From positions 2,170,001-2,234,000 of the forward strand of contig NZ_AP018920.1 in the NCBI RefSeq assembly GCF_003945385.1: DNA of 64,000 nucleotides, written 5' to 3'. Below are positions 1-64,000 of the stretch, piece after piece. The position numbers were made by a program, and so were the translations under genes. How positions within the stretch are numbered: position 1 is the first letter of the stretch; the number at the start of each line of letters is the position of its first letter. This DNA is from Pseudonocardia autotrophica. GTDB taxonomy: Bacteria; Actinomycetota; Actinomycetes; Mycobacteriales; Pseudonocardiaceae. Below the pieces are notes generated by a model. The model was not told the DNA's origin. It ran no database searches and saw only the letters and a list, made by a program, of their open reading frames with translations.

Positions 1-731
1 GAGCGGCCCGCCCCCTCATCCATGAGCAGGCCGAGGTCGCCCCCGACTGGCACGGCGAGGACGGTCTCGGTCTCCGCTCCCGCGACTACCCGAACGTCGA
101 CGCGATCGGGCAGCACACCGCCCTCTCCGTCAAGGCCGAGATCCTCCGCCGGTCACCCATACCGGTCACGATCGCCGTCCTCGGCCCCATGACCAACATC
201 GCACTGCTCCTGGCGATCCATCCGGAACTGGCGCCGAAGATCGGGCGCATCGTCGCCATGGGCGGTTCGCTCGGACTGGGGAACACGCGCGGTGCCGGTG
301 AGTTCAACATCTATGCCGATCCGGAGGCCGCCCACCGCGTGCTGGCGCAGTCGGAGGTTCCGGTCACGCTCGTTCCGCTCGACATGACCATGAGTTGCTG
401 GGCGGGTGCGGAATGGCTGGACATGCTTTCCTCGGCGGGGCCGCGGTGTGCCACGCTGGTTCGGACCGCCGACCTGTACCGGGAGGTGTTCCGTGAGCGA
501 TACGGTCAGGACGCCGTCGTTCTGCACGACATGCTGGCGATGATCGAGGTCGTCGCCCCGGGGACGCTGGCGGTCACTCCGCAGCCGATCAGCGTGGACT
601 GCACGCTGGGGCCGGAACGAGGCAGGACCACATCCGGGACCGGTGTTGGTCCGAGCGTGGACGTCGCGCTCGAGGTGGATTCGGCGACGGTGCTCACCGA
701 GTCGCTACGGCGTATCTCCGCCATGCGGTGA
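1..731 (+). CDS. Nucleoside hydrolase (IUNH family), 5' end missing
   Basis: The frame is open from the window edge, so the N-terminus, including the usual metal-binding DxDxxxDD motif, lies outside. The visible part carries the family motif HGEDGLG near residue 17 and GPMTNIA near residue 61. A C-terminal segment, LHDMLAMIEV, matches the conserved His-Asp region that closes the active site. Such enzymes split ribonucleosides into base and ribose in the cytoplasm, for purine or pyrimidine salvage or catabolism. Substrate preference cannot be read from this part. The family call is firm. Confidence 0.85.
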   Translation, partial: AARPLIHEQAEVAPDWHGEDGLGLRSRDYPNVDAIGQHTALSVKAEILRRSPIPVTIAVLGPMTNIALLLAIHPELAPKIGRIVAMGGSLGLGNTRGAGEFNIYADPEAAHRVLAQSEVPVTLVPLDMTMSCWAGAEWLDMLSSAGPRCATLVRTADLYREVFRERYGQDAVVLHDMLAMIEVVAPGTLAVTPQPISVDCTLGPERGRTTSGTGVGPSVDVALEVDSATVLTESLRRISAMR

Positions 732-1019
732 CGGTCTCCCGTCCGGCCGGTAGCGGAAGGGCCCTTCCGCGAGATCCACAGAAGCCGCCGAGCGGGTCCG
801 CGACGACCGCAACAACTGTCGCTCCATGCGCGGGACACGGATGGTTCGTCTGCCCTGCCCATGACGCGGGCGAGCGCCGGTCGCCGAAGCCCTGAAGAAC
901 TTCTGGGCAGCGCTGCCGGATCCGGAAGCAGCTCCCGCGGTCGGGTCCCGGGCGTGACGTCCCCGGAACCCCGCACCGGTGCGCGGCGTGCCGAACGAAG
1001 GAGAGAGCCGCGAGCCGGT

Positions 1020-1307
1020 CTACGAGGAGAACCGCGGGTGCAGCGTCCGCGACCGGCCGTCGTAGTCGTCCAGCCAAGCGCGTCCCTGTTCGGTGAGCTG
1101 CACCCGGCCCGGATCGCCCTCGGCTCCGCCGACCGGCTCGACGTAGCCGAGCTCGCGGACGTCGGCCGCGAACTGCTGCGCCATCGACTCCTGCAGCTCC
1201 GTCACCTCACCCGGCCCGAAGACCACCTCGGCCGGTGTGGTGTCGTTGCCGGCCGCCAGCACCCGTCGCAGGAACTCGGCGAGCCGGGAGTCGGCCTTGG
1301 CGCTCAT
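1020..1307 (-). CDS. Small hypothetical protein (95 aa)
   Basis: This is a soluble 95-residue protein of normal composition, starting at ATG with no strong ribosome site. It is not recognised. Its C-terminal half (LTEQGRAWLDD) looks like the end of a winged-helix domain, as in small MarR/PadR-like proteins, but no full DNA-binding domain is visible. It lies downstream of and in the same direction as the ArsR gene, 105 nt away, so it may be the last gene of that transcript. It is preferred over overlapping frames because it does not have their Arg/Pro-rich shadow composition. Confidence 0.5.
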   Translation of the reverse strand: MSAKADSRLAEFLRRVLAAGNDTTPAEVVFGPGEVTELQESMAQQFAADVRELGYVEPVGGAEGDPGRVQLTEQGRAWLDDYDGRSRTLHPRFSS

Positions 1308-1412
1308 GGGCCGAGGTTAACCGGCTGGGCCGTCGCCGGGGGGTGTGTGAGCGGACGGGTTCGCCCCCGGTAGTCGGAGCCTGCACCGACGACGGGGTTC
1401 GTGCTGCGAACC

Positions 1413-1766
1413 TCACGGCCGGTCGCCCCGCTCGCGCGCGGCCGGTCCCGGACCGCTCGGCTCCGGTGCGGGCGAGGCGGAGCCGAAGATCCGGTCGAGG
1501 GTGGTCATCACGGTGCCCGCCGGCCCGTCGGCGTCGAGCGAGTAGTAGCGGTTCCGGCCGGCCCGTCGTTCGTTGACGAGCCCGGCGGTGCGCAGGATCC
1601 GCAGGTGCGCGGACACGGTGGTGCGGGTGACGGCCGGCGCCTGGGTCGCGATCTCACCCGCGGAGCACTCCGCACCGTCGGTCAGCATGCAGAGGATGTT
1701 CCGGCGGGTGGGGTCGGCGAGCGCGTCGAAGGCCACGCCCACCGCCCGATCCTCGGCGGCGGTCAC
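1413..1766 (-). CDS. ArsR-family transcriptional regulator
   Basis: This 117-residue winged-helix repressor has the ArsR/SmtB signature: FDALADPTRRNILCML at the N-terminus, then a recognition region TRTTVSAHLRILRTAGLV and a beta-wing RRAGRNRYYSL. No cluster of metal-binding Cys/His such as CxC is visible on helix 3, so the signal is unknown. The gene starts 15 nt after the P47K/CobW gene on the same strand, so it probably ends the nitrile hydratase transcript and could sense metal status or act on the operon. That role is inferred from position only. Confidence 0.85.
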   Translation of the reverse strand: MTAAEDRAVGVAFDALADPTRRNILCMLTDGAECSAGEIATQAPAVTRTTVSAHLRILRTAGLVNERRAGRNRYYSLDADGPAGTVMTTLDRIFGSASPAPEPSGPGPAARERGDRP

Positions 1767-1781
1767 CGGACCGGCGCCATG

Positions 1782-3011
1782 TCAGAGCCCGGCAGGGAGT
1801 CGTCCGGCTCCCGCCGCGGCGGCGACGTCGATCTCGCCGGTACCGAGCGGGTCGGGCAGTGCGTCCCAGCCGTCGGGCCCGAGGCCGATCTCGGCGTCGG
1901 TCAGCAGGCAGGCGTCCAGCTCGGCGAACAGCGTGTCGCGGTCGATCCCCTGGCCGATGAAGACCAGCTCCTGGCGGCAGTCGCCGACGGTGTCGTCCCA
2001 GTTCGCGGTGATCGCCTCGCGGCGGTAGTCCTGCGGCCAGACCTCGGCGGGCAGGAACCGCCACCAGTGGCCGATGTAGCCGTGCCGGATGAGGTGACCG
2101 GCTTGGGAGATGCTGCCGATGTCGGTGATCCGGGCGGCGTTCCAGAAGTAGCCCTTCGCCCGGAGCAGCCGCCCGTTGGTCCATTCCCGGGTGAGGACGT
2201 CGTGCAGGCGTTCCGGGTGGAACGGTGCGCGGGCCCGGTACAGGTGCGAGGCGACGCCGTACTCCTCGGTCTCCGGGACGTGTTCGCCGTTGATCTCCTG
2301 CAGCCAGCCGGGTGCGGTGGCGGCGCGTTCGAGGGAGAACAGCCCCGTGTCCAGGATGCGGTCCAGCGGCGCACGGCCCTCGGACATCGGGATGATCTCG
2401 GCGACGGCGTTGAGCCGGCGCAGGATCTCGGTGAGCTCGGCGACCTGCCCGTCGAGCATCAGATCGGTCTTGCTGATCAGGATGACATCGGCGAACTCGA
2501 CCTGGTCGACCAGCAGATCGGAGAGGTCACGACGGTCGTCGGGGGAGTCGGCGTCCACCCGGCGGCCGGCCCGGAAGTCCCGCAGGAAGTTCACGCCGTC
2601 GACGACGGTGACCATGGTGTCGAGCCGGGCGATGTCGTCGAGCGCGCCACCGGCGGGGTCGACGAAGGTGAACGTCTCCGCGACCGGGAGCGGCTCGGAG
2701 ATGCCGGAGGACTCGATCAGGAGGTAGTCGAACCGCCCCTCCCGCGCGAGGCGGGTGATCTCGCCGAGCAGGTCGTCGCGCAGGGTGCAGCAGATGCACC
2801 CGTTGGTCATCTCGACCAGGCGTTCCTCGGAACGGCTGAGCTCGACCTCGCGGGCGATCTCCGAGCCGTCGATGTTGATCTCGCTCATGTCGTTGACGAT
2901 CACCGCGACCCGGCGGCCGTCGCGGTTGTTCAGCACGTGGTTGAGCAGGGTGGTCTTGCCCGCTCCGAGGAAGCCTGACAGGACGGTGACGGGAAGGCGG
3001 GTGTCGGTCAT
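1782..3011 (-). CDS. Nitrile hydratase activator, P47K/CobW-type GTPase
   Basis: A G3E-family GTPase of 409 residues that probably delivers iron to nitrile hydratase. The P-loop GFLGAGKTT is at residues 13-21. The metal-binding motif C72-I-C74-C75 lies in [12 protein letters not shown], as in COG0523 metallochaperones. A C-terminal CobW_C domain follows. It lies directly downstream of the beta subunit, the same place that the P47K activator has in Rhodococcus Fe-type nitrile hydratase operons, where it is needed for active enzyme. A strong hairpin separates it from the beta gene, so its expression may be lower than that of the structural genes. Confidence 0.9.
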
Positions 3012-3061
3012 CGTCGGTCCTCTCGTCGCCGGCCGGCGACCGTGGTGGTGGGGTCGGACGG

Positions 3062-3093
3062 CCGGGCGGGCCCGTCGGTGCGGGCCCGCCCGG
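3062..3093 (-). terminator. Perfect 13-bp hairpin between beta subunit and P47K genes
   Basis: CCGGGCGGGCCCG (3062-3074) and its exact complement (3081-3093) enclose a 6-nt loop. It lies 14 nt after the beta-subunit stop and about 50 nt before the P47K start. There is no T-run, as is common for actinobacterial hairpin terminators. It may act as a partial terminator or protect the 3' end of the upstream mRNA. Confidence 0.55.
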
Positions 3094-3107
3094 AGGGGAA
3101 CGGTGGG

Positions 3108-3743
3108 TCAGGCGACGCGCTCGAGGTAGCCCTCGAACAGGTCGACGACCACCGCACCGGCATCGGTGTCGTCGCCGAAGAGCTCCGCGCCGTCGAACTC
3201 GACGTGGTAGCTCGGCTCCGCGCCGCCGTCACTGCGACCGTGACCGGCGGCGTCGGGGAACGGCCAGGTCATACCGGTGCGGTGCTGCACCGTGCCGACC
3301 TTGCCCCGGCAGAACGCCGGGTAGCGGACGTGCCCGGCGAAGTGGTCGCCGGTCACCCGGACCTTGTCGCCGACCTCGAACGTCTCCCGGTTCTCCCGGG
3401 CCGGACGACCGGGTGAGGTCACCGGGAGCGCGAGCGGGAAGGGCCCGCCGGTCGCGGCCTCCAGTTCGTCGTGGGTGAGCACGCCCTTCTCGACCATGAG
3501 CGTCGCCGCACCGATGATGTAGCGCTCGTAGTACGGGGTGGTCAGGTAGTGCTTCGGCTCGATCCGCTCGACCGCGTGGCGTACCTCGTCGAGGGTGAAG
3601 TAACCGTTGGTCACGCCGAGGAACAGCAGGCTGTAGCCCAGGTGCTCCCAGTCGTACTTGAAGGTGTCGCCGATCGGGCCGTTGGCGGTGTGCGGAACCG
3701 GACCGAAGCCCTGCTTGCCCGCGAGGTCGTGAACGCCGTCCAT
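3108..3743 (-). CDS. nthB: Nitrile hydratase beta subunit (Fe-type)
   Basis: This is the beta subunit of the heterodimeric enzyme that hydrates nitriles to amides in the cytoplasm. At 211 residues it matches the family length. It begins MDGVHDLAGKQGFG, the conserved opening of Fe-type beta subunits, which fixes the start at 3743 rather than an upstream in-frame ATG. A good ribosome site (GGAGG) precedes it. DEVRHAVER at residues 52-60 and FCRGKVGT in the C-terminal half hold the arginines that contact the oxidised cysteines of the alpha subunit. It ends VVVDLFEGYLE as in Rhodococcus. It follows alpha by 19 nt. Confidence 0.96.
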   Translation of the reverse strand: MDGVHDLAGKQGFGPVPHTANGPIGDTFKYDWEHLGYSLLFLGVTNGYFTLDEVRHAVERIEPKHYLTTPYYERYIIGAATLMVEKGVLTHDELEAATGGPFPLALPVTSPGRPARENRETFEVGDKVRVTGDHFAGHVRYPAFCRGKVGTVQHRTGMTWPFPDAAGHGRSDGGAEPSYHVEFDGAELFGDDTDAGAVVVDLFEGYLERVA

Positions 3744-3762
3744 GGGGGTGTCCTCCGTTCGC

Positions 3763-4401
3763 TCAGGTGTTGGGGTGCTCGACGACCACGTCGGCCGATG
3801 GCAGCGCGACACCGATCAGACAGTCCTTGGTGACGATGTTCGCCAGTCGCTCGGCGTCCCAGCCCTCGGTCCCCGCGGGCCGCATCGGCAGGACCATGTA
3901 CCGGGTCTCGGCGGTGGTGTCGTAGACCTTGATCTCGACGTCGTCGGGGATCGTCGTGCCCAGCTCCGCCAGCACCCTGCGGGGCTCGCGCACCACGCGT
4001 GCGCGGTACTCGAAGCCCTTGTACCAGGTGGGCGGCAGGCCCAGGATCGGCCAGGCGGTGCACGAGCACAGTGAACAGACGATGACGTTCTTGACCGTGG
4101 GGGTGTCGGCCAGGGCGCGGATGTACTCGCCCTGGGCGCCGAGGTAGCCGTACCGGGCGACGGCCGCGGTCCCGTCGGAGAGCAGCAGCTCGCGGAACTC
4201 GGGATCGGTCCACGCCCGGGCGACGAGCTCGGCACCCCGGCGTGGGGTGTAGTCCTCCTCGAAGGTCTTCTTCCAGCCCTCGTTGAAGCCGGCGGGGATG
4301 AGCCCCTTGGCCTCCAGCGCGTTCTTCAGCGCCCAGGCTCGGTCGTCGGCGGGGGCCTGCTCGGGCAGGCCGGTGCGGTTCTGGTGGGCGGCGAGCGTCA
4401 C
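3763..4401 (-). CDS. nthA: Nitrile hydratase alpha subunit, Fe-type
   Basis: This is the catalytic subunit of nitrile hydratase. The metal site is VCSLCSC, with Cys109, Cys112, Ser113 and Cys114; residues 109/112/114 coincide with the Rhodococcus numbering. Serine after the first Cys (CSLCSC) marks the iron type, while cobalt enzymes have CTLCSC. The protein is very close in sequence to the Rhodococcus erythropolis subunit from memory, including GWKKTFEEDYTPRRGAELV. It starts at GTG 4401 after AAGGAG. It is preceded by the amidase and followed by beta, which is the classical gene order. The active site Cys112 and Cys114 are expected to be oxidised after translation. Confidence 0.97.
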   Translation of the reverse strand: MTLAAHQNRTGLPEQAPADDRAWALKNALEAKGLIPAGFNEGWKKTFEEDYTPRRGAELVARAWTDPEFRELLLSDGTAAVARYGYLGAQGEYIRALADTPTVKNVIVCSLCSCTAWPILGLPPTWYKGFEYRARVVREPRRVLAELGTTIPDDVEIKVYDTTAETRYMVLPMRPAGTEGWDAERLANIVTKDCLIGVALPSADVVVEHPNT

Positions 4402-4486
4402 GTGTGCTCCTTCGGGATCGTCGTCGGTACTCGTTCGGCGGGGAGATGGGGTGCGAGCCCGGCTCGCGGGGGTGACGGGTTCGGCC

Positions 4487-6058
4487 TCACCTCCCGACGC
4501 CGGACAGGGACGATCGGGCTGCGCCGACCGCAGCGGCGTGGGCAGGCGGGCCGGGGAAGCCGCCGACGGCCTGCTCGAAGGTGTGCGCGACGCGCAGCAC
4601 GGTGGCGTCGTCGAAGCGCCGGCCGATGATCATCAGACCGGTGGGCAGGCCGTTGACGAGTCCGGCGGGCACGCTGGCGGCGGGGTGTCCGGTGACGTCG
4701 AACGGGGCGCAGTTACCGACCATCCCGAGTGCGGTGGGCAGGTAGGTGTCGAGGTCGGCGTCGAGGCCGATCAGTTCGGGTGCGGTGTAGGGCAGGGTGG
4801 GCATGACGAGCACGTCGTAGCTGTTCAGGGCGTGGTCGTAGGCGGCGCGCAGGTCGAGGGCGAGGTTGCGGGCCATGGCGTAGTAGGAGCCGCCACCGTG
4901 TTCTGCGGTGTAGCTGCCGGAGAGTCCGACGAGTTTGACGGTTTTGGACAGTTCGGCGCCGCGGGTGCGGCGTTGGCGTGCGTAGTGGGCGATGAGTTCG
5001 GGGTCGTAGAGGCCGGGGTAGTTCATGCCGTAGGCGTTGCCGCTGATCATCTGGTGGGCGGCGCCTTCGGTGGCGATGACGTTCCAGATCGCCATGCCGT
5101 CGAGGTGCCAGGGGATGGAGACCTGTTCTGCGGTCAGGCCGGCCCGGGTGAGGGCGGTGATCGCGGCGTGCACGGTGTCGTCGACGGCGAGATCGGATTC
5201 GGGGCGGGCGAAGCCTTCGGTGACGATCCCGATCCGGAGTCCGGTGGTGGGGGTCTGGAGTGCCGCGAGGTAGTCGATCGGGTCCAGGGAGCTGGGTTGG
5301 CGGGCGTCGAGGCCGTCGATGCCGGCGAGGACGCCGAGCATGAGTGCGGCGTCGGTGACGGTGCGGGTGATCGGTCCGAGGTGGTCGATGGTGGCTTCGA
5401 TGGGGAAGGCGCCGGTGTAGGGGACCAGGCCGTGGGTGGGTTTGTGTCCGACGGTGCCGCAGAAGGCGCTGGGGATGCGGATCGATCCGCCCTGGTCGCC
5501 GCCGATGGCCAGGTCGACGGTGCCGGCGGCGACGAGTGCGGCGCTGCCGCTGGAGGAGCCGCCGGCGACGCGGGTGAGGTCCCAGGGGTTGCGTACCGGC
5601 CAGGGGCGGGAGGTGAAGCTGGCGCCGGAGAAGCAGAGGTCTTCGCAGACGGCTTTGCCGGTGATGGTGGCGCCGGCGGCGAGCAGCCGGGTGGCGACGG
5701 TGGCGTCGCGGCGGGGGATGAATCCTTCGACGGTGGCGGATCCGTTGGTCATCGGGACCCCGGCCAGGGCGATGTTGTCCTTGAGGGCGACGGTTCGTCC
5801 GGTGAGTGGGCCGTCGGTGGTGGGGGGTATCGAGGTGGTGACGTACCAGCCGCCTAGTGGGTTGTCGGCGGGTTCGGACCAGTCGCGTTCGGGGGTGTGT
5901 GGGGCGGATGCCCGGTAGAGCTCCTCGACCCGGTCCGGGGCGCTCAGGGTCGCGGTGACCGCGGGTCCGAACTCGGCGAGCTCGGCCTCGGACAGCCCGA
6001 ACGCGTGCTGGGAGTTAATCGCTGCGAGCTGCTCGGCGTCGGGGGGCGGAATCGCCAT
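4487..6058 (-). CDS. Amidase of the nitrile hydratase operon (amidase-signature family)
   Basis: It hydrolyses the amides made by nitrile hydratase to carboxylic acid and ammonia. It has 523 residues, as expected for the Rhodococcus-type enantioselective amidase. The Ser-cisSer-Lys triad is visible: Lys93 in ALKDN, the cis-Ser near 168 in GGSSSGS and nucleophile Ser192 in GGDQGGS. The start at 6058 (MAIPPPDAEQ) is preceded by AGGAG and fits the family length better than the upstream ATG at 6121, which would fall inside the promoter. It is the first gene of the operon, 85 nt before alpha. Confidence 0.95.
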   Translation of the reverse strand: MAIPPPDAEQLAAINSQHAFGLSEAELAEFGPAVTATLSAPDRVEELYRASAPHTPERDWSEPADNPLGGWYVTTSIPPTTDGPLTGRTVALKDNIALAGVPMTNGSATVEGFIPRRDATVATRLLAAGATITGKAVCEDLCFSGASFTSRPWPVRNPWDLTRVAGGSSSGSAALVAAGTVDLAIGGDQGGSIRIPSAFCGTVGHKPTHGLVPYTGAFPIEATIDHLGPITRTVTDAALMLGVLAGIDGLDARQPSSLDPIDYLAALQTPTTGLRIGIVTEGFARPESDLAVDDTVHAAITALTRAGLTAEQVSIPWHLDGMAIWNVIATEGAAHQMISGNAYGMNYPGLYDPELIAHYARQRRTRGAELSKTVKLVGLSGSYTAEHGGGSYYAMARNLALDLRAAYDHALNSYDVLVMPTLPYTAPELIGLDADLDTYLPTALGMVGNCAPFDVTGHPAASVPAGLVNGLPTGLMIIGRRFDDATVLRVAHTFEQAVGGFPGPPAHAAAVGAARSSLSGVGR

Positions 6059-6092
6059 CGGGAGGTGCTCCTCACATCCGGGAATGCCGACG

Positions 6093-6140
6093 AACCTATG
6101 AGCGACAGCCCAACATGTCAACAGGTTTTGACGTGTTGAC
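6093..6140 (-). promoter_or_regulatory. Amidase/nitrile hydratase promoter with overlapping inverted repeat
   Basis: Read on the minus strand, TTGACA (6116-6121), a 17-nt spacer and TAGGTT (6093-6098) form a near-consensus sigma-70 promoter. This places transcription start about 30 nt before the amidase start codon. An inverted repeat GTCAACA (6117-6123) and TGTTGAC (6134-6140), separated by 10 nt, overlaps the -35 box. That position suits a repressor or a class II activator. The regulator is not identified. Confidence 0.65.
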
Positions 6141-6215
6141 GAGGACGTGACGAGGTCGTCCGCCGGTCGGAGATGAGCCGGGTCGAGGGATCCGGCAGCG
6201 CCACCGCGGGCCCGG

Positions 6216-6560
6216 TCAGCCGGCGGCCACCGCCCGGCTCAGGTCCGCGCCGATCCGGTCCATCGTGGACGCGTAGGCCTCGGGGGCGTCGACGCCGAGC
6301 CGGTCGGCCAGCACGAACACCCACCACAGGCACTCGGCCAGCTTGTGGTGCAGCTCGGCGTCGGTGTCGCCGTCGATGTCCCAGGTGCGCTCCGCGGCCA
6401 GCGCGAGCCGGCCGACGTAGGCCGCATCGTTGGTGAACCCGACCGCCAGCTCCGGCAGTGTCCAGGTGCGGCCCAGCAGTCGCTGTTCGAGCTGTTCGTA
6501 GAGCGCCCGCACCTCGCGGGCACGGGTGCGGGCGTCGATCAGGCCGGTCTCGTCGGTCAT
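6216..6560 (-). CDS. MazG-like small protein
   Basis: This 114-residue all-helical protein resembles the single-domain MazG-like nucleotide pyrophosphohydrolases. The segment HHKLAECLWWVFVLADRLGV near residues 71-90 matches the second acidic helix of that fold, and the tail matches the usual DRLGVDAPEAY end. The full ExxE(12-28)ExxD metal motif is not clearly complete, so enzymatic activity is uncertain. The start at 6560 has AGGAGG eight nt upstream, which excludes a longer in-frame start at 6653. It lies upstream of the nitrile hydratase promoter in the same direction. Confidence 0.55.
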   Translation of the reverse strand: MTDETGLIDARTRAREVRALYEQLEQRLLGRTWTLPELAVGFTNDAAYVGRLALAAERTWDIDGDTDAELHHKLAECLWWVFVLADRLGVDAPEAYASTMDRIGADLSRAVAAG

Positions 6561-6759
6561 GGTTCCTCCTGATGTTCCGGGAGCGCGACGGTAGGCCGCT
6601 ACCCGGACAGGAACCGGCCGGAATCCGGCCGTCGGCGCTGTCGGCCGCGTCACGATGTTCTGCCGGCCCGCCGTGGCCGGACCGGCTTCCGGTGCCCGAG
6701 CCGGGCGCGCGGAGCATCGGGCCGGACCGGGCCGCCGCGGGTGTCCGCGCCGGTCCGAC

Positions 6760-7740
6760 TCACCCCGGATCGTCGGCCGCAGCGGAAGCCTGGAGGGTCA
6801 ACAGATCCTGCAACCGGGTGACCACGAGCTCCCGTACCTCGGCCGGACCGAGCACTCGGAACGGCACCCCGAGCCGGACGAGGTAGTCGGCGATCCACCG
6901 CGCATCGGGACCGCCGAGCCTAGTTGCGGTCCGGTGTGGACCGTCCGGGACGTGCGAGGCGATCGTGGCCGGAACGAGTGCACGGACCTCGTCGACCGGG
7001 CGGTGGAGCTCGACGTCGGCGTAGACCTCGTAGGGGGTGCTGGTGATCGCGGCCTCGACGAGCGCGGTGGCGTCCACCTCCCGCCGTGGCGGCCCGGCCG
7101 GCCCGGTCACGGCGACGTCGGTGATGCGGTCCGCGCGGAAGACGCGCCAGTCGTCCCGGTCGAGATCCCACGCGGCCAGGTACCACCGGTGCGCGGTACG
7201 GACCAGGCCCGCGGGCTCCACCGCACGCCGGCCGTCGTTGCCGCGGCGATCCCGGTAGCGGAACCGGATGCGATCGCGCGCTCGGCAGGCGGCGGCGAGT
7301 GCGGTCAGAACCGGGAGAGCCACCTCGCCGTGCGCCTCCGGTAGCCCACCGGCCCGGGTGATCACGGAGTCGAAGCGCCCGAGCGACTCCGCCGCCCTGC
7401 GCGGCAGCGATCGCTGCAGCTTCAGCAGGGCGGTCAGCGCCGACTGCCCTTCGCCGTCGGGGTGCTCCCAGGCCAACCGGCGCAGTGCGACGGCGGTGGC
7501 GAGCGCCTCGTCGTCGTCGAGGTTGAGCGGTGGCATCTGCGAGCCGGCCCCGAGGCGGTAGCCGCCCAGCGGTCCCGTCACCGCCTCGACGCCGTACCCG
7601 AGCTCACGGAGCTTGACGACGTCACGGCGGACGGTCCGCTCGTGGACATCGAGCCGGGCGGCGAGCTCGGCCCCGGTCCACTCCGGCCGGGTCGAGAGCA
7701 CCGAGAGCAGCTGGAGCAGGCGGTGCGAGGCGCTGAGCAC
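6760..7740 (-). CDS. WYL-domain transcriptional regulator (YafY family)
   Basis: This 326-residue protein has an N-terminal HTH_11 winged helix (ELAARLDVHERTVRRDVVKLRELGY, residues about 24-48). A WYL domain in the middle contains HRWYLAAWDLDRDDWRVF, and a WCX C-terminal domain follows. Family members are repressors or activators that sense small ligands or nucleic acids. It is divergent from the GyrI-like gene at 7881 with a 140-nt gap, the common arrangement in which such regulators control the neighbour. Confidence 0.88.
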   Translation of the reverse strand: MLSASHRLLQLLSVLSTRPEWTGAELAARLDVHERTVRRDVVKLRELGYGVEAVTGPLGGYRLGAGSQMPPLNLDDDEALATAVALRRLAWEHPDGEGQSALTALLKLQRSLPRRAAESLGRFDSVITRAGGLPEAHGEVALPVLTALAAACRARDRIRFRYRDRRGNDGRRAVEPAGLVRTAHRWYLAAWDLDRDDWRVFRADRITDVAVTGPAGPPRREVDATALVEAAITSTPYEVYADVELHRPVDEVRALVPATIASHVPDGPHRTATRLGGPDARWIADYLVRLGVPFRVLGPAEVRELVVTRLQDLLTLQASAAADDPG

Positions 7741-7880
7741 AACGACGGAGCATAGGTGTCGATCCCGGACAGGAACCGTCCGGAACCGTGCGTAGGGTCG
7801 CGTCGCGGTCCGCCGCCGGAGGCCGGCGGCAGCTCGGACCCCGTCATCACCGGTGGCGGTACGCAGGAAGAAGGAGAGCC

Positions 7881-8480
7881 ATGAGCGCCGATCCCACGAC
7901 CGTGCCGCGCACGCCCCATCTCGGTGCCGCGGACGAGCCGGAGCTGGTTCGGGCCCCGCACACCACCTTCGTCTCGATCCGAGGGCGGGGCCGGCCCGGT
8001 ACCGAGGCCTTCTACCGGAAGAAGGAGCTCGTCCGCGCGATCGTCGGCGCGCTGCCCCCTGCCCGGCAGGTGGCCGAGGCGGCGGACGTCGTAGAGCTCC
8101 TGTACTGGTACCCCGGCGACGCGGTGCCGGTCGGGATCGCGGACTTCTACTGGGTCAACCCGCTCGACATGCTCGAGTACCGGGTCCTGGCGCAGATCGA
8201 CCCGTCGACCACCGGGCAGGAGTTCGGCGCGGCCCTCCGGGCGACCCACGGCGACGGCGAGCAGGTGGAGCTGTTCGACCTGCCCGATCGGCTGGTCGTG
8301 CAGGTCATGCACCACGGGCGGTTCGCCGACGAGATCGACACGCTCGCGCGGCTGGGGGCCTCGGCCGCGGGGCACGGGCTACGACGGGTCGGCGCGCATC
8401 ATGAGATCCACCTGGACCCGTTCACCGCGAGCACCCCGCAGGAGCAGCTGCGCACCATCCTGCGCGATCCGGTGGGGTGA
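7881..8480 (+). CDS. GyrI-like small-molecule-binding protein
   Basis: This soluble 199-residue protein starts at ATG 7881 after AAGGAGA. Segments such as HTTFVSIRGRGRPGTEAFYRK suggest the GyrI-like / YdhR-type fold found beside WYL and HTH regulators. In that family a conserved Glu and Trp line a ligand pocket. WVNPLDMLEYRVL may supply the pocket strand. No catalytic motif is visible. It is divergent from the WYL regulator and probably controlled by it. The assignment rests on overall pattern only. Confidence 0.5.
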   Translation: MSADPTTVPRTPHLGAADEPELVRAPHTTFVSIRGRGRPGTEAFYRKKELVRAIVGALPPARQVAEAADVVELLYWYPGDAVPVGIADFYWVNPLDMLEYRVLAQIDPSTTGQEFGAALRATHGDGEQVELFDLPDRLVVQVMHHGRFADEIDTLARLGASAAGHGLRRVGAHHEIHLDPFTASTPQEQLRTILRDPVG

Positions 8481-8602
8481 TCACGGAGCCCGGTGCGGCG
8501 CCCCGGGCCGAGGCGGCACGGCGCGCCTCGTCATTGCTGGCGGGAAGTGTGCGGTGGCAGCCTGGGGCCGGCAGGTCCACCAGCGCTCGAAGGAGCCCCG
8601 TC

Positions 8603-9229
8603 GTGCAGATCGCCATCGTTCTCTATCCGGACTTCACCGCGCTCGACGTGGTCGGGCCCTACGAGGTCCTCGGGCGGCTGCCCGGTGCGGAGGTCGTCTT
8701 CGTCGCCGAGGATCCCGGTCTGGTCCGCAACGATCAGCGGAGCCTCGTGGTCAGCCCGGAAGCGACGCTGGACGAGGTGACGAACCCCGACATCGTCCTG
8801 GTCGGCGGCGGTCCGGGATCGCGTCTACAGCTCGACGACGGGAAGCTGCACGAGTGGCTCCGCGCCGTGGACCGCACGAGCACGTGGACCACGTCGGTGT
8901 GCACGGGCGCGCCGATCCTCGCCGCGGCCGGCTTGCTGCGGGGCCGGCGGGCGACGACGCACTGGGCGGCGATGGAGGTTCTCGCGCGGTTCGGCGCGAT
9001 CCCCGTGCACGACCGCGTGGTCGTCGACGGCCACTACGTCAGCGGCGCCGGGGTCTCCGCGGGGATCGACATGTCACTCATGCTGGCGGGAAGGATCGCC
9101 GGTGACGACGTGGCCCAGATGGTCCAGCTGATCATCGAGTACGCCCCCGAGCCGCCCTACGCGGCCGGATCCCTCGATGTCGCCCCGGAGTCGGTGGTGG
9201 AGCGGGCCCGGGCGGCGCTGGCGAGGTAG
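8603..9229 (+). CDS. DJ-1/PfpI-family protein, isonitrile-hydratase-like
   Basis: This 208-residue protein starts at GTG 8603 after AAGGAG. The nucleophile elbow TSVCTGAPILAAAGLLRG places Cys100 at the position of the catalytic cysteine of Pseudomonas putida isonitrile hydratase InhA. The N-terminal ALDVVGPYEVL holds the conserved Asp15 and Glu21. Downstream, ATTHWAAMEVL matches the same subfamily. InhA hydrates isonitriles to N-substituted formamides. Many DJ-1 paralogues with this elbow have other or unknown roles, so the substrate is uncertain. It lies 120 nt after the GyrI-like gene and may share its transcript. Confidence 0.75.
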   Translation: MQIAIVLYPDFTALDVVGPYEVLGRLPGAEVVFVAEDPGLVRNDQRSLVVSPEATLDEVTNPDIVLVGGGPGSRLQLDDGKLHEWLRAVDRTSTWTTSVCTGAPILAAAGLLRGRRATTHWAAMEVLARFGAIPVHDRVVVDGHYVSGAGVSAGIDMSLMLAGRIAGDDVAQMVQLIIEYAPEPPYAAGSLDVAPESVVERARAALAR

Positions 9230-9301
9230 CGGCACCGTCGTCACCTCGAGCCGTACCGTCTCACGTGCGGAGTGACGGCCGGACCTGTACGACTCTGCCG
9301 G

Positions 9302-9990
9302 TCAGCCCAGGGACAGCCGGTTCTCCGCGAGGGCGAGCGGGTCGTAGGAGGGCTGCATCAGCATCTCGTGCAGCTGCCGGCGCCGGACGCCCATGTTCCC
9401 GCCGTCGTAGACCGGGAAGCACAGGACGTCCTGCATGATGCCGCTGATCGGGGTCTTGTCGGTGTAGGCGTCGACGCCGACCAGCCGCATGGCGTCGTAG
9501 ACGACCTGGACCGACTGTTCCGAGGCGTAGACCTTGGTGATGTTGGCGAGCTCGCGGTCCTTGCCGCCGGTCTTGTCGAAGTGGTCGGCGGCCTTCCAGG
9601 ACAGGTAACGCGCCGCTTCGATCCGGATCTTGATGTCGGCGAGCATGTAGCCGGCGTTCTGGTACTCGATGACCAGGTGCGGGCCGGAGCGGGTGTCGGT
9701 CCTGGCGAACTCGTAGGCGTAGTCGAACGCCGCCCGCATCCGCCCGACGCAGGCGGCTCCGATCGGCGCGCACGTCCAGGAGAACACGCTCTTCACGATC
9801 TCCATGCCGTCGCCGGGCTGCCCGATCATGTTGCCCACCGGTACCCGCACGTCGCGGAATTCGATCCGCGGGGAGTTGGTCGCGCGGTCGGTCCGGCAGA
9901 CGACGGCGATGAGATCGGCGCCGGCGGGCTCGCTGTCTTCCGCCCGGGCCCGCCCGGCTGCCGCCGTCCCGCCGGCGACAGGATGACGAG
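9302..9990 (-). pseudogene. Truncated nitroalkane-oxidase-like acyl-CoA dehydrogenase homologue
   Basis: Only the C-terminal half of a flavoprotein of the acyl-CoA dehydrogenase superfamily remains. The open frame runs from a stop just above 9990 without a proper start. The first about 35 residues are Ala/Arg-rich, and homology begins near ADLIAVVCRTDRA. About 30 residues are missing between that and FRDVRVPVGNMIG, when compared with the full-length homologues at 39173 and 41224. The C-terminal motif VYDGGNMGVRRRQ has Asp at the catalytic-base position and Arg seven residues later, as in fungal nitroalkane oxidase (Asp402/Arg409). GTG 9850 could start a 182-residue remnant, but it would lack the FAD half. 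Confidence 0.75.
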
Positions 9991-10471
9991 ATCACGACGC
10001 CCTACGGCGCGGGCTTCCCGGCCGAGGCCGTTGTCGCAGTGGTGGCCGCCCGAAGTTGCGACGTCGTCACAAGTGCCGCTCGCCAGATGGTGTGATGTCC
10101 ACGATGACATCGTGCGCGATGGCCTGGAATCGTCTGTCCGAGCGGAGTACCGAATATGCAGGCGAACGAACCCGGGAGAAGGCCCGGGACACCAGGGGAA
10201 TTAGCGACACCGTAGTCGATCCTGCGATGTTCGCCGGTGTGTCCGGTACCTGCCGCCCGTGGTGTGATCGCTGGTGAGCAGGGGTTCGACCCGCTCGATG
10301 AGCATGTCCCGGCGGGTCGGTGGACGCGCCGTACGGGTTCGCCGGTGGCAACTTCAGGAATGTCGCCACGACAGCGGATCTGCGTGTTGTGGACAGGATA
10401 CGTGATCGGACGATGAGGTGGATCGACGCCCTGAAAGGCCGTGTCCACCGCGCCCGGCGAGGAGAAATCGC
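9991..10471. other. 481-bp stretch without a gene; holds a copied regulatory block
   Basis: No reading frame here resembles a protein. It contains a 58-nt block (10055-10112) that also occurs at 16400-16457 across the start of the PucR gene. Together with the truncated gene to the left, this suggests rearranged remnants. The last part precedes the AtoE transporter and should contain its promoter, which I could not place with confidence. Confidence 0.6.
10055..10112. promoter_or_regulatory. Conserved 58-bp block, copy A (upstream of AtoE transporter)
   Basis: 45 of 58 positions match copy B at 16400-16457 without gaps. It includes GTCGTCACAA (10063-10072) and the inverted repeat GATGTC (10094-10099), six nt, GACATC (10106-10111). 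On the minus strand it contains GTGACGAC, the same start codon and first codons as the PucR gene at copy B, after which the frame is junk and stops at 10002. It is either a shared operator or the relic of a second regulator gene start. Confidence 0.65.
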
Positions 10472-11875
10472 ATGCTGCAGAAGTTGGGAAGAGCGTCGTC
10501 GGGTCTGGTGACCCGGCTGATGCCCGACGCGTTCATCTTCGCGATCGTGCTCTCCCTTTCGGTGTATCTGGCGGGAGTCCTGTTCACTTCGACAGGGCCG
10601 ATCGAGATGATCGACTACTGGTACGAGGGCTTCTGGAGCCTGCTCGATTTCATGATGCAGATGAGTTTGGTGCTGCTGACCGGGTACGTCCTGGCTCAGT
10701 CGCCGATCCTGAAGCGGGTCCTGGAGCGCATCGCGGCTCGACCTCAGAACGCCCGCCAGGCCATCTTCCTGATCGCCCTGAGCTCGCTGATCGCCGGCTT
10801 CCTGAACTGGGGCCTGGGTCTGGTCGTCGGCGCGGTGATGGCGATCGCGGTGGTGCGCAGTGCCGCATCGCGCGGCATCCGGGTGCACTACGCGCTCGCC
10901 GTGGCCGCCGGGTACATGGGGCTGAGCATCCACTCGGCCGGCTTCTCGTCGACTGCCGCGCTGCTGGTCAACACCGAGGGCCACTTCCTGCAGGACGTCA
11001 TCGGCATCGTGCCGCTGTCGCAGACCATTCTGTCGCCGTACAACCTGATCCTCGTCGCGATCTACCTGGCGGTGGTCCCGTTCGTCCTGCGCGGCATGAC
11101 GCCGCCACCGGAGCGGTCGGTCGGTATCGAGTCCGACCTCGACGGGGGGACCGGGACCTACGGCGGCGGGGGCGGGGGCGGGGGCGGAACGGCGATCACG
11201 ACGGCCGAGCTGAAGCGGACCCGCAGCGAGCCCGGTTACCTGGTCCGGCGGCTCGAGCACAGCCCGTGGGTGATCGTCCCGATCGTGGCGGCCGGGACGA
11301 TGTACGTGGGGTACCTGCTGATCACGTCGAACTTCTCGCTGGACATCAACATGGTCAACTTCATCTTCCTGATGATCGGTCTCGTGCTGTACCGCACGCC
11401 GATGGCCTACGTCCGGGCGATCACCGGGGCCCTGAGCTCGATCGGCGGGATCGTCGTCCAGTTCCCGTTCTACGCCGGCATGCTCGGCATGCTGGCCGGA
11501 TCCGGGCTCGTCGACATGATCGCGCGGGGCATGCTCCAGGTCTCGACGCCGTCGACGTTCCCGCTGCTCGCGTTCATGAGCGCCGCGGTCGTCAACTTCC
11601 TGATCCCGTCCGCGGGTGGCCAGTGGGCGGTGCAGGGGCCCATCCTGATCGAGGCAGGCCGTTCGCTGGGGGTGTCGAGTGGTGTCGTCGTGATGGCACA
11701 CCAGTACGGCGACCAGGTGACGAACATGCTGCAGCCGTTCTGGGCGCTCCCGCTGCTCGGCCTCACCGGGCTCAAGGCCCGCGACATCCTCGGCTACACG
11801 GCCGTGATCATGTTCGTGGGGATCGTCATCTTCGGGCTGGGCATCACCTTCCTGCCCCCGCTGTTCGGTATGTGA
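10472..11875 (+). CDS. AtoE-family short-chain fatty acid transporter
   Basis: This integral membrane protein of 467 residues has about 10-12 hydrophobic segments spread along its length. The family signature is clear: FLNWGLGLVVGAVMA, GYMGLSIHSAGFSSTA and, near the C-terminus, NFLIPSAGGQWAVQGP. A Gly-rich loop (residues 230-241) separates the two halves. AtoE-type permeases import short-chain fatty acids. Start ATG 10472 follows GAGGAGA. It is followed 71 nt later by an MFS gene. It carries the shared regulatory block upstream, so it may supply a carboxylate substrate to the CoA-transferase/monooxygenase operon at 16.5-21 kb. Confidence 0.88.
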   Translation: MLQKLGRASSGLVTRLMPDAFIFAIVLSLSVYLAGVLFTSTGPIEMIDYWYEGFWSLLDFMMQMSLVLLTGYVLAQSPILKRVLERIAARPQNARQAIFLIALSSLIAGFLNWGLGLVVGAVMAIAVVRSAASRGIRVHYALAVAAGYMGLSIHSAGFSSTAALLVNTEGHFLQDVIGIVPLSQTILSPYNLILVAIYLAVVPFVLRGMTPPPERSVGIESDLDGGTGTYGGGGGGGGGTAITTAELKRTRSEPGYLVRRLEHSPWVIVPIVAAGTMYVGYLLITSNFSLDINMVNFIFLMIGLVLYRTPMAYVRAITGALSSIGGIVVQFPFYAGMLGMLAGSGLVDMIARGMLQVSTPSTFPLLAFMSAAVVNFLIPSAGGQWAVQGPILIEAGRSLGVSSGVVVMAHQYGDQVTNMLQPFWALPLLGLTGLKARDILGYTAVIMFVGIVIFGLGITFLPPLFGM

Positions 11876-11946
11876 GGTGGCGCGATGACGGCCCGGCACC
11901 ATGTCGCCCGGGTGCCGGGCCCGGCCCGGCACCGGAGAGGCCGGGC

Positions 11947-13125
11947 ATGATCGCTCGACGGTCCAGGTCGTCGCCGTCGGACCGCCCGGTGCTCTTCGCC
12001 CTGCAGATGGCCGCTGCCCTGGCGGGGGCGATGGGGGTCGGCCGGTTCGTCTACACGCCGATCCTGCCGATCATGCACGCGCAGGCCGGGCTCTCGGACG
12101 AGCTCGGCGCCGTGCTGGCGACGAGCAACTACGCCGGGTACCTGGCCGGGGCGCTCGCGGGCGTCGTGGTGCCGGGACTGTTGTGGTCACGCCGGACGCT
12201 GCGCGGTGGGCTCGTGGTCGTCGTGGCCTCGCTGGCGCTGATGCCGCTGACCGCCGCACCCGAGCTCTGGATCGCCCTGCGGACCCTGGGCGGCACGGCG
12301 AGCGCGGTGGTCTTCGTGATCGCCGTGTCGTCGATGGCACGGGCCCTGCGCGGGGAGTCCGGGTACCTGCTGGGCTGGGGCGTCGGAGGCGTGGGCGCCG
12401 GGATCGCCCTGTCCGGCGGCGTCCTGCACGTGTTGCCGGACTCCGCCTCCTGGACGAACGCGTGGTACCTGTCGGCCGCACTGGCCGGCGTCCTCGCGGC
12501 GGTGGCCTGGTCGGTGCGCGTCCCGGGCCCCGCCGCCGCCCCGGAGTCCTCGCCGGTGCCGGACGGCTGCTCCGGACGGCGGCGCGTGTTCGTCGTGCTG
12601 CTCGTCGTCTACTCGCTGGAAGGGCTGGGCTACATCATCGCCGGCACCTTCCTGCCCGCGATGATCGCCTCGGTCGGGACCGCGGGCGCCGGCAGCGGGG
12701 TGTGGGCGATCGTCGGGATCGCCGCGGCGGTGTCGACGGTGCTGTGGACCCGCCTCGGCCAGGGCGTGCGGCTGCCACTGCTGCTGGTGGCGGCCCTGAT
12801 GCTCCAGGCGGTCGGTATCGCGCTGCCCGCCCTGTGGCCGATACCGGTCATGGCGGTCACCGGCGCCGTCCTGTTCGGCGGGACCTTCCTGGCCATCACC
12901 GGGATGGCCGCCCGGATCGGGGACAGCACCGGGGTGGCCGTCGCGATGCCGCTGCTCACGACCGGGTACAGCGTCGGGCAGATCCTCGGTCCGTTGTCGG
13001 TGCTGCCGGTGCTCGACCGCGGCTACGGGGCGGCGCTGCTCGTCGGGGCCGGCTTCGTCACGGTGGCCGCCCTGGTCGCGGTGCAGCTGTGCCGGGAGGA
13101 CGGCCCCCGGAGCCGGCGGAGCTGA
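11947..13125 (+). CDS. MFS transporter, YbfB/YjiJ type
   Basis: This 392-residue membrane protein has two bundles of about six helices with an Arg-rich loop between (around residue 215). It opens with GAMGVGRFVYTPILPIMHAQ, the characteristic first helix of the YbfB/YjiJ (MFS_4) group, and contains SNYAGYLAGALAG. The substrate is unknown. It is downstream of and in the same direction as the AtoE gene, and is probably cotranscribed. It ends convergent to the YeiH-type gene 56 nt further on. The long antisense frames across it are shadows of its GC-rich codons. Confidence 0.85.
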   Translation: MIARRSRSSPSDRPVLFALQMAAALAGAMGVGRFVYTPILPIMHAQAGLSDELGAVLATSNYAGYLAGALAGVVVPGLLWSRRTLRGGLVVVVASLALMPLTAAPELWIALRTLGGTASAVVFVIAVSSMARALRGESGYLLGWGVGGVGAGIALSGGVLHVLPDSASWTNAWYLSAALAGVLAAVAWSVRVPGPAAAPESSPVPDGCSGRRRVFVVLLVVYSLEGLGYIIAGTFLPAMIASVGTAGAGSGVWAIVGIAAAVSTVLWTRLGQGVRLPLLLVAALMLQAVGIALPALWPIPVMAVTGAVLFGGTFLAITGMAARIGDSTGVAVAMPLLTTGYSVGQILGPLSVLPVLDRGYGAALLVGAGFVTVAALVAVQLCREDGPRSRRS

Positions 13126-13181
13126 CTGCTCGTCGGGGACGATCGTGTGCGCCGGGTACCGCCGGTGGGCGACGGCCCCGA

Positions 13182-14204
13182 TCAGAGGGCACCCACGAGT
13201 GCGAGTGAGCCGTAACCGACGGCCGCGATCAGAACCGTGGACAGGGCGCCGAGGATCAGGCCGCGGCCACCGGAACGGACGAGCTGCCCGAGCCGCACAC
13301 CGGTGCCCAACCCGAACAGCGCCGCCGCGAACAGCAGGGTCGTCACCACCTGAACCACGGTCAGAACCGATGCGGGGACGTGTCCCGAACTGCGGACGAG
13401 CATCATGGCCAGGAACCCGAGCACGAACAGCGGGATCAACGGGGGCCGCTTCCCGGCGACCACGTCGCGACGGCGCCGCTCGACGAGGCCGACCCCGGCC
13501 ACCATCGGTGCGAGCAACACGACGCGGGTCAGCTTGACGATCACCGCGATCGACACCGCTGCCGCCCCGGCGGGCGACGCCGCGGCCACCACCTGTGCGA
13601 CCTCGTGGACGCTGAGCCCGGCCCAGGATCCGAGCCCCTCCGGGCCGAGCCCGAAGGTCGTCCCCAGCAGCGGGACCAGGGCGATGGCGGCACTGCCGTA
13701 GAGCGTCACCAGTGCGACGCCCGTCGCGACGTCCTCCCGTCTGGTGTCGGTGACGCTGTCCATCGCGGCGATGGCCGACGCCCCGCAGATCGAGAAACCC
13801 GTCGCCACCATCAGGGACAGACCGCGTGACACACCGAGCAGGCGCCCCAGTGCCAGGGTGCCGACGAACGTGATCAGCACGGTGGCCACGACGGCGGCGA
13901 CGATGCCGATACCGAGTCCGAAGACCTGTGCCAGACCGAGTTGGAGCCCCAGCAGCACGACCCCGACCCGGAGGAATCGCTTCGTCGCCCACCCGATGCC
14001 GGTGCGGGTCGACTCGGGGAGCCACTGCCCGGCGATCACCCCGAGGACGACCGCGGCGGTGAGCGCGCTGACCGCCGGCAGTGCCGAGTTGACCCCCCAG
14101 GCGACTGCGGTGCCGGCGGCGATGAGGGCCAGCCCCGGCAACAGGCGCCGCGAGGTCGGGAGGAGGCGACCACTCAGCTCCGTCGATGGATCCGATGCAG
14201 TCAT
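13182..14204 (-). CDS. YeiH/UPF0324-family putative sulfate or sulfite exporter
   Basis: This 340-residue membrane protein has about ten hydrophobic segments and the family motifs RVGVVLLGLQLGLAQV, VATGFSICGASAIAAM and LSVHEVAQVVAA. The family is annotated as putative sulfate exporter, and in enterobacteria yeiH sits beside yeiE, a LysR-type gene linked to sulfite. Here too it is divergent from a LysR gene (14276) with a 71-nt spacer. The start at 14204 (MTASDPST) fits the family length; an upstream in-frame start would overlap the LysR gene. The transported ion is not proven. Confidence 0.85.
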   Translation of the reverse strand: MTASDPSTELSGRLLPTSRRLLPGLALIAAGTAVAWGVNSALPAVSALTAAVVLGVIAGQWLPESTRTGIGWATKRFLRVGVVLLGLQLGLAQVFGLGIGIVAAVVATVLITFVGTLALGRLLGVSRGLSLMVATGFSICGASAIAAMDSVTDTRREDVATGVALVTLYGSAAIALVPLLGTTFGLGPEGLGSWAGLSVHEVAQVVAAASPAGAAAVSIAVIVKLTRVVLLAPMVAGVGLVERRRRDVVAGKRPPLIPLFVLGFLAMMLVRSSGHVPASVLTVVQVVTTLLFAAALFGLGTGVRLGQLVRSGGRGLILGALSTVLIAAVGYGSLALVGAL

Positions 14205-14275
14205 GACCAGAACACTCGACCGCCACCGGACCACGCGGTAGCCCCGGAAACCCTGGCACGTCATAACATGTGGGA

Positions 14276-15187
14276 ATGGAAAGGCTCCCCGACGTGTCAT
14301 CGCTGCAGCTCCTGGTGCAGGTGGCGAAGCGAGGCAGCATCGGCGCGGCGGCGCACGACGCGGGTGTCAGCCAGCCGGCCGTCAGCAAGCGGATCACGGC
14401 GCTCGAACGCGAGCTGGGGGTGCGGCTGCTCGATCGCAGCCGCCGCGGGTCGGCACTGACCGACGCCGGTGAGCTCGTCACCGGATGGGCCGGCCGGGTC
14501 CTCGACGAGCTGACGGTGCTGACCGACGGGGTGGAGGCTCTGCGGCGCGAGGCCGCGGGGCAGCTCACCGTCGCGGCGAGCCTGACCGTCGCCGAGCATC
14601 TGCTCCCCGGATGGCTGGGGAAGCTGCGCAGGTCGCTGCCGGAGCTGCACGTCGGGCTGCAGGTGATGAACTCGATGCGGGTCTGTGAGCTGACCCGCGA
14701 CCAGCTCGTCGACGTGGGCTTCATCGAGTCACCCACCATGATCAAGGGGCTGCGTTCGCGGGTCGTCGCCCGTGACCGGCTGGTCCTGGTGGTGTCCCGG
14801 CGGCATCCGTGGGCCCGTCGCCGCCGGCCGGTCGACGTGACCGAGCTGGCCGCGACACCGGTGATCAGCCGGGAACGGGGATCGGGCACCCGGGAGACCC
14901 TCGAGCACGCGGCGAGCCGGGCAGGATCGCGGCTGGTGGCGCCGCTGCTGGAGCTGGGCTCCAGCGCGGCGATCCGCAGCACCGTCCTCGACGCCGGCGG
15001 GCCTGCCGTGCTGAGCGAGCTGATCGTCGCCGCGGATCTCGCCGCCGGGGTGCTCGTCGAGGTGCCGACCGACGGGATCGACCTCACCCGGGTCCTGCGC
15101 GCGGTGTGGCCATCGACGGCGACTCCGCCGGCGCCCGCGGAAGCCCTGATCAGGTGCGCTCTGCGGTCCTCGTCCGGTCGTCGGTGA
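14276..15187 (+). CDS. LysR-family regulator divergent from the YeiH-type gene
   Basis: This 303-residue protein has an N-terminal LysR helix-turn-helix (GSIGAAAHDAGVSQPAVSKR, residues about 22-41) and a two-lobe substrate-binding domain. Its place next to yeiH resembles the yeiE-yeiH pair. It most likely controls the divergent exporter from the 71-nt spacer, which contains CATAACATG. ATG 14276 is used; GTG 14270 is an alternative. Its 3' end overlaps the convergent PucR gene by 38 nt, so the two transcripts are antisense at their ends. Confidence 0.88.
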   Translation: MERLPDVSSLQLLVQVAKRGSIGAAAHDAGVSQPAVSKRITALERELGVRLLDRSRRGSALTDAGELVTGWAGRVLDELTVLTDGVEALRREAAGQLTVAASLTVAEHLLPGWLGKLRRSLPELHVGLQVMNSMRVCELTRDQLVDVGFIESPTMIKGLRSRVVARDRLVLVVSRRHPWARRRRPVDVTELAATPVISRERGSGTRETLEHAASRAGSRLVAPLLELGSSAAIRSTVLDAGGPAVLSELIVAADLAAGVLVEVPTDGIDLTRVLRAVWPSTATPPAPAEALIRCALRSSSGRR

Positions 15188-16415
15188 GCCGCGTTCCGGC
15201 CGGGCCGATCCGGTCGTACAGGCGCGAGCTCGACGAGCAGATGGGCAGCAGCCGGACCGCCAGCTGGTACCGGAACGAGTTCTCGGACGAGGTCAGGTCG
15301 ACGCCCGCGGTCTTGGAGGCCTGCCGCAGGCGGTAGTCGAGGGTGTTGGGGTGGATCCCCAGCCGCGACGCCGCGACCCGGCGGTTCATCCCGACGGTGA
15401 AGTAGACGTAGAGGGTCCTGATGACGTCGATCCGACCGGTGCTCTCGGCGCCGTCGAGATGATCCCCGAGGACCGTCTCGACGAACGAGTCCACCGGGTC
15501 GCCGTGCCGGAAGAGATCGAAGAAGCTCATCTCCTCGTACCGGTGGACCCAGCCGTCGGGTTGCAGGATCTCGCCCAGGGCCTTGGCCCGCTCGGCCTCG
15601 TGGACCGCGGTCCCGAGCCCCGCGAGGCTGGTGGCGGGGCGCCCCACCCCGGCGCTGATGATCCCCGCCCGGTCGGTCACCCGGGTCACGCATCGACGGA
15701 CGGCCTGCTCGATCCCGGTGGTGCCGGTGCCGGGAACGACCACGACCGTGCCGCGGCGCAGCAGTACCGCCACCGCTCCCGGGACGGCCCGGCGGATCTC
15801 CTGCTGCACCGCCTGGAGCAGCTCGTCGACGGAGCCTCCGCTGCCGCCGGTCGGTCCGATGAGGACGGCCACGTGCGGTGCCGACGAGTCCAGACCCAGG
15901 GTGCGCGCCGCGTCGTCCCGATCCCGGGGCGACGGGAAGTCGTCCTCGATCAGCCGTGAGATCAGCAGCCGGATCGTCTCGTGGCGGGAGTCGACCAGCT
16001 GATCCCGTTCGCGCAGGTAGGCCCGCTCGGCCTCGCTGCTGACCCAGTCGATGTAGCGCAGCGTCCAGTCGGTCAGCACCGACTGGTCGATGTCCGGCCG
16101 CCGGGTGCTGAGATCGGCCCACATCGCCCGGGCCCCGATCCGGTACGCCCGCAGCATCGCCTCCAGGGTGACGCCCTGGTGGACCCGCCGGCGTGCTGCT
16201 GCGGCCAGCGCGGCCAGATCGTCGCTGGTCGGCTTGCGGCGGTCGAGGATCGCGTGGGTGTAGATCCGGGCGTTGTGCACGTTGGTCTCGACGACGTCGG
16301 CCAGTACGGAGGTGTCGAGCACCGAGTAGTCGACGTTCTCGTCGCAGATCGTCCTGGTGACATAGCGACCGATGCTCTCAAAATCTCCTGCCGGGTCCTG
16401 TTGAGATGTCGTCAC
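15150..16415 (-). CDS. PucR/CdaR-type transcriptional regulator
   Basis: This 421-residue protein ends with the PucR C-terminal helix-turn-helix (VAASRLGIHPNTLDYRLRQA, near residues 356-375), preceded by a GGDEF-like CdaR middle domain. The N-terminal region is helical. Such proteins respond to catabolic substrates. It starts at GTG 16415, inside the 58-nt block that recurs at 10055. It is divergent from the flavin reductase gene, with which it shares a 144-nt control region, so it is the likely regulator of the monooxygenase operon and perhaps of the AtoE gene. Confidence 0.87.
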   Translation of the reverse strand: MTTSQQDPAGDFESIGRYVTRTICDENVDYSVLDTSVLADVVETNVHNARIYTHAILDRRKPTSDDLAALAAAARRRVHQGVTLEAMLRAYRIGARAMWADLSTRRPDIDQSVLTDWTLRYIDWVSSEAERAYLRERDQLVDSRHETIRLLISRLIEDDFPSPRDRDDAARTLGLDSSAPHVAVLIGPTGGSGGSVDELLQAVQQEIRRAVPGAVAVLLRRGTVVVVPGTGTTGIEQAVRRCVTRVTDRAGIISAGVGRPATSLAGLGTAVHEAERAKALGEILQPDGWVHRYEEMSFFDLFRHGDPVDSFVETVLGDHLDGAESTGRIDVIRTLYVYFTVGMNRRVAASRLGIHPNTLDYRLRQASKTAGVDLTSSENSFRYQLAVRLLPICSSSSRLYDRIGPAGTRLTDDRTRTAERT

Positions 16416-16457
16416 AACCGCCGCCTTCCGGATCGTGCGATGTCTCCGATGACACCG
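16400..16457. promoter_or_regulatory. Conserved 58-bp block, copy B (PucR start / divergent promoter)
   Basis: It overlaps the first codons of the PucR gene and the spacer to the flavin reductase gene. It contains GTCGTCACAA (16408-16417) and the imperfect inverted repeat GATGTC (16439-16444), six nt, GACACC (16451-16456). 45 of 58 bases match copy A at 10055-10112. It is a plausible PucR operator. A GATAAT at 16510-16515 is a possible -10 box for the rightward operon, but no good -35 is seen. Confidence 0.6.
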
Positions 16458-16559
16458 ACCCTCTGGGGCTGGAAATCTACATCACAATCGCGCGGACCGT
16501 TACTGCTCCGATAATCGCGGTTCGTTCGCGGTCGTACTCGCCGATGCAGGGGAGGAGAT

Positions 16560-17081
16560 GTGTCAAACGTGTCGGAATCGCTCCGTTCGGTCCCGTCGGA
16601 TGCCGGGGTCGACCCGAGAATTCTCCGGGAGGTCGCGGGGACTTTCGCGACCGGAATCACGATCATCACCTGTGCTGTCGACGGCGTTCCGCACGGATGT
16701 GCGGCGAATGCGGTCATGAGCCTGAGTCTGCAGCCGCCGTTGATGCTGATCTCGCTCGCCGAGACGTCCCGTACGCGTGTCGCGATCGAGCGGTCGGGCA
16801 GCTTCGCCATCAACATCCTCTCCGACGACGAGCGGGGCCGGGAGCTGTGCTCCACGTTCTCCGGCCGGGCCGACGACAAGTTCCAGCGATCGCCGTTCCG
16901 CAGTGGGTGCCTCGGCTCGCCGGTACTCGAGGGCTCCCTGGGCCGGTTCGAGTGCTCGGTCGAGGACTCGCACGTCACCGGCGATCACACGATCTTCATC
17001 GGCCGCGTCCACCGGGCGGCCCACGCCGACGGTGATCCGCTCGTGTTCTTCCGGGGGCGCAGCCGCAGCCTCGCCGCATGA
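16560..17081 (+). CDS. Flavin reductase (HpaC/RutF-like)
   Basis: This 173-residue flavin reductase domain protein supplies reduced FMN to the flavin monooxygenase encoded next. Typical features are VAGTFATGITIITCAVDGVPHGCAANAVMSLSLQPPL at the N-terminus (residues about 20-57), SGSFAINIL in the middle and DHTIFIGRVHRAAH near the end. GTG 16560 follows GGAGG by four nt; GTG 16569 is an alternative. It is the first gene of a rightward operon with the monooxygenase 48 nt downstream, the usual two-component arrangement. Confidence 0.9.
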   Translation: MSNVSESLRSVPSDAGVDPRILREVAGTFATGITIITCAVDGVPHGCAANAVMSLSLQPPLMLISLAETSRTRVAIERSGSFAINILSDDERGRELCSTFSGRADDKFQRSPFRSGCLGSPVLEGSLGRFECSVEDSHVTGDHTIFIGRVHRAAHADGDPLVFFRGRSRSLAA

Positions 17082-17129
17082 AAGCCGCCCGATGATCCCG
17101 GGACGAGGCGTGTATCGAAAGGACCAGAC

Positions 17130-18290
17130 ATGACGAGAGGCGCAGAAGTGGAATCGGTAGTCGACGCGAGCTCACCGCTCGGCGAGGCCATGCGGAACAA
17201 GCTGATCCTCGGGCTCTTCCTGCCACTGCAGGAAGGAGCGTGGAGCCCGTCGACGGCCCCTCGCGACACCTCGTGGTCGTACGAGTACAACAGTATGTGC
17301 ACGAAGGAGGCCGAACGATACGGATTCGATCTCGCCTTCGGTCTCGGGCAATGGCTCGGCAAGGGTGGATACGGTGGTAGTTCGCATTTCCGGGAGCACG
17401 AACTCGATCCGCTGATCAGTTCGGCGGCGCTCGCGGCCGAGACGTCCCGGATCATGCTGATCAGCACCGTGCACGTCCTCTACGGCTGGCACCCGGTGCA
17501 CCTGGCGAAGTACGGCGCCTGCATCGACCACATCTCCGGCGGGCGCTGGGGCCTCAACGTGGTCACCGGCTACAAGCCCAGTGAGTACCGGATGTTCGGC
17601 CTGGAACCGATCGAGCACGACCTGCGGTACTCCATGGCGGCCGAGTTCACCGAGATGATGAAGACCCTCTGGGCCAGCGACGACAACGTCACGCTGAACG
17701 GGAAGCACTGGTCGATGACCGATGCGCACATCCTCCCGAAGCCGATGCACGGCCGCCCGGTCCTGGTCAACGCGGCGTCGTCGTCGGCCGGGCTGGACTA
17801 CGCCGCCGAGTTCTCGGACCTGATCTTCATCACGAGCCCGGGCGGTGCGGACCCGCACCAGGCGGTCGAGTCCCTGCCCGCGCACAACAAGAAGATCAAG
17901 GACCTGGCCAGGGCCCGCGGGCGGGAGGTCCGCACCGTGATCAACCCGCACGTCATCTGCCGGGAGACCGAGGAGGAGGCCTGGGCCGCCTACCAGGCGA
18001 TCCTCGACAACGAGGACACGGTTGCCGCCGACAACTTCGTCGCCGCCTTCACCGGTGGTGACAACAGGTCCTGGCGCGGGCACAGCCGGAAGCAGTGGGT
18101 GGTCGGCGGTAACGTGCACCTGGTGGGTACGCCCGAACAGATCGTCGAATGGTTCCAGAAGCTGCATGACGCCGGCTGCGACGGCATGCAGGTCAACTTC
18201 TTCGACTACCTGCCGGACCTGCAGCTCTTCGGCGAGCGGGTGATCCCGTTGATGATCGAGGCCGGGCTGCGCGAGGGTCCGGCCCGATGA
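17130..18290 (+). CDS. LLM-class flavin monooxygenase, RutA/SfnG-like
   Basis: This 386-residue luciferase-fold enzyme probably uses FMNH2 from the preceding reductase. The conserved core ISGGRWGLNVVTGYKPSEYRMFG is at residues about 133-155, HDLRYSMAAEFTEMMKTLW follows, and a C-terminal GTPEQIVEWFQKLHDAG segment is present. The pattern is closest to RutA (pyrimidine amide cleavage) and SfnG (dimethylsulfone). Members of this group cleave C-N, C-S or C-halogen bonds, RutA by a flavin-N5-oxide. Other genes of the pyrimidine Rut pathway are absent and CoA enzymes follow, so uracil is an unlikely substrate. The stop overlaps the next ATG. Confidence 0.85.
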   Translation: MTRGAEVESVVDASSPLGEAMRNKLILGLFLPLQEGAWSPSTAPRDTSWSYEYNSMCTKEAERYGFDLAFGLGQWLGKGGYGGSSHFREHELDPLISSAALAAETSRIMLISTVHVLYGWHPVHLAKYGACIDHISGGRWGLNVVTGYKPSEYRMFGLEPIEHDLRYSMAAEFTEMMKTLWASDDNVTLNGKHWSMTDAHILPKPMHGRPVLVNAASSSAGLDYAAEFSDLIFITSPGGADPHQAVESLPAHNKKIKDLARARGREVRTVINPHVICRETEEEAWAAYQAILDNEDTVAADNFVAAFTGGDNRSWRGHSRKQWVVGGNVHLVGTPEQIVEWFQKLHDAGCDGMQVNFFDYLPDLQLFGERVIPLMIEAGLREGPAR

Positions 18291-19459
18291 ACGGGGCTCC
18301 GCTCGACGGCCTGCGCGTCCTGGAGTTCGGCCAGATCGCCGCGGGCCCGTTCGCCGGTTCACTGCTCGCCGACCTGGGTGCGGACGTCGTGAAGATCGAG
18401 CGGCGGGGCGAGGGCGACGGGATGCGGTTGTGGCCACCGCTGATGGGCGAGCAGGACGACGACCGGTACAGCGGCAACTTCGCCTCGGTCAACCGGAACA
18501 AGCGCAGCATCGCGCTCGATCTGAAGGACGCGGCGGACCGCGACACCGTCCTCGATCTGGTGCGGCATTCCGACGTCGTCGTCGAGAACTACCGCGCCGG
18601 CGTCCTCGATCGGCTGGGGCTCGGCTACGACGCCCTCGCCGAGGTCAACCCGGCCGTCGTCTACTGCTCGATCTCCGGGTACGGGCAGACCGGGCCCTAC
18701 GCGCGGCACGGGGCCTTCGACGTGACGGTCCAGGCCGTCTCCGGACTGATGAGCGTCACCGGCGAGGCCGACGGCGAACCGGTCAAGTGCGGGGTCCCGG
18801 TCGGGGACTTCGTGGCCGGTCTCTACGCGGCCTACACCATCACCGCCGCCGTCCGGCGTGCCTCGCAGACCGGCGTGGGCGCGCACATCGACTGTTCGAT
18901 GCTGGGCACCCTGCTCGGGATCTCGGCGCTGCAGACCAGCGAGTACTTCGGGACGGGACGCGACCCGGGCCGGCTCGGCTCGGCGCATCCGCGCAACGCG
19001 CCCTACCGGGCGTTCCGGGCCGCGGACAAGAGCTTCGTGGTCGCCGCGGGGAACAGCGACCTGTGGCGGCGGTTCTGCGACGTCGTCGGCATGGCGGAAC
19101 TCGTCGACGACCCGCGCTACCTGACCCAGGAGCTGCGGGCCCGCAACCAGGACGCGCTCACCGCGGACGTGGACGGGCGGCTGCGATCGCGTGACGCCGC
19201 CGACTGGCTCGCCGCGTTCGAGGACGCCGGGGTGCCCTGCGCGCCGATCAACACCTTCTCCGAGATCCTGGCCGACCCGCACGTCGAGGCCATGAACCTG
19301 GTCCGGCCGCTGCCGCTGCCCAACGGGGTCGCGACGAGCGGTGTCGCCTTCCCGGTGGCGGTGTCCGGCCACACTGCGGAGATGGGGGCCCCGCCACGCC
19401 TCGACGAACACCACGACGAGGTGCTGAAGGAGTGGATCCATGAGCACCCCCGTGCGTGA
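18287..19459 (+). CDS. CaiB/BaiF-family (class III) CoA transferase
   Basis: This 390-residue protein begins with LDGLRVLEFGQIAAGPFAGSLLADLGADVVKIE, the standard opening of formyl-CoA/carnitine CoA transferases (residues about 5-38). FDVTVQAVSGLMSVTG contains the catalytic Asp equivalent to Asp169 of formyl-CoA transferase. PCAPINTFSEILADPHV follows. It would move CoA to a carboxylic acid substrate or product of the monooxygenase. Translation is coupled to the preceding gene by an ATGA overlap and to the next gene by a 20-nt overlap. Confidence 0.9.
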   Translation: MNGAPLDGLRVLEFGQIAAGPFAGSLLADLGADVVKIERRGEGDGMRLWPPLMGEQDDDRYSGNFASVNRNKRSIALDLKDAADRDTVLDLVRHSDVVVENYRAGVLDRLGLGYDALAEVNPAVVYCSISGYGQTGPYARHGAFDVTVQAVSGLMSVTGEADGEPVKCGVPVGDFVAGLYAAYTITAAVRRASQTGVGAHIDCSMLGTLLGISALQTSEYFGTGRDPGRLGSAHPRNAPYRAFRAADKSFVVAAGNSDLWRRFCDVVGMAELVDDPRYLTQELRARNQDALTADVDGRLRSRDAADWLAAFEDAGVPCAPINTFSEILADPHVEAMNLVRPLPLPNGVATSGVAFPVAVSGHTAEMGAPPRLDEHHDEVLKEWIHEHPRA

Positions 19460-20219
19460 GAACCAGCCCGCGGATGCCGGGGGCGAGCCGAGGGTCCGGG
19501 TCGAGTACGACGCCGAGGTCGTCACGGTCTCGATCGACAGGCCCCGGCGGGCGAACGCGCTCGACGCATCGACCGTCGAGGAACTGCACGCCGCACTGGA
19601 CGTCGCGGACGAGCGCCGGGCCCGCGGGGTGGTCGTCAACGGATCCGGCAGGCACTTCTGTGCCGGGTTCGACATGTCGCAGGCACTCGAGCAGAGCGAC
19701 GGCGACCTGCTGCGGCGGTTCGTCCGGATCGAGCAGCTGCTGCGGCGGCTGCGCCGGTCCCGCTACCTGACGATCGCCTGTGTCGGCGGCAAGGCGGTCG
19801 GCGCCGGGGCCGACATCGTCGCGTCCTGCACCCACCGCCTCGTCGACCCGGGCACGACGCTGAGGTTCCCCGGCCTCGGATTCGGCGTCGTGCTCGGGAC
19901 CCGGCACCTCGCGGCGGTCGTCGGCACGGGTACCGCGCGGACCTGGCTGTCGGAGTCCCGCGAGATCGACGCCGTGACCGCACACCGGCACGGGCTCGCG
20001 ACGGAGGTGCTGGCTCGCGAGGAGCAGAACCGGGAGGCGCTCCGGCTGGTGCGCTCGACGACCGGCATCGACACGACCGCGCTGGCGGCAGCGCTCGACC
20101 GGACCGATCCGGCGTCGGCGATCGAGGACGCGTCCGACATGGACGCGCTCGTCGCCTCGCTGACCCGCCCCGGGCTCCGCGACCGCCTCGCCGCCTACCT
20201 GGGGACGAGCAGTGGCTGA
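19440..20219 (+). CDS. Enoyl-CoA hydratase/isomerase family protein
   Basis: This 259-residue crotonase-fold protein contains VDRPRR-like substrate contacts at its N-terminus (SIDRPRRANALDAS), the oxyanion-hole segment GRHFCAGFDMSQAL and a second one, CVGGKAVGAGADIVASC. The position of the first hydratase Glu is occupied by Ala/Asp (GAGADIVAS), so simple hydration is uncertain and it may be an isomerase or C-C hydrolase. Start ATG 19440 follows AAGGAG inside the CoA-transferase gene. It lies in the middle of the monooxygenase operon and should act on the CoA ester. Confidence 0.87.
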   Translation: MSTPVRENQPADAGGEPRVRVEYDAEVVTVSIDRPRRANALDASTVEELHAALDVADERRARGVVVNGSGRHFCAGFDMSQALEQSDGDLLRRFVRIEQLLRRLRRSRYLTIACVGGKAVGAGADIVASCTHRLVDPGTTLRFPGLGFGVVLGTRHLAAVVGTGTARTWLSESREIDAVTAHRHGLATEVLAREEQNREALRLVRSTTGIDTTALAAALDRTDPASAIEDASDMDALVASLTRPGLRDRLAAYLGTSSG

Positions 20220-21036
20220 CCGGATCGAGGTTCCGCCGACCGGCCCCTGCGCGGTCGCCGCGCTGGCCGACGGTGAGCCGGTGCTGGTCGTGGACCCGGT
20301 GGCGGACGTGGCCCTGCTGGTGCTCGCGGGCCGGACGGCGGACACCGGTTCGGTGGGCCGCATGATCCGGATGACCTGCGGGTTCCTCTGTGCGGCGATG
20401 CCGGCCACGACGGTGCGGCGGCTCCGGATCCCGATGTCGCCCGTCGACGAGCGCGGCGAGGACGACGGGACCCGGTTCGGGATCTCGGTCGACGCGGTCG
20501 GGACCGGCACCGGGATCTCGGCCGGTGCTCGCGCCACGACCTTCCGGGCGCTCGCCGATCCGGGGTCCCGGCCGGAGAGCATCGTCCGGCCCGGACACGT
20601 GATGACCGTCCAGGTGGCCGACGGAGCCCGGGGGCGGGTCGCGCACGCGGTCGAGCTCGTCCGCCGGGCGGGGATGGAGCCGGTTGCGGCGTACGGCCAC
20701 CTCGTGAGCAGCAGCGATCCCCGCCGGCTCGCCGGCGTGGAGGAGGCATTGTTCGTCGCCAGGACCGCGCGGCTGGCGACGTCCCGGGTCCCGGCCGGGA
20801 TCGAGCCGGTGATCGCCGGACGATCGGTGCTCACGGTCATGGACACGGCGCACGCCCGGGCGGGACAGCCGCGGCGCACCGGGCTCGGTGGCGATCCCCG
20901 GGCCGCCCCCTCCCGCGCACATCGGCCGGGGCTGTCGCGGAGGGTGGTCGAACGATCACTCACCGGTACGGCCGAACGGGACCGGTCGCACCGCCGAACG
21001 ATGCCCGACCCCTCGCCCGTCGACCGCGTTCCGTAA
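20212..21036 (+). CDS. RibB-like (DHBP synthase fold) protein with degenerate active site
   Basis: This protein of 274 residues has the 3,4-dihydroxy-2-butanone-4-phosphate synthase fold: ISVDAVGTGTGISAGARATTFRALADP (residues about 83-109) and VRPGHVMTVQ are clear. The catalytic acidic loop (REDEGD in RibB) reads ADGEPVLVVD, and the conserved His-Thr-Glu near the end is replaced (RVAHAVELV). It is therefore unlikely to make the riboflavin precursor. The last about 65 residues are Arg/Pro-rich and may be a loose tail. It is coupled by GTG overlap to the enoyl-CoA hydratase gene as the last gene of the flavin-monooxygenase operon. Its role is unknown. Confidence 0.78.
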   Translation: MADRIEVPPTGPCAVAALADGEPVLVVDPVADVALLVLAGRTADTGSVGRMIRMTCGFLCAAMPATTVRRLRIPMSPVDERGEDDGTRFGISVDAVGTGTGISAGARATTFRALADPGSRPESIVRPGHVMTVQVADGARGRVAHAVELVRRAGMEPVAAYGHLVSSSDPRRLAGVEEALFVARTARLATSRVPAGIEPVIAGRSVLTVMDTAHARAGQPRRTGLGGDPRAAPSRAHRPGLSRRVVERSLTGTAERDRSHRRTMPDPSPVDRVP

Positions 21037-21086
21037 CCGGGGCGCGGCCGCATCGTTGAACCGGTACGGCAACCGAGGGGGGCGTC

Positions 21087-23048
21087 GTGTCAGGACCGAT
21101 GTGGGACCCGGAGCGGGGTCGTTGGGTGCTCGACGACGAGCAGTCTCCGACGCCACGACGTGGCCGGCGTCGGTCGGTCGAGGTCATCGACCGATCGGAC
21201 GACGACGCCGGAGCGCCCGACCGGTATCTCTCGCCCGAGGACCTCGCCGCCGGGGTCGTTTTCCCGTCGGACCAGGGGCACCCGGGCCACTCGGCCCTGA
21301 CCGGTGGCCGCCGGTCGGACTCCGCGGTCGACGTGTCGTCGCTACTGAGCGCGATCACTGAGCGTTACGAGATCGTCCGGCCGCGGAATGCCCGGGGCGA
21401 CCGGAACGACCGGAACGACCGGAACGGCCGGGACGACATCGGGCCACGGCGCGGGCGTCGCCGCGCGCCGGAGCAGCCCGCGCCGGACACGATCCCGCCC
21501 ACCCCGCGCCCGACGGGGCGGCGTTCGGCCGAGACGATCTCGCCCGACTCGCGCTCGGCGGGGCGGCGTTCGGCCGACGCGATCGCGCCTGACCCGCGCT
21601 CGGCGGGGCGGCGTTCGGCCGACGCGATCTCGCCCGCCGCGCGCCCGGCAGGACGGCGTTCGGCCGAGACGATCCCGCCGGTACCGGACGTGGTCCCGCC
21701 CGCCCCGCGCCGGTCCGGACGGCGTTCGGCGGAGACGATCCCGCCCGTCGCCGAGCGTCCCGGCCGGGCTCAGCGTGGCGGGCGCCGTCGCGCCGATGAC
21801 GACGACGCGATCCGGCCCGCCGCGGGCATCCACACCGGTGGACGGCACGGCGCGGACGCATACCCGGACGAGTACGAGGACGGATACCCGGTCGACGACC
21901 GGTACCCGTTCGACAGCGACGACACCCTGGCCACCCGGCACGGCCGTGCCGACCGGGCCGAGTACCGCGACGTCGTGGCCGAGCCGGACCGGCGGCACCG
22001 CCCGGAGGCCCTCCGGGGCACGGACGGTGTCCCCGGCCGGGAGGCGGCCGGACACCCCGCGGCCGGGCCCGGACGCCACGATCCGCGATACGTCACCGGC
22101 CGCGCCGAGTACGACCCGGACGACCACGACCACGACCACGACCACGGGCACCGTCGCGGTCGCCCCGCGGCCTTCCCGGACGATCGGGGGTACGTCGCCG
22201 GCGGTGCCGGGTACGGCCAGGAGGTGCCCGGGTACGACACCGGTGCCCCCGGCTACGGCCAGGTGGAGCCCGCGTTCGACCACGAGGAGACCGGGTACCT
22301 CACCGGTGTCCCCGGGCCGGGCCAGGAGGAGACCGGGTACCTGATCGGCGACCCCGGTTACGTCCCGGATGCTCACGGGCCCGCCGGCCCGGAGGACGGA
22401 ACGGTCCGGAGCCCGGCGCCCGACACCGAGCTGTTGCCGGGCCTGAGCCCGGCCCCGATCCCTCCCGACGCCCCGGCCGTGACCCGAGCGGACGGCGGAC
22501 CCCGGCGCCGGGACAGCCGGTCCACCGGACGGAACGACGTCGTCCCGGCCCGCCGGCGGCGCTGGCCGTGGGTGGCGGGCGCCGTCACGGCCGGCACCGC
22601 CGCCGTACTGGCCGGGTTCGCCGTCTTCGGCGGCTTCGGTGGCTTCGGTGGCTCGGACGAGGGGCCCGGGGGCACACGGACCGAGGGCACGGCCGCGTCG
22701 GGCACGGTCGCGTCCGCGCCGGCCACCGACGGCGAGCAGCCCGGCGCCGCTCCGGCCGTCGATGCCGCCGCGGAGCCCGCGGCGGCCGAGGTCACCTTCG
22801 AGGTGACCGGATCCGGGACGGCGGACACGATCACCGTCGGCCGGGGGACGTCGGTCACCCAGGTCACCGGCGCGGACCTGCCGTGGGACCGGACCTCACC
22901 CGCGGCCGACGAGCCCACCGACTACTCGGTCAGTGCCACCGGTGGGTCCGGTGAGATCTCCTGCCGGATCCTCGTCGACGGCGCCGTCATCTCCGAGGAG
23001 TCGGCGGAGGGCAACTTCTCCGCGGTGTCCTGCAGCGGTAATCGCTGA
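21087..23048 (+). CDS. Repeat-rich membrane protein with MmpS-like C-terminal domain
   Basis: This 653-residue protein opens MSGPMWDPERGRWVLDDEQ. About 480 hydrophilic residues follow, including a 15-residue repeat GRRSAETISPDSRSA (residues 143-205) and Gly/Tyr-rich repeats such as PGYDTGAPGYGQ (residues 370-430). One membrane segment (WPWVAGAVTAGTAAVLAGFA, about residues 492-511) is followed by a Ser/Ala linker. The last about 85 residues (VTFEVTGSGTADTITVGRGT ... GSGEISCRILVDG) match the extracytoplasmic beta domain of MmpS proteins. It is probably an inner-membrane protein with a long disordered cytoplasmic part. No MmpL partner is in the window. Function unknown. Confidence 0.75.
   Translation: MSGPMWDPERGRWVLDDEQSPTPRRGRRRSVEVIDRSDDDAGAPDRYLSPEDLAAGVVFPSDQGHPGHSALTGGRRSDSAVDVSSLLSAITERYEIVRPRNARGDRNDRNDRNGRDDIGPRRGRRRAPEQPAPDTIPPTPRPTGRRSAETISPDSRSAGRRSADAIAPDPRSAGRRSADAISPAARPAGRRSAETIPPVPDVVPPAPRRSGRRSAETIPPVAERPGRAQRGGRRRADDDDAIRPAAGIHTGGRHGADAYPDEYEDGYPVDDRYPFDSDDTLATRHGRADRAEYRDVVAEPDRRHRPEALRGTDGVPGREAAGHPAAGPGRHDPRYVTGRAEYDPDDHDHDHDHGHRRGRPAAFPDDRGYVAGGAGYGQEVPGYDTGAPGYGQVEPAFDHEETGYLTGVPGPGQEETGYLIGDPGYVPDAHGPAGPEDGTVRSPAPDTELLPGLSPAPIPPDAPAVTRADGGPRRRDSRSTGRNDVVPARRRRWPWVAGAVTAGTAAVLAGFAVFGGFGGFGGSDEGPGGTRTEGTAASGTVASAPATDGEQPGAAPAVDAAAEPAAAEVTFEVTGSGTADTITVGRGTSVTQVTGADLPWDRTSPAADEPTDYSVSATGGSGEISCRILVDGAVISEESAEGNFSAVSCSGNR
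21514..21700 (+). repeat. 45-bp in-frame tandem repeat
   Basis: About four copies of a 45-bp unit beginning CGGGGCGGCGTTCGGCCGA encode the 15-residue repeat GRRSA(E/D)(T/A)I(S/A)P... inside the MmpS-tailed protein. The copies have diverged by a few bases, and a further partial copy lies near 21715. Copy number could vary between strains without breaking the frame. Confidence 0.75.
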
Positions 23049-23152
23049 CGGCGGCGGCGACTGCTGACGGCGACAACTGCTGACGGCGGCCGCCGCCGTG
23101 CTGCGGCGCGTCCGGGGCACCGCCCGGTGGCGCGTCCGCTGGTGCTCCGGCC

Positions 23153-23653
23153 GTGGCCGGTGGTTCGATACCGAACGTGTTGCGCGCCGAGAAAACCAGC
23201 CCGTTTCGTAGTGCGTACGCGTTCAGTGTGGACGGTGTCCCGGTCAGCACGTTCAGCTCGCGCTGGTGGCGCTCCGGCGGACGGATGACGGTCGACGGTG
23301 CCGACTACCAGGTCGGGGCGAACATCTGGGGCAGCACCTACACGATGACCGGCGGCCCCGGCGGCCCGGACGCGGTGGTCGCCACGGCCGAGCGGGTCGC
23401 CCGCAAGCACTGGACGGTCACCGCCGACGGTCGCTCCTACCGGTTCCGGCGGGCCTCGATGTGGAGCTCCGAGCAGCTGCTGGTCGAGGGCGATCAGACA
23501 CTCGGCTCGGTCCGCAGACTGAGCTGGTGGCGCGGCGGCGCCGAGGCCGAGCTCCCGGGGCTGAGCCTGCCGGTGCAGCTGTTCGTGGTCGCGGTCGTGC
23601 TCTCGATGTGGGAGAAGCAGCAGAACGCCGCGGCCGGCGGGGGCGGCGGCTGA
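23153..23653 (+). CDS. Hypothetical protein, possible LURP-one/tubby-like barrel
   Basis: This 166-residue beta-rich protein has repeated strand-turn patterns (VDGVPVSTF, VDGADYQVG, VTADGRSYRF, LVEGDQTLGSVRR). A hydrophobic C-terminal stretch LPVQLFVVAVVLSMWEKQ and a glycine tail follow. The pattern recalls single-domain LURP-one-related proteins, which may associate with membranes, but this is not secure. GTG 23153 is the longest start; GTG 23177 is an alternative. Its stop overlaps the glutaminase ATG (TGATG), so the two are translationally coupled. Confidence 0.6.
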   Translation: MAGGSIPNVLRAEKTSPFRSAYAFSVDGVPVSTFSSRWWRSGGRMTVDGADYQVGANIWGSTYTMTGGPGGPDAVVATAERVARKHWTVTADGRSYRFRRASMWSSEQLLVEGDQTLGSVRRLSWWRGGAEAELPGLSLPVQLFVVAVVLSMWEKQQNAAAGGGGG

Positions 23654-24894
23654 TGCGCACCCCCGTCCCCGACTACCTGGCCGAGGTTCTCGACGGTGTC
23701 GTCGCCGACCGCTCCGGCCGGGTCGCCGACTACATCCCCGACCTGGCCGACGCCGATCCGGAGGTGCTCGGCGTCGCGGTGACGACGGTCGCCGGGCGCA
23801 CGTACGCGGCCGGCGACGCCGACGTCGAGTTCTCCATCCAGTCGATCTCCAAGCCGTTCGCCTACGCCGCCGCGCTCACCGACCGCGGCACCGAGGTGGT
23901 GGACGCGACGGTCGGCGTCGAACCGTCCGGCGAGGCGTTCGACGAACTGTCCCTGGAGGGCGGGACGCACCGCCCGAAGAACCCGATGATCAACGCCGGC
24001 GCGATCGCCGTGCACCACCTGCTGGTGGGGCCGGACGCGACCGGCGCCGCCCGCGTCGAGCGGGTCGTGGACTTCTTCTCCGAGCTCGCCGGGCGGCGGC
24101 TCACCGTCGACGAGTCGGTGTACCGGTCCGAGCTGGACACCGCCGACCGCAATCTCGCGATCGCGCACATGCTCCGCAACTACCGGGTGCTCAGCGAGCC
24201 GGCCGCCGAGGTCGTCGACGGCTACACCCGCCAGTGCGCGGTGAACGTGACCGTCCGCGACCTGGCGATGATGGGGGCGACGCTGGCGAACGCGGGCGTC
24301 CACCCGGTGACCGGACGACGGGTGCTGCCCGCCGCCGTCGCCCGCCGGACGATGTCGGTGATGGCCGGTTCCGGCATGTACGACGGCGCGGGGGACTGGC
24401 TGGTCCGGGTCGGCATCCCGGCGAAGAGCGGCGTCGCGGGCGGGATGCTCGGCGCGCTGCCCGGCCAGCTCGGGCTCGCCACCGTGTCCCCGCGGCTGGA
24501 CGCGCACGGCAACAGCGTGCGCGGCGTCGCGATCTGCGAGCGGCTGTCCCGCGACATGGGCATGCACCTGATGGAGGCCGAGCCCTACGGCTCGACGGTG
24601 CTGCGCGGAACCCGGGTGGACGGCGACGCGACCGTCGTCGCGCTCCAGGGGGCCGTGCAGTTCTCCGGGGCGGAGGCGGTGCTGGACCGGCTGGCCACCG
24701 AACCGATCAGTACCCCGGAGGTCGTGCTGGACCTCTCCCGGGTCGACCGGTTCTCCGACGTCGGACGCCGGATGACGCTGGAGGGCCTGCGGCGGCTCAC
24801 CCTGGACGGGCACACCGTCGCCGTCATCGATCCGGACGGGGTGCTCCCGGACCCGGATCTCGGCGACGGGACGCGGGCGCAGCTGCGGACCTGA
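23653..24894 (+). CDS. glsA: Glutaminase with C-terminal STAS domain
   Basis: It hydrolyses glutamine to glutamate and ammonia. This 413-residue protein carries the serine-dependent glutaminase domain at residues 1-310, with nucleophile Ser64 and Lys67 in SIQSISKPFAY, NPMINAGAIAV, and SGVAGGMLGALPGQLGLA. Residues about 315-413 form a STAS domain (VVALQGAVQFSGAEAVLDRL, VVLDLSRVDRFSDVG). Such fusions are known in actinobacteria and may regulate the enzyme through nucleotide or protein binding. The start overlaps the stop of the upstream gene. No transporter is adjacent. Confidence 0.93.
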   Translation: MRTPVPDYLAEVLDGVVADRSGRVADYIPDLADADPEVLGVAVTTVAGRTYAAGDADVEFSIQSISKPFAYAAALTDRGTEVVDATVGVEPSGEAFDELSLEGGTHRPKNPMINAGAIAVHHLLVGPDATGAARVERVVDFFSELAGRRLTVDESVYRSELDTADRNLAIAHMLRNYRVLSEPAAEVVDGYTRQCAVNVTVRDLAMMGATLANAGVHPVTGRRVLPAAVARRTMSVMAGSGMYDGAGDWLVRVGIPAKSGVAGGMLGALPGQLGLATVSPRLDAHGNSVRGVAICERLSRDMGMHLMEAEPYGSTVLRGTRVDGDATVVALQGAVQFSGAEAVLDRLATEPISTPEVVLDLSRVDRFSDVGRRMTLEGLRRLTLDGHTVAVIDPDGVLPDPDLGDGTRAQLRT

Positions 24895-24963
24895 CCGGCC
24901 GCGCTCCCGCGCCCACGGCGTGCTCGGCGACCTGCGGCCCCCGGTCCGTGGTTCGATCGTCCG

Positions 24964-25281
24964 ATGCACGTCGTCGATCACGAGCCGCACCACTGGTTCC
25001 TGCTCGACGACGACGGCCTGCTGCATCTCGACGTGCACTGCAACCACGGTCCGGTCGGCTACTCGGTGCTCGTCGCGCTCGACGACACCGAGACCCGGGA
25101 TCTGTGCGAGCAGGGCCGCGACTACCTGCACCGGCTCGCCGACGCGATCCAGGACAGCGCGCCGCTGGCCCGGGGGAGCCGATCGCCGTACCGGGAGCGG
25201 GACCTGACGGCGACGCACCGGCAGCGGGTGAGCGACGCGGTCGAGGCGTGGCGGGCCGTGCGCCCGCGGTACGAGCACTGA
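24964..25281 (+). CDS. Hypothetical protein (105 aa)
   Basis: This soluble, acidic and His-rich 105-residue protein (HVVDHEPHHWFLLDDDGLLHLDVHCNHG) is followed by a helical segment TRDLCEQGRDYLHRLADAIQ. It is not recognised. It has ATG start, normal codon use and no competing real frame. It is 69 nt after the glutaminase gene in the same direction and is followed by a strong hairpin, so it probably ends that transcript. Confidence 0.65.
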   Translation: MHVVDHEPHHWFLLDDDGLLHLDVHCNHGPVGYSVLVALDDTETRDLCEQGRDYLHRLADAIQDSAPLARGSRSPYRERDLTATHRQRVSDAVEAWRAVRPRYEH

Positions 25282-25321
25282 CCATGCACCCGCGGCCGGA
25301 GCACCGACGGATGGCCGGGGC

Positions 25322-25360
25322 CCGCGGAGAACCGCTCACCTGGTGAGCGGTCTCCCGCGG
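25322..25360 (+). terminator. Hairpin terminator with CCGCTCA/TGAGCGG core
   Basis: ACCGCTCAC (25331-25339) pairs with GTGAGCGGT (25343-25351) around a CTG loop, and outer arms CCGCGG extend the stem with a small mismatch. It lies between the end of the hypothetical gene and the convergent fdsD gene and can serve both strands. The core CCGCTCA-N5-TGAGCGG is the same as in the hairpin at 63648. Confidence 0.7.
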
Positions 25361-25443
25361 TCTGACCCCACGGTCCAGCCCGGGGTCCGGCTCCGCGGTC
25401 CGTCCCGGCAGTCCAGCCCCGTGCTCCGGCCCGGCTCGACCGA

Positions 25444-25662
25444 TCACCCCGCGGGGCGCAGCTCCGCGACGACCCCCGCCACCAGCGGGTCCAGGTCCGC
25501 ACCCCGGTCCGCGTCCTCGATCAGGTTGGTGATCATCGCCGGCGCCCAGAACTTGCGCAGGTGCGCGGCGATCGTCTCGACCGACTCGGTGGCCGGCCGG
25601 TCGGCGAACTGCCGGGCGATCTCGTGCACCATCCGCAGCTCGGGTGTGGTGGTCCCGGACAC
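25444..25662 (-). CDS. fdsD: NAD-dependent formate dehydrogenase delta subunit
   Basis: This 72-residue helical protein is a typical FdsD: VHEIARQFADRP near the start, then IAAHLRKFWAPAMITNLIE. It starts at GTG 25662, three nt after the fdsA stop. FdsD is found as the last structural subunit of NAD-dependent molybdenum formate dehydrogenases and is needed for stability or assembly. Operon order G-B-A-D supports the call. Confidence 0.88.
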   Translation of the reverse strand: MSGTTTPELRMVHEIARQFADRPATESVETIAAHLRKFWAPAMITNLIEDADRGADLDPLVAGVVAELRPAG

Positions 25663-25665
25663 GGC

Positions 25666-28485
25666 CTAGTCACCCGCCACGACGACGGCGGCGGCCTGCC
25701 CGGAGCCCTCGGTCTCGGCCCCGGCCTCCACGCGCAGCGCGACCTGCACCGCGGTGACCTTGTACTCCGGGCAGTTCGTGGCCCAGTCCGAGTTCTCGGT
25801 GGTGACCACGTTCGCCCCGGAGACCGGATGGTGGAACGTCGTGTAGACGACACCGACCGGCATCCGGTCCGACAGGCGGGCCCGCAGCCGTGTCGAACCG
25901 ACCCGGGAGCTGATCTCGACGAACTCGCCGTCGGAGATCCCGCGGTCCTCCGCGTCGTGCGGGTGGATCTCCAGCAGGTCCTCGGCGTGCCAGGACGAGT
26001 TCGCGGTGCGCCGGGTCTGGGCGCCCACGTTGTACTGGCTGAGGATCCGGCCGGTGGTCAGGATCAGCGGGTAGCGCCGCGTGCTGCGCTCCAGGGTCGG
26101 CACGTAGGACGTCGTCATGAGCTTGCCCTTGCCGCGGGCGAAGCCGTCCACGTGCATGATCGGCGTCCCCAGCGGGGCGTTGTCGTTGCACGGCCACTGC
26201 ACCGAGCCGACCTCGTCGAGGTAGCGATGGCTGACCCCGGCGAACGTCGGGGTGGTCGCGGCGATCTCGTCCATGATGTCGGCCGAGTTGTCCCAGCCCA
26301 TGTCGAAGCCCATCAGGCCGGCGATCTCGCTGACCACCTGCCACTCGTGCTTGCCGGTGCGCGGTGCGGTCGTCGGCCGGACCCGGTTGATCCGCCGCTC
26401 GGCGTTGGTGAAGGTGCCGTCCTTCTCCAGGAAGGACGTCCCCGGCAGGAAGACGTGGGCGAACCGGGCCGTCTCGTTGAGGAACAGATCCTGCACGACG
26501 AGGCAGTCCAGCGCGGTGAGCGCCGCCTCGACGTGCCGGGTGTTCGGGTCGGACTGCGCGATGTCCTCGCCCTGCACGAACAGCCCGCGGAAGGTGCCCC
26601 GCACGGCGGCGTCGAACATGTTCGGAATCCGCAGGCCGGGGTGCGGATCGAGGGTGGTGCCCCACAGCTGCTCGTAGATGTCGCGCACCGACTCGGTGCC
26701 GATGTGCCGGTAGCCGGGCAGCTCGTGCGGGAACGACCCCATGTCGCAGGAGCCCTGCACGTTGTTCTGGCCGCGCAGCGGGTTCACCCCGACACCCTCG
26801 CGGCCGATGTTGCCGGTCAGCATCGCCAGGTTGGCCATGCCCATCACCATCGTCGAGCCCTGCGAGTGCTCGGTGACGCCGAGGCCGTAGTAGATCGCGC
26901 CGTTGCCACCGGTGGCGAACAGCCGGGCCGCCGCCCGGACGTCCTCGGCGGCGACACCGATCACCTCCTCCAGGATCTCCGGTGAGTGCTCCGGCGACGC
27001 GATGAACTCCACGTACTCCTCGACGCCCTCGCAGCGCGAGTCCAGGAACTCCTGGTCCATCAGCCCCTCGGTCACCACGACGTGCGCCATCGCGTTGACC
27101 AGCGCGACGTTGGTACCCGGCTGCAGCTGCAGGTGGTGCGCGGCCTCGATGTGCGGGGAGCGGACCAGATCGATCCGGCGCGGATCGGCGACGATCAGCT
27201 TCGCCCCCGCGCGCAGCCGGCGCTTCATCCGGGAGGCGAACACCGGGTGCGCGTCGGTCGGGTTGGCGCCGATGACCAGCAGCACGTCGCTGTGCTCGAC
27301 CGAGGCGAACGTCTGGGTACCGGCCGAGGTGCCGAACGTCTGGTTGAGCCCGTAGCCGGTGGGGGAGTGGCAGACCCGCGCGCAGGTGTCGACGTTGTTG
27401 TTGCCGAACGCCCCGCGGACCATCTTCTGGACCGCGTAGACCTCCTCGTTCGTCGTCCGCGAGGAGGTGATCCCGCCGATCGCGCTCTGACCGAGTTCGT
27501 TGCGGATGGCGGAGAACCGGCGGGCGACCTCGCCGAGCGCGGTGTCCCAGTCGACCACCCGCCACTCGTCGTCGATCGAGTCGCGGATCATCGGGGACAG
27601 CTGCCGGTCGGGATGGTCGGCGTAGCCGAACGCGAAGCGCCCCTTCACACAGCTGTGCCCCTCGTTGGCGCCGCCGTCCTTGTGCGGCACCATCCGGACC
27701 AGCTGGTCGCCGCGCAGCTCGGCCTTGAACGAGCAGCCGACACCGCAGTAGGCGCAGGTGGTGAGCACCGTCCGGTTCGGCATGCCGAGGTCGACGACCG
27801 ACTTCTCCTGCAGCGTCGACGTGGGGCAGGCCTGCACGCACGCGCCGCAGGAGACGCACTCCGACGACAGGAAGTCCGGTGCGCCACCGGGCACGATCCG
27901 GCTGTCGAAGCCCCGGCCCTCCAGGGTGAGCGCGAGGGTCCCCTGCACCTCGTCGCAGGCGCGCACGCAGCGCGAGCAGGCGATGCACTTGCTGGGGTCG
28001 TAGTCGAAGTACGGGTTGGACGTGTCCTTGGCCTCGTCGAGGTGGTTCGCGCCCTCGTAGCCGTAGCGGACGTCGCGCAGCCCGACCACACCCGCCATGT
28101 CCTGCAGCTCGCAGTCGCCGTTGGCCGGGCAGGTCAGGCAGTCCAGCGGGTGGTCGGAGATGTAGAGCTCCATCACCCCGCGGCGCAGGTCCTCCAGCTG
28201 CGGGGTCTGGGTGGCGACGACCATGCCGTCGGCGCAGGGGGTGGTGCAGCTGGCCGGGGTGCCCTTCCCGCCTTCGACCTCGACCAGGCACAGCCGGCAC
28301 GAGCCGAACGGTTCGAGCGAGTCCGAGGCGCACAGCTTCGGGATCTGGATGCCCGCCTCGGCGGCCGCGCGCATCACCGAGGTGCCGGCGGGCACCTCGA
28401 CGGCGTGCCCGTCGATCTCGACGGCCACCGTGGTGTCCGAGGTGCGGGCGGGCGTGCCGTAGTCGGTCTCCTTGAGCAGGGCCAT
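25666..28485 (-). CDS. fdsA: NAD-dependent formate dehydrogenase alpha (catalytic) subunit
   Basis: This 939-residue molybdopterin enzyme oxidises formate to CO2. The N-terminus has a 2Fe-2S ferredoxin domain (LCASDSLEPFGSCRLC), then the NuoG-like HPLDCLTCPANGDCELQ and two 4Fe-4S clusters (CIACSRCVRAC; CVSCGACVQAC). The bis-MGD domain starts with CAYCGVGCSF. The molybdenum ligand is Cys in RVCHSPT, followed by the essential His, so this is the Cys and not the selenocysteine form. Start 28485 has GGAGGAG upstream and opens MALLKETDYG as in known FdsA. It lies two nt from the fdsB stop. Confidence 0.96.
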   Translation of the reverse strand: MALLKETDYGTPARTSDTTVAVEIDGHAVEVPAGTSVMRAAAEAGIQIPKLCASDSLEPFGSCRLCLVEVEGGKGTPASCTTPCADGMVVATQTPQLEDLRRGVMELYISDHPLDCLTCPANGDCELQDMAGVVGLRDVRYGYEGANHLDEAKDTSNPYFDYDPSKCIACSRCVRACDEVQGTLALTLEGRGFDSRIVPGGAPDFLSSECVSCGACVQACPTSTLQEKSVVDLGMPNRTVLTTCAYCGVGCSFKAELRGDQLVRMVPHKDGGANEGHSCVKGRFAFGYADHPDRQLSPMIRDSIDDEWRVVDWDTALGEVARRFSAIRNELGQSAIGGITSSRTTNEEVYAVQKMVRGAFGNNNVDTCARVCHSPTGYGLNQTFGTSAGTQTFASVEHSDVLLVIGANPTDAHPVFASRMKRRLRAGAKLIVADPRRIDLVRSPHIEAAHHLQLQPGTNVALVNAMAHVVVTEGLMDQEFLDSRCEGVEEYVEFIASPEHSPEILEEVIGVAAEDVRAAARLFATGGNGAIYYGLGVTEHSQGSTMVMGMANLAMLTGNIGREGVGVNPLRGQNNVQGSCDMGSFPHELPGYRHIGTESVRDIYEQLWGTTLDPHPGLRIPNMFDAAVRGTFRGLFVQGEDIAQSDPNTRHVEAALTALDCLVVQDLFLNETARFAHVFLPGTSFLEKDGTFTNAERRINRVRPTTAPRTGKHEWQVVSEIAGLMGFDMGWDNSADIMDEIAATTPTFAGVSHRYLDEVGSVQWPCNDNAPLGTPIMHVDGFARGKGKLMTTSYVPTLERSTRRYPLILTTGRILSQYNVGAQTRRTANSSWHAEDLLEIHPHDAEDRGISDGEFVEISSRVGSTRLRARLSDRMPVGVVYTTFHHPVSGANVVTTENSDWATNCPEYKVTAVQVALRVEAGAETEGSGQAAAVVVAGD

Positions 28486-28487
28486 GG

Positions 28488-30113
28488 CTACTCCTCCGTG
28501 CCCATCAGCGCCGCATTGCGGGCGGCCGTGTCGGCGGCGAACTTGTCCGGGACCGGCAGCCCCGTCTGTACCGGGGGCCGGTCGAAGTCCTCGGCGAAGT
28601 CCTGCACGGCGCTGCGCACCGGCATCGGCGTGAGGCCGCCCATCGCGCACAGCGAGCCCTTGGTCATGGTGTCGCACAGGCTGTCCAGCAGGATCAGGTT
28701 CCGTTCCCGGTCGACCCCGCCGATGATCTTGTCGATGGTCTCGACGCCGCGCACCGCACCGACCCGGCACGGCGTGCACTTGCCGCAGGACTCGATCGCG
28801 CAGAACTCCATCGCGAACCGGGCCTGCCGGGCCATGTCGACGGTGTCGTCGAACACCACCACCCCGCCGTGCCCGATCATCGCGTTCGCCGCGGCGAACC
28901 CCTCGTAGTCCATCGGCAGGTCGAAACGGTCGGTCGGGAGGTAGGCGCCCAGCGGCCCGCCGACCTGCACGGCGCGCACCGGCCGGCCGGAGCCGCTGCC
29001 GCCGCCGTAGCCCTCGACCAGTTCGCCGAGCGTGATGCCGAACGCGGTCTCCACGATCCCGCCCCGGCGCACGTTGCCGGCGAGCTGGAAGACCTGGGTG
29101 CCGCGGGACCGTTCGATGCCCAGCTCCTGGTAGGCGGCCGGGCCGTCCGCCATGATCATCGGGACGGAACCGAGGGTCAGTACGTTGTTGACGACCGTCG
29201 GTTGCCCGAACAGCCCTTCCAGCGCGGGGATCGGCGGTTTCGCGCGCACCGTGCCGCGCCTGCCCTCGAGGCTCTCCAGCATCGAGGTTTCCTCGCCGCA
29301 GATGTAGGCGCCCGCGCCGACCCGGACGAACAGGTCGAACGACAGCTCGCTGCCGGCGATCCGCTCGCCCAGCCAGCCGCGGGAGTAGGCGATCTCGATG
29401 GCCTGGCGCATCGTGGCGACCGCGTCCGGATACTCCGAACGCAGGTAGATGTAGCCCTCGGTGGCGCCCACCGCGTGTGCGGCGATGGTCATGCCCTCGA
29501 TCAGGGTGAACGGGTCACCCTCCATCAGCATCCGGTCGGCGAACGTGCCGGAGTCGCCCTCGTCGGCGTTCGCGCAGATGAACTTCAGCTCGGCGGGGGC
29601 GTCGTGCACGGTCTTCCACTTGATCCCGGCGGGGAATCCCGCGCCGCCGCGGCCGCGCAGGCCGGACTCGGTGACGGCGGTGACGACGTCGGCGGGGGAC
29701 ATCTCCAGCGCCCGGGTCAGGCCGGCGAAGCCGCCGTGCCGGACGTAGTCCTCGACGCTCAACGGGTCGATCACACCGACCCGACGGAAGGTGACCCGCT
29801 GCTGGGAGGCCAGCCAGTCGATCTGCGCGGTGCGGCCGTGGCTCAGCCGGGTCGGCGCGCCGTCGAGCAGCCCGGCACCGACCAGCTCGCCGACGTCGGC
29901 GGCGTCCACCGGTCCGTAGGCCACCCGGCCCTCGGCGGTCTCGACCTCGACCAGCGGCTCCAGCCACAGCATGCCGCGCGAGCCGTTGCGGACGATCCGG
30001 ATGTCGCGCCCGGCGTCGGCGGCTGCGGTGGCGAGCGCGTCAGCGACCTCGTCGGCGCCGACCGAGCGGGCCGCCGAGTCGGCGGGGACGTACACCGTCA
30101 CCGGGGCGCTCAT
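28488..30113 (-). CDS. fdsB: NAD-dependent formate dehydrogenase beta subunit
   Basis: This NuoF-like subunit of 541 residues passes electrons to NAD+. RGRGGAGFPAGIKWK and YIYLRSEYPDA mark the FMN and NADH sites, and GAGAYICGEETSMLESLEG is the NADH-binding loop. The 4Fe-4S motif SCGKCTPCR with a distal Cys (TKGSLCAMGG) is present. The first about 120 residues form a thioredoxin-like ferredoxin domain typical of FdsB. The start overlaps the fdsG stop by ATGA. It acts in the cytoplasm with FdsG, FdsA and FdsD. Confidence 0.95.
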   Translation of the reverse strand: MSAPVTVYVPADSAARSVGADEVADALATAAADAGRDIRIVRNGSRGMLWLEPLVEVETAEGRVAYGPVDAADVGELVGAGLLDGAPTRLSHGRTAQIDWLASQQRVTFRRVGVIDPLSVEDYVRHGGFAGLTRALEMSPADVVTAVTESGLRGRGGAGFPAGIKWKTVHDAPAELKFICANADEGDSGTFADRMLMEGDPFTLIEGMTIAAHAVGATEGYIYLRSEYPDAVATMRQAIEIAYSRGWLGERIAGSELSFDLFVRVGAGAYICGEETSMLESLEGRRGTVRAKPPIPALEGLFGQPTVVNNVLTLGSVPMIMADGPAAYQELGIERSRGTQVFQLAGNVRRGGIVETAFGITLGELVEGYGGGSGSGRPVRAVQVGGPLGAYLPTDRFDLPMDYEGFAAANAMIGHGGVVVFDDTVDMARQARFAMEFCAIESCGKCTPCRVGAVRGVETIDKIIGGVDRERNLILLDSLCDTMTKGSLCAMGGLTPMPVRSAVQDFAEDFDRPPVQTGLPVPDKFAADTAARNAALMGTEE

Positions 30114-30589
30114 CGGGTCACCTCCGGGAGGATCGCGTCGAACCGGTCGGGGGTGACCCGGCCGTGCAGCCTGCCGTCGACGGTGACGGCGGGGCCGAGC
30201 GCGCAGTTGCCGAGGCAGAAGATCTGCTCCAGCTCGTAGGTGCCGTCGTCGGCGCGGGCGTCCATCGCGATGCCGAGGGTGCTGATGGCGTGCTCGACGA
30301 GCTCGTTCGCGCCGACCGCCTGGCAGGCCTCGGCCCGGCAGATCTGCACGACGCACTGCGCGGCCGGGGTGCGCCGGAAGTCCTTGTAGAACGTGGCGAC
30401 GCCGTGCACCTCGGCCTCGGAGAGGTTCAGCACCTCGGCGATCACCGTGGTGTCCTCGTGCGTGAGGTAGCCGATCTCCTCGACCACCCGGTGCAGGATC
30501 GGCATGAGGGCGCCGCGCTCGTCCTTCAGGCCCGCGGCGATCTCCCGGACGGCTGCGGCCCGTCCGGTGTCCAGTGCCACGTCAGACAT
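30110..30589 (-). CDS. fdsG: NAD-dependent formate dehydrogenase gamma subunit
   Basis: This NuoE-like 159-residue protein carries one 2Fe-2S cluster, with ligands in CRAEAC and CLGNC. GVATFYKDFR is typical of the family. Start 30589 follows GGGGAGG; a longer in-frame ATG at 30601 lies within that site. It is the first gene of the fdsGBAD operon. It is divergent from a LysR gene across a 128-nt spacer, which should contain the operon promoter. Confidence 0.94.
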   Translation of the reverse strand: MSDVALDTGRAAAVREIAAGLKDERGALMPILHRVVEEIGYLTHEDTTVIAEVLNLSEAEVHGVATFYKDFRRTPAAQCVVQICRAEACQAVGANELVEHAISTLGIAMDARADDGTYELEQIFCLGNCALGPAVTVDGRLHGRVTPDRFDAILPEVTR

Positions 30590-30717
30590 GTGCCTCCCCA
30601 TCGCCGGTGATGCTCCTCACACGTTGTCAAGAGGGCGCCGCAACGACAAGGGTCCGGTGACTCGACCTGTCGATCCGATGATAAACAGCGTCGATCACAG
30701 CTGGTTAGACTCCTGCG

Positions 30718-31695
30718 ATGCCGCCCGACATCCTGATCCGCCAGCTGGAGTACGTGGTGGCGCTGGCTCGCGAGCAGCACTTCGGCCGGGCGGCCGCGGC
30801 CAGCCACGTCAGCCAGCCGGCGCTGTCCGCGGCGATCCGGAAGCTGGAGCGCGAGCTCGGTGTCACGATCGTGCAGCGCGGCCGCCGGTTCGCCGGATTC
30901 ACCGACGAGGGACGGCGGGTCGTGGCGTGGGCGCACCGGATCCTCGCCGAGCGCGACGGGCTCCGGAGCGAGCTCGACCGGATGCGCGACGAGCTGACCA
31001 GCACCCTGCGGATCGGGGCGATTCCGACCGCGGTGCCGCCGAGCCCGCTGGTGACCACGCCGTTCCGGCAGCGGCATCCGCAGGCGGGTGTGCGGATCGA
31101 GGCGCTGTCGTCGACCGAGATCCTCCGCAGGCTGGAGGAGTTCGAGATCGACGTCGGGCTGACCTACCTCGACCCGCACACCCCGGAGGCCACCGCTGCC
31201 GTCCCGCTCTACCGCGAGCACTACCTGCTGCTCACCCCCGCCGACGGGCCCCGGGCCGGGCAGCAGACGGTGCGCTGGAGCGACGTCGCGGCGCTGCCGC
31301 TGTGCATGCTCGACACCAGCATGCAGAACCGGCGGATCCTGGACCACGCGGCCGCCGCGGCGGGCACCCGGCTCGTCCCGGCCGTCGAGACGAACACGGT
31401 GGACGGCCTGTACGCGCACGCCGCGGGCGGTGCCTGTTCCAGCATCATCGCGCACACCTGGCTGCACGCGTTCGGCATCCCGGAGGGGATGACCACGATC
31501 CCGCTGGCTGAGCCGAGCCCGCGGCCTGCGGTGGGCATCGTGATCCCGGGCAGGCAGCCGAACTCCATCGCGGCGAACGCGCTGCTCGAGATCGTCGGCG
31601 GCCTCGATGTCGCCGCCGAGCTGGACCGGTCGGTCGCGGTGGTGACCGGGTCCGGCCGATCACGCGGCGCCGTTCCGGTCGCGGACGGCTCCTAG
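30718..31695 (+). CDS. LysR-family regulator, probable FdsR
   Basis: This 325-residue LysR protein (HTH: FGRAAAASHVSQPALSAAIR, residues about 22-41) has an OxyR/CbbR-like effector domain. It is divergent from fdsG. A LysR-type gene fdsR controls the fds operon in Cupriavidus, and the same position here suggests formate-responsive control. This is inference from position. No unmistakable T-N11-A operator was identified in the spacer. Confidence 0.85.
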   Translation: MPPDILIRQLEYVVALAREQHFGRAAAASHVSQPALSAAIRKLERELGVTIVQRGRRFAGFTDEGRRVVAWAHRILAERDGLRSELDRMRDELTSTLRIGAIPTAVPPSPLVTTPFRQRHPQAGVRIEALSSTEILRRLEEFEIDVGLTYLDPHTPEATAAVPLYREHYLLLTPADGPRAGQQTVRWSDVAALPLCMLDTSMQNRRILDHAAAAAGTRLVPAVETNTVDGLYAHAAGGACSSIIAHTWLHAFGIPEGMTTIPLAEPSPRPAVGIVIPGRQPNSIAANALLEIVGGLDVAAELDRSVAVVTGSGRSRGAVPVADGS

Positions 31696-31853
31696 TCGGC
31701 CGTCGCGACAGCGGATGTCCCGGAGTGGACTGCCGGGGTTCCCGTGGTCGGCATGGGTTGCCGTGATCCGCACGGGTTTCCGTGATCCGCACGGGATCCG
31801 ATGCCGTGCGAACGACGGGAACCCGTGCGGATCGTGACCGGGGTCGTCGGGGC

Positions 31854-33137
31854 TCAGCCGTCGGTGGGGGCCGCAGTGGGTGTCGCGGTGGGGGCCGCCG
31901 TGGGCGGGCCGTAGGTCAGCCGGCGGAGCAGCGCCTCGGCCGGGCCGGGCGCGCCACGCCGCTCCGCGACGACCGCGTACAGCACGGTGAGCAGCCAGAC
32001 CCCGATCGCGAACGCGGCGGTCTGCGCGCTGCCCAGGATCCCTCCGAGGCCCAGGCCCCAGGCCGCGAGCAGCGGGGCGCACAGCAGCGACTGCGCCAGG
32101 TAGCAGGTCAGCGACCGTTTCCCGACGGCGGTCAGCGCGCCGCCGAGCGGTCCGAGCGGCCGGCCGGCGAGGCGGTCGCCGATCAATCCGAATGCAGCGA
32201 CGTAACCGAGGCCGCAGGCAAGCCCGGCGAGCATCTGCGGCACGGCGAACGACGAGAGCGCCGGGGCCATCGTGTCGAGCACACCGATGTGCGTCAGCGC
32301 GAACGGCAGACCGGCGAGCCAACCGATCGTGATCCCGCCGACGGCGGTGATCCACAGCAGCCGGCGGTGCTCCCACGGTCGATCCAGCACACGATGGCGG
32401 GCGGCCCAGAACCCCAGCAGGATCGATACCGGAACGACCATCCCGACGAGTCCCTGGATCAGCAGGACCTGGATCGGCCACATCGTCATCCGCGCGAGCG
32501 CGGCGCCGAGGAGATCGGGATCGGACACGCTCGCCCGCGCCAGGACGGTGACCGTGGCGCCCACGTCGTTCGGCTCCTGCAATCCGGCCAGCACGGCGAG
32601 CCCCTCGAGCGCCGAGAGGACCGCGAGCAGCGCGAGCAGGCCGGTGCCGATCCCCGCCCAGACCAGGAGTGTGCGGTCGGACCGGCGGAGGAACAGCCAC
32701 ACCAGGGCCAGTCCGCACAGACCGTAGGCACCCAGGACGTCGCCGCCCCAGAGCAGCAGCGCGTGCACGGCACCGAAGGCGACCAGAAGCAGGTTCCGGC
32801 GGCGCAGCAGTCGTCGGGCCTCGTCGTCGGAGAGCCCGGCCGCCTGCTGCCGCCGCAGGATCATCACCAGGCCGTAGCCGAACAGGAACGCGAACATCGG
32901 GTAGACCCGCAGATCGACCGTGGTGATCAGAACGGCCTGGACGACCCGGTCCACGACCGATCCGTCCACCGGGTGCGCGCCCATCCCGCCGTGTGGCCGT
33001 CCGTAGAGGTAGTAGGGCGTGTTCGCCAGGACGATCAGCAGCAGCATGACCCCCCGGGCGATGTCCGGCGCGGGTATCCGGCCGGTGAGCCCGGCCGGGC
33101 CCGCGGTTGCCGGTGGATGTGTGTGGTCGGTTGTCAT
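31854..33137 (-). CDS. DUF418-domain membrane protein (YeiB-like)
   Basis: This 427-residue protein has about ten membrane segments. It begins IPAPDIARGVMLLLIVLANTPYY, typical of the DUF418/YeiB acyltransferase-like family, and ends with the DUF418 segment LTAVGKRSLTCYLAQSLLCAPLL. Substrates of the family are unknown. The start overlaps the TetR stop (ATGA), so expression should follow that gene. The C-terminus has a short Pro/Thr/Ala tail. A 504-residue plus-strand frame over it is a shadow. Confidence 0.85.
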   Translation of the reverse strand: MTTDHTHPPATAGPAGLTGRIPAPDIARGVMLLLIVLANTPYYLYGRPHGGMGAHPVDGSVVDRVVQAVLITTVDLRVYPMFAFLFGYGLVMILRRQQAAGLSDDEARRLLRRRNLLLVAFGAVHALLLWGGDVLGAYGLCGLALVWLFLRRSDRTLLVWAGIGTGLLALLAVLSALEGLAVLAGLQEPNDVGATVTVLARASVSDPDLLGAALARMTMWPIQVLLIQGLVGMVVPVSILLGFWAARHRVLDRPWEHRRLLWITAVGGITIGWLAGLPFALTHIGVLDTMAPALSSFAVPQMLAGLACGLGYVAAFGLIGDRLAGRPLGPLGGALTAVGKRSLTCYLAQSLLCAPLLAAWGLGLGGILGSAQTAAFAIGVWLLTVLYAVVAERRGAPGPAEALLRRLTYGPPTAAPTATPTAAPTDG

Positions 33138-33853
33138 GGTGTCCCCCCGTGGTGCTGCGGTGTCGTGCCGTCGGCCCCGTCGGCCCCGTCGGCCCCGTCG
33201 GCCCCGTCGGCCCCGTCGGCCCTGTCGGCCCTGTCGGCACTGACGGCCTGCTCGAACAGGTCGGCCAGCTCGGCGGCGTGTGTGTCGACGTCGTGATCGG
33301 GATAGGTGTGGGCGTAGTCGACCATCGCGTCGATGGCGGCCTGGACGGTCACCGCCATCACGCGGGCGTCGAAGCTGCGCAGTTCGCCGGACTCCTGGCC
33401 GGCCCGGAACATCTCCTCCATGCCGCGGTAGAGCGACTCGTTGAACTCGTTGCCGTAGCGCAGGCGGCCATCGGCGTCCCGGAGGTTGTTGAGGATCTCG
33501 GCCAGGGCGACCATCTCGGCCCGGTGTGTGCGGACGTAGGCGCCGACGCCCAGGATGCGGGCGCGCAGTCGGCCCACCACCGTCGACTCCTGCTCGATGT
33601 GCGGCACGACGAGCTCGGTGATCTCCGCGTACACGTGCTCGACGAGCTGCTCGACCAGGTTGTCCCGGCCGGCGAAGTGGTAGGCGATCACGCCCTTGCT
33701 GATACCTGCGTGCTCGGCGATCCGGGCCAGCGAGGCGCCCGCGTAGCCGAGCTCAGCGAACATCGCGACGGCGCTCTCGATGATCTGCGCACGACGGACG
33801 TCCTCGATCGCCGACCGACGCTTCTGGCCGCTTGGACTTTTTTCTGACCGCAT
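33134..33853 (-). CDS. TetR-family regulator with a GAD-repeat tail
   Basis: This 239-residue protein has an N-terminal TetR helix-turn-helix (ASLARIAEHAGISKGVIAYHFAGRDNLV, residues about 40-67). The ligand domain is typical and ends about residue 205. The last about 30 residues are a low-complexity acidic tail of repeated Ala-Asp-Gly encoded by a 9-bp microsatellite. It is cotranscribed with the DUF418 gene and divergent from the GNAT gene. GACCGGTC in the spacer (near 33870) is a possible palindromic operator. Confidence 0.9.
   Translation of the reverse strand: MRSEKSPSGQKRRSAIEDVRRAQIIESAVAMFAELGYAGASLARIAEHAGISKGVIAYHFAGRDNLVEQLVEHVYAEITELVVPHIEQESTVVGRLRARILGVGAYVRTHRAEMVALAEILNNLRDADGRLRYGNEFNESLYRGMEEMFRAGQESGELRSFDARVMAVTVQAAIDAMVDYAHTYPDHDVDTHAAELADLFEQAVSADRADRADGADGADGADGADGADGTTPQHHGGTP
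33170..33240 (-). repeat. 9-bp microsatellite in the TetR C-terminus
   Basis: Seven to eight copies of GTCGGCCCC, the last ones changed to GTCGGCCCT, run in frame through the 3' end of the TetR gene. Each unit encodes three residues, so slippage changes tail length without a frameshift. Confidence 0.85.
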
Positions 33854-33919
33854 GGATTAGAATTAGCACGACCGGTCAGATTTGAGCAAGGCCGGTGCCC
33901 CGATCGGAAGGAGCGGCTG

Positions 33920-34369
33920 ATGGCCGACGGCCCGTGGACCGTGGAGCGGGTGGACGAACCCGCCTTACTCGTCGAGAACTCATTCCTGTTCGACCACCCG
34001 GTGCGGCCCGCCGGTGCGCAGGACTTCCTGCGACGTGCGGGACACGTCCTGCTGCTCGCCCGTGTTGCCGACGGGTCCGGCATCGGTTTCGTGTCCGGGA
34101 TCGAGATGCGGCATCCCGACGGCGACCCCGAGATGTTCGTCTACGAGCTCGCGGTGGATGCCCGGTGGCGGCGCCGCGGAGTGGCCGCGGCGCTGCTGCG
34201 TGCGCTGGGGGAGGAAGCCCTCCGCCGGGGCTGCGCCGGCATGTGGACCGGGACCGAGCGGGACAACGTCGCGGCGCTCGCCACCTATCGGTCGCTCGGC
34301 GCCGACATCGACGACCGCTCGGTGTTCGTCACCTGGGACTCCTGTCCGGAGGGCGTGCGGACGCGATGA
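33920..34369 (+). CDS. GNAT-family N-acetyltransferase
   Basis: This 149-residue acetyltransferase carries the acetyl-CoA pyrophosphate loop in VDARWRRRGVAAALLRAL (residues about 77-94) preceded by the strand VYELA. The general look, with EMFVYELAV and ALATYRSLGA, resembles aminoglycoside 3-N-acetyltransferase AAC(3)-I relatives. That substrate cannot be claimed. Start ATG 33920 follows GGAAGGAG. It is divergent from the TetR gene and may be its target. Confidence 0.8.
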   Translation: MADGPWTVERVDEPALLVENSFLFDHPVRPAGAQDFLRRAGHVLLLARVADGSGIGFVSGIEMRHPDGDPEMFVYELAVDARWRRRGVAAALLRALGEEALRRGCAGMWTGTERDNVAALATYRSLGADIDDRSVFVTWDSCPEGVRTR

Positions 34370-34371
34370 TC

Positions 34372-34780
34372 GGGGTGCGAGTGGGCGATCGTGAGCCGGG
34401 ACGCATCAGGGTGGCGACGGCGGAGACCGTGACGGCGAGGATCAGCGTGGTGAACACAAAGGCGAGGACGCTGTGCGCCACGACGGTCCGCCGCATCTCG
34501 CGGGTCGTCACGGTGACGTCACCGGTCCCGAACGAGGTGCTCACCCCGACCGTGACGTCGAGCAGGTAGCCGGTGACGGTGTCGTCGACACACCCGCTGT
34601 GCTGCTGGAGCGACGCGGTGCCCCCACTCGTCCACGACCAGCAGTCCGGCGTCCGGTAACTGCCCGGCCGGCTCTTCGGCGTTGCGCAGCGAGGTTGCCG
34701 GGTCGTACCGGCTGCCCACGATGAGCAGTGGATTCGCCGTGCGTGGTGGGAAGGGGGCAACCAGGATTCCGGGACGTCTA
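34372..34780 (-). pseudogene. Fused fragments of a TAP-like hydrolase and a DUF1345 protein
   Basis: In one minus frame, ANPLLIVGSRYDPATSLRNA ... LLVVDEWGH is the C-terminal (TAP-like) part of an alpha/beta hydrolase with its Asp and His. After a one-base shift at the G-run near 34618-34625, the next frame continues SLQQHSGCVDDTVTGYLLD, the normal end of that domain. It then runs straight into TSFGTGDVTVTTREMRR and a membrane helix, which resembles the C-terminus of a DUF1345 membrane protein. No start or N-terminal half remains for either gene. This is decayed DNA. Confidence 0.65.
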
Positions 34781-34844
34781 CAACCCGGCGCAGATCGACG
34801 TCCTGCGCCGGTTGCGCCGGAGCAAGGCCGGCCGGGCCGGGTGA
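34767..34844 (+). pseudogene. C-terminal scrap of a MerR-type regulator
   Basis: The plus-strand frame reads FRDVYNPAQIDVLRRLRR and then a stop at 34842-34844. This closely resembles the end of the intact MerR regulator at 49776-50522 ([17 protein letters not shown]). Nothing upstream in frame matches the rest of that protein. It is a 26-codon relic inside the fragment-rich gap. Confidence 0.6.
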
Positions 34845-34852
34845 TCCGCTGG

Positions 34853-35719
34853 TCAGCCCGGCAGCGCCAGCAGGTCCGTGTGGCCCACGGTGACGGCCAG
34901 CGCTCCCGCGGCGATCTCCCGGTGCCTGCGGTCCCGGTAGGGCCCGGCGGCCGCGTGCAGCTCCGGGCGCTGCGCGCAGGCCGCGTCCAGCCAGCCGGCC
35001 AGCCACTCACGCAGCAGGTCCGGCCGGTCGGGCCCGAGCCGCCACGGCGCGTCGGCGGTCCGGACCAGGGCGCCGCGACGGCGCAACGCCTCGGCGGCGA
35101 CGGTGGCCGCGTCCGGGCCGAGCAGGCGCCGGCCGCCGGTCTCGCGCCGCTGGTGGTCGTCGAACGCGGCGGCGAACTCGCCGTCCAGCGGATCGGGCGG
35201 ATCGAAGCACACCCGGCCGCTCACCGACAGCGTCAGCAGGGCCGGGACGCCGGCGCGGGTGCACGCCTCGGCCAGTCGGTCGATCTCCTCGGCGGTCAGC
35301 ATGTCGAGCAATGCCGACGCGGTGACCAGCGAGGTCCCGGCGAGGGCTGCGGCGTCCAGCGCGGTCAGGTCGCCGGGTGCCGCTGCGCCGGTGACACCGT
35401 CGGGGAGCCCGGCGACCGCGTGGCGGAGCAGATCGGCGTCGCGGTCGTGCAGCATCCAGTGCTGGTCCGGCCGGCTCGGCTGATCCGGTCGGCCCGGCCG
35501 GTCGCCGGGCGGTGCCGCGAGCCGCGGCGCGAGCCAGCGGGCCATCGAGCCGGTGCCGCAGCCGAGGTCGCGCACCAGCAGCGGACCGGGCGGCAGCGCG
35601 TCGCTCAGCGCCTCGGCGAGCGCGGTGGATCGGGCGTCGGAGTCGGCCGGCTCGCGCAGCGCCAGCCAGTCGGGCGGGCAGCTCTGCGATCCGGCTGCCC
35701 CCTGCAGCGGGACGCTCAT
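34853..35719 (-). CDS. Class I SAM-dependent methyltransferase
   Basis: This 288-residue protein has SAM motif I in LLVRDLGCGTGSMARWLAP (residues about 48-66) and a later motif SLVTASALLDMLTAEEI. The segment between is loop-rich (PGDRPGRPDQPSRPD). It looks like the methyltransferase commonly found near glycan or polyprenyl genes in Actinobacteria, but the substrate is unknown. It is the last gene of a minus-strand group with the CDP-alcohol transferase/sulfatase and FkbM genes. Confidence 0.78.
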   Translation of the reverse strand: MSVPLQGAAGSQSCPPDWLALREPADSDARSTALAEALSDALPPGPLLVRDLGCGTGSMARWLAPRLAAPPGDRPGRPDQPSRPDQHWMLHDRDADLLRHAVAGLPDGVTGAAAPGDLTALDAAALAGTSLVTASALLDMLTAEEIDRLAEACTRAGVPALLTLSVSGRVCFDPPDPLDGEFAAAFDDHQRRETGGRRLLGPDAATVAAEALRRRGALVRTADAPWRLGPDRPDLLREWLAGWLDAACAQRPELHAAAGPYRDRRHREIAAGALAVTVGHTDLLALPG

Positions 35720-35816
35720 GCGGGGCTCTCGGCCCGGGCGGTGGTGCTGGGCAAGGCGTCTCCTCCGGGTCGTCGCGGGCCTCCGCCGGTGTACACGTAC
35801 GCGGCGTGCCGCATGT

Positions 35817-38207
35817 TCACCGCCCGGCGGGGCCGGCCGGGCCGAACGCGTCGAGGAAGCGGTCGCGGAACTCCTCCATCGGCCAGACCGGCGCCGCGGG
35901 CGGCGGGCGCAGCCCGTCCGACCAGTCCCAGCCGGCGATCAGGTCGAGCACCTCCCGGTCCCGGGTGACGACCGATACCGGGACGTCCCGGCTCGCCTCC
36001 GGCCCGGTGACCACCGAGGCGGGCTGGTGGTCCCCGAGCACGACGACCACGAGATCGTCGTCGCCGGACCGTTCGATCCAGCCGAGCACGGTCTCCAGGG
36101 AGTACTCGGTCGAGTCGAGGTAGTCCTGCCGGATCGCGTCCGGGTCCCCGGCGAAGATGGACTCGAAGGTCCGTTGGTCGCCGGCGTACGGGGCGTAGAC
36201 GGAGCCGTCGCCGATCTCGTCCCACGGCAGCATCGGCGGCACCGGTGTCCACGGTGCGTGGCTGGAGGTCAGTGCGATCTCGGCCAGCAGCGGCCCGCGG
36301 TCGGTGCGGTCGTGTTCGAGGCGGGAGAAGGCCGACATGGCGTACTGGTCGGGCATCGGGGACCAGCTGAACGGCGGTCCCTGGTAGCCCAGCCCGTCGA
36401 GGGCGTGCACCCGCTGGTGCCCGTAGAAGTCGGCCTCCGGCCAGGCCCGCGTCGTCCCGGGCATCACGGCGGTCGTCTCCCAACCGGCGTCGCGGAACGC
36501 CCGGATCAGGGTCAGCCGGTCCGAGGTGACGAGCGCGTCGTGCCGGCGCTGGTCGTCGATCCGGAGGCCGGAGAACAGCGTCGCGTGCGCCAGCCAGCTG
36601 CCGCCGCCGCTGATCGGGGACGTCAGGAACCCGCTGCGGGAGGCGAACCCGGCGGCGTCGAGGCGGCGGTCCCCGTCGTCGAGCAGCGCGGTGGTGCGCG
36701 GCGCCATCTCCGGGTCCTCCAGCGCGGTGCGCCCGTAGCTCTCGACGACGGCGAACACGACGTCCTTGCCGCGCAGCGCGCCGAGCAGCTGGTCGTCGGG
36801 GACGTCGGCATAGGCGTCGTCGGCGATCTCGGCGGCGAAGGCCCGCTGATCGGCGATCGAGGCCGGGATCTGGACGGCCCGGTCGCGCAGCTGGATGACG
36901 CCGTCGGCGGCGGCGACCGGGACGCCGGGCACCAGCTGCGCCCCGGCGACCGCCCACACCACCAGCCAGACCGTCCCGAGCAGCGCCGCACCGGGCAGCG
37001 CGATCCGCCGGTGCCGGGCGGCGAGGCCACCGAGCCGGACGACGGCCCGTGCCGTCGCCACCAGCAGGCCGACCGCCAGCACCGCGGCGAGCACGGCGGC
37101 GAACACCGCTCCGGCGGAGCCGAGGGTCCCGCGCAGGAACTCCTGCGCGTTGCCGAGCAGCACCCAGTCCGACACCGGATCGAACGGGCGGTCCAGGAAG
37201 ATCACGAACCCGAGGTCGAACAGCTTCAGCAGCCCGACGACGGCGAGCACCAGCCCGGCCACGGCGGCGGTGATCCGGCGGGTCCGCCCGGACAGCAGCG
37301 CCAGTACCGCGACGCCGAGCACGACCTCGATCGGCAGCCGCAGGAACGCCGCGGGCACCATGCTCACCGGATCGCTCGGCAGCACCAGGATGACGCCGAC
37401 CAGCGCCGCGCAGACCGTGCTGAGCAGTGCGGCGCCGGCCGCCCGCCACCGGACCGGGTGCTCGTCGGCCGCGCGCCACAGCCAGACCACCGACATCCCG
37501 AACGACCAGAGCAGCGCCGCCAGCGCGAGCGCGAGCACCGCGTGTCCGACCGTGCCGGGCAGCAGCCCGGCCGCGGCGACGATCAGCACCACGCCCTGCA
37601 GTGCGGCGACCGCCTTCGCCGAGCGGCGCACCGGCAGCGTCCCGCGCAGCCACGGCAGTACCCGGGCGGCGCCGACGAAGGCGTAGCGCAACAACCCCAG
37701 TGCCGGTGCCCACCAGAGGTGCGACGCCACCGCGACGTGCACCGACAGCACCAGCAGCAGCAGCGCGTCGGTCTCCATGTCGAAGCGGGCGCCCAGCTCG
37801 GTCGCGGTGCCGGTCCGGCGGGCGACGATCCCGTCGACCGCGTCGAGCCCGAACGCGACCAGCGCCAGCGACACCAGCGCGACCTGCCCGGCACCGTCGA
37901 GACCGACCAGCGTGGCGACCGCGACCACCAGCGCGCCGCGGGCAAGGGTCACCACCCCGGCCGGGCCCAGCGTCAGCTCCTGGGCGCGCCGGGCGGCCCG
38001 GATCAGCAGCGCCGCCGCCGGCACGGCGAGGACCACGCCGAGCACCGCGCGCACCACCCCGACCTCGGTGAACGCCGCGAGCAGCGCCAGCACGACGGCC
38101 AGCAGCGCGGCACCGGCCACCAGCTGCCGGGCGACCGGCGCGGTGGCGAGGGCCCGGGGGAGTCGGGGAATCACGACCGTCAAGGATGCCCGAGTCCGGA
38201 CGATCAC
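35817..38207 (-). CDS. CDP-alcohol phosphatidyltransferase fused to a sulfatase-fold domain
   Basis: This 796-residue membrane protein joins two activities. Residues about 80-250 hold a CDP-alcohol phosphotransferase domain with a complete motif: Asp122, Asp125-Gly126, Ala129-Arg130, Gly139, Asp143, Asp147. A membrane region follows. Residues about 460-760 form an LtaS-like sulfatase/phosphoglycerol transferase domain (DVVFAVVESYGR; SGGGSWLAHATLFSG; LGDHQPAS). The start at GTG 38207 overlaps the FkbM stop (GTGA); GTG 38174 is an alternative. It probably builds or modifies a phospholipid or polyol-phosphate envelope polymer. Confidence 0.82.
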   Translation of the reverse strand: MIVRTRASLTVVIPRLPRALATAPVARQLVAGAALLAVVLALLAAFTEVGVVRAVLGVVLAVPAAALLIRAARRAQELTLGPAGVVTLARGALVVAVATLVGLDGAGQVALVSLALVAFGLDAVDGIVARRTGTATELGARFDMETDALLLLVLSVHVAVASHLWWAPALGLLRYAFVGAARVLPWLRGTLPVRRSAKAVAALQGVVLIVAAAGLLPGTVGHAVLALALAALLWSFGMSVVWLWRAADEHPVRWRAAGAALLSTVCAALVGVILVLPSDPVSMVPAAFLRLPIEVVLGVAVLALLSGRTRRITAAVAGLVLAVVGLLKLFDLGFVIFLDRPFDPVSDWVLLGNAQEFLRGTLGSAGAVFAAVLAAVLAVGLLVATARAVVRLGGLAARHRRIALPGAALLGTVWLVVWAVAGAQLVPGVPVAAADGVIQLRDRAVQIPASIADQRAFAAEIADDAYADVPDDQLLGALRGKDVVFAVVESYGRTALEDPEMAPRTTALLDDGDRRLDAAGFASRSGFLTSPISGGGSWLAHATLFSGLRIDDQRRHDALVTSDRLTLIRAFRDAGWETTAVMPGTTRAWPEADFYGHQRVHALDGLGYQGPPFSWSPMPDQYAMSAFSRLEHDRTDRGPLLAEIALTSSHAPWTPVPPMLPWDEIGDGSVYAPYAGDQRTFESIFAGDPDAIRQDYLDSTEYSLETVLGWIERSGDDDLVVVVLGDHQPASVVTGPEASRDVPVSVVTRDREVLDLIAGWDWSDGLRPPPAAPVWPMEEFRDRFLDAFGPAGPAGR

Positions 38208-38956
38208 CCAGGGGCGGCCCGGGCGTAGACGTCGCCGGAGCGGCCCAGCGGGCGACGGCGGTCGAGCAGCGCGACGAGCTCGCCGGCGTCCAGCCAGCGC
38301 CCACCGGCGGTGCGGTCCCACTGCATCGTCTCGACGGGGGAGTAGCGGTAGAGGTAGCGCCCGAGCGACTCGACGCGGGCCAGTGCGGCCAGCGCGGCGT
38401 CGTGCGCGGCGGGCAGATATTCGAACGACAGGGCGGGCAGCGGCCGGGACAGCCCGGCGAGGACGTCGGCCTCGAACCCCTCGACGTCGATCTTGCAGAA
38501 GGCGGGTGTCCCGTGCGTGGCGATGAGCTCGTCGAGCGTGGTGACCGGCACCGGCACCGAGTCCTCCCAGCGGACCCGGGCGAAGCCGGTGTCGTCGGCG
38601 ACGGTGCTGCGCCAGTCCTGCGACATCGAGGACACGGTGGGTGTGGCCCGGGAGATCCCGAGCCGGGCGGTGCCGGGCCGGGCGCCGAGCGCGGTGGGCA
38701 GCACGGTCACGCCGTCGTCGCGGCCGAAGAACAGATGCAGCAGGCGGACGAAGTCGGGCTGGGGCTCGACGGCGACCACCCGGGCGCCGAGCGCACGCCA
38801 GGCGCGCACCCGGTTGCCGGCGTGTGCGCCGACGTCGAAGGCGAGATCGCCGGGCCCCAGGAACGGCGCGTAGAACGCGCGCATCCGGCGCTGCCGCCCG
38901 GGGATGCCGTGGTACATCGCGAGTGAGCGGGCGATTCCGAAGGCGCGGGTCAGCAC
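38204..38956 (-). CDS. FkbM-family methyltransferase
   Basis: This 250-residue protein carries SAM motif I DLAFDVGAHAGNRVRAW and the family hallmark FCKIDVEGFEADVLAGL. FkbM enzymes O-methylate sugars or polyketides. GTG 38956 is taken as the start because the conserved region begins about 15 residues later; no strong ribosome site is visible. It is translationally coupled to the following CDP-alcohol transferase/sulfatase gene, which suggests methylation of the same envelope product. Confidence 0.85.
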   Translation of the reverse strand: MLTRAFGIARSLAMYHGIPGRQRRMRAFYAPFLGPGDLAFDVGAHAGNRVRAWRALGARVVAVEPQPDFVRLLHLFFGRDDGVTVLPTALGARPGTARLGISRATPTVSSMSQDWRSTVADDTGFARVRWEDSVPVPVTTLDELIATHGTPAFCKIDVEGFEADVLAGLSRPLPALSFEYLPAAHDAALAALARVESLGRYLYRYSPVETMQWDRTAGGRWLDAGELVALLDRRRPLGRSGDVYARAAPG

Positions 38957-39172
38957 GCCGGCCGAGGGTAGTCGGGGCGGCCCGGCGGGGCGCGGCGCTG
39001 CGCGATTCGGCGGATTGCCGGGTATCGGCGCACTCGTTATGGTGCTGTAACTCACAAAACAAGTATCTGAAACACCGGTTCTGGATGCTCTCCTCGCTGC
39101 CCGTGGAGCGGGGCCGGTGACCGGTCCGTGGGTGCACTCCTTCCCTGTCCTGCTCGACCCGGAGAGGTCCTG

Positions 39173-40480
39173 ATGATCAACTTCACGATGTCCGACCAGC
39201 AGAAGAAGCTGCAGTACGACGTCCGAGCCTTCGCCGAGAACGTGCTGAAGCCCGTGGTCGAGGCCGCCGACGCGGAGCCGGACCCGCTCAAGGGCTTCCA
39301 GCTGACCAAGCCCGCCTACGTCGAGGCGTACCGCGCCGGGATCGCCATGTGCATGCTCCCGGAGGCCTACGGCGGAGGTGGGGTCTCCTGCGTCGATCTG
39401 GTGGTTGCGGCGGAGGAAATCTGCGTCGTGGATCCCGGTTTCGCGTGCACGGTCCTGTGTAACGGCCTCGGGCTCATGCCGGTCGCCTGGTACGGGACCG
39501 AGGAGCAGAAGGAGCGGTTCCTGCGCGCGGCGACGTCCGACCCGAGTGGTGAGTACCTGGGCGGCTGGACCGCCAGCGAGCCCCCCGGCAACCCGTCGGG
39601 TACGGCGAACTTCGACATCCCGCTGCCGCGCCCGGCCGGCGTCGGGCTGACCGCCGTGCGCGACGGCGACCACTTCGTCGTCAACGGGCGGAAGTACTGG
39701 CCGTCGTCGGCCGGGTGGGACGAGCGCGGGGTGAACGCAGGAACGCTGATCGTCCGCACCGACTCGGAGAAGGGTGGTACCGAGGGACTGTCGGCGCTCG
39801 TCCTGGAGCGGGACACACCGGGTGTCACCTACCGGCATCTCGACAAGATCGGACACCGGTTGGCGTCCAACGCCGAGATCGTCTTCGACAACGCCCGGAT
39901 CCCGGTGGCGAACCTGCTGCCCGGTGCCGAGGGCAACGGCGATCTCGTCATCAACCGCAACTTCGCCTGGTCCGGACCGGTCGCGGCGATCGCGGCGGTC
40001 GGGATGGCCCGGGCCGCGTTCGAGATGGCGCTGGACTTCGCGAAGGGCAACACCGCGGGCGCGCTGCGCCCGATCATCGGATTCCAGAACGTCGGGTACG
40101 TCCTCGGCGACGTCGCCTCGAAGATCGAGATGGCCCGTGCCTTCTCCTGGCGGGCCGCGGACTACCTGGACAAGCACGACCAGCACGCCGAACTCGTCGG
40201 TGCAATGAACAAGATCCAGGTCACCGAGCTGATGTTCGACTGCGTCTACAAGTGCATGCAGATCGTCGGGGTGAACAGCCTGGAGATGCAGAACGGGTTC
40301 GGGAAGATCCTGCGCGAGGCGGCCGTCCTGCCGATCTACGACGGCGGCAACATGGGGATGCAGCGCCGCCGGGTGCACGGCATCCTCGCCGATCCGCTGT
40401 ACAACCCGCGGGCGATCATGGAGGACGAGTACGTGAAGTTCGGTAAGGAGCACGAGGGCATCGGGACGCTGGTTCCCTGA
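39173..40480 (+). CDS. Nitroalkane-oxidase-like flavoprotein (acyl-CoA dehydrogenase superfamily)
   Basis: This 435-residue protein has the full three-domain ACAD fold: an N-terminal helical domain, a beta domain (GGWTASEPPGNPSGTANFD) and a C-terminal helical FAD/dimer domain. In the catalytic motif, LPIYDGGNMGMQRRR, Asp390 replaces the Glu of YEGT in acyl-CoA dehydrogenases. Fungal nitroalkane oxidase uses Asp402 there. The usual acyl-CoA contact residues were not checked. Nitroalkane oxidase yields aldehyde, nitrite and H2O2. Start ATG 39173 follows GGAGAGG. The paralogue at 41224 and the Fe-S regulator between them suggest one regulated unit. Confidence 0.75.
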   Translation: MINFTMSDQQKKLQYDVRAFAENVLKPVVEAADAEPDPLKGFQLTKPAYVEAYRAGIAMCMLPEAYGGGGVSCVDLVVAAEEICVVDPGFACTVLCNGLGLMPVAWYGTEEQKERFLRAATSDPSGEYLGGWTASEPPGNPSGTANFDIPLPRPAGVGLTAVRDGDHFVVNGRKYWPSSAGWDERGVNAGTLIVRTDSEKGGTEGLSALVLERDTPGVTYRHLDKIGHRLASNAEIVFDNARIPVANLLPGAEGNGDLVINRNFAWSGPVAAIAAVGMARAAFEMALDFAKGNTAGALRPIIGFQNVGYVLGDVASKIEMARAFSWRAADYLDKHDQHAELVGAMNKIQVTELMFDCVYKCMQIVGVNSLEMQNGFGKILREAAVLPIYDGGNMGMQRRRVHGILADPLYNPRAIMEDEYVKFGKEHEGIGTLVP

Positions 40481-40670
40481 CCCGCCGCTGATGCACTGCT
40501 GATGGACTGCTGATCGACACTGCCGCCGGTCCGAGCCGGACCGAAGCGCCCGGCCCGGCCGGTGGCGGTGTGGATCGGCGTGGGTCGGCGACGGCGGTGT
40601 CGGCCCGGGGGGTTCGCCGGGGAGCGGGTACCGTTCGAGGCGCCAGTGCAGCGACGGGAGCGGCGCCACG

Positions 40671-41120
40671 ATGAGGCACACCAGTCATGCGGACTTCGCG
40701 CTGCGCGTCCTGCTCTACCTGCGGGTGGCACCGGGACGGCGCGGCTCGGTCGGCGAGATGTCCGCGGCGCACCGGGTGTCGCGCAACCACCTGGACAAGG
40801 TCGTCCAGCGGCTCGCCGGAGCCGGGCTGGTGGAGACCAGCCGCGGCCGCGGGGGCGGGGTGCGCCTGGTGCGCGACCCGGCCACCATCACCGTCGGCGA
40901 GGTGATGCGCACGATGGAGAACGACTTCGCGGTCGTCGAGTGCCTGGGGCCGGCCCGCTACTGCCGGATCGCCGGTGTCTGCGGGGCGCGGAACGTCTTC
41001 GCCCAGGCGCTGGACGCCTACTTCGAGGTGCTGGACGCCTCGAGCATCGAGGACATCGCCGGCAACGACCAGGGACTGCGCGGCGCCCTCGGCATGATCC
41101 AGAACGCCGGCGGCGGCTGA
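40671..41120 (+). CDS. Rrf2-family Fe-S regulator, NsrR-like
   Basis: This 149-residue winged-helix protein (VGEMSAAHRVSRNHLDKVVQ, residues about 27-46) has three cysteines, Cys91, Cys98 and Cys104, in ECLGPARYCRIAGVC. This is the spacing seen in NsrR, whose Fe-S cluster senses nitric oxide. It lies between two nitroalkane-oxidase-like genes, so it may respond to nitrosative stress from nitrite release. A binding site was not identified. A short 3x repeat of GCTGATGGACT-like units lies at 40487-40517. Confidence 0.85.
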   Translation: MRHTSHADFALRVLLYLRVAPGRRGSVGEMSAAHRVSRNHLDKVVQRLAGAGLVETSRGRGGGVRLVRDPATITVGEVMRTMENDFAVVECLGPARYCRIAGVCGARNVFAQALDAYFEVLDASSIEDIAGNDQGLRGALGMIQNAGGG

Positions 41121-41223
41121 GACGGCGCTCGTCCGACCGGCTCGTCCAGCTGTCCCGGCCCGGTTCGCAGCCTGTTCTGCGGCTCTGTCCGGCACGGCAT
41201 CGGTTCGGCGAGGAGGTACACGG

Positions 41224-42483
41224 ATGGCTGTCGACTTCGAGCTGACGGCGCAGCAGCGCGCGCTGAAATACGCGGCGCGCGAGTTCGCCCGCGAGGTGCT
41301 GCGCCCGGTGGCCGAGCGGGCCGACGCTCACCCGGACCCGCAGGAGGCGTTCCGCCTGATGAAGCCGGTCTACGAGCAGGCCGTCGCGTCCGGGCTGAGC
41401 ACGATGTTCCTGCCCCGGGAGTACGGCGGCGGGGGTGCGTCCACGGTCGACTTCCTGCTCGTCGTCGAGGAACTGTGCGCGGTCGATCCCGGCTTCCCCA
41501 CCGTGCTGCTGGTCAACGGCCTGGCGCTGATGCCGATCCTGTGGTGGGGAACCGAGATCCAGCGCGACCGGTGGCTGCGCCGGGCGACCGATCCCGCCGA
41601 TGTCGGCTTCCTCGCCGGTTTCGCCGTGAGCGAGCGCGGTGGGACGGCCAACTTCGACGACCCCAGCCCGCGCGGCGGGATCCAGGTCGTCGCCGACCAC
41701 GATCGCGCCAACGGCGAGTACGTGCTGCACGGCGAGAAGCACTGGCCGTGCAACGCCGGCGGCTGGGACCTGCGCGGCGCCGACGTCACGCTCTGCGTGG
41801 TGCGGACCGACCGCAACGCGGGCGGCACCGGTGCGCTGAGCGCGATCCTGGTCGAGCGCGGGACCGACGGTGTCGACTACGAGGTGATCGACACCATGGC
41901 GCACCGCACCTGCCAGAACGTGACGATGACCTTCCGCGGGGCGCGGGTCCCCGAGGAGAACGTGCTCGCCGTCGGCGAGGGCGACCTGCTGATCAACCGG
42001 AGTTTCACCTGGTCCGGCCCGATCGCCGCGATCGCCGCGGTCGGCCTGGCCCGCGGGGCGTACGAGTTCACCCTCGACTGGGCCCGGACCTACACCGGCG
42101 GCGGCTCGGTCCCGATCATTGCGCACCAGGCCGTCGGCTACCTGCTGACCGACATCGCCGCCCGGATCGAGGCCGCCCGCTACTTCGCCTGGAAGGCGGC
42201 GCACTACATGGACCGCCATCCCGGCGAGGGCCAGGCGCTCGGCGGGATGAACAAGACCTACTGCAGCGAGTCCATGCAGGGCGTCGTCAACGACTGCATG
42301 CGGGTGGTCGGGGTGAATGCGCTCGACCGGAAGTTCCCGCTTGCCCGGTACTACCGGGAGGCGGCGGTGTTCTCCCTCTACGACGCCGGGAACCTGGGGA
42401 TGCAGCGCCGGCGGGCCTGGGGGGAGATGACCGGTCGGGGGCTCGGGCCGGACACCTTCGTCGACGACGGGACCCTGCGATGA
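41224..42483 (+). CDS. Nitroalkane-oxidase-like flavoprotein, second copy
   Basis: This 419-residue paralogue of the 39173 protein has the same domains and SFTWSGPIAAIAAVGLARG in the FAD-binding helix. The catalytic-base position reads FSLYDAGNLGMQRRR, with Asp387 in place of Glu. The start ATG follows GAGGAGG. It is 103 nt after the Rrf2 gene and probably on its transcript. Divergence from the first copy is considerable, so the two may differ in substrate or form a heteromer. Confidence 0.75.
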   Translation: MAVDFELTAQQRALKYAAREFAREVLRPVAERADAHPDPQEAFRLMKPVYEQAVASGLSTMFLPREYGGGGASTVDFLLVVEELCAVDPGFPTVLLVNGLALMPILWWGTEIQRDRWLRRATDPADVGFLAGFAVSERGGTANFDDPSPRGGIQVVADHDRANGEYVLHGEKHWPCNAGGWDLRGADVTLCVVRTDRNAGGTGALSAILVERGTDGVDYEVIDTMAHRTCQNVTMTFRGARVPEENVLAVGEGDLLINRSFTWSGPIAAIAAVGLARGAYEFTLDWARTYTGGGSVPIIAHQAVGYLLTDIAARIEAARYFAWKAAHYMDRHPGEGQALGGMNKTYCSESMQGVVNDCMRVVGVNALDRKFPLARYYREAAVFSLYDAGNLGMQRRRAWGEMTGRGLGPDTFVDDGTLR

Positions 42484-42551
42484 CAACGACACCTTGGTGG
42501 CCATGATCCGAGCAGCCGGCGTCGTGGGCCTCGGGAGGGCGGGTGCCGCGG

Positions 42552-43373
42552 TCAGCCGGTTGTCGGAGACGCGATGTCGCGGACGTGGTCGTGACCTGCT
42601 CTGCGGTTGACGTTGCCGCTGAGGCGCGCCATCCGGTTGCGGCTGATCAGGCGGGAGATGAAGGCGATGGCGCGGTCGGAGCGACCGCCGGGAAACGAGA
42701 TCGCTCGGCCGTGGGCGAAGTCGTCGAGGGATTTCGCTGCGATGCGCTCAGGAGATACGGCCTTGGGGTTCAGGGTCGCGGTCGTGGTGTCGAAGAAGCT
42801 GGTTTCGACGGGGCCGGGGTGGACGGCCATCACGCGGATATCGGTGCCGCGAAGTTCCTCGGCGATGGCCTCGGTGAACGACAACACGAACGCCTTGGTC
42901 GCGCCGTAGCTGGCTTGGAAGGGCATGGGCTGGAAGGCGGCCACCGAGGCGACGTTGATAATCCCGCCGCGGCCACGCTCCAGCATGCCGGCTCCGATGC
43001 TGTGGACAAGGCCGATGAGCGCGGTGATGTTCAGGTCCACCGAGTCGACATTGGGTGTCAGCGGGCGGGGCAGGAACGGGCCGACCGCGCCCATGCCTGC
43101 GTTGTTGATGAGCAGATCGATCTCGATGCCGTGCTCGGCGAGGGTGTTCGCGATCGCCTGCGGTGCCGCACGGTCGAACAGGTCGACCGGCAGAACGACG
43201 ACCCGGGTCTGGTGGGTCTCGCGCAGTTGTGCGGCAAGCATCTCGAGCGCTTCGGCCGAGCGTGCCACGAGAACGAGGTCGGCCCCGCGGGAGGCCAGTT
43301 GATGTGCGTATGCCTGGCCGATTCCCTTCGAGGAGCCGGTGATCAGTGCGGTGGTTCCGGCGAACGAGTGCAT
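42552..43373 (-). CDS. Short-chain dehydrogenase/reductase
   Basis: This 273-residue classical SDR has the cofactor motif TGSSKGIG (residues about 11-18), NNAG, and the catalytic Ser-Tyr-Lys in ASVAAFQPM ... SYGATK. Arg in LVLVARSAEAL after the second strand suggests NADP(H). The substrate is unknown. Start 43373 (MHSFAGTTALITG) is chosen over an upstream ATG, which would run through the operator region. It is divergent from a MarR gene, and two palindromes lie between. Confidence 0.9.
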   Translation of the reverse strand: MHSFAGTTALITGSSKGIGQAYAHQLASRGADLVLVARSAEALEMLAAQLRETHQTRVVVLPVDLFDRAAPQAIANTLAEHGIEIDLLINNAGMGAVGPFLPRPLTPNVDSVDLNITALIGLVHSIGAGMLERGRGGIINVASVAAFQPMPFQASYGATKAFVLSFTEAIAEELRGTDIRVMAVHPGPVETSFFDTTTATLNPKAVSPERIAAKSLDDFAHGRAISFPGGRSDRAIAFISRLISRNRMARLSGNVNRRAGHDHVRDIASPTTG

Positions 43374-43410
43374 GAGGAGGCCTTTCCGGGGGTCCAACCC
43401 GTAGCGATGC

Positions 43411-43447
43411 TTCGAGTCTCGAACCATATGTTCCTTCGAGCATCGAA
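43411..43447. promoter_or_regulatory. Twin 13-bp palindromes between SDR and MarR genes
   Basis: TTCGAGTCTCGAA (43411-43423) and TTCGAGCATCGAA (43435-43447) differ only in the centre and lie 24 bp apart, about two helical turns. They fit paired MarR dimer sites controlling both divergent genes. Confidence 0.75.
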
Positions 43448-43468
43448 GCAAGTGGGTAGGCTGCGGTC

Positions 43469-43909
43469 ATGACGCGTCGCCTTCTCGAAACGGCAGTGGT
43501 TGCCAGCCAGTCGCTGGTCGCGCAGACGAGCGTGCGGCTGGACGCCGTCCTGGCCGAGCATCGGCTCACCGGGGCGACTGCTCAGGCTCTGTGGGCGATC
43601 GATCCGGACGAGAAGCCGCCGTCGATGAAGACGATGGCCCAGCGCTTGTACTGCAACGCCCCGAACCTGACCTTCGTCACCACCCAGCTCGCCGACCGTG
43701 GTCTGGTGGAACGGGTTGTGGATCCTGCGGACCGTCGTTCGCGGCTCGTCTCGTTGACCCCTGAAGGCCTGCGCGTGCGGGCAGTGGTCATCAAGGCCGC
43801 ACTCGAGGCCAGCCCCCTCGCGCATCTCGGAGAAGAACACCTCGCTCAGCTGGTCGAAATCCTCCGCGCGGCACTCGACACCGCGGCAGATGAGGCTTCG
43901 GTGTCCTGA
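43469..43909 (+). CDS. MarR-family transcriptional regulator
   Basis: This 146-residue winged-helix protein has the recognition region KTMAQRLYCNAPNLTFVTTQLADRGLVERV and the wing DPADRRSRLVSLT. It is divergent from the SDR gene with two near-identical palindromes in the 95-nt spacer. It probably represses both itself and the SDR gene and is released by an SDR substrate. One cysteine, in LYCNAP, could allow redox sensing; this is speculative. Confidence 0.88.
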   Translation: MTRRLLETAVVASQSLVAQTSVRLDAVLAEHRLTGATAQALWAIDPDEKPPSMKTMAQRLYCNAPNLTFVTTQLADRGLVERVVDPADRRSRLVSLTPEGLRVRAVVIKAALEASPLAHLGEEHLAQLVEILRAALDTAADEASVS

Positions 43910-44088
43910 GATGCGGTGCCGGCCGGTGGGGCGCTGAGGCCCTCGCCGGCGCCCGGTCGATGGAGGAGGGGTAGGGCGTGCCCGGCTGAGCGCCCCGTAG
44001 ACCGCTGCCGAGCTGGCCCATCGGCTCGGCATGGGCGCCGCGTGGTGAACCACGTCGACTGCCATGGGTAGCTGGCTGGACAAGTTAG

Positions 44089-44117
44089 TTGATGTTTGCC
44101 CGCGTCGGGCGCGATAG
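44089..44117 (+). promoter_or_regulatory. Candidate promoter of the defence operon
   Basis: TTGATG (44089-44094) and CGATAG (44112-44117) are separated by 17 nt. A ribosome site GGAGGA (44169-44174) follows about 50 nt later. The 43910-44088 stretch upstream shows no gene. The match is only fair. Confidence 0.35.
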
Positions 44118-44225
44118 CGTCTGTGACGCGGCGGGCAGCGATCGCCGTCGACGTTTCCGACTCATCTCGGAGGACCAATCATCCAGCCGGACAGCACGAC
44201 ATCAGCACCGGACGACCCGCCGTCC

Positions 44226-45794
44226 GTGTGGTGGGTCAACCAGGGCGACACGTTCGGCCCCGAGCGGGCGGGCGAGTTCATCTGGGCGCCCCTGCTCAGC
44301 AAGTCTGGCCGCCCGCAGCACCACTGGGAGACCCTGGATCGGGTCGCCGCGGGGGACGTCATCCTGCACTACAGCAACGGCTACCTCCGCGCGACCAGCG
44401 TCGCGGAAGGACCGTCGGAGCGCGCAGCCAACCCGTTGAACACCGATGCCTGGGCGAATGAAGGCCGGACCGTCCGAACTCGGTATCGCGATCTCAACGA
44501 GCCGATCGCGCTCGCGGCAATTCCAGAGCCACTCCGCGCCGGCCGCGGCGGGCCCTTCACTCGGATCGGCTCGGTCCAGCAGGGGTACCTGTTCCCCGTC
44601 GACGAGAAGCTCGCTGCCGACCTTGCCGGGCACTTCCCCGAGATCCGGGAGGCGCTCCCCGAGGTTGCGGCTCCCGATACCGCCGACCTGCTTGCCGAGA
44701 CCGTGCAGCCTCGCGAGATCTTCAGCGGCTTCGCCGCGGCCGTCGAGACGTCCCGGCTGACGTTCCCCGCGGCCGAGGCACTCGTGCCGTCGTTCCTGGC
44801 TGGACTGCTGGCCAAACCGTTCGCGATCCTCACCGGGCTGTCCGGATCGGGAAAGACGCAGCTGGCGATGCGGCTCGGCGAGTGGTGGGGGCGCGATGAT
44901 CACGGCCGCCCTCGTCACCTGGTCGTTCCGGTACGTCCGGACTGGACCGGCCCGGAAGCAGTGTTCGGCTACGAGGATGCATTGCGCAGCGCCAGTGCCG
45001 GCCGGTCGATCTGGTTCGTGCCGGAGTCACTGGAGTTCATCCTGCGGGCTGCCGACGACTCGACCCGCCCGTATCTGCTGATTCTCGACGAGATGAACCT
45101 GGCGCACGTCGAGCGCTACTTCGCGGATTTCTTGTCCGGGGTGGAGTCACGCAAGCCCCTGCTACCCGATCTCGTGCGCGACGAAGCAGACGGCAGCTGG
45201 CGGGCGCGGAGCTCGGAGAAGCTCCCGCTCCCGCGGAACCTGGTCGTGGTGGGCACCGTCAACGTCGACGAGACGACCTACATGTTCTCGCCGAAGGTTC
45301 TCGACCGAGCCTCGACCTTCGAGTTCCGGGTCGATGCCGACGCTCTCGATCCGAGCCGTGGACGCCCGGTGAGCGCAGCACCGGCTCCCGATGTGCTGCT
45401 CCGCGCGTTCTGCGATCTCGCCGAGGACGACGACTGGCATCGCGTCCACCCGCACCCCGACCAGCCTGCGATCGTCGACGCGCTCCGGAGCCTGCACGGG
45501 ATCCTTGCCGCAGCTGATCTCGAGTTCGGCCACCGCACCTTCTACGAGGCGATCCGGTTCGCTGCCTTCTACGCAGCCGCCGGCGACACCGACGTTGACC
45601 GCGTCCTCGACCTGATCGTGATGCAGAAGCTGCTGCCGAAGGTGCACGGTTCTCGGCGGATCGTCGAGCCGATGCTCACAGCGCTACTTGACGTCGCGGG
45701 CCAGGAGTCGCCGCGGCTGCCGGCGACGTCGCGCAAGGTCTCCCGGATGTTGACCGCGGTGCGCGCCAACCAGTTCGTCAGCTTCACCGGGTGA
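44226..45794 (+). CDS. McrB-like AAA+ NTPase with N-terminal EVE-like domain
   Basis: This 522-residue protein (from GTG) is the motor of a type IV restriction-like system. Residues 1-60 (WWVNQGDTF ... FIWAPLLSKSG ... GDVILHYSNGYLRATSV) form an EVE/PUA-like domain that reads modified bases. The AAA+ part has Walker A GLSGSGKT at 204-211, Walker B LLILDEMN and a sensor TVNVDETTYMFSPKVLDRA, as in McrB. The only good ribosome site (44169-44174) faces an in-frame ATC at 44181, 15 codons upstream of this GTG, so the true start is doubtful. It is coupled to the nuclease gene by a GTGA overlap. Confidence 0.85.
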   Translation: MWWVNQGDTFGPERAGEFIWAPLLSKSGRPQHHWETLDRVAAGDVILHYSNGYLRATSVAEGPSERAANPLNTDAWANEGRTVRTRYRDLNEPIALAAIPEPLRAGRGGPFTRIGSVQQGYLFPVDEKLAADLAGHFPEIREALPEVAAPDTADLLAETVQPREIFSGFAAAVETSRLTFPAAEALVPSFLAGLLAKPFAILTGLSGSGKTQLAMRLGEWWGRDDHGRPRHLVVPVRPDWTGPEAVFGYEDALRSASAGRSIWFVPESLEFILRAADDSTRPYLLILDEMNLAHVERYFADFLSGVESRKPLLPDLVRDEADGSWRARSSEKLPLPRNLVVVGTVNVDETTYMFSPKVLDRASTFEFRVDADALDPSRGRPVSAAPAPDVLLRAFCDLAEDDDWHRVHPHPDQPAIVDALRSLHGILAAADLEFGHRTFYEAIRFAAFYAAAGDTDVDRVLDLIVMQKLLPKVHGSRRIVEPMLTALLDVAGQESPRLPATSRKVSRMLTAVRANQFVSFTG

Positions 45795-47716
45795 CGATGG
45801 AGCCAGACGAACTCCGCATCCCACTCTCGGGTGGCGGCGCCGCGCGCATTGTCATCACGGCGCTGCCACGTGGCCGGGCGCTGGTCGCGCGCTCGGGCCG
45901 GCTTGCGCTGCGCGAGAGCGCGACGTACCGGTACCGCGTTGACGGCGTGCCGGGCGATGTCCGTCTCGAACCGGGTGAGCTGGTCGAGCCGGACGACGGC
46001 AGTGGGCGCACCGGTCGGATCCGTCCCGGGCAGTCAGTTGGCCGGCTCCGGTTCGCGCTGAGGGCCGGTGCGACCACACTGCACGGGGACGTGCACGTCG
46101 TTCCCGCCACCTTCGCCCAGCCTGAGCAGTACCGACAGATGCTCGACGACATCGCCGAGCACGCGGCGGAGGCAGTACTACAGGGATTCGCCCCGACCAC
46201 ACAGGACTTTTCCTCAGGCGACGCGTCGGCCGAGCTGCTCTATCAACGCTTCGCCGTGCTTCAGAGCAGGCTCGCCTCCGACGACTTCGCGGCGGCATCA
46301 GGCCGGGTCGTTCATCAGCCACACCACGGCTGGGAGGTCGAGGTCGAGCACCGGCCCGCCGGGAGTGGATTCCCGCGTGGGTCCGCCGCCGGCCGTGCGA
46401 TCACCGCGCCGGGAGCACGTCGTTCCTGGCCTGCGGGACAGCGGGCCGGGATCCCGTCGATCCCCTCGCGTATGCCCGTCCAGCGCCATGAATCCACAGT
46501 GGATACGCTGCCGAATCGATTCGTGAAGTATGCGCTGGAGCACTGGCGCGGCATCGCCGATCAGCTCCTCGACGTCCTGGGTGTCGCGACAGATCTCGAT
46601 CCCGGCCCGGTGCGGCGGGGCCGCGACGCAGCTCGGGACGTGATCGAGCAGCTCGACGAGCTACTCTCGAACCCGGTCTTCCGCGAGGTGGGCCCGCTCG
46701 CCGCATTGCCGACAAGCAACCAGGTACTCCTGAGACGCTACGGCTACCGCGACATCTTCCGCACGTTTGCGCTGGTGGAGACCGGTGTCGCGCTGTCGTT
46801 TGAGGACGCTGGCCTCGACGATCTCTTCAGCGCCTCTCAGCGGAACATCGCGACGCTCTACGAGTTCTGGTGTTTCCTCGCACTCGCCGACGCGGTGGGG
46901 CGGGTCTGCGGGGCCTCGAAGACCGCGCATGCGTTCACCGCGGTTGGTGACGGCCTGGCGCTGACCCTCCGCTCGGGACAGGCCTCGGCGATTAGCTGGA
47001 CGCTCGATCGGGGCGGGCGCCGGCTCGCCGTCGAGCTGTACTTCAACCGCCACTTCTCGGTCGTGCACGGTTCTCACTCGGCGGACGGCTCCTGGACCCG
47101 TGCGATGCGCCCTGACTGCTCGCTCCGGGTTCGTCCGCTGACCGCGGTCCCCGGTGACGCCGAACTCGATGTCTGGGTTCATTTCGATGCGAAGTACCGC
47201 GTTGATCGCCTGGTGGAGCAGCTGTCGGTGGCCGAGGAGACGGTGGAGGCGCAGGCCGCGGCCGAGGAGGAGCGGGCCGAGACAGTCGCTCGGAGCAAGC
47301 GTGAGGACCTGCTCAAGATGCACGCCTACCGGGACGCTATCCACCGTACGGCGGGCGCCTACGTGCTCTACCCGGGCGATGTGCCGGTACAGGTGAGCCG
47401 GTACTGGGAGCTGCTCCCGGGGCTCGGAGCGTTTCCGCTCCGACCGGGTCCGCTGGGCGCGTTCGGGGCCCAGGAACTTGAGCAGTTCGTGGACAGCGTC
47501 ATCGAGCACGTGAGCGACCAGGCGAGCGACGACGAGCGGGACCGGTTCTGGACAGCCTCGGTGCGTCAGCGCAACCATGCCGCTCCGCGCGGGCTCGCGC
47601 CGGCGTCGTTCCTCGAACGACCGCCGGCCGATACCGGAGTCTTGCTCGGGTATGTGCGTGGGGATGCGCACCGCGGATGGATCGAGGACACCGGTCTGTA
47701 CAACGTGCGTGCTGGC
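45791..47716 (+). pseudogene. DUF2357/McrC-like nuclease, 5' part, split by an IS element
   Basis: This is the partner nuclease of the McrB-like gene. The N-terminal about 300 residues match DUF2357, and the C-terminal part has a PD-(D/E)xK core with PD in RPDCSL and D-x-K in HFDAKYRVD, as in DUF524/McrC-type nucleases. The native frame is intact to YNVRAGD at 47716, where an IS3-family element is inserted. The frame then runs 19 codons into the IS and stops at 47773. About 112 residues encoded at 49311-49646 are thereby cut off. The nuclease core itself is retained, so partial activity cannot be excluded. Confidence 0.85.
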
Positions 47717-47794
47717 GACCGCCCTCTCTGCCAAGATCACCTGAGACAGGTTGAAGTCAGCGGTTCACAGTAGAGGGCGTGATCGGAGATCCTG

Positions 47795-48271
47795 GTGCTC
47801 GTGTCATCGGAGGAGCGTCGCGGTGCGGGGGCCGGCAGCAGCGGGTCGACGGCGTCGTCGTCGGGTCCGCGGTCGGCTGGTGGTCCGTCGCCGCGTCCGT
47901 CGCGTAGGTCGTTCAGCGCGGAATACAAGCTGGCGATCGTCGCGGAGTATGAGAACGCGCCGAACGGTGAGAAGGGCGCGGTCCTGCGCCGGGAGGGCCT
48001 GTATTCGTCGCACGTGATCGAGTGGACCCGGGCCCGGGACGTCGGCGCGCTGGAGGGCGTAGCCGATTCGAGGCGGTCGGCGAAACGTCCGAAGCGGTCG
48101 GCGGAGGCGGCCGAGTTGGAACGGCTCCGGGCCCGGAACGCGAAACTCGAATCCGACCTGACGAAGACGCGGACCGCGTTGGACATCATGGGAAAAGCGC
48201 ACGCGCTCTTGGAGCAGCTGTCCGAGAGCGCGGACGACCAGGAACCACCGGCGCCGCGGAAGCGGCGTTGA
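47795..48271 (+). CDS. IS3-family transposase OrfA
   Basis: This 158-residue protein has an N-terminal Ser/Gly-rich stretch, a helix-turn-helix (FSAEYKLAIVAEYENAPNGE ... LRREGLYSSHVIEW) and a leucine-zipper-like coiled coil (ELERLRARNAKLESDLTKTR). OrfA binds the IS ends. It starts at GTG 47795. Its stop overlaps the OrfB start codon. Confidence 0.9.
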   Translation: MLVSSEERRGAGAGSSGSTASSSGPRSAGGPSPRPSRRSFSAEYKLAIVAEYENAPNGEKGAVLRREGLYSSHVIEWTRARDVGALEGVADSRRSAKRPKRSAEAAELERLRARNAKLESDLTKTRTALDIMGKAHALLEQLSESADDQEPPAPRKRR

Positions 48272-49278
48272 ACGGCGCGTTCACCGAGTTGCGCGCCGCT
48301 GAGGTGTCGATCAAGGCGGCGTGCGCGTTGACCGGTCGGTCGCGGGCCACGCACTACCGCCGCGCCGACCCGGCGGGGGTGACGCTCGGGCCGCTGCACG
48401 GCCCGCACCGTGCGCGCCGGCTCCCGCCCTCGACGATCACCGACGACGAGCGTGCCGCCGTGCTCGCGCTGCTGAACTCCGAGGACTACCGGGATCTGGC
48501 CATTCCGCAGGTGTGGGCCCGGGAGCTCGACGAGGGCCGGTGGTGGTGCTCGCAGTCGAGCATGTACCGGATCGCCCGCGCAGCGGGTCAGAACCGGGAA
48601 CGGCGCGCCCAGGCCACGCATCCGCCGCGGGTGCGCCCGGAGCTGGTCGCTCATGGCCCGAGCGAGGTGTGGTCGTGGGACATCACCGCGCTGAAGGGCC
48701 CGCGGAAGGGCGAGTGGTACAAGCTGTATGTGGTGCTCGACATCTTCTCCCGCTACGTAGTCGGATGGCTCGCCGCGAACGCTGAGGATGCCGTCGTGGC
48801 GAAGGATTTCCTCGCCGACGCAGTCGCCCGCAACCACGTCATCCCGCAGACGATTCATGCCGACCGGGGCGGGTCGATGACCTCGAAACCGGTATCGGAG
48901 CTGATGGTCGATCTCGGTATCTGCCGGTCACATTCCCGGCCGCAGTGCTCGAATGACAACCCGTTCTCCGAGGCGCAGTTCAAGACGCTGAAGTACGTGC
49001 CGGACTTCCCGGACCGGTTCGGCTCGCTCGCTGATGCCCGCGCGTTCTGCGAGCGGTTCTTCGAGCACTACAACCACGAGCATCGGCACTCCGGCATCGG
49101 CATGCACACCCCGGCGTCGATCCACTTCGACACCGCGACCGAGGTCCGGGCTCAGCGTCAGACCGTCCTCGACCGCGCACACGCCCAGTATCCCGAGCGA
49201 TTCAGTCGCCGGCCCAGCCCGCCGCGCCTGCCCGAGCAGGCGTGGATCAATCAACCCGTCCTACAGCCAACTCAGTAA
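48268..49278 (+). CDS. IS3-family transposase OrfB (DDE integrase)
   Basis: This 336-residue protein has a complete catalytic triad: Asp138 in WSWDITAL, Asp199 in IHADRGG and Glu235 in NPFSEAQFKT, with the 35-residue DD(35)E spacing. It may start at TTG 48268, overlapping the OrfA stop, or be made as an OrfAB fusion by a -1 frameshift near the end of OrfA. The frame is intact, so the element may still be active. Confidence 0.92.
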   Translation: MNGAFTELRAAEVSIKAACALTGRSRATHYRRADPAGVTLGPLHGPHRARRLPPSTITDDERAAVLALLNSEDYRDLAIPQVWARELDEGRWWCSQSSMYRIARAAGQNRERRAQATHPPRVRPELVAHGPSEVWSWDITALKGPRKGEWYKLYVVLDIFSRYVVGWLAANAEDAVVAKDFLADAVARNHVIPQTIHADRGGSMTSKPVSELMVDLGICRSHSRPQCSNDNPFSEAQFKTLKYVPDFPDRFGSLADARAFCERFFEHYNHEHRHSGIGMHTPASIHFDTATEVRAQRQTVLDRAHAQYPERFSRRPSPPRLPEQAWINQPVLQPTQ

Positions 49279-49310
49279 GATCAACTGTCTCAGTTGACTT
49301 GACAGCTACC

Positions 49311-49646
49311 GACCGTGCCGGTGCTGTCACGTTGGGGAGCCGAGAGCTCAGCGCCTCCCTCGTCCTGCTCTACGGCAACGGTGACGCAGGTCTGCGATGT
49401 GTCCGCCTGGCACGGGTGGGAACGTGGCGGGCCGCCGACCAGGCGGACCTCCTCCGGTGGGGCTATCCGGATCCGCGGGGGAGCCTCTACTTCGTCACCG
49501 ATCTGACGCCGGTACCGGATGTGCCGAACTGGCTGGACTCGCTCGACATCCGGTGGCTCCTGCCGAAGGCACACCGCCCGGGCGCTCCGATCGCCGTCAC
49601 CTGGTGGGATGTCCTGCGCAGCGGCTCGAGCTCAGCTGGCCGGTGA
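49311..49646 (+). pseudogene. 3' part of the split DUF2357-type nuclease gene
   Basis: This plus-strand frame continues the nuclease after the IS: DRAGAVTLGSRELSASLVLLYG ... then WGYPDPRGSLYFVTDL and a stop at 49646. Joined at GAC/CGT it gives YNVRAGDRAGAVTLGSREL, a seamless fit. An ATG at 49242 within the IS end opens the same frame, so a hybrid 134-residue peptide could be made. Confidence 0.85.
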
Positions 49647-49775
49647 CCTCCCGGACGGGCGCTACGGGGACCTGCACACCACTCTCTCCGCAGGATCGTC
49701 GTCTCTCTCTGCAGGATCGTTGTCGGAGAGCGGGCGGCACCCTTGTTGCGGCCGGGCGGTGCGAGCCACGATTCG

Positions 49776-50522
49776 TCACTCCCGGTCGCCCGCCGGCTCC
49801 TCCCGCAACAGCATCCCGAGCCGCGCCATGACGTCGACCTGGGCCGGGTTGTAGAGGTCCCGCATCGCGGCCCCCATCGTCCGGGAGGCGAAACTTGCCC
49901 CGCGTGGTGCGTCGTCGTGCATCTGCTGCTCCAGCGACGGGTGCGCCGCGTGCAGGTCGCGGACGTAGGGCACCATCCGCTCGGCGAGGTCCTGGCGGGT
50001 CTGCTCGTCGGCGTCCTCGGGCAGGTTCTCGAAGGCGTCCGCGTTCGGGTCCGGCGGTAGGTCCTGCAGCATGTCCGCGTAGGCCTGCAGGCTCTGCGGG
50101 CCCAGCACCCTGGTCATCACGACCATCAGCGATCGGTCGGTCTCGGACAGCTCCGCCTGCGCCGTGGCCGGCGCGAAGTCCGACGGCAGGTCGGTCGGGG
50201 TGCCGTCGCGCATGATCGTGCCGAGCTCGGCACGGATCCGCTGCAGCCGCTCGATGGTCTCGGCGAGCTCCGAGTCGAGGGTGCGCAGGGCCTCCTCGGG
50301 GTGGTCGTCGGCGTCGCCCATGGCGGCGATCTGGGCGAGCGAGAAACCGAGGTCGGTGAGCCGCTTGATGCGCAGCACCCGCACCAGGTGCGCGACGCCG
50401 TACTGCTTGTAGCCGTTGGAGCGCCGCTCGGGCTCCGCCAGCAGGCCGACCTCGTGGTAGTGCCGCACCGCCCGCAGGCTGGTGCCTGCGAGCTCGGCGA
50501 TCTCACGAGTGCTCCAGGCCAT
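49776..50522 (-). CDS. MerR-family regulator
   Basis: This 248-residue protein has an N-terminal MerR DNA-binding domain ([25 protein letters not shown], residues 4-28) and a coiled-coil dimer helix. The C-terminal about 130-residue ligand-type domain is similar to TipAS-like drug sensors. It is divergent from the oxidoreductase gene at 50752 with a 229-nt spacer. Start 50522 follows GGAGAGG. The fragment at 34767 is a relic of a relative of this gene. Confidence 0.88.
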
Positions 50523-50751
50523 GCCCCACCTCTCCCCGGATCTCGCACACTGCGGTTCCGTCCGAGATCGTGCCGTTACGGCACGGACCGGACAACCCCG
50601 GCCCGTCACCACGTGTGAAGGCGTGACCACCGGGGCTGATTCCGGAATGTGGTGCAGATCGCCGCGGCCCGGACTTGACCGTGCCGCCACGGCCGGGTGT
50701 TCCCTCGATGGGGAGCCGGATCGCGGGAGCCGGCCGCAGCGGAGGGAACCC

Positions 50752-51702
50752 ATGCGCGCGTTGTTGTTCGACCGTTCCGCCGAGACCGGCCTGCGGGTCG
50801 GGGAGACCGCAGATCCGGTGCCCGGCCCTGGCGAGGTGCTGGTCCGGGTGCGGGCGGCGTCGCTCAACTTCGGCGAGGTCGCCCTCGCCGCGGGCGCGGT
50901 GCCGGCCGGCATGGACCGCCCGCCGGAGGAGACCGTGCTGGGCTCGGACGCGGCCGGGACCGTGCAGCAGGCCGCCACGGACGGCTCCGGCCCGCCGGTG
51001 GGCACCCCGGTCGTCACGTTCGGCCTGGTCGGGGCGGTCGCCGAGCTGCGCGCGGTGCCGGTCGTGTTGCTGGGTGTCGTCCCGTCCGGTGTGGATCTCG
51101 GTGCCGCGAGCACGCTGCCGGTCGCGGGGCTCACCGCACTGCGGGCGCTGCGCCGGATCGGTCCGCTGCTCGGCCGCCGGATCCTGGTCACCGGCGCGTC
51201 CGGCGGTGTCGGACGGTTCGCGGTCCAGCTGGCGAGCCGCGCAGGCGCGCACGTCGTCGCAACCACGTCGGACCCGGCCGCGCACGGCGACGCGCTGCGC
51301 GCACTCGGCGCCGACGAGGTGCTGCCCGGTCCCGGTGCGCTGTCCGAGCCGGTCGACGGTGTCCTCGACCAGGTCGGCGGCCGGGTGCTGGTCGAGGCGT
51401 TCCGGGCGCTGCGCGAGCACGGCACGCTGGTCGCGGTCGGGCACTCGTCGGGGGAGGGCGAAGCGTTCGGCTTCGGCGACCTGTTCGGCAACGACGGCGG
51501 GCACGACCGGTCGGTCGTCACCTTCTTCCTCGGGGCCACGGGTGACTTCGGGCCCGATCTCACCTGGCTGGCCGGGCAGGTCGGCTCCGGGGCGCTCGAC
51601 GCCGAACCGGCCTGGCGGGGTGGGCTCGACGACGCCGGGGACGCCGTGACGGCGCTGCTCGGCCGGACGCTGCACGGCAAGGCCGTCGTCGACCTGGGCT
51701 GA
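50752..51702 (+). CDS. Quinone oxidoreductase-like zinc-free MDR dehydrogenase
   Basis: This 316-residue medium-chain dehydrogenase/reductase has an N-terminal GroES-like domain ([22 protein letters not shown]) and an NADP-binding Rossmann motif [18 protein letters not shown] at about residues 144-161. Zinc ligands are missing (SLNFGE in place of N/C-H-D), so it belongs with quinone or enone reductases. ATG 50752 follows GGAGGGA. It is probably under the divergent MerR regulator. Confidence 0.88.
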
Positions 51703-51819
51703 CCCGCTGACCCGCTGACCCGCCGACCGGCAGACCCGCCGACCGGCGGATCCGGGCCCGGACCGGCACCGACCCTGCGGTGCCGGCGGGGTCCGTGACA
51801 CCGGAGCGGCCGTGCGGGC

Positions 51820-52596
51820 TCAGCCGGACCGGTACCCCAGCGCCTGCGACGCGGCCGCGGTCGCGGCCCGCAACAGGTCCAGCAGCCGGTCGAGCTCCGA
51901 GTCGGGCAGGTGTGCCGTGAGCCCGCTGATGCTGAGTGCCGCCACGACGTGGTCCTCGTGGTCGCGGACCGCCCCGCTGAGCGCGCGGACGCCGACCTCG
52001 ACGTCGTCCTCGCTCATGGCGTAGCCCGCCGACCGGATCTGCGCGACCTGGTCACGCAGCGCGGTGGGGGAGGTGTGCCGCGACGAGGTCGGGACCATCA
52101 GCCCGCGCAGATAGGTCTCGACCTGGTCGTCGGGCAGCGAGGCGAGCAGCAACCGCGGGCCGGCGCCCCTGTGCAGCGGCAGTGCCCCACCGACCCGCAG
52201 TATGTGGGTGGCCGCGTAACGACCGTCGAGGCGTTCGACGCAGACCGCCTCGTCGCCGCGCGGGATCAGCAGGAAGATGGTCTCGCCGGTGGCGCGGTAC
52301 AGCTCCTGCATGGCGGGCAGCGCCCGCTCGCGGACCCCCATCCGGCGGGCCATGGCGCTGCCGATGCGGAACGCGCCGATCCCCAGCCGGTAGGTGCCGG
52401 GGGAGGAGCGCTCGACGAAGTCGCCCGCGGCGAGCGTGTGCAGGATCCGGTAACAGGTGCTCTTGTTGAGATCGAGCCGGCCGGCGATCTCGCCGAGGCT
52501 GATCGGCTCGGACTCCTCGGCCAGCAGGTCGAGCACCGACATCGCCTTGACCAACACCCGGACCGGTTCACCGGTGGACGGGGCCTTCTCCGACAT
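51820..52596 (-). CDS. IclR-family transcriptional regulator
   Basis: This 258-residue protein has an N-terminal winged helix (ISLGEIAGRLDLNKSTCYRILHTL, residues about 32-55) and the IclR ligand domain (GYAMSEDDVEVGVRALSGAVRD). It is the last gene of the leftward operon; its ATG directly follows the kinase stop. It is the only regulator in the 51.8-63.6 kb cluster. It likely binds the two inverted repeats at 57089 and 57244 between the divergent promoters. Confidence 0.9.
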   Translation of the reverse strand: MSEKAPSTGEPVRVLVKAMSVLDLLAEESEPISLGEIAGRLDLNKSTCYRILHTLAAGDFVERSSPGTYRLGIGAFRIGSAMARRMGVRERALPAMQELYRATGETIFLLIPRGDEAVCVERLDGRYAATHILRVGGALPLHRGAGPRLLLASLPDDQVETYLRGLMVPTSSRHTSPTALRDQVAQIRSAGYAMSEDDVEVGVRALSGAVRDHEDHVVAALSISGLTAHLPDSELDRLLDLLRAATAAASQALGYRSG

Positions 52597-53592
52597 TCAG
52601 CCGACCTCCGCGCCCGACGCCGTCCCGGACGGGCGGACCCTACCGTCCGCGGTGCCGCTTGCGGTGCCGTGGGCGTCGCGCAGGGCCAGCGTGGAGGGCA
52701 GGTCGCGGATCCCGGCGTCGGAGCCCAGCCCCTGGGCGACCTGGGCGGCGGCGGCCGTCCCGAGCCGGGCCGCGTCGAGGAGGGACTCTCCGCGCAGCCG
52801 GCCCACGAGGAAGCCTGCGGTGAACGCGTCCCCGCAGCCGGTCGTGTCGATCACCGCCACCTCGTGCGCGGGGACCCGGGTGGTGCCGTCGCCGGAGCAC
52901 ACCAGGGCACCGTCGGCGCCGCAGGTCACGATGACCGTGCCGGTGCCCGCCCGCCGGACGGTCCCGGCTGCGTCGACCAGGTCGTCGGTGCCGATGAGGG
53001 AGCGCAGCTGGTCGTCGTTGGGCAGGAAGTGGTCGACCAGCGGCCACAGCGTCGCGAGCTCGTCGAACAGCCCGTCGCGGCCGACGCTGAGCAGATCCAT
53101 CGAGACCGTCGTGGCGTGCGCGCGGGCGTGCCGCAGGACGGTCGGCAGCCCGTCGACGGTGAAGTCCCCGAGCACGTCCGGGCCGCCGACGTGCAGGACG
53201 TCGGCGGCGGCGACCAGATCGAGATCGACGTCGGCGAGGGTGAGCCGGCCCATCGCCCCCGGGGCGTGCAGGGCGGGCCGTTCACCGTTCGGGCGTACCG
53301 GCAGGATCGTCGACGGCGTGGCCTGCCCGGCCCGGACGGCCAGCCCGCTGGTGTCGACGCCGTGCTCACCGAGCAGCTCGCGGAGCAGCCTGCCGGACAC
53401 GTCGTCGCCGATCGGGCCGATGCCGGTCACCTCGGCACCGAGCTTGGCGAGGTCGACGGCGGTGCCCCCGGCGGTCCCGGCGGCGGTCACCCGGATCTCG
53501 TCGAGGACCCGCCGCCCCTGACCCGGTGGGATGTCCACGACCGGCCGGCCCAGTACATCGAGGATGTGTGCGCCGAGACAGACGATCCTCAC
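52597..53592 (-). CDS. PfkB-family sugar kinase
   Basis: This 331-residue ribokinase-type kinase has the N-terminal MRIVCLGAHILDVLGRPV, the GG segment TAAGTAGGTAVDLAKLGA and the catalytic signature DTTGCGDAFTAGFLVGRL near residue 260. It would phosphorylate a sugar or polyol at a primary hydroxyl. GTG 53592 overlaps the aldolase stop by four nt. Next to a class II aldolase, it suggests phosphorylation followed by cleavage to a C3-phosphate, or of the imported substrate after amide cleavage. The C-terminal about 25 residues are low complexity. Confidence 0.9.
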   Translation of the reverse strand: MRIVCLGAHILDVLGRPVVDIPPGQGRRVLDEIRVTAAGTAGGTAVDLAKLGAEVTGIGPIGDDVSGRLLRELLGEHGVDTSGLAVRAGQATPSTILPVRPNGERPALHAPGAMGRLTLADVDLDLVAAADVLHVGGPDVLGDFTVDGLPTVLRHARAHATTVSMDLLSVGRDGLFDELATLWPLVDHFLPNDDQLRSLIGTDDLVDAAGTVRRAGTGTVIVTCGADGALVCSGDGTTRVPAHEVAVIDTTGCGDAFTAGFLVGRLRGESLLDAARLGTAAAAQVAQGLGSDAGIRDLPSTLALRDAHGTASGTADGRVRPSGTASGAEVG

Positions 53593-54233
53593 CGTGCCGC
53601 CCTCCGTGCCGCCACCGCGGCGAGATCCCGTTCGTCCAGGGTGTGCGGCGTCCCGACCGACGCCGCGACGATGTAGAGCCGGCACAGCCACTCGATCAGC
53701 CCGGCCCGATCGGCCGCCTCCTCCAGCGTCGCCCCGTAGGCGACCGCGCCGTGGTTGCGCATCAGCGCCGCCGAGCGGTCGACCAGCGCGGCGCCCACCG
53801 CGTCGGCCAGCTCCGGAGTGCCGTAGGTGGCGTACGCGGCGACCCGGGGCGGGCCGCCGAGCCGGCCCACGTAATAGTGCACGGCCGGGAGCACGTCGTG
53901 CAGCAGGGAGACCGCGACGCTGTGCAGGCCGTGATGGTGCACGACGGCCCCGGCGTCCGTGCCGCGGTACACCAGCAGGTGCAAGGGCGTCTCCGACGAC
54001 GGGCTGTGCGGGCACTCGACCGGCTCGCCGTCGAGATCGACCACGCACACGTCATCCGGGCCGATCCGGTCGTAGGCGATCCCCGACGGCGTGATCGCCA
54101 CCAGGTCACCGACCCGCATGCTCACGTTGCCCGCGGTCCCGGTGACCAGCCCTTCGGCGACCATCGAGAGCCCGGCGCGGGCCACGGCGGCGCGGGCGGC
54201 GTCGATCCCGCCGGTGGCCGACGGCCCGTTCAT
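53589..54233 (-). CDS. Class II (Zn) aldolase, fuculose-phosphate-aldolase-like
   Basis: This 214-residue FucA/adducin-fold enzyme has Glu81 in SSETPLH, the metal ligands His99 and His101 in VVHHHG, and His161 in RNHGAV. This matches Glu73, His92, His94 and His155 of FucA. It would split a ketose- or acid-phosphate into DHAP and an aldehyde, or act as a decarboxylase. Start 54233 overlaps the ABC ATPase stop by ATGA. It is part of a fully overlapped leftward operon. Confidence 0.9.
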   Translation of the reverse strand: MNGPSATGGIDAARAAVARAGLSMVAEGLVTGTAGNVSMRVGDLVAITPSGIAYDRIGPDDVCVVDLDGEPVECPHSPSSETPLHLLVYRGTDAGAVVHHHGLHSVAVSLLHDVLPAVHYYVGRLGGPPRVAAYATYGTPELADAVGAALVDRSAALMRNHGAVAYGATLEEAADRAGLIEWLCRLYIVAASVGTPHTLDERDLAAVAARRAAR

Positions 54234-55330
54234 CCGATGCTCGCGGTGTCGGCAGTGGCCTGCCCGTCGGGCAGCAGGACACCGGCCCCGGCCGGCCAGC
54301 ACAGCGCCACCCGGTCGCCCGCGGCGACCGCGGTCTCCGAGGTCGCGTCGCGAACCATGCCCTGGCCGCCGTCGTCGAACCGGACCAGCACACGCCGGAA
54401 GGCCCCCTGGTAGACGACGTCGGTGACGGTGGCGGAGAGCTGGTTCGTGCCGGTCGCCCGGTGCTCGTCGCCGGTGCTGATCCGCATCCGCTCCGGGCGC
54501 ACGACCAGCGACGACGGGCCGTCCGGGCCGGTGCAGTGCAGGGTGGCGGAACCGGTGTCGAGCAGGCCGTCGCGTGCGGTCCCGGTGAAGACGTTCGAGT
54601 CGCCGAGGAAGGTGGCGACGAAGTGCGTCGCCGGGCTCTCGTACAGCTCCGACGGCGTGCCGACCTGTTCGATGTGCCCGTCGCGGAAGACCGCGATCCG
54701 GTCGGAGAGCGCCAGCGCCTCCTCCTGGTCGTGGGTGACGAACACGAACGTGATGCCCAGCTCCGAGTGCAGCCGGGAGATCTGCAGCTGCAGCGACTCG
54801 CGCAGCTTCTTGTCCAGCGCGCCGAGCGGCTCGTCGAGCAGCAGCACGCGGGGGGAGAACACCACCGCCCTGGCCAGCGCGACCCGCTGCTGCTGGCCGC
54901 CGGAGAGCTGCCCGGGAAGACGGTCCCCGTGCCCCTCGAGATGCACCAGCGCCAGCGCCTCCCGCACCCGTTGCGCGATCTCGGCCCGGGGGACCCGGCG
55001 CTGCCGCAGCGGGAAGGCGATGTTGTCCGCCGCGGTCATGTGCGGGAACAGCGCGTAGTTCTGGAAGACCATGCCCAGGCCGCGCTTGTGTGGTGGGAGC
55101 CGGGCGATGTCGTCGCCGTCGAGCAGGATCCGCCCGGAGGTGACCTCCTCGAACCCGGCGATCATGTTGAGCGTGGTCGTCTTGCCCGATCCGCTCGGGC
55201 CGAGCAACGTCATGAACTCGCCGGCCCGGATCTGCAGGTCGATGCCGGCCACGGCCGGGGCCGAGGCCCCGCGGTAGGTCTTGGTGAGCGCTTCGACGTC
55301 GATGCCGGCGCCACCGGCCTGGTCAGACAC
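54230..55330 (-). CDS. ABC transporter ATPase, PotA-like
   Basis: This 366-residue ATPase has Walker A GPSGSGKTT (residues about 43-51), signature LSGGQQQRVALARA, Walker B VLLLDEPLGALD and a C-terminal TOBE domain. It is of the spermidine/putrescine or Fe(III) group. It powers the two permeases encoded upstream. An 8-nt overlap joins it to the permease gene. The substrate is probably the compound attacked by the dimethylformamidase-like enzyme encoded on the other operon. Confidence 0.92.
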   Translation of the reverse strand: MSDQAGGAGIDVEALTKTYRGASAPAVAGIDLQIRAGEFMTLLGPSGSGKTTTLNMIAGFEEVTSGRILLDGDDIARLPPHKRGLGMVFQNYALFPHMTAADNIAFPLRQRRVPRAEIAQRVREALALVHLEGHGDRLPGQLSGGQQQRVALARAVVFSPRVLLLDEPLGALDKKLRESLQLQISRLHSELGITFVFVTHDQEEALALSDRIAVFRDGHIEQVGTPSELYESPATHFVATFLGDSNVFTGTARDGLLDTGSATLHCTGPDGPSSLVVRPERMRISTGDEHRATGTNQLSATVTDVVYQGAFRRVLVRFDDGGQGMVRDATSETAVAAGDRVALCWPAGAGVLLPDGQATADTASIG

Positions 55331-56114
55331 GGGATGACCTCCTGCGGGTGAGCCCGGCGAGGCCGAGCAGGACGGTGGACACGACGAGCACGACCGTGGA
55401 CGCGGCCGCGATGGTGGGGTCGACCTCGTTGGTCACCGACGTGAACATCCGCACCGGCAGGGTCTGCAACTGCGGCGACTGGATGAACAGGGAGACCACC
55501 ACCTCGTCGAACGAGGTGACGAAGGCGAACAGGGCACCGGCGCCCACCCCGGGCCGGATGATCGGGAAGGTCACCTGGCGGAAGGTCGCCCAGGACGACG
55601 CGCCCAGGCCCGCCGCGGCCCGTTCCAGTACCGGATCGACCGCACTGAGGGCGGCCGTCACGTTGACCACGACGAACGGCAGCGCCAGGACGGTGTGGGC
55701 CAGCACGAAGCCGGTGGGCGTGCCGATCAGGCCCCAGCCGAGGAAGGTCGCGTACAGCGCGACCGCGACCACGATGCCGGGCACGATCAGCGGCGCCAGG
55801 AACAGCCCGTCCAGCGCCCGCTTGGCCCGGAACCGGCTGCGCGCCAGCGCGACCGATGCGGCGGTACCGAGCACGGTCGCCACCACCGTGACGATCAGCG
55901 CGAGCTGCAGGGACACCAGCAGCGAGTTCAGCCAGCTCCGCTCGGTGAAGAACCGCACGTAGTGCCCGACACCCCAGGACGACGGCGGGAACGCGAAGCT
56001 GTTCTCGCCGGAGAAGCTGATCGGCACGACGATCAGGGTCGGGACGACGAGCCAGATCCCCACCAGGACGCCGAGCACGGCGAGGGTACGCCGCAACAAC
56101 ACACCGTCGGTCAT
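55323..56114 (-). CDS. ABC transporter permease, PotC-like
   Basis: This 263-residue protein has six membrane helices and the EAA loop ERAAAGLGASSWATFRQVTFPII (residues about 160-182). It opens with an N-terminal helix LAVLGVLVGIWLVVPTLIVV. It forms a heterodimer with the PotB-like permease encoded just before it, to which it is joined by an ATGA overlap. Confidence 0.92.
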   Translation of the reverse strand: MTDGVLLRRTLAVLGVLVGIWLVVPTLIVVPISFSGENSFAFPPSSWGVGHYVRFFTERSWLNSLLVSLQLALIVTVVATVLGTAASVALARSRFRAKRALDGLFLAPLIVPGIVVAVALYATFLGWGLIGTPTGFVLAHTVLALPFVVVNVTAALSAVDPVLERAAAGLGASSWATFRQVTFPIIRPGVGAGALFAFVTSFDEVVVSLFIQSPQLQTLPVRMFTSVTNEVDPTIAAASTVVLVVSTVLLGLAGLTRRRSSRV

Positions 56115-57043
56115 GACACACCCCCGGCGACGCCGCTGCTGATGCCGCCGCCGCGGCCGCCCCTGGTCCGGGTGAGCACCTGCACCGCGCCGAGCAGCAG
56201 CAGCGTGACCAGCAGCAACGTCACGGCCAGCGCACCGGCCGCCCCGAAGTTCACCAGCTGGTTCACCTGGACCGAGATGAACTGGGCCAGCATCGACTGC
56301 TGCGGTGACCCGACCAGGGCCGGGGTCACGTAGAAGCCCAGCGAGAGCACCATCACCAGCGTCGCTCCGGCGGCGACGCCGGGGAACGACAGCGGCAGGT
56401 ACACCCGTGCGAAGGCCACCGCCGGGCGGGCCCCCAGCGACTGTGCGGCGGCCACCAGCCTGCGGTCGATGCCGCGCATCGCGGTGTACACCGGCAGCAC
56501 CACGAACGGGAGCATCACCTGCGCCATGGCCAGCGCGACGCCGGTGGTCGTGCCGAGCATGCGGACCGGCCCCACCCCGGCCACGGTCAACAGCTGGTTA
56601 ACGATCCCGTTGTCCTGCAACAACACCACCCAGGCGAAGGTGCGCGCCATCAGCGATGTCCAGAACGGGATGAGCACGACGGCCAGCAGCAGCGCCCGCC
56701 ACCTGCGCGTCACGATCGTCATCAGGTAGGCGTACGGGTAGGCGACCAGCACGCAGACCACCGTGACGATCGCCGCCGTGCCGAGCGTGCGCAGCACGAC
56801 GGTGAGGGTGACGTCGTCGGCGACGATCGCGGCGTAGTTGCCCAGCCCGGGTTCCGGCGTGGTGACCGAGAGCCAGAGCAGTCGCACCGCGGGGACCACG
56901 AAGAAGATCAGCAGCACCAGGAGTGCGGGGAGCGCGGCGAGCAATATCAGCCGCCCGGCCGCCCACCGGGGCCGGCCACGGCGGTCCCGACCCGGATCGG
57001 GTGGGGTCCGGGGTGTCCGTGTCGAGGGCGTGGTCACGGCCAT
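56111..57043 (-). CDS. ABC transporter permease, PotB-like
   Basis: This 310-residue protein has six membrane helices and the EAA loop LVAAAQSLGARPAVAFARVY (residues about 192-211). A charged N-terminal tail precedes the first helix (LILLAALPALLVLLIFFVVP). It is the first gene of the leftward operon, so its promoter lies in the 243-nt divergent region. It should work with the lipoprotein encoded at 57287. Confidence 0.92.
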   Translation of the reverse strand: MAVTTPSTRTPRTPPDPGRDRRGRPRWAAGRLILLAALPALLVLLIFFVVPAVRLLWLSVTTPEPGLGNYAAIVADDVTLTVVLRTLGTAAIVTVVCVLVAYPYAYLMTIVTRRWRALLLAVVLIPFWTSLMARTFAWVVLLQDNGIVNQLLTVAGVGPVRMLGTTTGVALAMAQVMLPFVVLPVYTAMRGIDRRLVAAAQSLGARPAVAFARVYLPLSFPGVAAGATLVMVLSLGFYVTPALVGSPQQSMLAQFISVQVNQLVNFGAAGALAVTLLLVTLLLLGAVQVLTRTRGGRGGGISSGVAGGVS

Positions 57044-57088
57044 CGGGGTCCCTCTCGGTCGGCCGACATGTCGCGGACTATGGATCGC

Positions 57089-57105
57089 GTTTCACGAAGT
57101 GGAAC
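57089..57105. promoter_or_regulatory. Inverted repeat GTTTC-N7-GGAAC near the leftward promoter
   Basis: GTTTCACGAAGTGGAAC lies 46 nt upstream of the permease start codon. It resembles the site at 57244 in half-site sequence and 7-nt spacing. The form fits an IclR-type operator. Confidence 0.6.
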
Positions 57106-57243
57106 GTAACCGTGCTCAGTCCCGGCGATGATGTCAAGGGCGTCGATCGCCTGTAATGCAGCCGAAACACCTGCGCGGGGCAATCCGGGTGCGTCTTGAC
57201 GGCGATCCGTCCGACCCTCCATGCTTTCTGCATTGTGAACGTT

Positions 57244-57260
57244 GTTTCAGAATACGAAAC
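57244..57260. promoter_or_regulatory. Inverted repeat GTTTC-N7-GAAAC near the rightward promoter
   Basis: GTTTCAGAATACGAAAC is a perfect 5+5 inverted repeat 26 nt upstream of the binding-protein start. A TTGACG at 57196-57201 is a possible -35 box, which would put this site just downstream of the transcription start. Its partner is at 57089. Confidence 0.65.
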
Positions 57261-57286
57261 GCGTCGTCGAATCCAGAGGTGATCGA

Positions 57287-58339
57287 ATGCGAATCCGCCG
57301 CAGTGCCCTCACCGTTGCCGCACTGGCGTCCGTCGTCGGGCTCACCGCAACGGGCTGCTTCGGACAGGTCGGGTCCTCGGCCGCCGGGGACGGATCGACC
57401 GTCGTCTTCGCCAACACCGGCGGCGCGCTGGCCGAGGTCTTCGCGGCCAACGCCTACGTCGAGCTGGAGGCCGAGGGGGTGACGGTCGCCGAGGAGTCGC
57501 CGAACAACGAGGCGAAGCTGACCGCGATGGTGCAGGCCGGCGCCCCCACCTGGGACGTCTTCTACTCCGCGCCCTACATCGCCCAGGGGCGCTGCGGGAC
57601 GCTGTTCGAGGAGATCGACTTCGACCGCGTCGACACCGAGGGCCTCGACCCGGACCAGATGTCCCCCTGCGGCGTCCCGGTGCTCAACTCCTCGTTCCTG
57701 CTCGTCTACAACACCGAGACCTACGGCGACAACCCGCCCACGAGCTGGGCGGACTTCTTCGATCCCGCGGCGTACCCCGGCGCGCGGGGGATCATGAACT
57801 ACGCCAAGGACGCCGGCATGGAGGCCGCGCTGCTCGCCGACGGAGTGCCCGGCGACCAGCTGTACCCGCTGGACTACGACCGTGCCTTCGCCACGCTGGA
57901 CGGGATCCGGGACTCGGTGCGGTTCTTCGACACCGGAGCCCAGCAGACCCAGGCACTGGAGTCCGGCGAGGTCGACATGATGCTGGCCTGGCCCGGCCGC
58001 GCCTACGACGCGAAGGCCGCCGGCGCGCCGATCGACGTCGTCTGGAACCAGCCGCTGAAGTACTTCGACGTCCTGACGATCGTCAAGGGTGCGCCCCACC
58101 AGGAGCAGGCCTACCAGCTGATCAACAGCCTGATCGGGCAGCAGAACCAGGAGGCGATCGCGAACCGGATGCCCTACGGCCCCTCGAACTCGACGGCGGC
58201 GCCGAGCTCGGACCCGGGGATCGCGGAGTTCGTGGACGGCCCGCAGTCGGCTGGCAGCACCGTGGTCCGCGACGACGCCTGGTGGGCCGAGAACCTCGAC
58301 GAGGCCACCCGGCGCTGGACGGACTGGGTGAACCGATGA
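57287..58339 (+). CDS. ABC transporter substrate-binding lipoprotein, PotD-like
   Basis: This 350-residue protein has a lipoprotein signal peptide: MRIRRSALTVAALASVVGL then a cysteine in TATGCFG (residue 25). The mature part is a periplasmic-binding-protein fold of the PotD/SBP_bac_8 group (VVFANTGGALAEVF; NNEAKLTAMVQAGAPTWDVFY; LNSSFLLVYNTETYG). ATG 57287 follows AGAGGTG. It is split from its permeases by the divergent promoter region and its stop overlaps the next enzyme gene, so uptake and degradation are coordinated. Confidence 0.9.
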   Translation: MRIRRSALTVAALASVVGLTATGCFGQVGSSAAGDGSTVVFANTGGALAEVFAANAYVELEAEGVTVAEESPNNEAKLTAMVQAGAPTWDVFYSAPYIAQGRCGTLFEEIDFDRVDTEGLDPDQMSPCGVPVLNSSFLLVYNTETYGDNPPTSWADFFDPAAYPGARGIMNYAKDAGMEAALLADGVPGDQLYPLDYDRAFATLDGIRDSVRFFDTGAQQTQALESGEVDMMLAWPGRAYDAKAAGAPIDVVWNQPLKYFDVLTIVKGAPHQEQAYQLINSLIGQQNQEAIANRMPYGPSNSTAAPSSDPGIAEFVDGPQSAGSTVVRDDAWWAENLDEATRRWTDWVNR

Positions 58340-60501
58340 GGATCGTCGGCTACGCCGACCGGTTGTCGGTGACCGCGGGCGACGAGATCGGGTTCCGCTG
58401 CTCCACCGACCATCCCGAGCTCGTCCCGGAGCTGGTCCGGCTGCGCCGCGGGGGAGGGGACCGGCACGACCGTCCGCTCGTCGAGGAGCCGGTGCCGCAC
58501 GACCTCCCGGGAACCGTCCCGGGGCGCATCCAGCACACCACGTCGGGCTCCTACGTGTCGGCGTCCGCGCAGCGCACCGAGCCCGGTCTCGGAATCGCAC
58601 TCTGGTTCCGCCCGACCCGGCCCGGCACCCGGGCGCGACCGTTGCTGACCGTCGGAGCCGTCACCCTTGCCGCCGCGGACGGTGAGATCTCGCTGCGGGT
58701 CTCCGACCGGACCGTCCTGCGGGCACCGGCCGGCACGATCGCGCACCGGTGGGCGTTCGCCGCCGCGACCCTCGGCGCCGACGGCACCGCGCGACTGGAG
58801 GTGTACCCGCCGGACGCGCCGATGGTGGCCGTGCAGGGGACCGCGGAACCGGTGACCGCGACCGGGCCGGTGCTGATCGGCTCCGACGGGTCCCGGCCGG
58901 CCGGGCCCGGCCGGACCTTCGACGGCGCGGTCGCCCGCCCCGTGGTGTCCACCGCGTGGGAGCCCGCGGTGACCCGGCAGCTCGCCGGCGGGGCCGATCC
59001 GCTCACCCTGCTCGATCCCGCCACGACCAGCGCACTGGATCTCGCCGCCGATCCCGGCGGAACCACGGTGCCCGACCGTGGCGGGCTGACCGCGGGCGGG
59101 ACGGTGCACCATCTTCCGGCCCGCGGCGTGCCGGGCCCGTTCTGGACCGGCGCCGAACGCGATTTCCGGGCCGCGCCCGCCGAGTTCGACGCCGTGCACC
59201 TGCACGAGGACGACCTGGCGGACGCGGGCTGGGACACCGACCTCACCTGGGCGGTGCCCGACGACCTGGCGAGCGGGGTGTACGCGCTCAAGCTCACCGC
59301 CGGCGACGACGTCGACCGGATCCCGGTCGTCGTCACTCCCCGCCGGCACGTCGCGCCGACCCTGGTGGTGCTGCCGACCTGGACCTACCTCGCGTACGCG
59401 AACTGGCGGACCTACGCCGAGTTCGAGACCGAGCGGCTGGGCATCTACGGCGAGAACCGCGGGATCGACGAGCGCGATCGCTGGCTCGTCGCGCATCCCG
59501 AGTTCGGCCGGTCGCTCTACGACACCCACGACGACGGCAGCGGGGTCTGCTATTCGTCGCGGCTGCGGCCGATCGTGAACATCCGCCCCGACTACTACAC
59601 GCCGACCACCCGCGGGTTCCGGCACTACGCCCAGGATCTGCTGTTGCTCGACTGGCTGGATCGGCGGGGCGAGCACTACGCGGTCGTCACCGACGACGAG
59701 ATCGACGCCCACGGGGCCGACCTGCTCCGGCACTACCGCGTCGTGCTCACCGGGGCGCACCCGGAGTACTGCTCGGCCGCGATGCTCGACGCCTACGCGG
59801 ACTACACCGGCTCCGGTGGCCGGCTGATGTACCTGGGCGGCAACGGTTTCTACCAGGTCACCGCCCGGCACCGCGGCCCCGGCGACGCGATCGAGATCCG
59901 CCGCGGGCACGCCGGCGTCGCGACGTGGGTGTCGGCACCCGGTGAGGAGCACCTGGCGGCGACCGGCGAACCGGGCGGCCTGTGGCGGATGCGCGGCCGC
60001 GCCCCGAACACGCTGGTGGGGGTCGGCTTCACCGCCCAGGGTTTCGACCGCGGATACGGGTACCGGCGTACCGGGGAGAGCGACGACCCGCGGGTGGCGT
60101 GGGCCTTCGACGGCGTACGGGCCGATACCGGGGAGATCTTCGGCGACGTCGGCCCCGGCCTCGGCGGTGCCGCCGCCGACGAGTTCGACCGCGCGGACAC
60201 CGCACTCGGCACCCCGGCGGACGCGGTCGTGCTGGCCTCGTCGGTGGGGCACTCCGAGCGGATCGCGCTGGTGCCCGAGGAGATCGACCACGGCTACGCG
60301 GCCGCACCACCGGGGGTGCACCCGAAGGTCCGGGCCGACGTCGTCCTGTTCGGACGCCCCGGCGGCGGCGCGGTGTTCTCGGTGGGCTCGATCGGCTGGT
60401 CCACCGCGATGACCCATGACGACGGCGACAACGACACCGCGCGGATCACGGGCAACGTGCTCGACCGGTTCCGCGACACACCCGGCGAGGTCCTGTCGTG
60501 A
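58336..60501 (+). CDS. N,N-dimethylformamidase large-subunit-like protein
   Basis: This 721-residue protein resembles the large (beta) subunit of N,N-dimethylformamidase (762 residues). It has a jelly-roll/LamG-like domain at about 80-205 (GIALWFRPTRPGTRARPLL) and the catalytic domain at 340-720 (LVVLPTWTYLAYANW; SLYDTHDDGSGVCYSSRL; TGAHPEYCS). The known enzyme binds iron by two Tyr and one Glu; Tyr351 or Tyr354, Tyr395 and Glu477 are candidates here. No small-subunit gene is seen. It probably hydrolyses an amide or another C-N bond of the imported compound, releasing an acid and an amine. Confidence 0.82.
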   Translation: MRIVGYADRLSVTAGDEIGFRCSTDHPELVPELVRLRRGGGDRHDRPLVEEPVPHDLPGTVPGRIQHTTSGSYVSASAQRTEPGLGIALWFRPTRPGTRARPLLTVGAVTLAAADGEISLRVSDRTVLRAPAGTIAHRWAFAAATLGADGTARLEVYPPDAPMVAVQGTAEPVTATGPVLIGSDGSRPAGPGRTFDGAVARPVVSTAWEPAVTRQLAGGADPLTLLDPATTSALDLAADPGGTTVPDRGGLTAGGTVHHLPARGVPGPFWTGAERDFRAAPAEFDAVHLHEDDLADAGWDTDLTWAVPDDLASGVYALKLTAGDDVDRIPVVVTPRRHVAPTLVVLPTWTYLAYANWRTYAEFETERLGIYGENRGIDERDRWLVAHPEFGRSLYDTHDDGSGVCYSSRLRPIVNIRPDYYTPTTRGFRHYAQDLLLLDWLDRRGEHYAVVTDDEIDAHGADLLRHYRVVLTGAHPEYCSAAMLDAYADYTGSGGRLMYLGGNGFYQVTARHRGPGDAIEIRRGHAGVATWVSAPGEEHLAATGEPGGLWRMRGRAPNTLVGVGFTAQGFDRGYGYRRTGESDDPRVAWAFDGVRADTGEIFGDVGPGLGGAAADEFDRADTALGTPADAVVLASSVGHSERIALVPEEIDHGYAAAPPGVHPKVRADVVLFGRPGGGAVFSVGSIGWSTAMTHDDGDNDTARITGNVLDRFRDTPGEVLS

Positions 60502-60533
60502 CCGGCGCCGGCCATCACCGAGGGGGACCTCCC

Positions 60534-61379
60534 GTGCCCACACCCACGCCCACGCCCGCACCGGTGCCGACGCAACGTCTGGCCGACCGTGCGCTGTTCG
60601 TGCGCACCGAGACCGTGCGGCTGACCCGGATCGCCGGCGCCGGGCACTACAGCGCCGTGTTCTCCTGTGCCGAGATCCTCGCCGCGCTCTACTACTCGGA
60701 GCTGCGGATCGACCCGGCCCGGCCGGACTGGGCCGATCGCGACCGGTTCGTCATGAGCAAGGGGCACGCGGCGATCGGGCTCTACCCGGTGCTGGCCGAT
60801 CTCGGCTACTTCGATCCCGAACTGCTCGACGACTACACCCGGCTGGGCAGCGCGTTCGGCGACCACCCGGACATGAAGCGGATCCCGGGGATCGACTTCT
60901 CCTCCGGATCGTTGGGCCACGGTCTGTCGATCGGGGTCGGCATGGCCTGGGCAGGCCGGCACGCCGGCAGCGACCACCGCACCTGGTGCCTGCTCGGCGA
61001 CGGCGAGCTGGCCGAGGGCCAGATCTGGGAGGCCGCGATGGCCGCTGCGCACTTCGGGCTGGGCGATCTCGTCGCCGTGGTCGACAACAACCAGCTGGGT
61101 ATCGACGGGTTCGTCGCCGACATCATGCCCGCCGAGCCGGTCGAGGAGCGATTCGCCGCCTTCGGCTGGGACACCCACCGCGTCGACGGCCACGATCTCG
61201 ACGTGCTGCGGGCCACGTTCGCGGCGCTGCCCGGCCGAGGCGGTGACCGGCCCCAGCTGATCGTGGCCGACACGGTCAAGGGCAAGGGCGTGGCCCGGAT
61301 GGAGCTGAGCCCGGACTGGCACGTCGGCAACCTGGCCGGTGCCGACTTCGACGACGTGATGACGGAGCTGAACCGGTGA
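60534..61379 (+). CDS. Transketolase, N-terminal (thiamine-diphosphate) subunit
   Basis: This protein of about 281 residues has the ThDP motif LLGDGELAEGQIWEA followed by DNNQ, and RFVMSKGHAAIGLYPVL upstream. GTG 60534 has GAGGGGGA before it; GTG 60498 overlapping the previous stop would add a short tail. It forms a heterotetramer with the C-terminal half encoded next. Split transketolases are common in specialised pathways and transfer two-carbon ketol units. It belongs to the rightward operon. Confidence 0.9.
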   Translation: MPTPTPTPAPVPTQRLADRALFVRTETVRLTRIAGAGHYSAVFSCAEILAALYYSELRIDPARPDWADRDRFVMSKGHAAIGLYPVLADLGYFDPELLDDYTRLGSAFGDHPDMKRIPGIDFSSGSLGHGLSIGVGMAWAGRHAGSDHRTWCLLGDGELAEGQIWEAAMAAAHFGLGDLVAVVDNNQLGIDGFVADIMPAEPVEERFAAFGWDTHRVDGHDLDVLRATFAALPGRGGDRPQLIVADTVKGKGVARMELSPDWHVGNLAGADFDDVMTELNR

Positions 61380-62410
61380 CCGCACAGGACCAGTCGGAGA
61401 TCTTCAACGGCACGGCGGCGGTCGGATTCGCCGACTCCCGCTCGACCGACGGAACCGACACCCGGGCGATCCCGGCGTTCGTCTTCGGCGAGGAGCTCGG
61501 CGTGCTCGCCGACGACGATCCGCGGATCGTGGTGCTCACCGCCGATCTCGGCCGCTCCAACCGGGCGACCGACTTCGCCCTGCGCCATCCCGACCGGTTC
61601 GTCAACGTCGGGATCGCGGAGAAGAACATGGTGACCGTGGCCGCCGGGATGGCGGCCTCGGGGCTCGTGCCGTTCGCGGCGACCTTCGGCTCGTTCGCGG
61701 CGCTGCTGTGTGCCGAGCAGATCCGGACCGACTGCGCCTACCCGAACCTGCCGGTGCGGGTGGTCGGCCACCACTCCGGCATGTCGATGGGGTTCTACGG
61801 CACCAGCCACCACAGCCTCGAGGACCTCGCGATGATGCGCTGCATCGCCGACCTCACCGTCGTGTGCGCCACCGACGCCAACCATCTGCGTGCGCTGCTG
61901 CGGCTCTCCCTCGACCACGAGGGCGCCATGTACCTGCGGCTGGGCCGCGGCCGGGATCCCGAGGTGTACCCCGAGGTGCCCGACCTGCAGCTCGGCCGCG
62001 CCGAGCTGGTGCGCGAGGGCAGCGACCTGACCGTCGTCGCGACCGGCTCGACGGTGCACCCGGCGCTCGTCGCGGCCGATCAGCTCGCCGCCGACGGCCA
62101 CTCCGTGCGGGTGCTGGACATGTGGACGGTCTCCCCGCTGGACCACGCCGCGCTGGCCGCCGCGGCCCGGGAGACCGGGGCACTGCTCACCGTGGAGGAG
62201 GCCAACGTGACCGGCGGGCTCGGATCGGCGGTGGCCGAGTCGCTGTCCGACGCGGGCCTGGCCGTGCCGTTGCGCCGGCACGGTGTGCCCGACGAACACG
62301 TCCCGGTGGGCCCGCCGGCCGCCCTCTACGCGCACTACCGGCTCGACGGCGACGGCATCGCCGCCGTCGCCCGTGAACTGCTCGACACCCGAACCCGGAG
62401 GAACGCATGA
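61376..62410 (+). CDS. Transketolase, C-terminal (pyrimidine-binding) subunit
   Basis: This 344-residue protein carries the pyrimidine-binding domain (VVLTADLGRSNRATDFA; VNVGIAEKNMVTVAAGMAASG, with the catalytic Glu) and the C-terminal domain (VLDMWTVSPLDHAAL; LLTVEEANVTGGLGSAV). It starts at GTG with a 4-nt overlap. With its partner it could be a transketolase or a DXS-like enzyme; the sequence favours transketolase. Confidence 0.9.
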   Translation: MTAQDQSEIFNGTAAVGFADSRSTDGTDTRAIPAFVFGEELGVLADDDPRIVVLTADLGRSNRATDFALRHPDRFVNVGIAEKNMVTVAAGMAASGLVPFAATFGSFAALLCAEQIRTDCAYPNLPVRVVGHHSGMSMGFYGTSHHSLEDLAMMRCIADLTVVCATDANHLRALLRLSLDHEGAMYLRLGRGRDPEVYPEVPDLQLGRAELVREGSDLTVVATGSTVHPALVAADQLAADGHSVRVLDMWTVSPLDHAALAAAARETGALLTVEEANVTGGLGSAVAESLSDAGLAVPLRRHGVPDEHVPVGPPAALYAHYRLDGDGIAAVARELLDTRTRRNA

Positions 62411-63636
62411 CCGCCGTCCAGCCGACCCTCGGCGCCGGTGAACGCGCACTGCGCGACCGGGCCCGCCAGGTCATCCCCGGAGGCATGTACGGGCACATGA
62501 ACGTCGCGGCCTTCAGCGCGGCGCACCCGCAGTTCATGGTCTCCGGCAACGGGGCCACGGTGGTCGACGCGGACGGCCGGGAGTACCTCGACCTGATGTG
62601 CAGCTGGGGCCCGATGATCCTCGGGCACGGCCATCCCACGGTGACCGCGGCGATCACCGAGCAGCTGCGGCACGGCGACTGCCTCGACGGGACCAGCCCG
62701 GTCGCCGTCGAGTACGCCGAGCTGCTGGTCGACACGATCCCGTCGGCGGACTGGGCGCTGTTCTGCAAGAACGGGAGCGATGCGGTCACCACCTGCGTGA
62801 CCACCGCGCGTGCGGCGACCGGCCGTCGCAAGGTACTGGTCGCTCGCGGTGCCTATCACGGCGCCGTACCGTGGTGCGCGCTGCGCGGTGAGGGGATCAC
62901 CGAGTCCGACCAGGCCCATCTGATCCACTACGAGTACAACGACCTCGGTTCGGCCGAGGCGGCGGCCGCCGAGGCCGGCGACGATCTCGCGGCGATCGTC
63001 GTCTGCCCGATGCGGCACGACGTCAAGCGGGACCAGGAGCTGGTGGACCCGGCGTTCGCCCGCGGACTGCGGACGCTCGCCGACCGGACCGGCGCGGTAC
63101 TGGTGCTCGACGACGTCCGCTGCACCCACCGGCTGGACCTGGGCGGCAGCTGGGAACCGCTCGGGGTGCGGCCCGATCTGGCGGCCTACTCGAAGCCGCT
63201 GGCCAACGGCCAGCCCCTCGGCGCCGTCACCGGCTCCGACGCGCTGCGCGACGCGGTCGGCTCGATCTACGTGACCGGATCGTTCTGGACCGGGGCCGTG
63301 CCGCTGGCCGCCGGCCTCGCCACCCTGACCGAGCTGCGCCGCGGCGAGGCCCTCCCCGTCATGGAGCGGGCCGGGCAGCGGCTGCGCGACGGCTTGGCGG
63401 CGCAGGCGCTGACGCACGGGTTCGGGATCCACCAGAGCGGGCCGGTGCAGATGCCGATGCTGTCGTTCACCGGTGACGAGAACTTCCGGCTGGCGACGGC
63501 CTGGGCGGAGGCGGCCGCCCTGCGGGGCGTGTACCTGCACCCGTGGCACAACTGGTTCCTGTCGGCGGCGCACACCGACGAGGTGATCGACGACATCCTG
63601 CAGCGCACCGACGGGGCGTTCGCCGCGCTCCGCTGA
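62407..63636 (+). CDS. Class III aminotransferase, glutamate-1-semialdehyde-aminotransferase-like
   Basis: This 409-residue PLP enzyme has Lys263 (AAYSKPLANGQPLGA) as Schiff-base lysine and Asp235 in LVLDDVRC for the pyridine nitrogen. FCKNGSDAVTTCVTTAR binds the phosphate. It resembles HemL-type enzymes but sits in a catabolic operon, so it likely transaminates an aldehyde or ketone intermediate. It starts with an ATGA overlap and is the last gene of the rightward operon, followed by a perfect terminator. Confidence 0.88.
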   Translation: MTAVQPTLGAGERALRDRARQVIPGGMYGHMNVAAFSAAHPQFMVSGNGATVVDADGREYLDLMCSWGPMILGHGHPTVTAAITEQLRHGDCLDGTSPVAVEYAELLVDTIPSADWALFCKNGSDAVTTCVTTARAATGRRKVLVARGAYHGAVPWCALRGEGITESDQAHLIHYEYNDLGSAEAAAAEAGDDLAAIVVCPMRHDVKRDQELVDPAFARGLRTLADRTGAVLVLDDVRCTHRLDLGGSWEPLGVRPDLAAYSKPLANGQPLGAVTGSDALRDAVGSIYVTGSFWTGAVPLAAGLATLTELRRGEALPVMERAGQRLRDGLAAQALTHGFGIHQSGPVQMPMLSFTGDENFRLATAWAEAAALRGVYLHPWHNWFLSAAHTDEVIDDILQRTDGAFAALR

Positions 63637-63647
63637 GCGAGGGCGGG

Positions 63648-63680
63648 CCGGGATCCGCTCACGAGATGAGCGGATCCCGG
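63648..63680. terminator. Perfect 14-bp hairpin terminator
   Basis: CCGGGATCCGCTCA (63648-63661) and its exact complement (63667-63680) enclose CGAGA. It lies between two convergent genes and can stop both. No T-run follows. Its core CCGCTCA-N5-TGAGCGG recurs in the hairpin at 25322. Confidence 0.8.
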
Positions 63681-63699
63681 CGCATCCCCGTCGGTGCGC

Positions 63700-64000
63700 T
63701 CAGGCCACCGGCCCGATCCCGAGGTTCCCGCGCAGCGTCTCGTGCGCGTACTCGGTCTGGAACGCCCCGCGTTCCTGCAGGATCGGCACGACCTCGTCGG
63801 TGAGCAGCGTGAACCCCTCCGGCACGTACGAGGGCAGCAGCACGAACCCGTCGGCCGCGCCCGCCTCGAACCGGCGCAGCAGCAGCTCCGCGATCTGCTC
63901 GGACGACCCGACCGGGACGTGGTGCCCGGCGGAGGCGACCTCCCAGTGGATCAGCCTGCGCAGCGTCCAGCCGTCCTCGACGAGGGCCCGGTAGACCCCG
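63700..64000 (-). CDS. LLM-class flavin monooxygenase (NtaA/SnaA-like), N-terminal part missing
   Basis: Only the last 99 residues are in the window; the gene continues beyond the right edge. The visible C-terminus, with VGSSEQIAELLLRRFEAGAA then DGFVLLPSYVPEGF, VVPILQERGAF and TEYAHETLRGNLG, is typical of NtaA/SnaA/DszA-type FMNH2-dependent monooxygenases. It is convergent with the aminotransferase gene. Whether it belongs to the 51.8-63.6 kb pathway cannot be seen. Confidence 0.85.
   Translation of the reverse strand, partial: GVYRALVEDGWTLRRLIHWEVASAGHHVPVGSSEQIAELLLRRFEAGAADGFVLLPSYVPEGFTLLTDEVVPILQERGAFQTEYAHETLRGNLGIGPVA

What the first reader, a model, noticed from the sequence alone, without database searches (positions are those of the whole stretch)
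51820..63636. Divergent IclR-linked cluster with amide hydrolase, kinase, aldolase, split transketolase and its own transporter
Two operons are divergent from a 243-bp control region, and nearly all genes overlap or abut. They encode a PotABCD-like transporter, a dimethylformamidase-like C-N hydrolase, a PfkB kinase, a Zn aldolase, both transketolase halves, an HemL-like aminotransferase and IclR. I know of no described pathway with this set. It suggests import of an amide-linked sugar or polyol, hydrolysis, phosphorylation, aldol cleavage and ketol transfer. The domain calls are from sequence; the pathway is inference.
Basis: partly seen in the sequence, partly recalled or inferred. Interest (0 to 1): 0.8.

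Follow-up and report, generated by a model that had tools for sequence, protein, structure and literature searches.

The report
Gene cluster for degrading unknown amide
A soil actinobacterium carries a self-contained, conserved set of eleven genes that looks built to import an amide, cut it, strip off its nitrogen and split the remaining sugar-like piece, and related sets in distant bacteria suggest a breakdown route that may not have been described.

Summary
In detail: eleven genes form two divergent operons around a 243-bp region, with tightly packed junctions. They are a conserved unit: all eleven occur in seven other Pseudonocardiaceae loci, and the six enzymes plus IclR persist where the transporter is missing (L144). 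I add a palindromic motif, RTTTC-N7-GRAAY, found twice in this control region and in 16 of 17 related ones.

It is closest to FumI, which deaminates the C2 amine of hydrolysed fumonisin; FumI falls inside its tree. Of 92 neighbourhoods of this aminotransferase, 85 hold a transketolase, sugar kinase or E1-like gene; 22 hold an amide hydrolase of the families tested.

Best reading: an N-acylated amine with HOCH2-CH(NH-)-CH(OH)-R is imported, deacylated by the iron amidase, transaminated to a dihydroxyketone, and split either by an altered transketolase (the D469 position of E. coli TktA is Tyr in 25 of 25 actinobacterial split pairs linked to this gene) or by kinase plus FucA-like aldolase. Order and substrate class are inference; the substrate is unknown. 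My paper searches showed no such pathway. Likely a new combination of known enzyme families.

The parts
51820..52596 (-). IclR-family regulator, presumed controller of both operons
   Evidence: Pfam IclR_C and HTH_IclR; best NCBIfam model BhcR at 159 bits, far below its cut-off of 350; beside the kinase gene in L001, L004, L012 and L141-L144, L146
52597..53592 (-). PfkB-family sugar kinase, presumed to phosphorylate the CH2OH next to the ketone
   Evidence: Pfam PfkB; best NCBIfam model IolC, 111 bits, below cut-off 300; GTG start overlapping the aldolase stop
53589..54233 (-). class II (FucA-like) aldolase, presumed ketose-1-phosphate aldolase
   Evidence: Pfam Aldolase_II; E. coli FucA E73, H92, H94, Y113, H155, N29, S71, S72 conserved, but no residue aligned to Y209
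54230..55330 (-). PotA-like ABC transporter ATPase
   Evidence: NCBIfam TIGR01187 potA 386.8 bits, above cut-off 355.6
55323..56114 (-). PotC-like permease
   Evidence: Pfam BPD_transp_1; closest NCBIfam PotC, below cut-off
56111..57043 (-). PotB-like permease
   Evidence: Pfam BPD_transp_1; closest NCBIfam PotB, below cut-off
57044..57286 (.). divergent control region of 243 bp
   Evidence: gap between permease start and SBP start
57089..57105 (.). operator-like palindrome 1, RTTTC-N7-GRAAY
   Evidence: pattern search; 8 other loci also hold two sites
57244..57260 (.). operator-like palindrome 2, upstream of the SBP start
   Evidence: the two starts are 151-164 bp apart in the 9 loci with two sites
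57287..58339 (+). lipoprotein solute-binding protein
   Evidence: SBP_bac_8; lipobox-like ATGC ending at residue 24; closest solved sequence is 4eq7/4euo, the GABA binder Atu4243 by PMC6829864 (passages), then proteins named for mannopine and agropine
58336..60501 (+). dimethylformamidase-like iron amidase (large-subunit type)
   Evidence: DMFA2_C 291 bits; DmfA2 residues Y399, Y440, E521, H519, N547, E657 conserved
60498..61379 (+). transketolase N-terminal half (start may be 60564)
   Evidence: Transketolase_N; closest solved: split transketolase 6yak
61376..62410 (+). transketolase C-terminal half with Tyr at E. coli D469
   Evidence: Transket_pyr and Transketolase_C; closest solved 6yaj; residues
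62407..63636 (+). FumI-like class III aminotransferase
   Evidence: Aminotran_3; 6hbs FumI 380 bits, next 171; FumI nested in its tree

Best explanation
A self-contained catabolic module for an N-acylated amine that bears the head group HOCH2-CH(NH-CO-R')-CH(OH)-R. The lipoprotein SBP and PotABC-like importer bring the amide in. The dimethylformamidase-like iron enzyme hydrolyses it inside the cell. The FumI-like aminotransferase passes the amine to an oxo acid, probably pyruvate, and leaves the dihydroxyketone HOCH2-CO-CH(OH)-R. This ketol is then split in one of two parallel ways: the two-chain transketolase removes the C1-C2 ketol unit and releases R-CHO, or the PfkB kinase phosphorylates the CH2OH next to the ketone and the FucA-like aldolase yields dihydroxyacetone phosphate (or decarboxylates, if R is a carboxylate). 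IclR controls both operons through palindromes in the control region. Shown here: gene content, conservation, presence of most catalytic residues, kinship to FumI, shared palindromes. Inferred: order of steps, head group, acceptor, and that IclR binds the palindromes. Unknown: R and R'.
For: Unit: all eleven genes in L001 (SBP moved to beyond the aminotransferase), L004, L012 and L141, L142, L143, L146, with varied genes outside. Aminotransferase: 45.8% identical to FumI over 400 aa; in the tree FumI joins three plasmid homologues at 100/100, inside the family. FumI moves the C2 amine of an amino polyol to pyruvate (PMC2933618, passages). Alanine dehydrogenase lies near the aminotransferase in 4 of 80 loci. 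Ketol logic: of 92 neighbourhoods, 21 hold transketolase, 75 a PfkB or 3-oxo-tetronate-type kinase, 5 an E1-like fusion; 85 hold at least one. The kinases' best models are IolC (window, L015, L123; all below cut-off) or 3-oxo-tetronate kinase (above cut-off in L039 and L115, below in L117); both act, as I recall, on a CH2OH beside a ketone. Amide logic: amide hydrolases of unrelated families sit beside the aminotransferase in 22 of 92: DMF-like in 16, amidase in 7, penicillin acylase in 5 (one DMF-like, L049, is a 30% match at the edge without a Pfam hit). A Rhizobium plasmid (L116) has a PotABCD-like transporter, two DMF-like genes, split transketolase and aminotransferase. Residues: iron ligands, H519 and N547 in 22 of 22 DMF-like rows, the Paracoccus reference counted, E657 in 21; E73, H92, H94, H155, Y113 in 49 of 49 aldolase rows, FucA counted. 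D469 is absent in 28 of 28 aminotransferase-linked transketolases examined (Tyr 25, Leu 2, Asn 1), while E. coli TktA and two of the own genome keep it. D469 changes open E. coli transketolase to aromatic aldehydes (PMC5073344, passages). Regulation: 26 of 28 one-strand motif matches in 401 kb lie in the control regions.
Against: No substrate, activity or expression data. Transketolase and aldolase cut different bonds: FucA chemistry needs a C4 hydroxyl, whereas loss of D469 suggests none, so one substrate may not suit both. The two proteobacterial transketolase pairs also differ at E. coli H26, H100 and H461, and two split transketolases without the aminotransferase have Gly at D469, so that change is not unique; whether R358 is lost depends on the alignment (gap, Arg, Ala). 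In 7 of 92 neighbourhoods no splitting gene was found (L010, L020, L062, L068, L080, L120, L121; some are short), and 70 of 92 show no amide hydrolase of the families tested, among them the bulk of the Streptosporangiaceae loci. The 92 were picked by similarity to the aminotransferase and most come from one family, so they are not independent. The motif was defined on the same related regions in which it was counted. NCBIfam scores of the window's kinase, aldolase and SBP are below all cut-offs. Kinship of the SBP to GABA and opine binders suggests a small polar ligand.
Confidence: 0.5

Rival explanations
1. R carries or is a carboxylate: the compound is an N-acyl beta-amino-alpha-hydroxy acid such as a 3-amino-2,4-dihydroxybutanoyl unit of a small peptide-like compound. 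The ketone is then 3-oxo-tetronate or a near relative, decarboxylated or split to dihydroxyacetone phosphate, or cleaved by transketolase to glyoxylate and a ketol.
For: 3-oxo-tetronate kinase above cut-off beside the aminotransferase in L039 and L115; peptide-type importer genes in 15 of 92 neighbourhoods; solved relatives of the hydrolase include an N-acyl-beta-amino-acid acylase; SBP Arg in 18 of 18 and Asp in 17 of 18 at places that I recall as the GABA contacts; tandem DMF-like genes in several loci could cut two amides.
Against: The kinase of L117 is below that cut-off, and the aldolases of L039 and L115 score higher with FucA-type models than with 3-oxo-tetronate 4-phosphate decarboxylase. 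I know of no such compound in quantity.
Confidence: 0.25
2. The module degrades sphingoid-type compounds or analogues: kinase and aldolase take the 4-hydroxylated (phyto) form, transketolase the form without a 4-hydroxyl, releasing a long-chain or aromatic aldehyde.
For: FumI acts on hydrolysed fumonisin, a sphinganine-like amine, and is nested in this family; a sphingosine-1-phosphate-lyase-like gene lies in the same neighbourhood in 5 Blastococcus loci; penicillin-acylase-type enzymes there; D469 loss suits a hydrophobic aldehyde.
Against: GABA/opine-type SBP in the window and no signal peptide seen by eye on the hydrolase; no lyase-like gene in the window cluster; sphingosine use in Pseudomonas depends on sphBC, other enzymes (PMC11893366, passages).
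Confidence: 0.15
3. One reading: an amide-linked sugar or polyol, with the aminotransferase as a side step and phosphorylation, aldol cleavage and ketol transfer in series.
For: Sugar-type kinase, FucA-like aldolase and transketolase in one unit; SBP relatives are named for mannopine and agropine.
Against: Seen from the aminotransferase, transketolase and kinase/aldolase come and go separately (the aminotransferase is constant there by design of the search); transketolase lacks D469.
Confidence: 0.15
4. A chloramphenicol-type aryl amide is the substrate; transketolase releases the aromatic aldehyde.
For: Chloramphenicol has the HOCH2-CH(NH-CO-)-CH(OH)-aryl head (recalled); D469-type changes admit aromatic aldehydes.
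Against: The chloramphenicol cluster proposed for Nocardia testacea uses other enzymes: GMC oxidoreductase, hippurate hydrolase, L-threonine aldolase (PMC13400229, passages). Kinase and FucA-like aldolase would have no role.
Confidence: 0.04

Closest known systems
FumI, aminotransferase of fumonisin-degrading Sphingopyxis
   Same: Same class III family; FumI nested among the related aminotransferases; amino alcohol to hydroxyketone, pyruvate as acceptor
   Different: 46% identity; FumI works after a carboxylesterase, not an amidase (PMC4843849, passages); substrate of the window enzyme unknown
N,N-dimethylformamidase / N-acetyl-(R)-beta-phenylalanine acylase
   Same: DMFA2_C domain, iron ligands and catalytic residues of DmfA2
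   Different: No small-subunit gene next door in the window; surrounding genes quite different
Sulfoquinovose sulfo-transketolase pathways (PMC11659671, title and abstract start only)
   Same: Cleavage of an unusual ketose, with two splitting routes (transketolase and transaldolase) side by side
   Different: No amide or amine step named there; sequence kinship not tested
IolC/IolJ and OtnK/OtnC steps (inositol, tetronate catabolism)
   Same: Kinase on a CH2OH beside a ketone, then cleavage to dihydroxyacetone phosphate (recalled); IolC and OtnK are the best kinase models
   Different: Window kinase far below the IolC cut-off; ketone presumed to come from transamination
Chloramphenicol chd cluster of Nocardia testacea
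   Same: Actinobacterial, IclR-controlled, amide plus amino diol (passages)
   Different: Oxidation, hippurate hydrolase and threonine aldolase; no transketolase or aminotransferase is mentioned in the text

Membership tests
FumI-type aminotransferases | class III fold and nearest to FumI among solved enzymes | tested here: met
   380 bits against FumI, 171 for the next; tree
FumI-type aminotransferases | deaminates hydrolysed fumonisin with pyruvate | not testable with these tools
   needs assay
Dimethylformamidase family (DMFA2_C) | two Tyr and one Glu iron ligands, His519, Asn547, Glu657 | tested here: met
   residue roles from PMC7686228 passages
Dimethylformamidase proper | partner small subunit gene next door | tested here: not met
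   DMF gene overlaps the SBP and transketolase genes directly
FucA-type class II aldolase | zinc ligands H92, H94, H155, acid E73 and phosphate-site residues | tested here: met
   (residue roles recalled)
FucA-type class II aldolase | C-terminal Tyr209 | tested here: inconclusive
   no residue aligned in the window protein
L-fuculose-phosphate aldolase equivalog | score above curated cut-off | tested here: not met
   123 bits against 400 (TIGR01086)
Transketolase | His 26, 66, 100, 261, 461, 473 and Glu411 of E. coli TktA | tested here: met
   20 of 20 rows beside E. coli
Ordinary pentose-phosphate transketolase | substrate residue D469 | tested here: not met
   Tyr
Ordinary pentose-phosphate transketolase | phosphate-site residue R358 | tested here: inconclusive
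   gap, Arg, Ala
PotABCD polyamine importer | ATPase above the potA cut-off | tested here: met
   386.8 against 355.6
PotABCD polyamine importer | PotD-type binding protein above cut-off | tested here: not met
   55.6 against 582 bits; nearer GABA and opine binders
Glutamate-1-semialdehyde aminomutase (HemL) | score above hemL cut-off | tested here: not met
   205 against 527 bits

The most novel reading that the evidence does not exclude
A widespread, undescribed catabolic strategy for N-acylated 2-amino-1,3-diols: amidase, FumI-like transaminase, then exchangeable ketol-splitting modules (D469-less transketolase, kinase plus aldolase, or E1-like dehydrogenase), found in Actinomycetota and Pseudomonadota; FumI of fumonisin degraders is one recruited offshoot.
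Probability: 0.4. Interest if true: 0.75.

Novelty: new variant of a known kind. Interest (0 to 1): 0.58.

Why it matters
If right, it gives the FumI family, known to me only from mycotoxin removal, a natural setting, and predicts natural transketolases for aldehydes without an alpha-hydroxyl, which engineers have obtained by mutating E. coli transketolase. It also offers a compact, testable operon pair with its own regulator, importer and candidate operator, and points to an unrecognised class of amides used by bacteria of two phyla.

Tried and rejected
A chloramphenicol reading was followed and set low because the cluster proposed in Nocardia uses other enzymes. A plain polyamine reading was set aside because the binding protein is far below the PotD cut-off and nearer GABA and opine binders. 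HemL membership was rejected. A search for papers with at least three of transketolase, aminotransferase, pfkB, class II aldolase and dimethylformamidase gave 26 papers, of which I saw the listing of 20, none about such a cluster by title and abstract start. A search for sphingoid-base breakdown with an aminotransferase gave six papers, of which I read passages of one. Both cover the held PubMed Central library only. I hoped to meet the fumonisin cluster in the plasmid collection; the fumI-like hit in Novosphingobium, L123, holds class II aldolase, aminotransferase, PfkB-like kinase and P450, not an esterase-led cluster. I first took loss of D469 as a mark of aminotransferase-linked transketolases, and loss of R358 with it; two split transketolases elsewhere have Gly at D469, and R358 depends on the alignment, so D469 is supporting, not diagnostic, and R358 is dropped. 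A phylum-wide search with the transketolase C half found this type in the own genome and, at 47-49% identity, in two others of the 396 searched, neither near the aminotransferase in the stretches held. No structure was predicted.
Full report
Observation. With the starts used here, the nine junctions inside the operons overlap by 4-8 bp (8) or abut (1); the start of the transketolase N half is uncertain. Pfam confirms the families. The window lies in a genome of 7.5 Mb in two contigs. Genomes listed as the same genus match Pseudonocardia loci by coordinates (for example G662 and L006, P. acaciae), so I take the host to be a Pseudonocardia.

A conserved unit. One scan with the aminotransferase gave 80 loci, the best of 229. 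All eleven genes are present in L001, L004 and L012 (IclR is cut by the edge in L004 and L012, and in L001 the SBP lies beyond the aminotransferase with a second DMF-like gene) and in L141, L142, L143 and L146, fetched from genomes of the same family. L002, L007 and L011 show all but IclR, and L003, L005, L006, L008 and L009 all but IclR, kinase and aldolase; in these the held stretch ends there. L144 keeps the six enzymes and IclR, but no SBP, permease or ATPase was found in its 19 kb; an MFS gene lies near. L014 (Actinomadura) has everything but kinase and aldolase. L010 keeps an aminotransferase, a piece of the transketolase C half and a piece of IclR. In the family, 20 of 390 genomes have the aminotransferase at E<=1e-100, 18 of them, the own one counted, at 77% identity or more: a scattered, accessory trait. 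Several loci carry two DMF-like genes.

Regulation. The pattern RTTTC-N7-GRAAY occurs at two places in the window, both in the control region; shuffles give 0.12 matches on average (one site is counted on both strands). In 18 control regions examined, the window's included, 9 have two sites with starts 151-164 bp apart, 8 have one, and L014 none; 26 of the 28 matches on one strand of those 18 sources (401 kb) lie in these regions. Gapped 5-mer pairs of this form are shared by up to 13 of 15 regions against at most 4 in 20 base shuffles. The regions are related by descent and the pattern was defined on them, so the counts overstate the case. That IclR binds the sites is inference.

The enzymes look intact. 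DMF-like proteins: Y399, Y440, E521, H519 and N547 in 22 of 22 rows including the Paracoccus reference, E657 in 21; Y399, Y440 and E521 bind the iron, and mutants of Y440, E521, H519, N547 and E657 were inactive (PMC7686228, passages). Aldolase: E73, H92, H94, H155 and Y113 in 49 of 49 rows including FucA (roles recalled). Transketolase: six histidines and Glu411 in 20 of 20 rows beside E. coli.

The aminotransferase. It is 45.8% identical to FumI, which it matches with 380 bits against 171 for the next solved relative. In a tree of 55 rows FumI groups with L120, L121 and L123 at 100/100, among the related aminotransferases; four paralogues of the own genome fall outside. Several rows, FumI included, have long branches, and some deeper forks are weakly supported. 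FumI moves the C2 amino group of hydrolysed fumonisin B1 to pyruvate (PMC2933618, passages). Alanine dehydrogenase lies near the aminotransferase in L017, L019, L049 and L064 (3 of 92 under the coverage rule).

Variants. I tallied 92 neighbourhoods: the 80 loci and 12 plasmid loci (L122 was left out as a 41% relative in an unlike setting, and hit H9 was not fetched). Transketolase is found in 21, PfkB kinase in 68, 3-oxo-tetronate-type kinase in 7, aldolase in 53, E1-like fusion in 5; 85 hold at least one of transketolase, kinase or E1 fusion, and 7 none. DMF-like genes are in 16, amidase in 7, penicillin acylase in 5; 22 hold at least one of these and 70 none. The 92 are heavily weighted to Streptosporangiaceae and are not independent. 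Telling cases: Blastococcus with amidases, gamma-glutamyltranspeptidase and a sphingosine-1-phosphate-lyase-like enzyme in 5 loci, penicillin acylase in 4; Nocardioides with transketolase, kinase, aldolase, aldehyde dehydrogenase and peptide importer; Mycolicibacterium L013 with transketolase, alcohol and aldehyde dehydrogenases but no kinase or aldolase in the held 21 kb; Pseudoroseomonas with DMF-like gene, amidase, aldolase and 3-oxo-tetronate kinase; Variovorax with split transketolase, amidase and penicillin acylase; Rhizobium L116 with PotABCD-like importer, two DMF-like genes, split transketolase and aminotransferase. In L145 a canonical-type transketolase gene lies next to a 65% aminotransferase, without the rest of the cluster.

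What the variants say. The aminotransferase is the constant part by design of the search; around it amide hydrolases of different origin and splitting enzymes of different origin recur. Transketolase without kinase/aldolase and the reverse both occur, so I read them as alternatives. All of these enzymes act on a ketol: transketolase needs HOCH2-CO-CH(OH)-R, IolC- and OtnK-like kinases phosphorylate a CH2OH beside a ketone, FucA-like aldolases release dihydroxyacetone phosphate (established chemistry, recalled). A transaminase makes such a ketol from HOCH2-CH(NH2)-CH(OH)-R. Hence the proposed order: import, deacylation, transamination, splitting.

Hints about R. The residue at E. coli D469 is Tyr in 25 of 25 actinobacterial split pairs linked to the aminotransferase (20, 5), Leu in the two proteobacterial pairs and Asn in L145, while E. 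coli TktA and two transketolases of the own genome keep Asp. R91, its salt-bridge partner in E. coli (passages), is Thr in the 20 pairs. Changes at D469 admitted aromatic aldehydes in E. coli transketolase (PMC5073344, passages); the split Carboxydothermus enzyme takes phenylacetaldehyde without the engineered D469E change (PMC7661550, passages). Against: the proteobacterial pairs also differ at H26, H100 and H461, two split enzymes not near the aminotransferase have Gly at D469, and the state of R358 depends on the alignment. The SBP keeps an Arg in 18 of 18 and an Asp in 17 of 18 at positions that I recall as the carboxylate and amine contacts of the GABA binder Atu4243, which suggests a small charged ligand. 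These hints do not agree on one compound, so I leave R open.

Verdict. Searches for a paper with this set or for related chloramphenicol or sphingoid routes showed no match to it in what I saw of their listings. Families are all known; the combination and probably the substrate class are new.

Noticed in passing
L148, L149, L150: Other Pseudonocardia genomes carry a second, related system: 52-54% identical aminotransferase, BetI-like TetR (by eye) and peptide importer; L149 and L150 also hold PfkB and aldolase. In L149 a P450, a 2Fe-2S ferredoxin and a PucR-type regulator lie beside them; L150 has look-alikes that were not scanned. A P450 also sits beside the Novosphingobium cluster L123.
   Followed up: partly
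L001, L005, L006, L008, L009, L141, L142, L146: Two DMF-like genes, about 55-58% and 70-74% like the window's, differ at the place aligned with DmfA2 F693 (not done for L141-L146), which suggests two amide specificities.
   Followed up: partly
L010:9080-11230: Apparent remnant: piece of IclR abutting a piece of transketolase C half and a full-length aminotransferase, as if an internal deletion removed the rest; it is a metagenome bin, so misassembly is possible.
   Followed up: no
L122:9399-16627: A distant aminotransferase relative (41%) on a Streptomyces plasmid sits beside adenosylhomocysteinase, cupin and pitrilysin-family genes, which looks biosynthetic.
   Followed up: no
window 47795-49278: ORFs that look by eye like an IS3-type transposase lie about 2.5 kb from the IclR end of the cluster, in a stretch of 69% G+C against 68-77% across the cluster.
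   Followed up: no
L123:13104-16248: A sphingomonad plasmid holds aldolase, aminotransferase and PfkB kinase side by side; its aminotransferase groups with FumI.
   Followed up: partly
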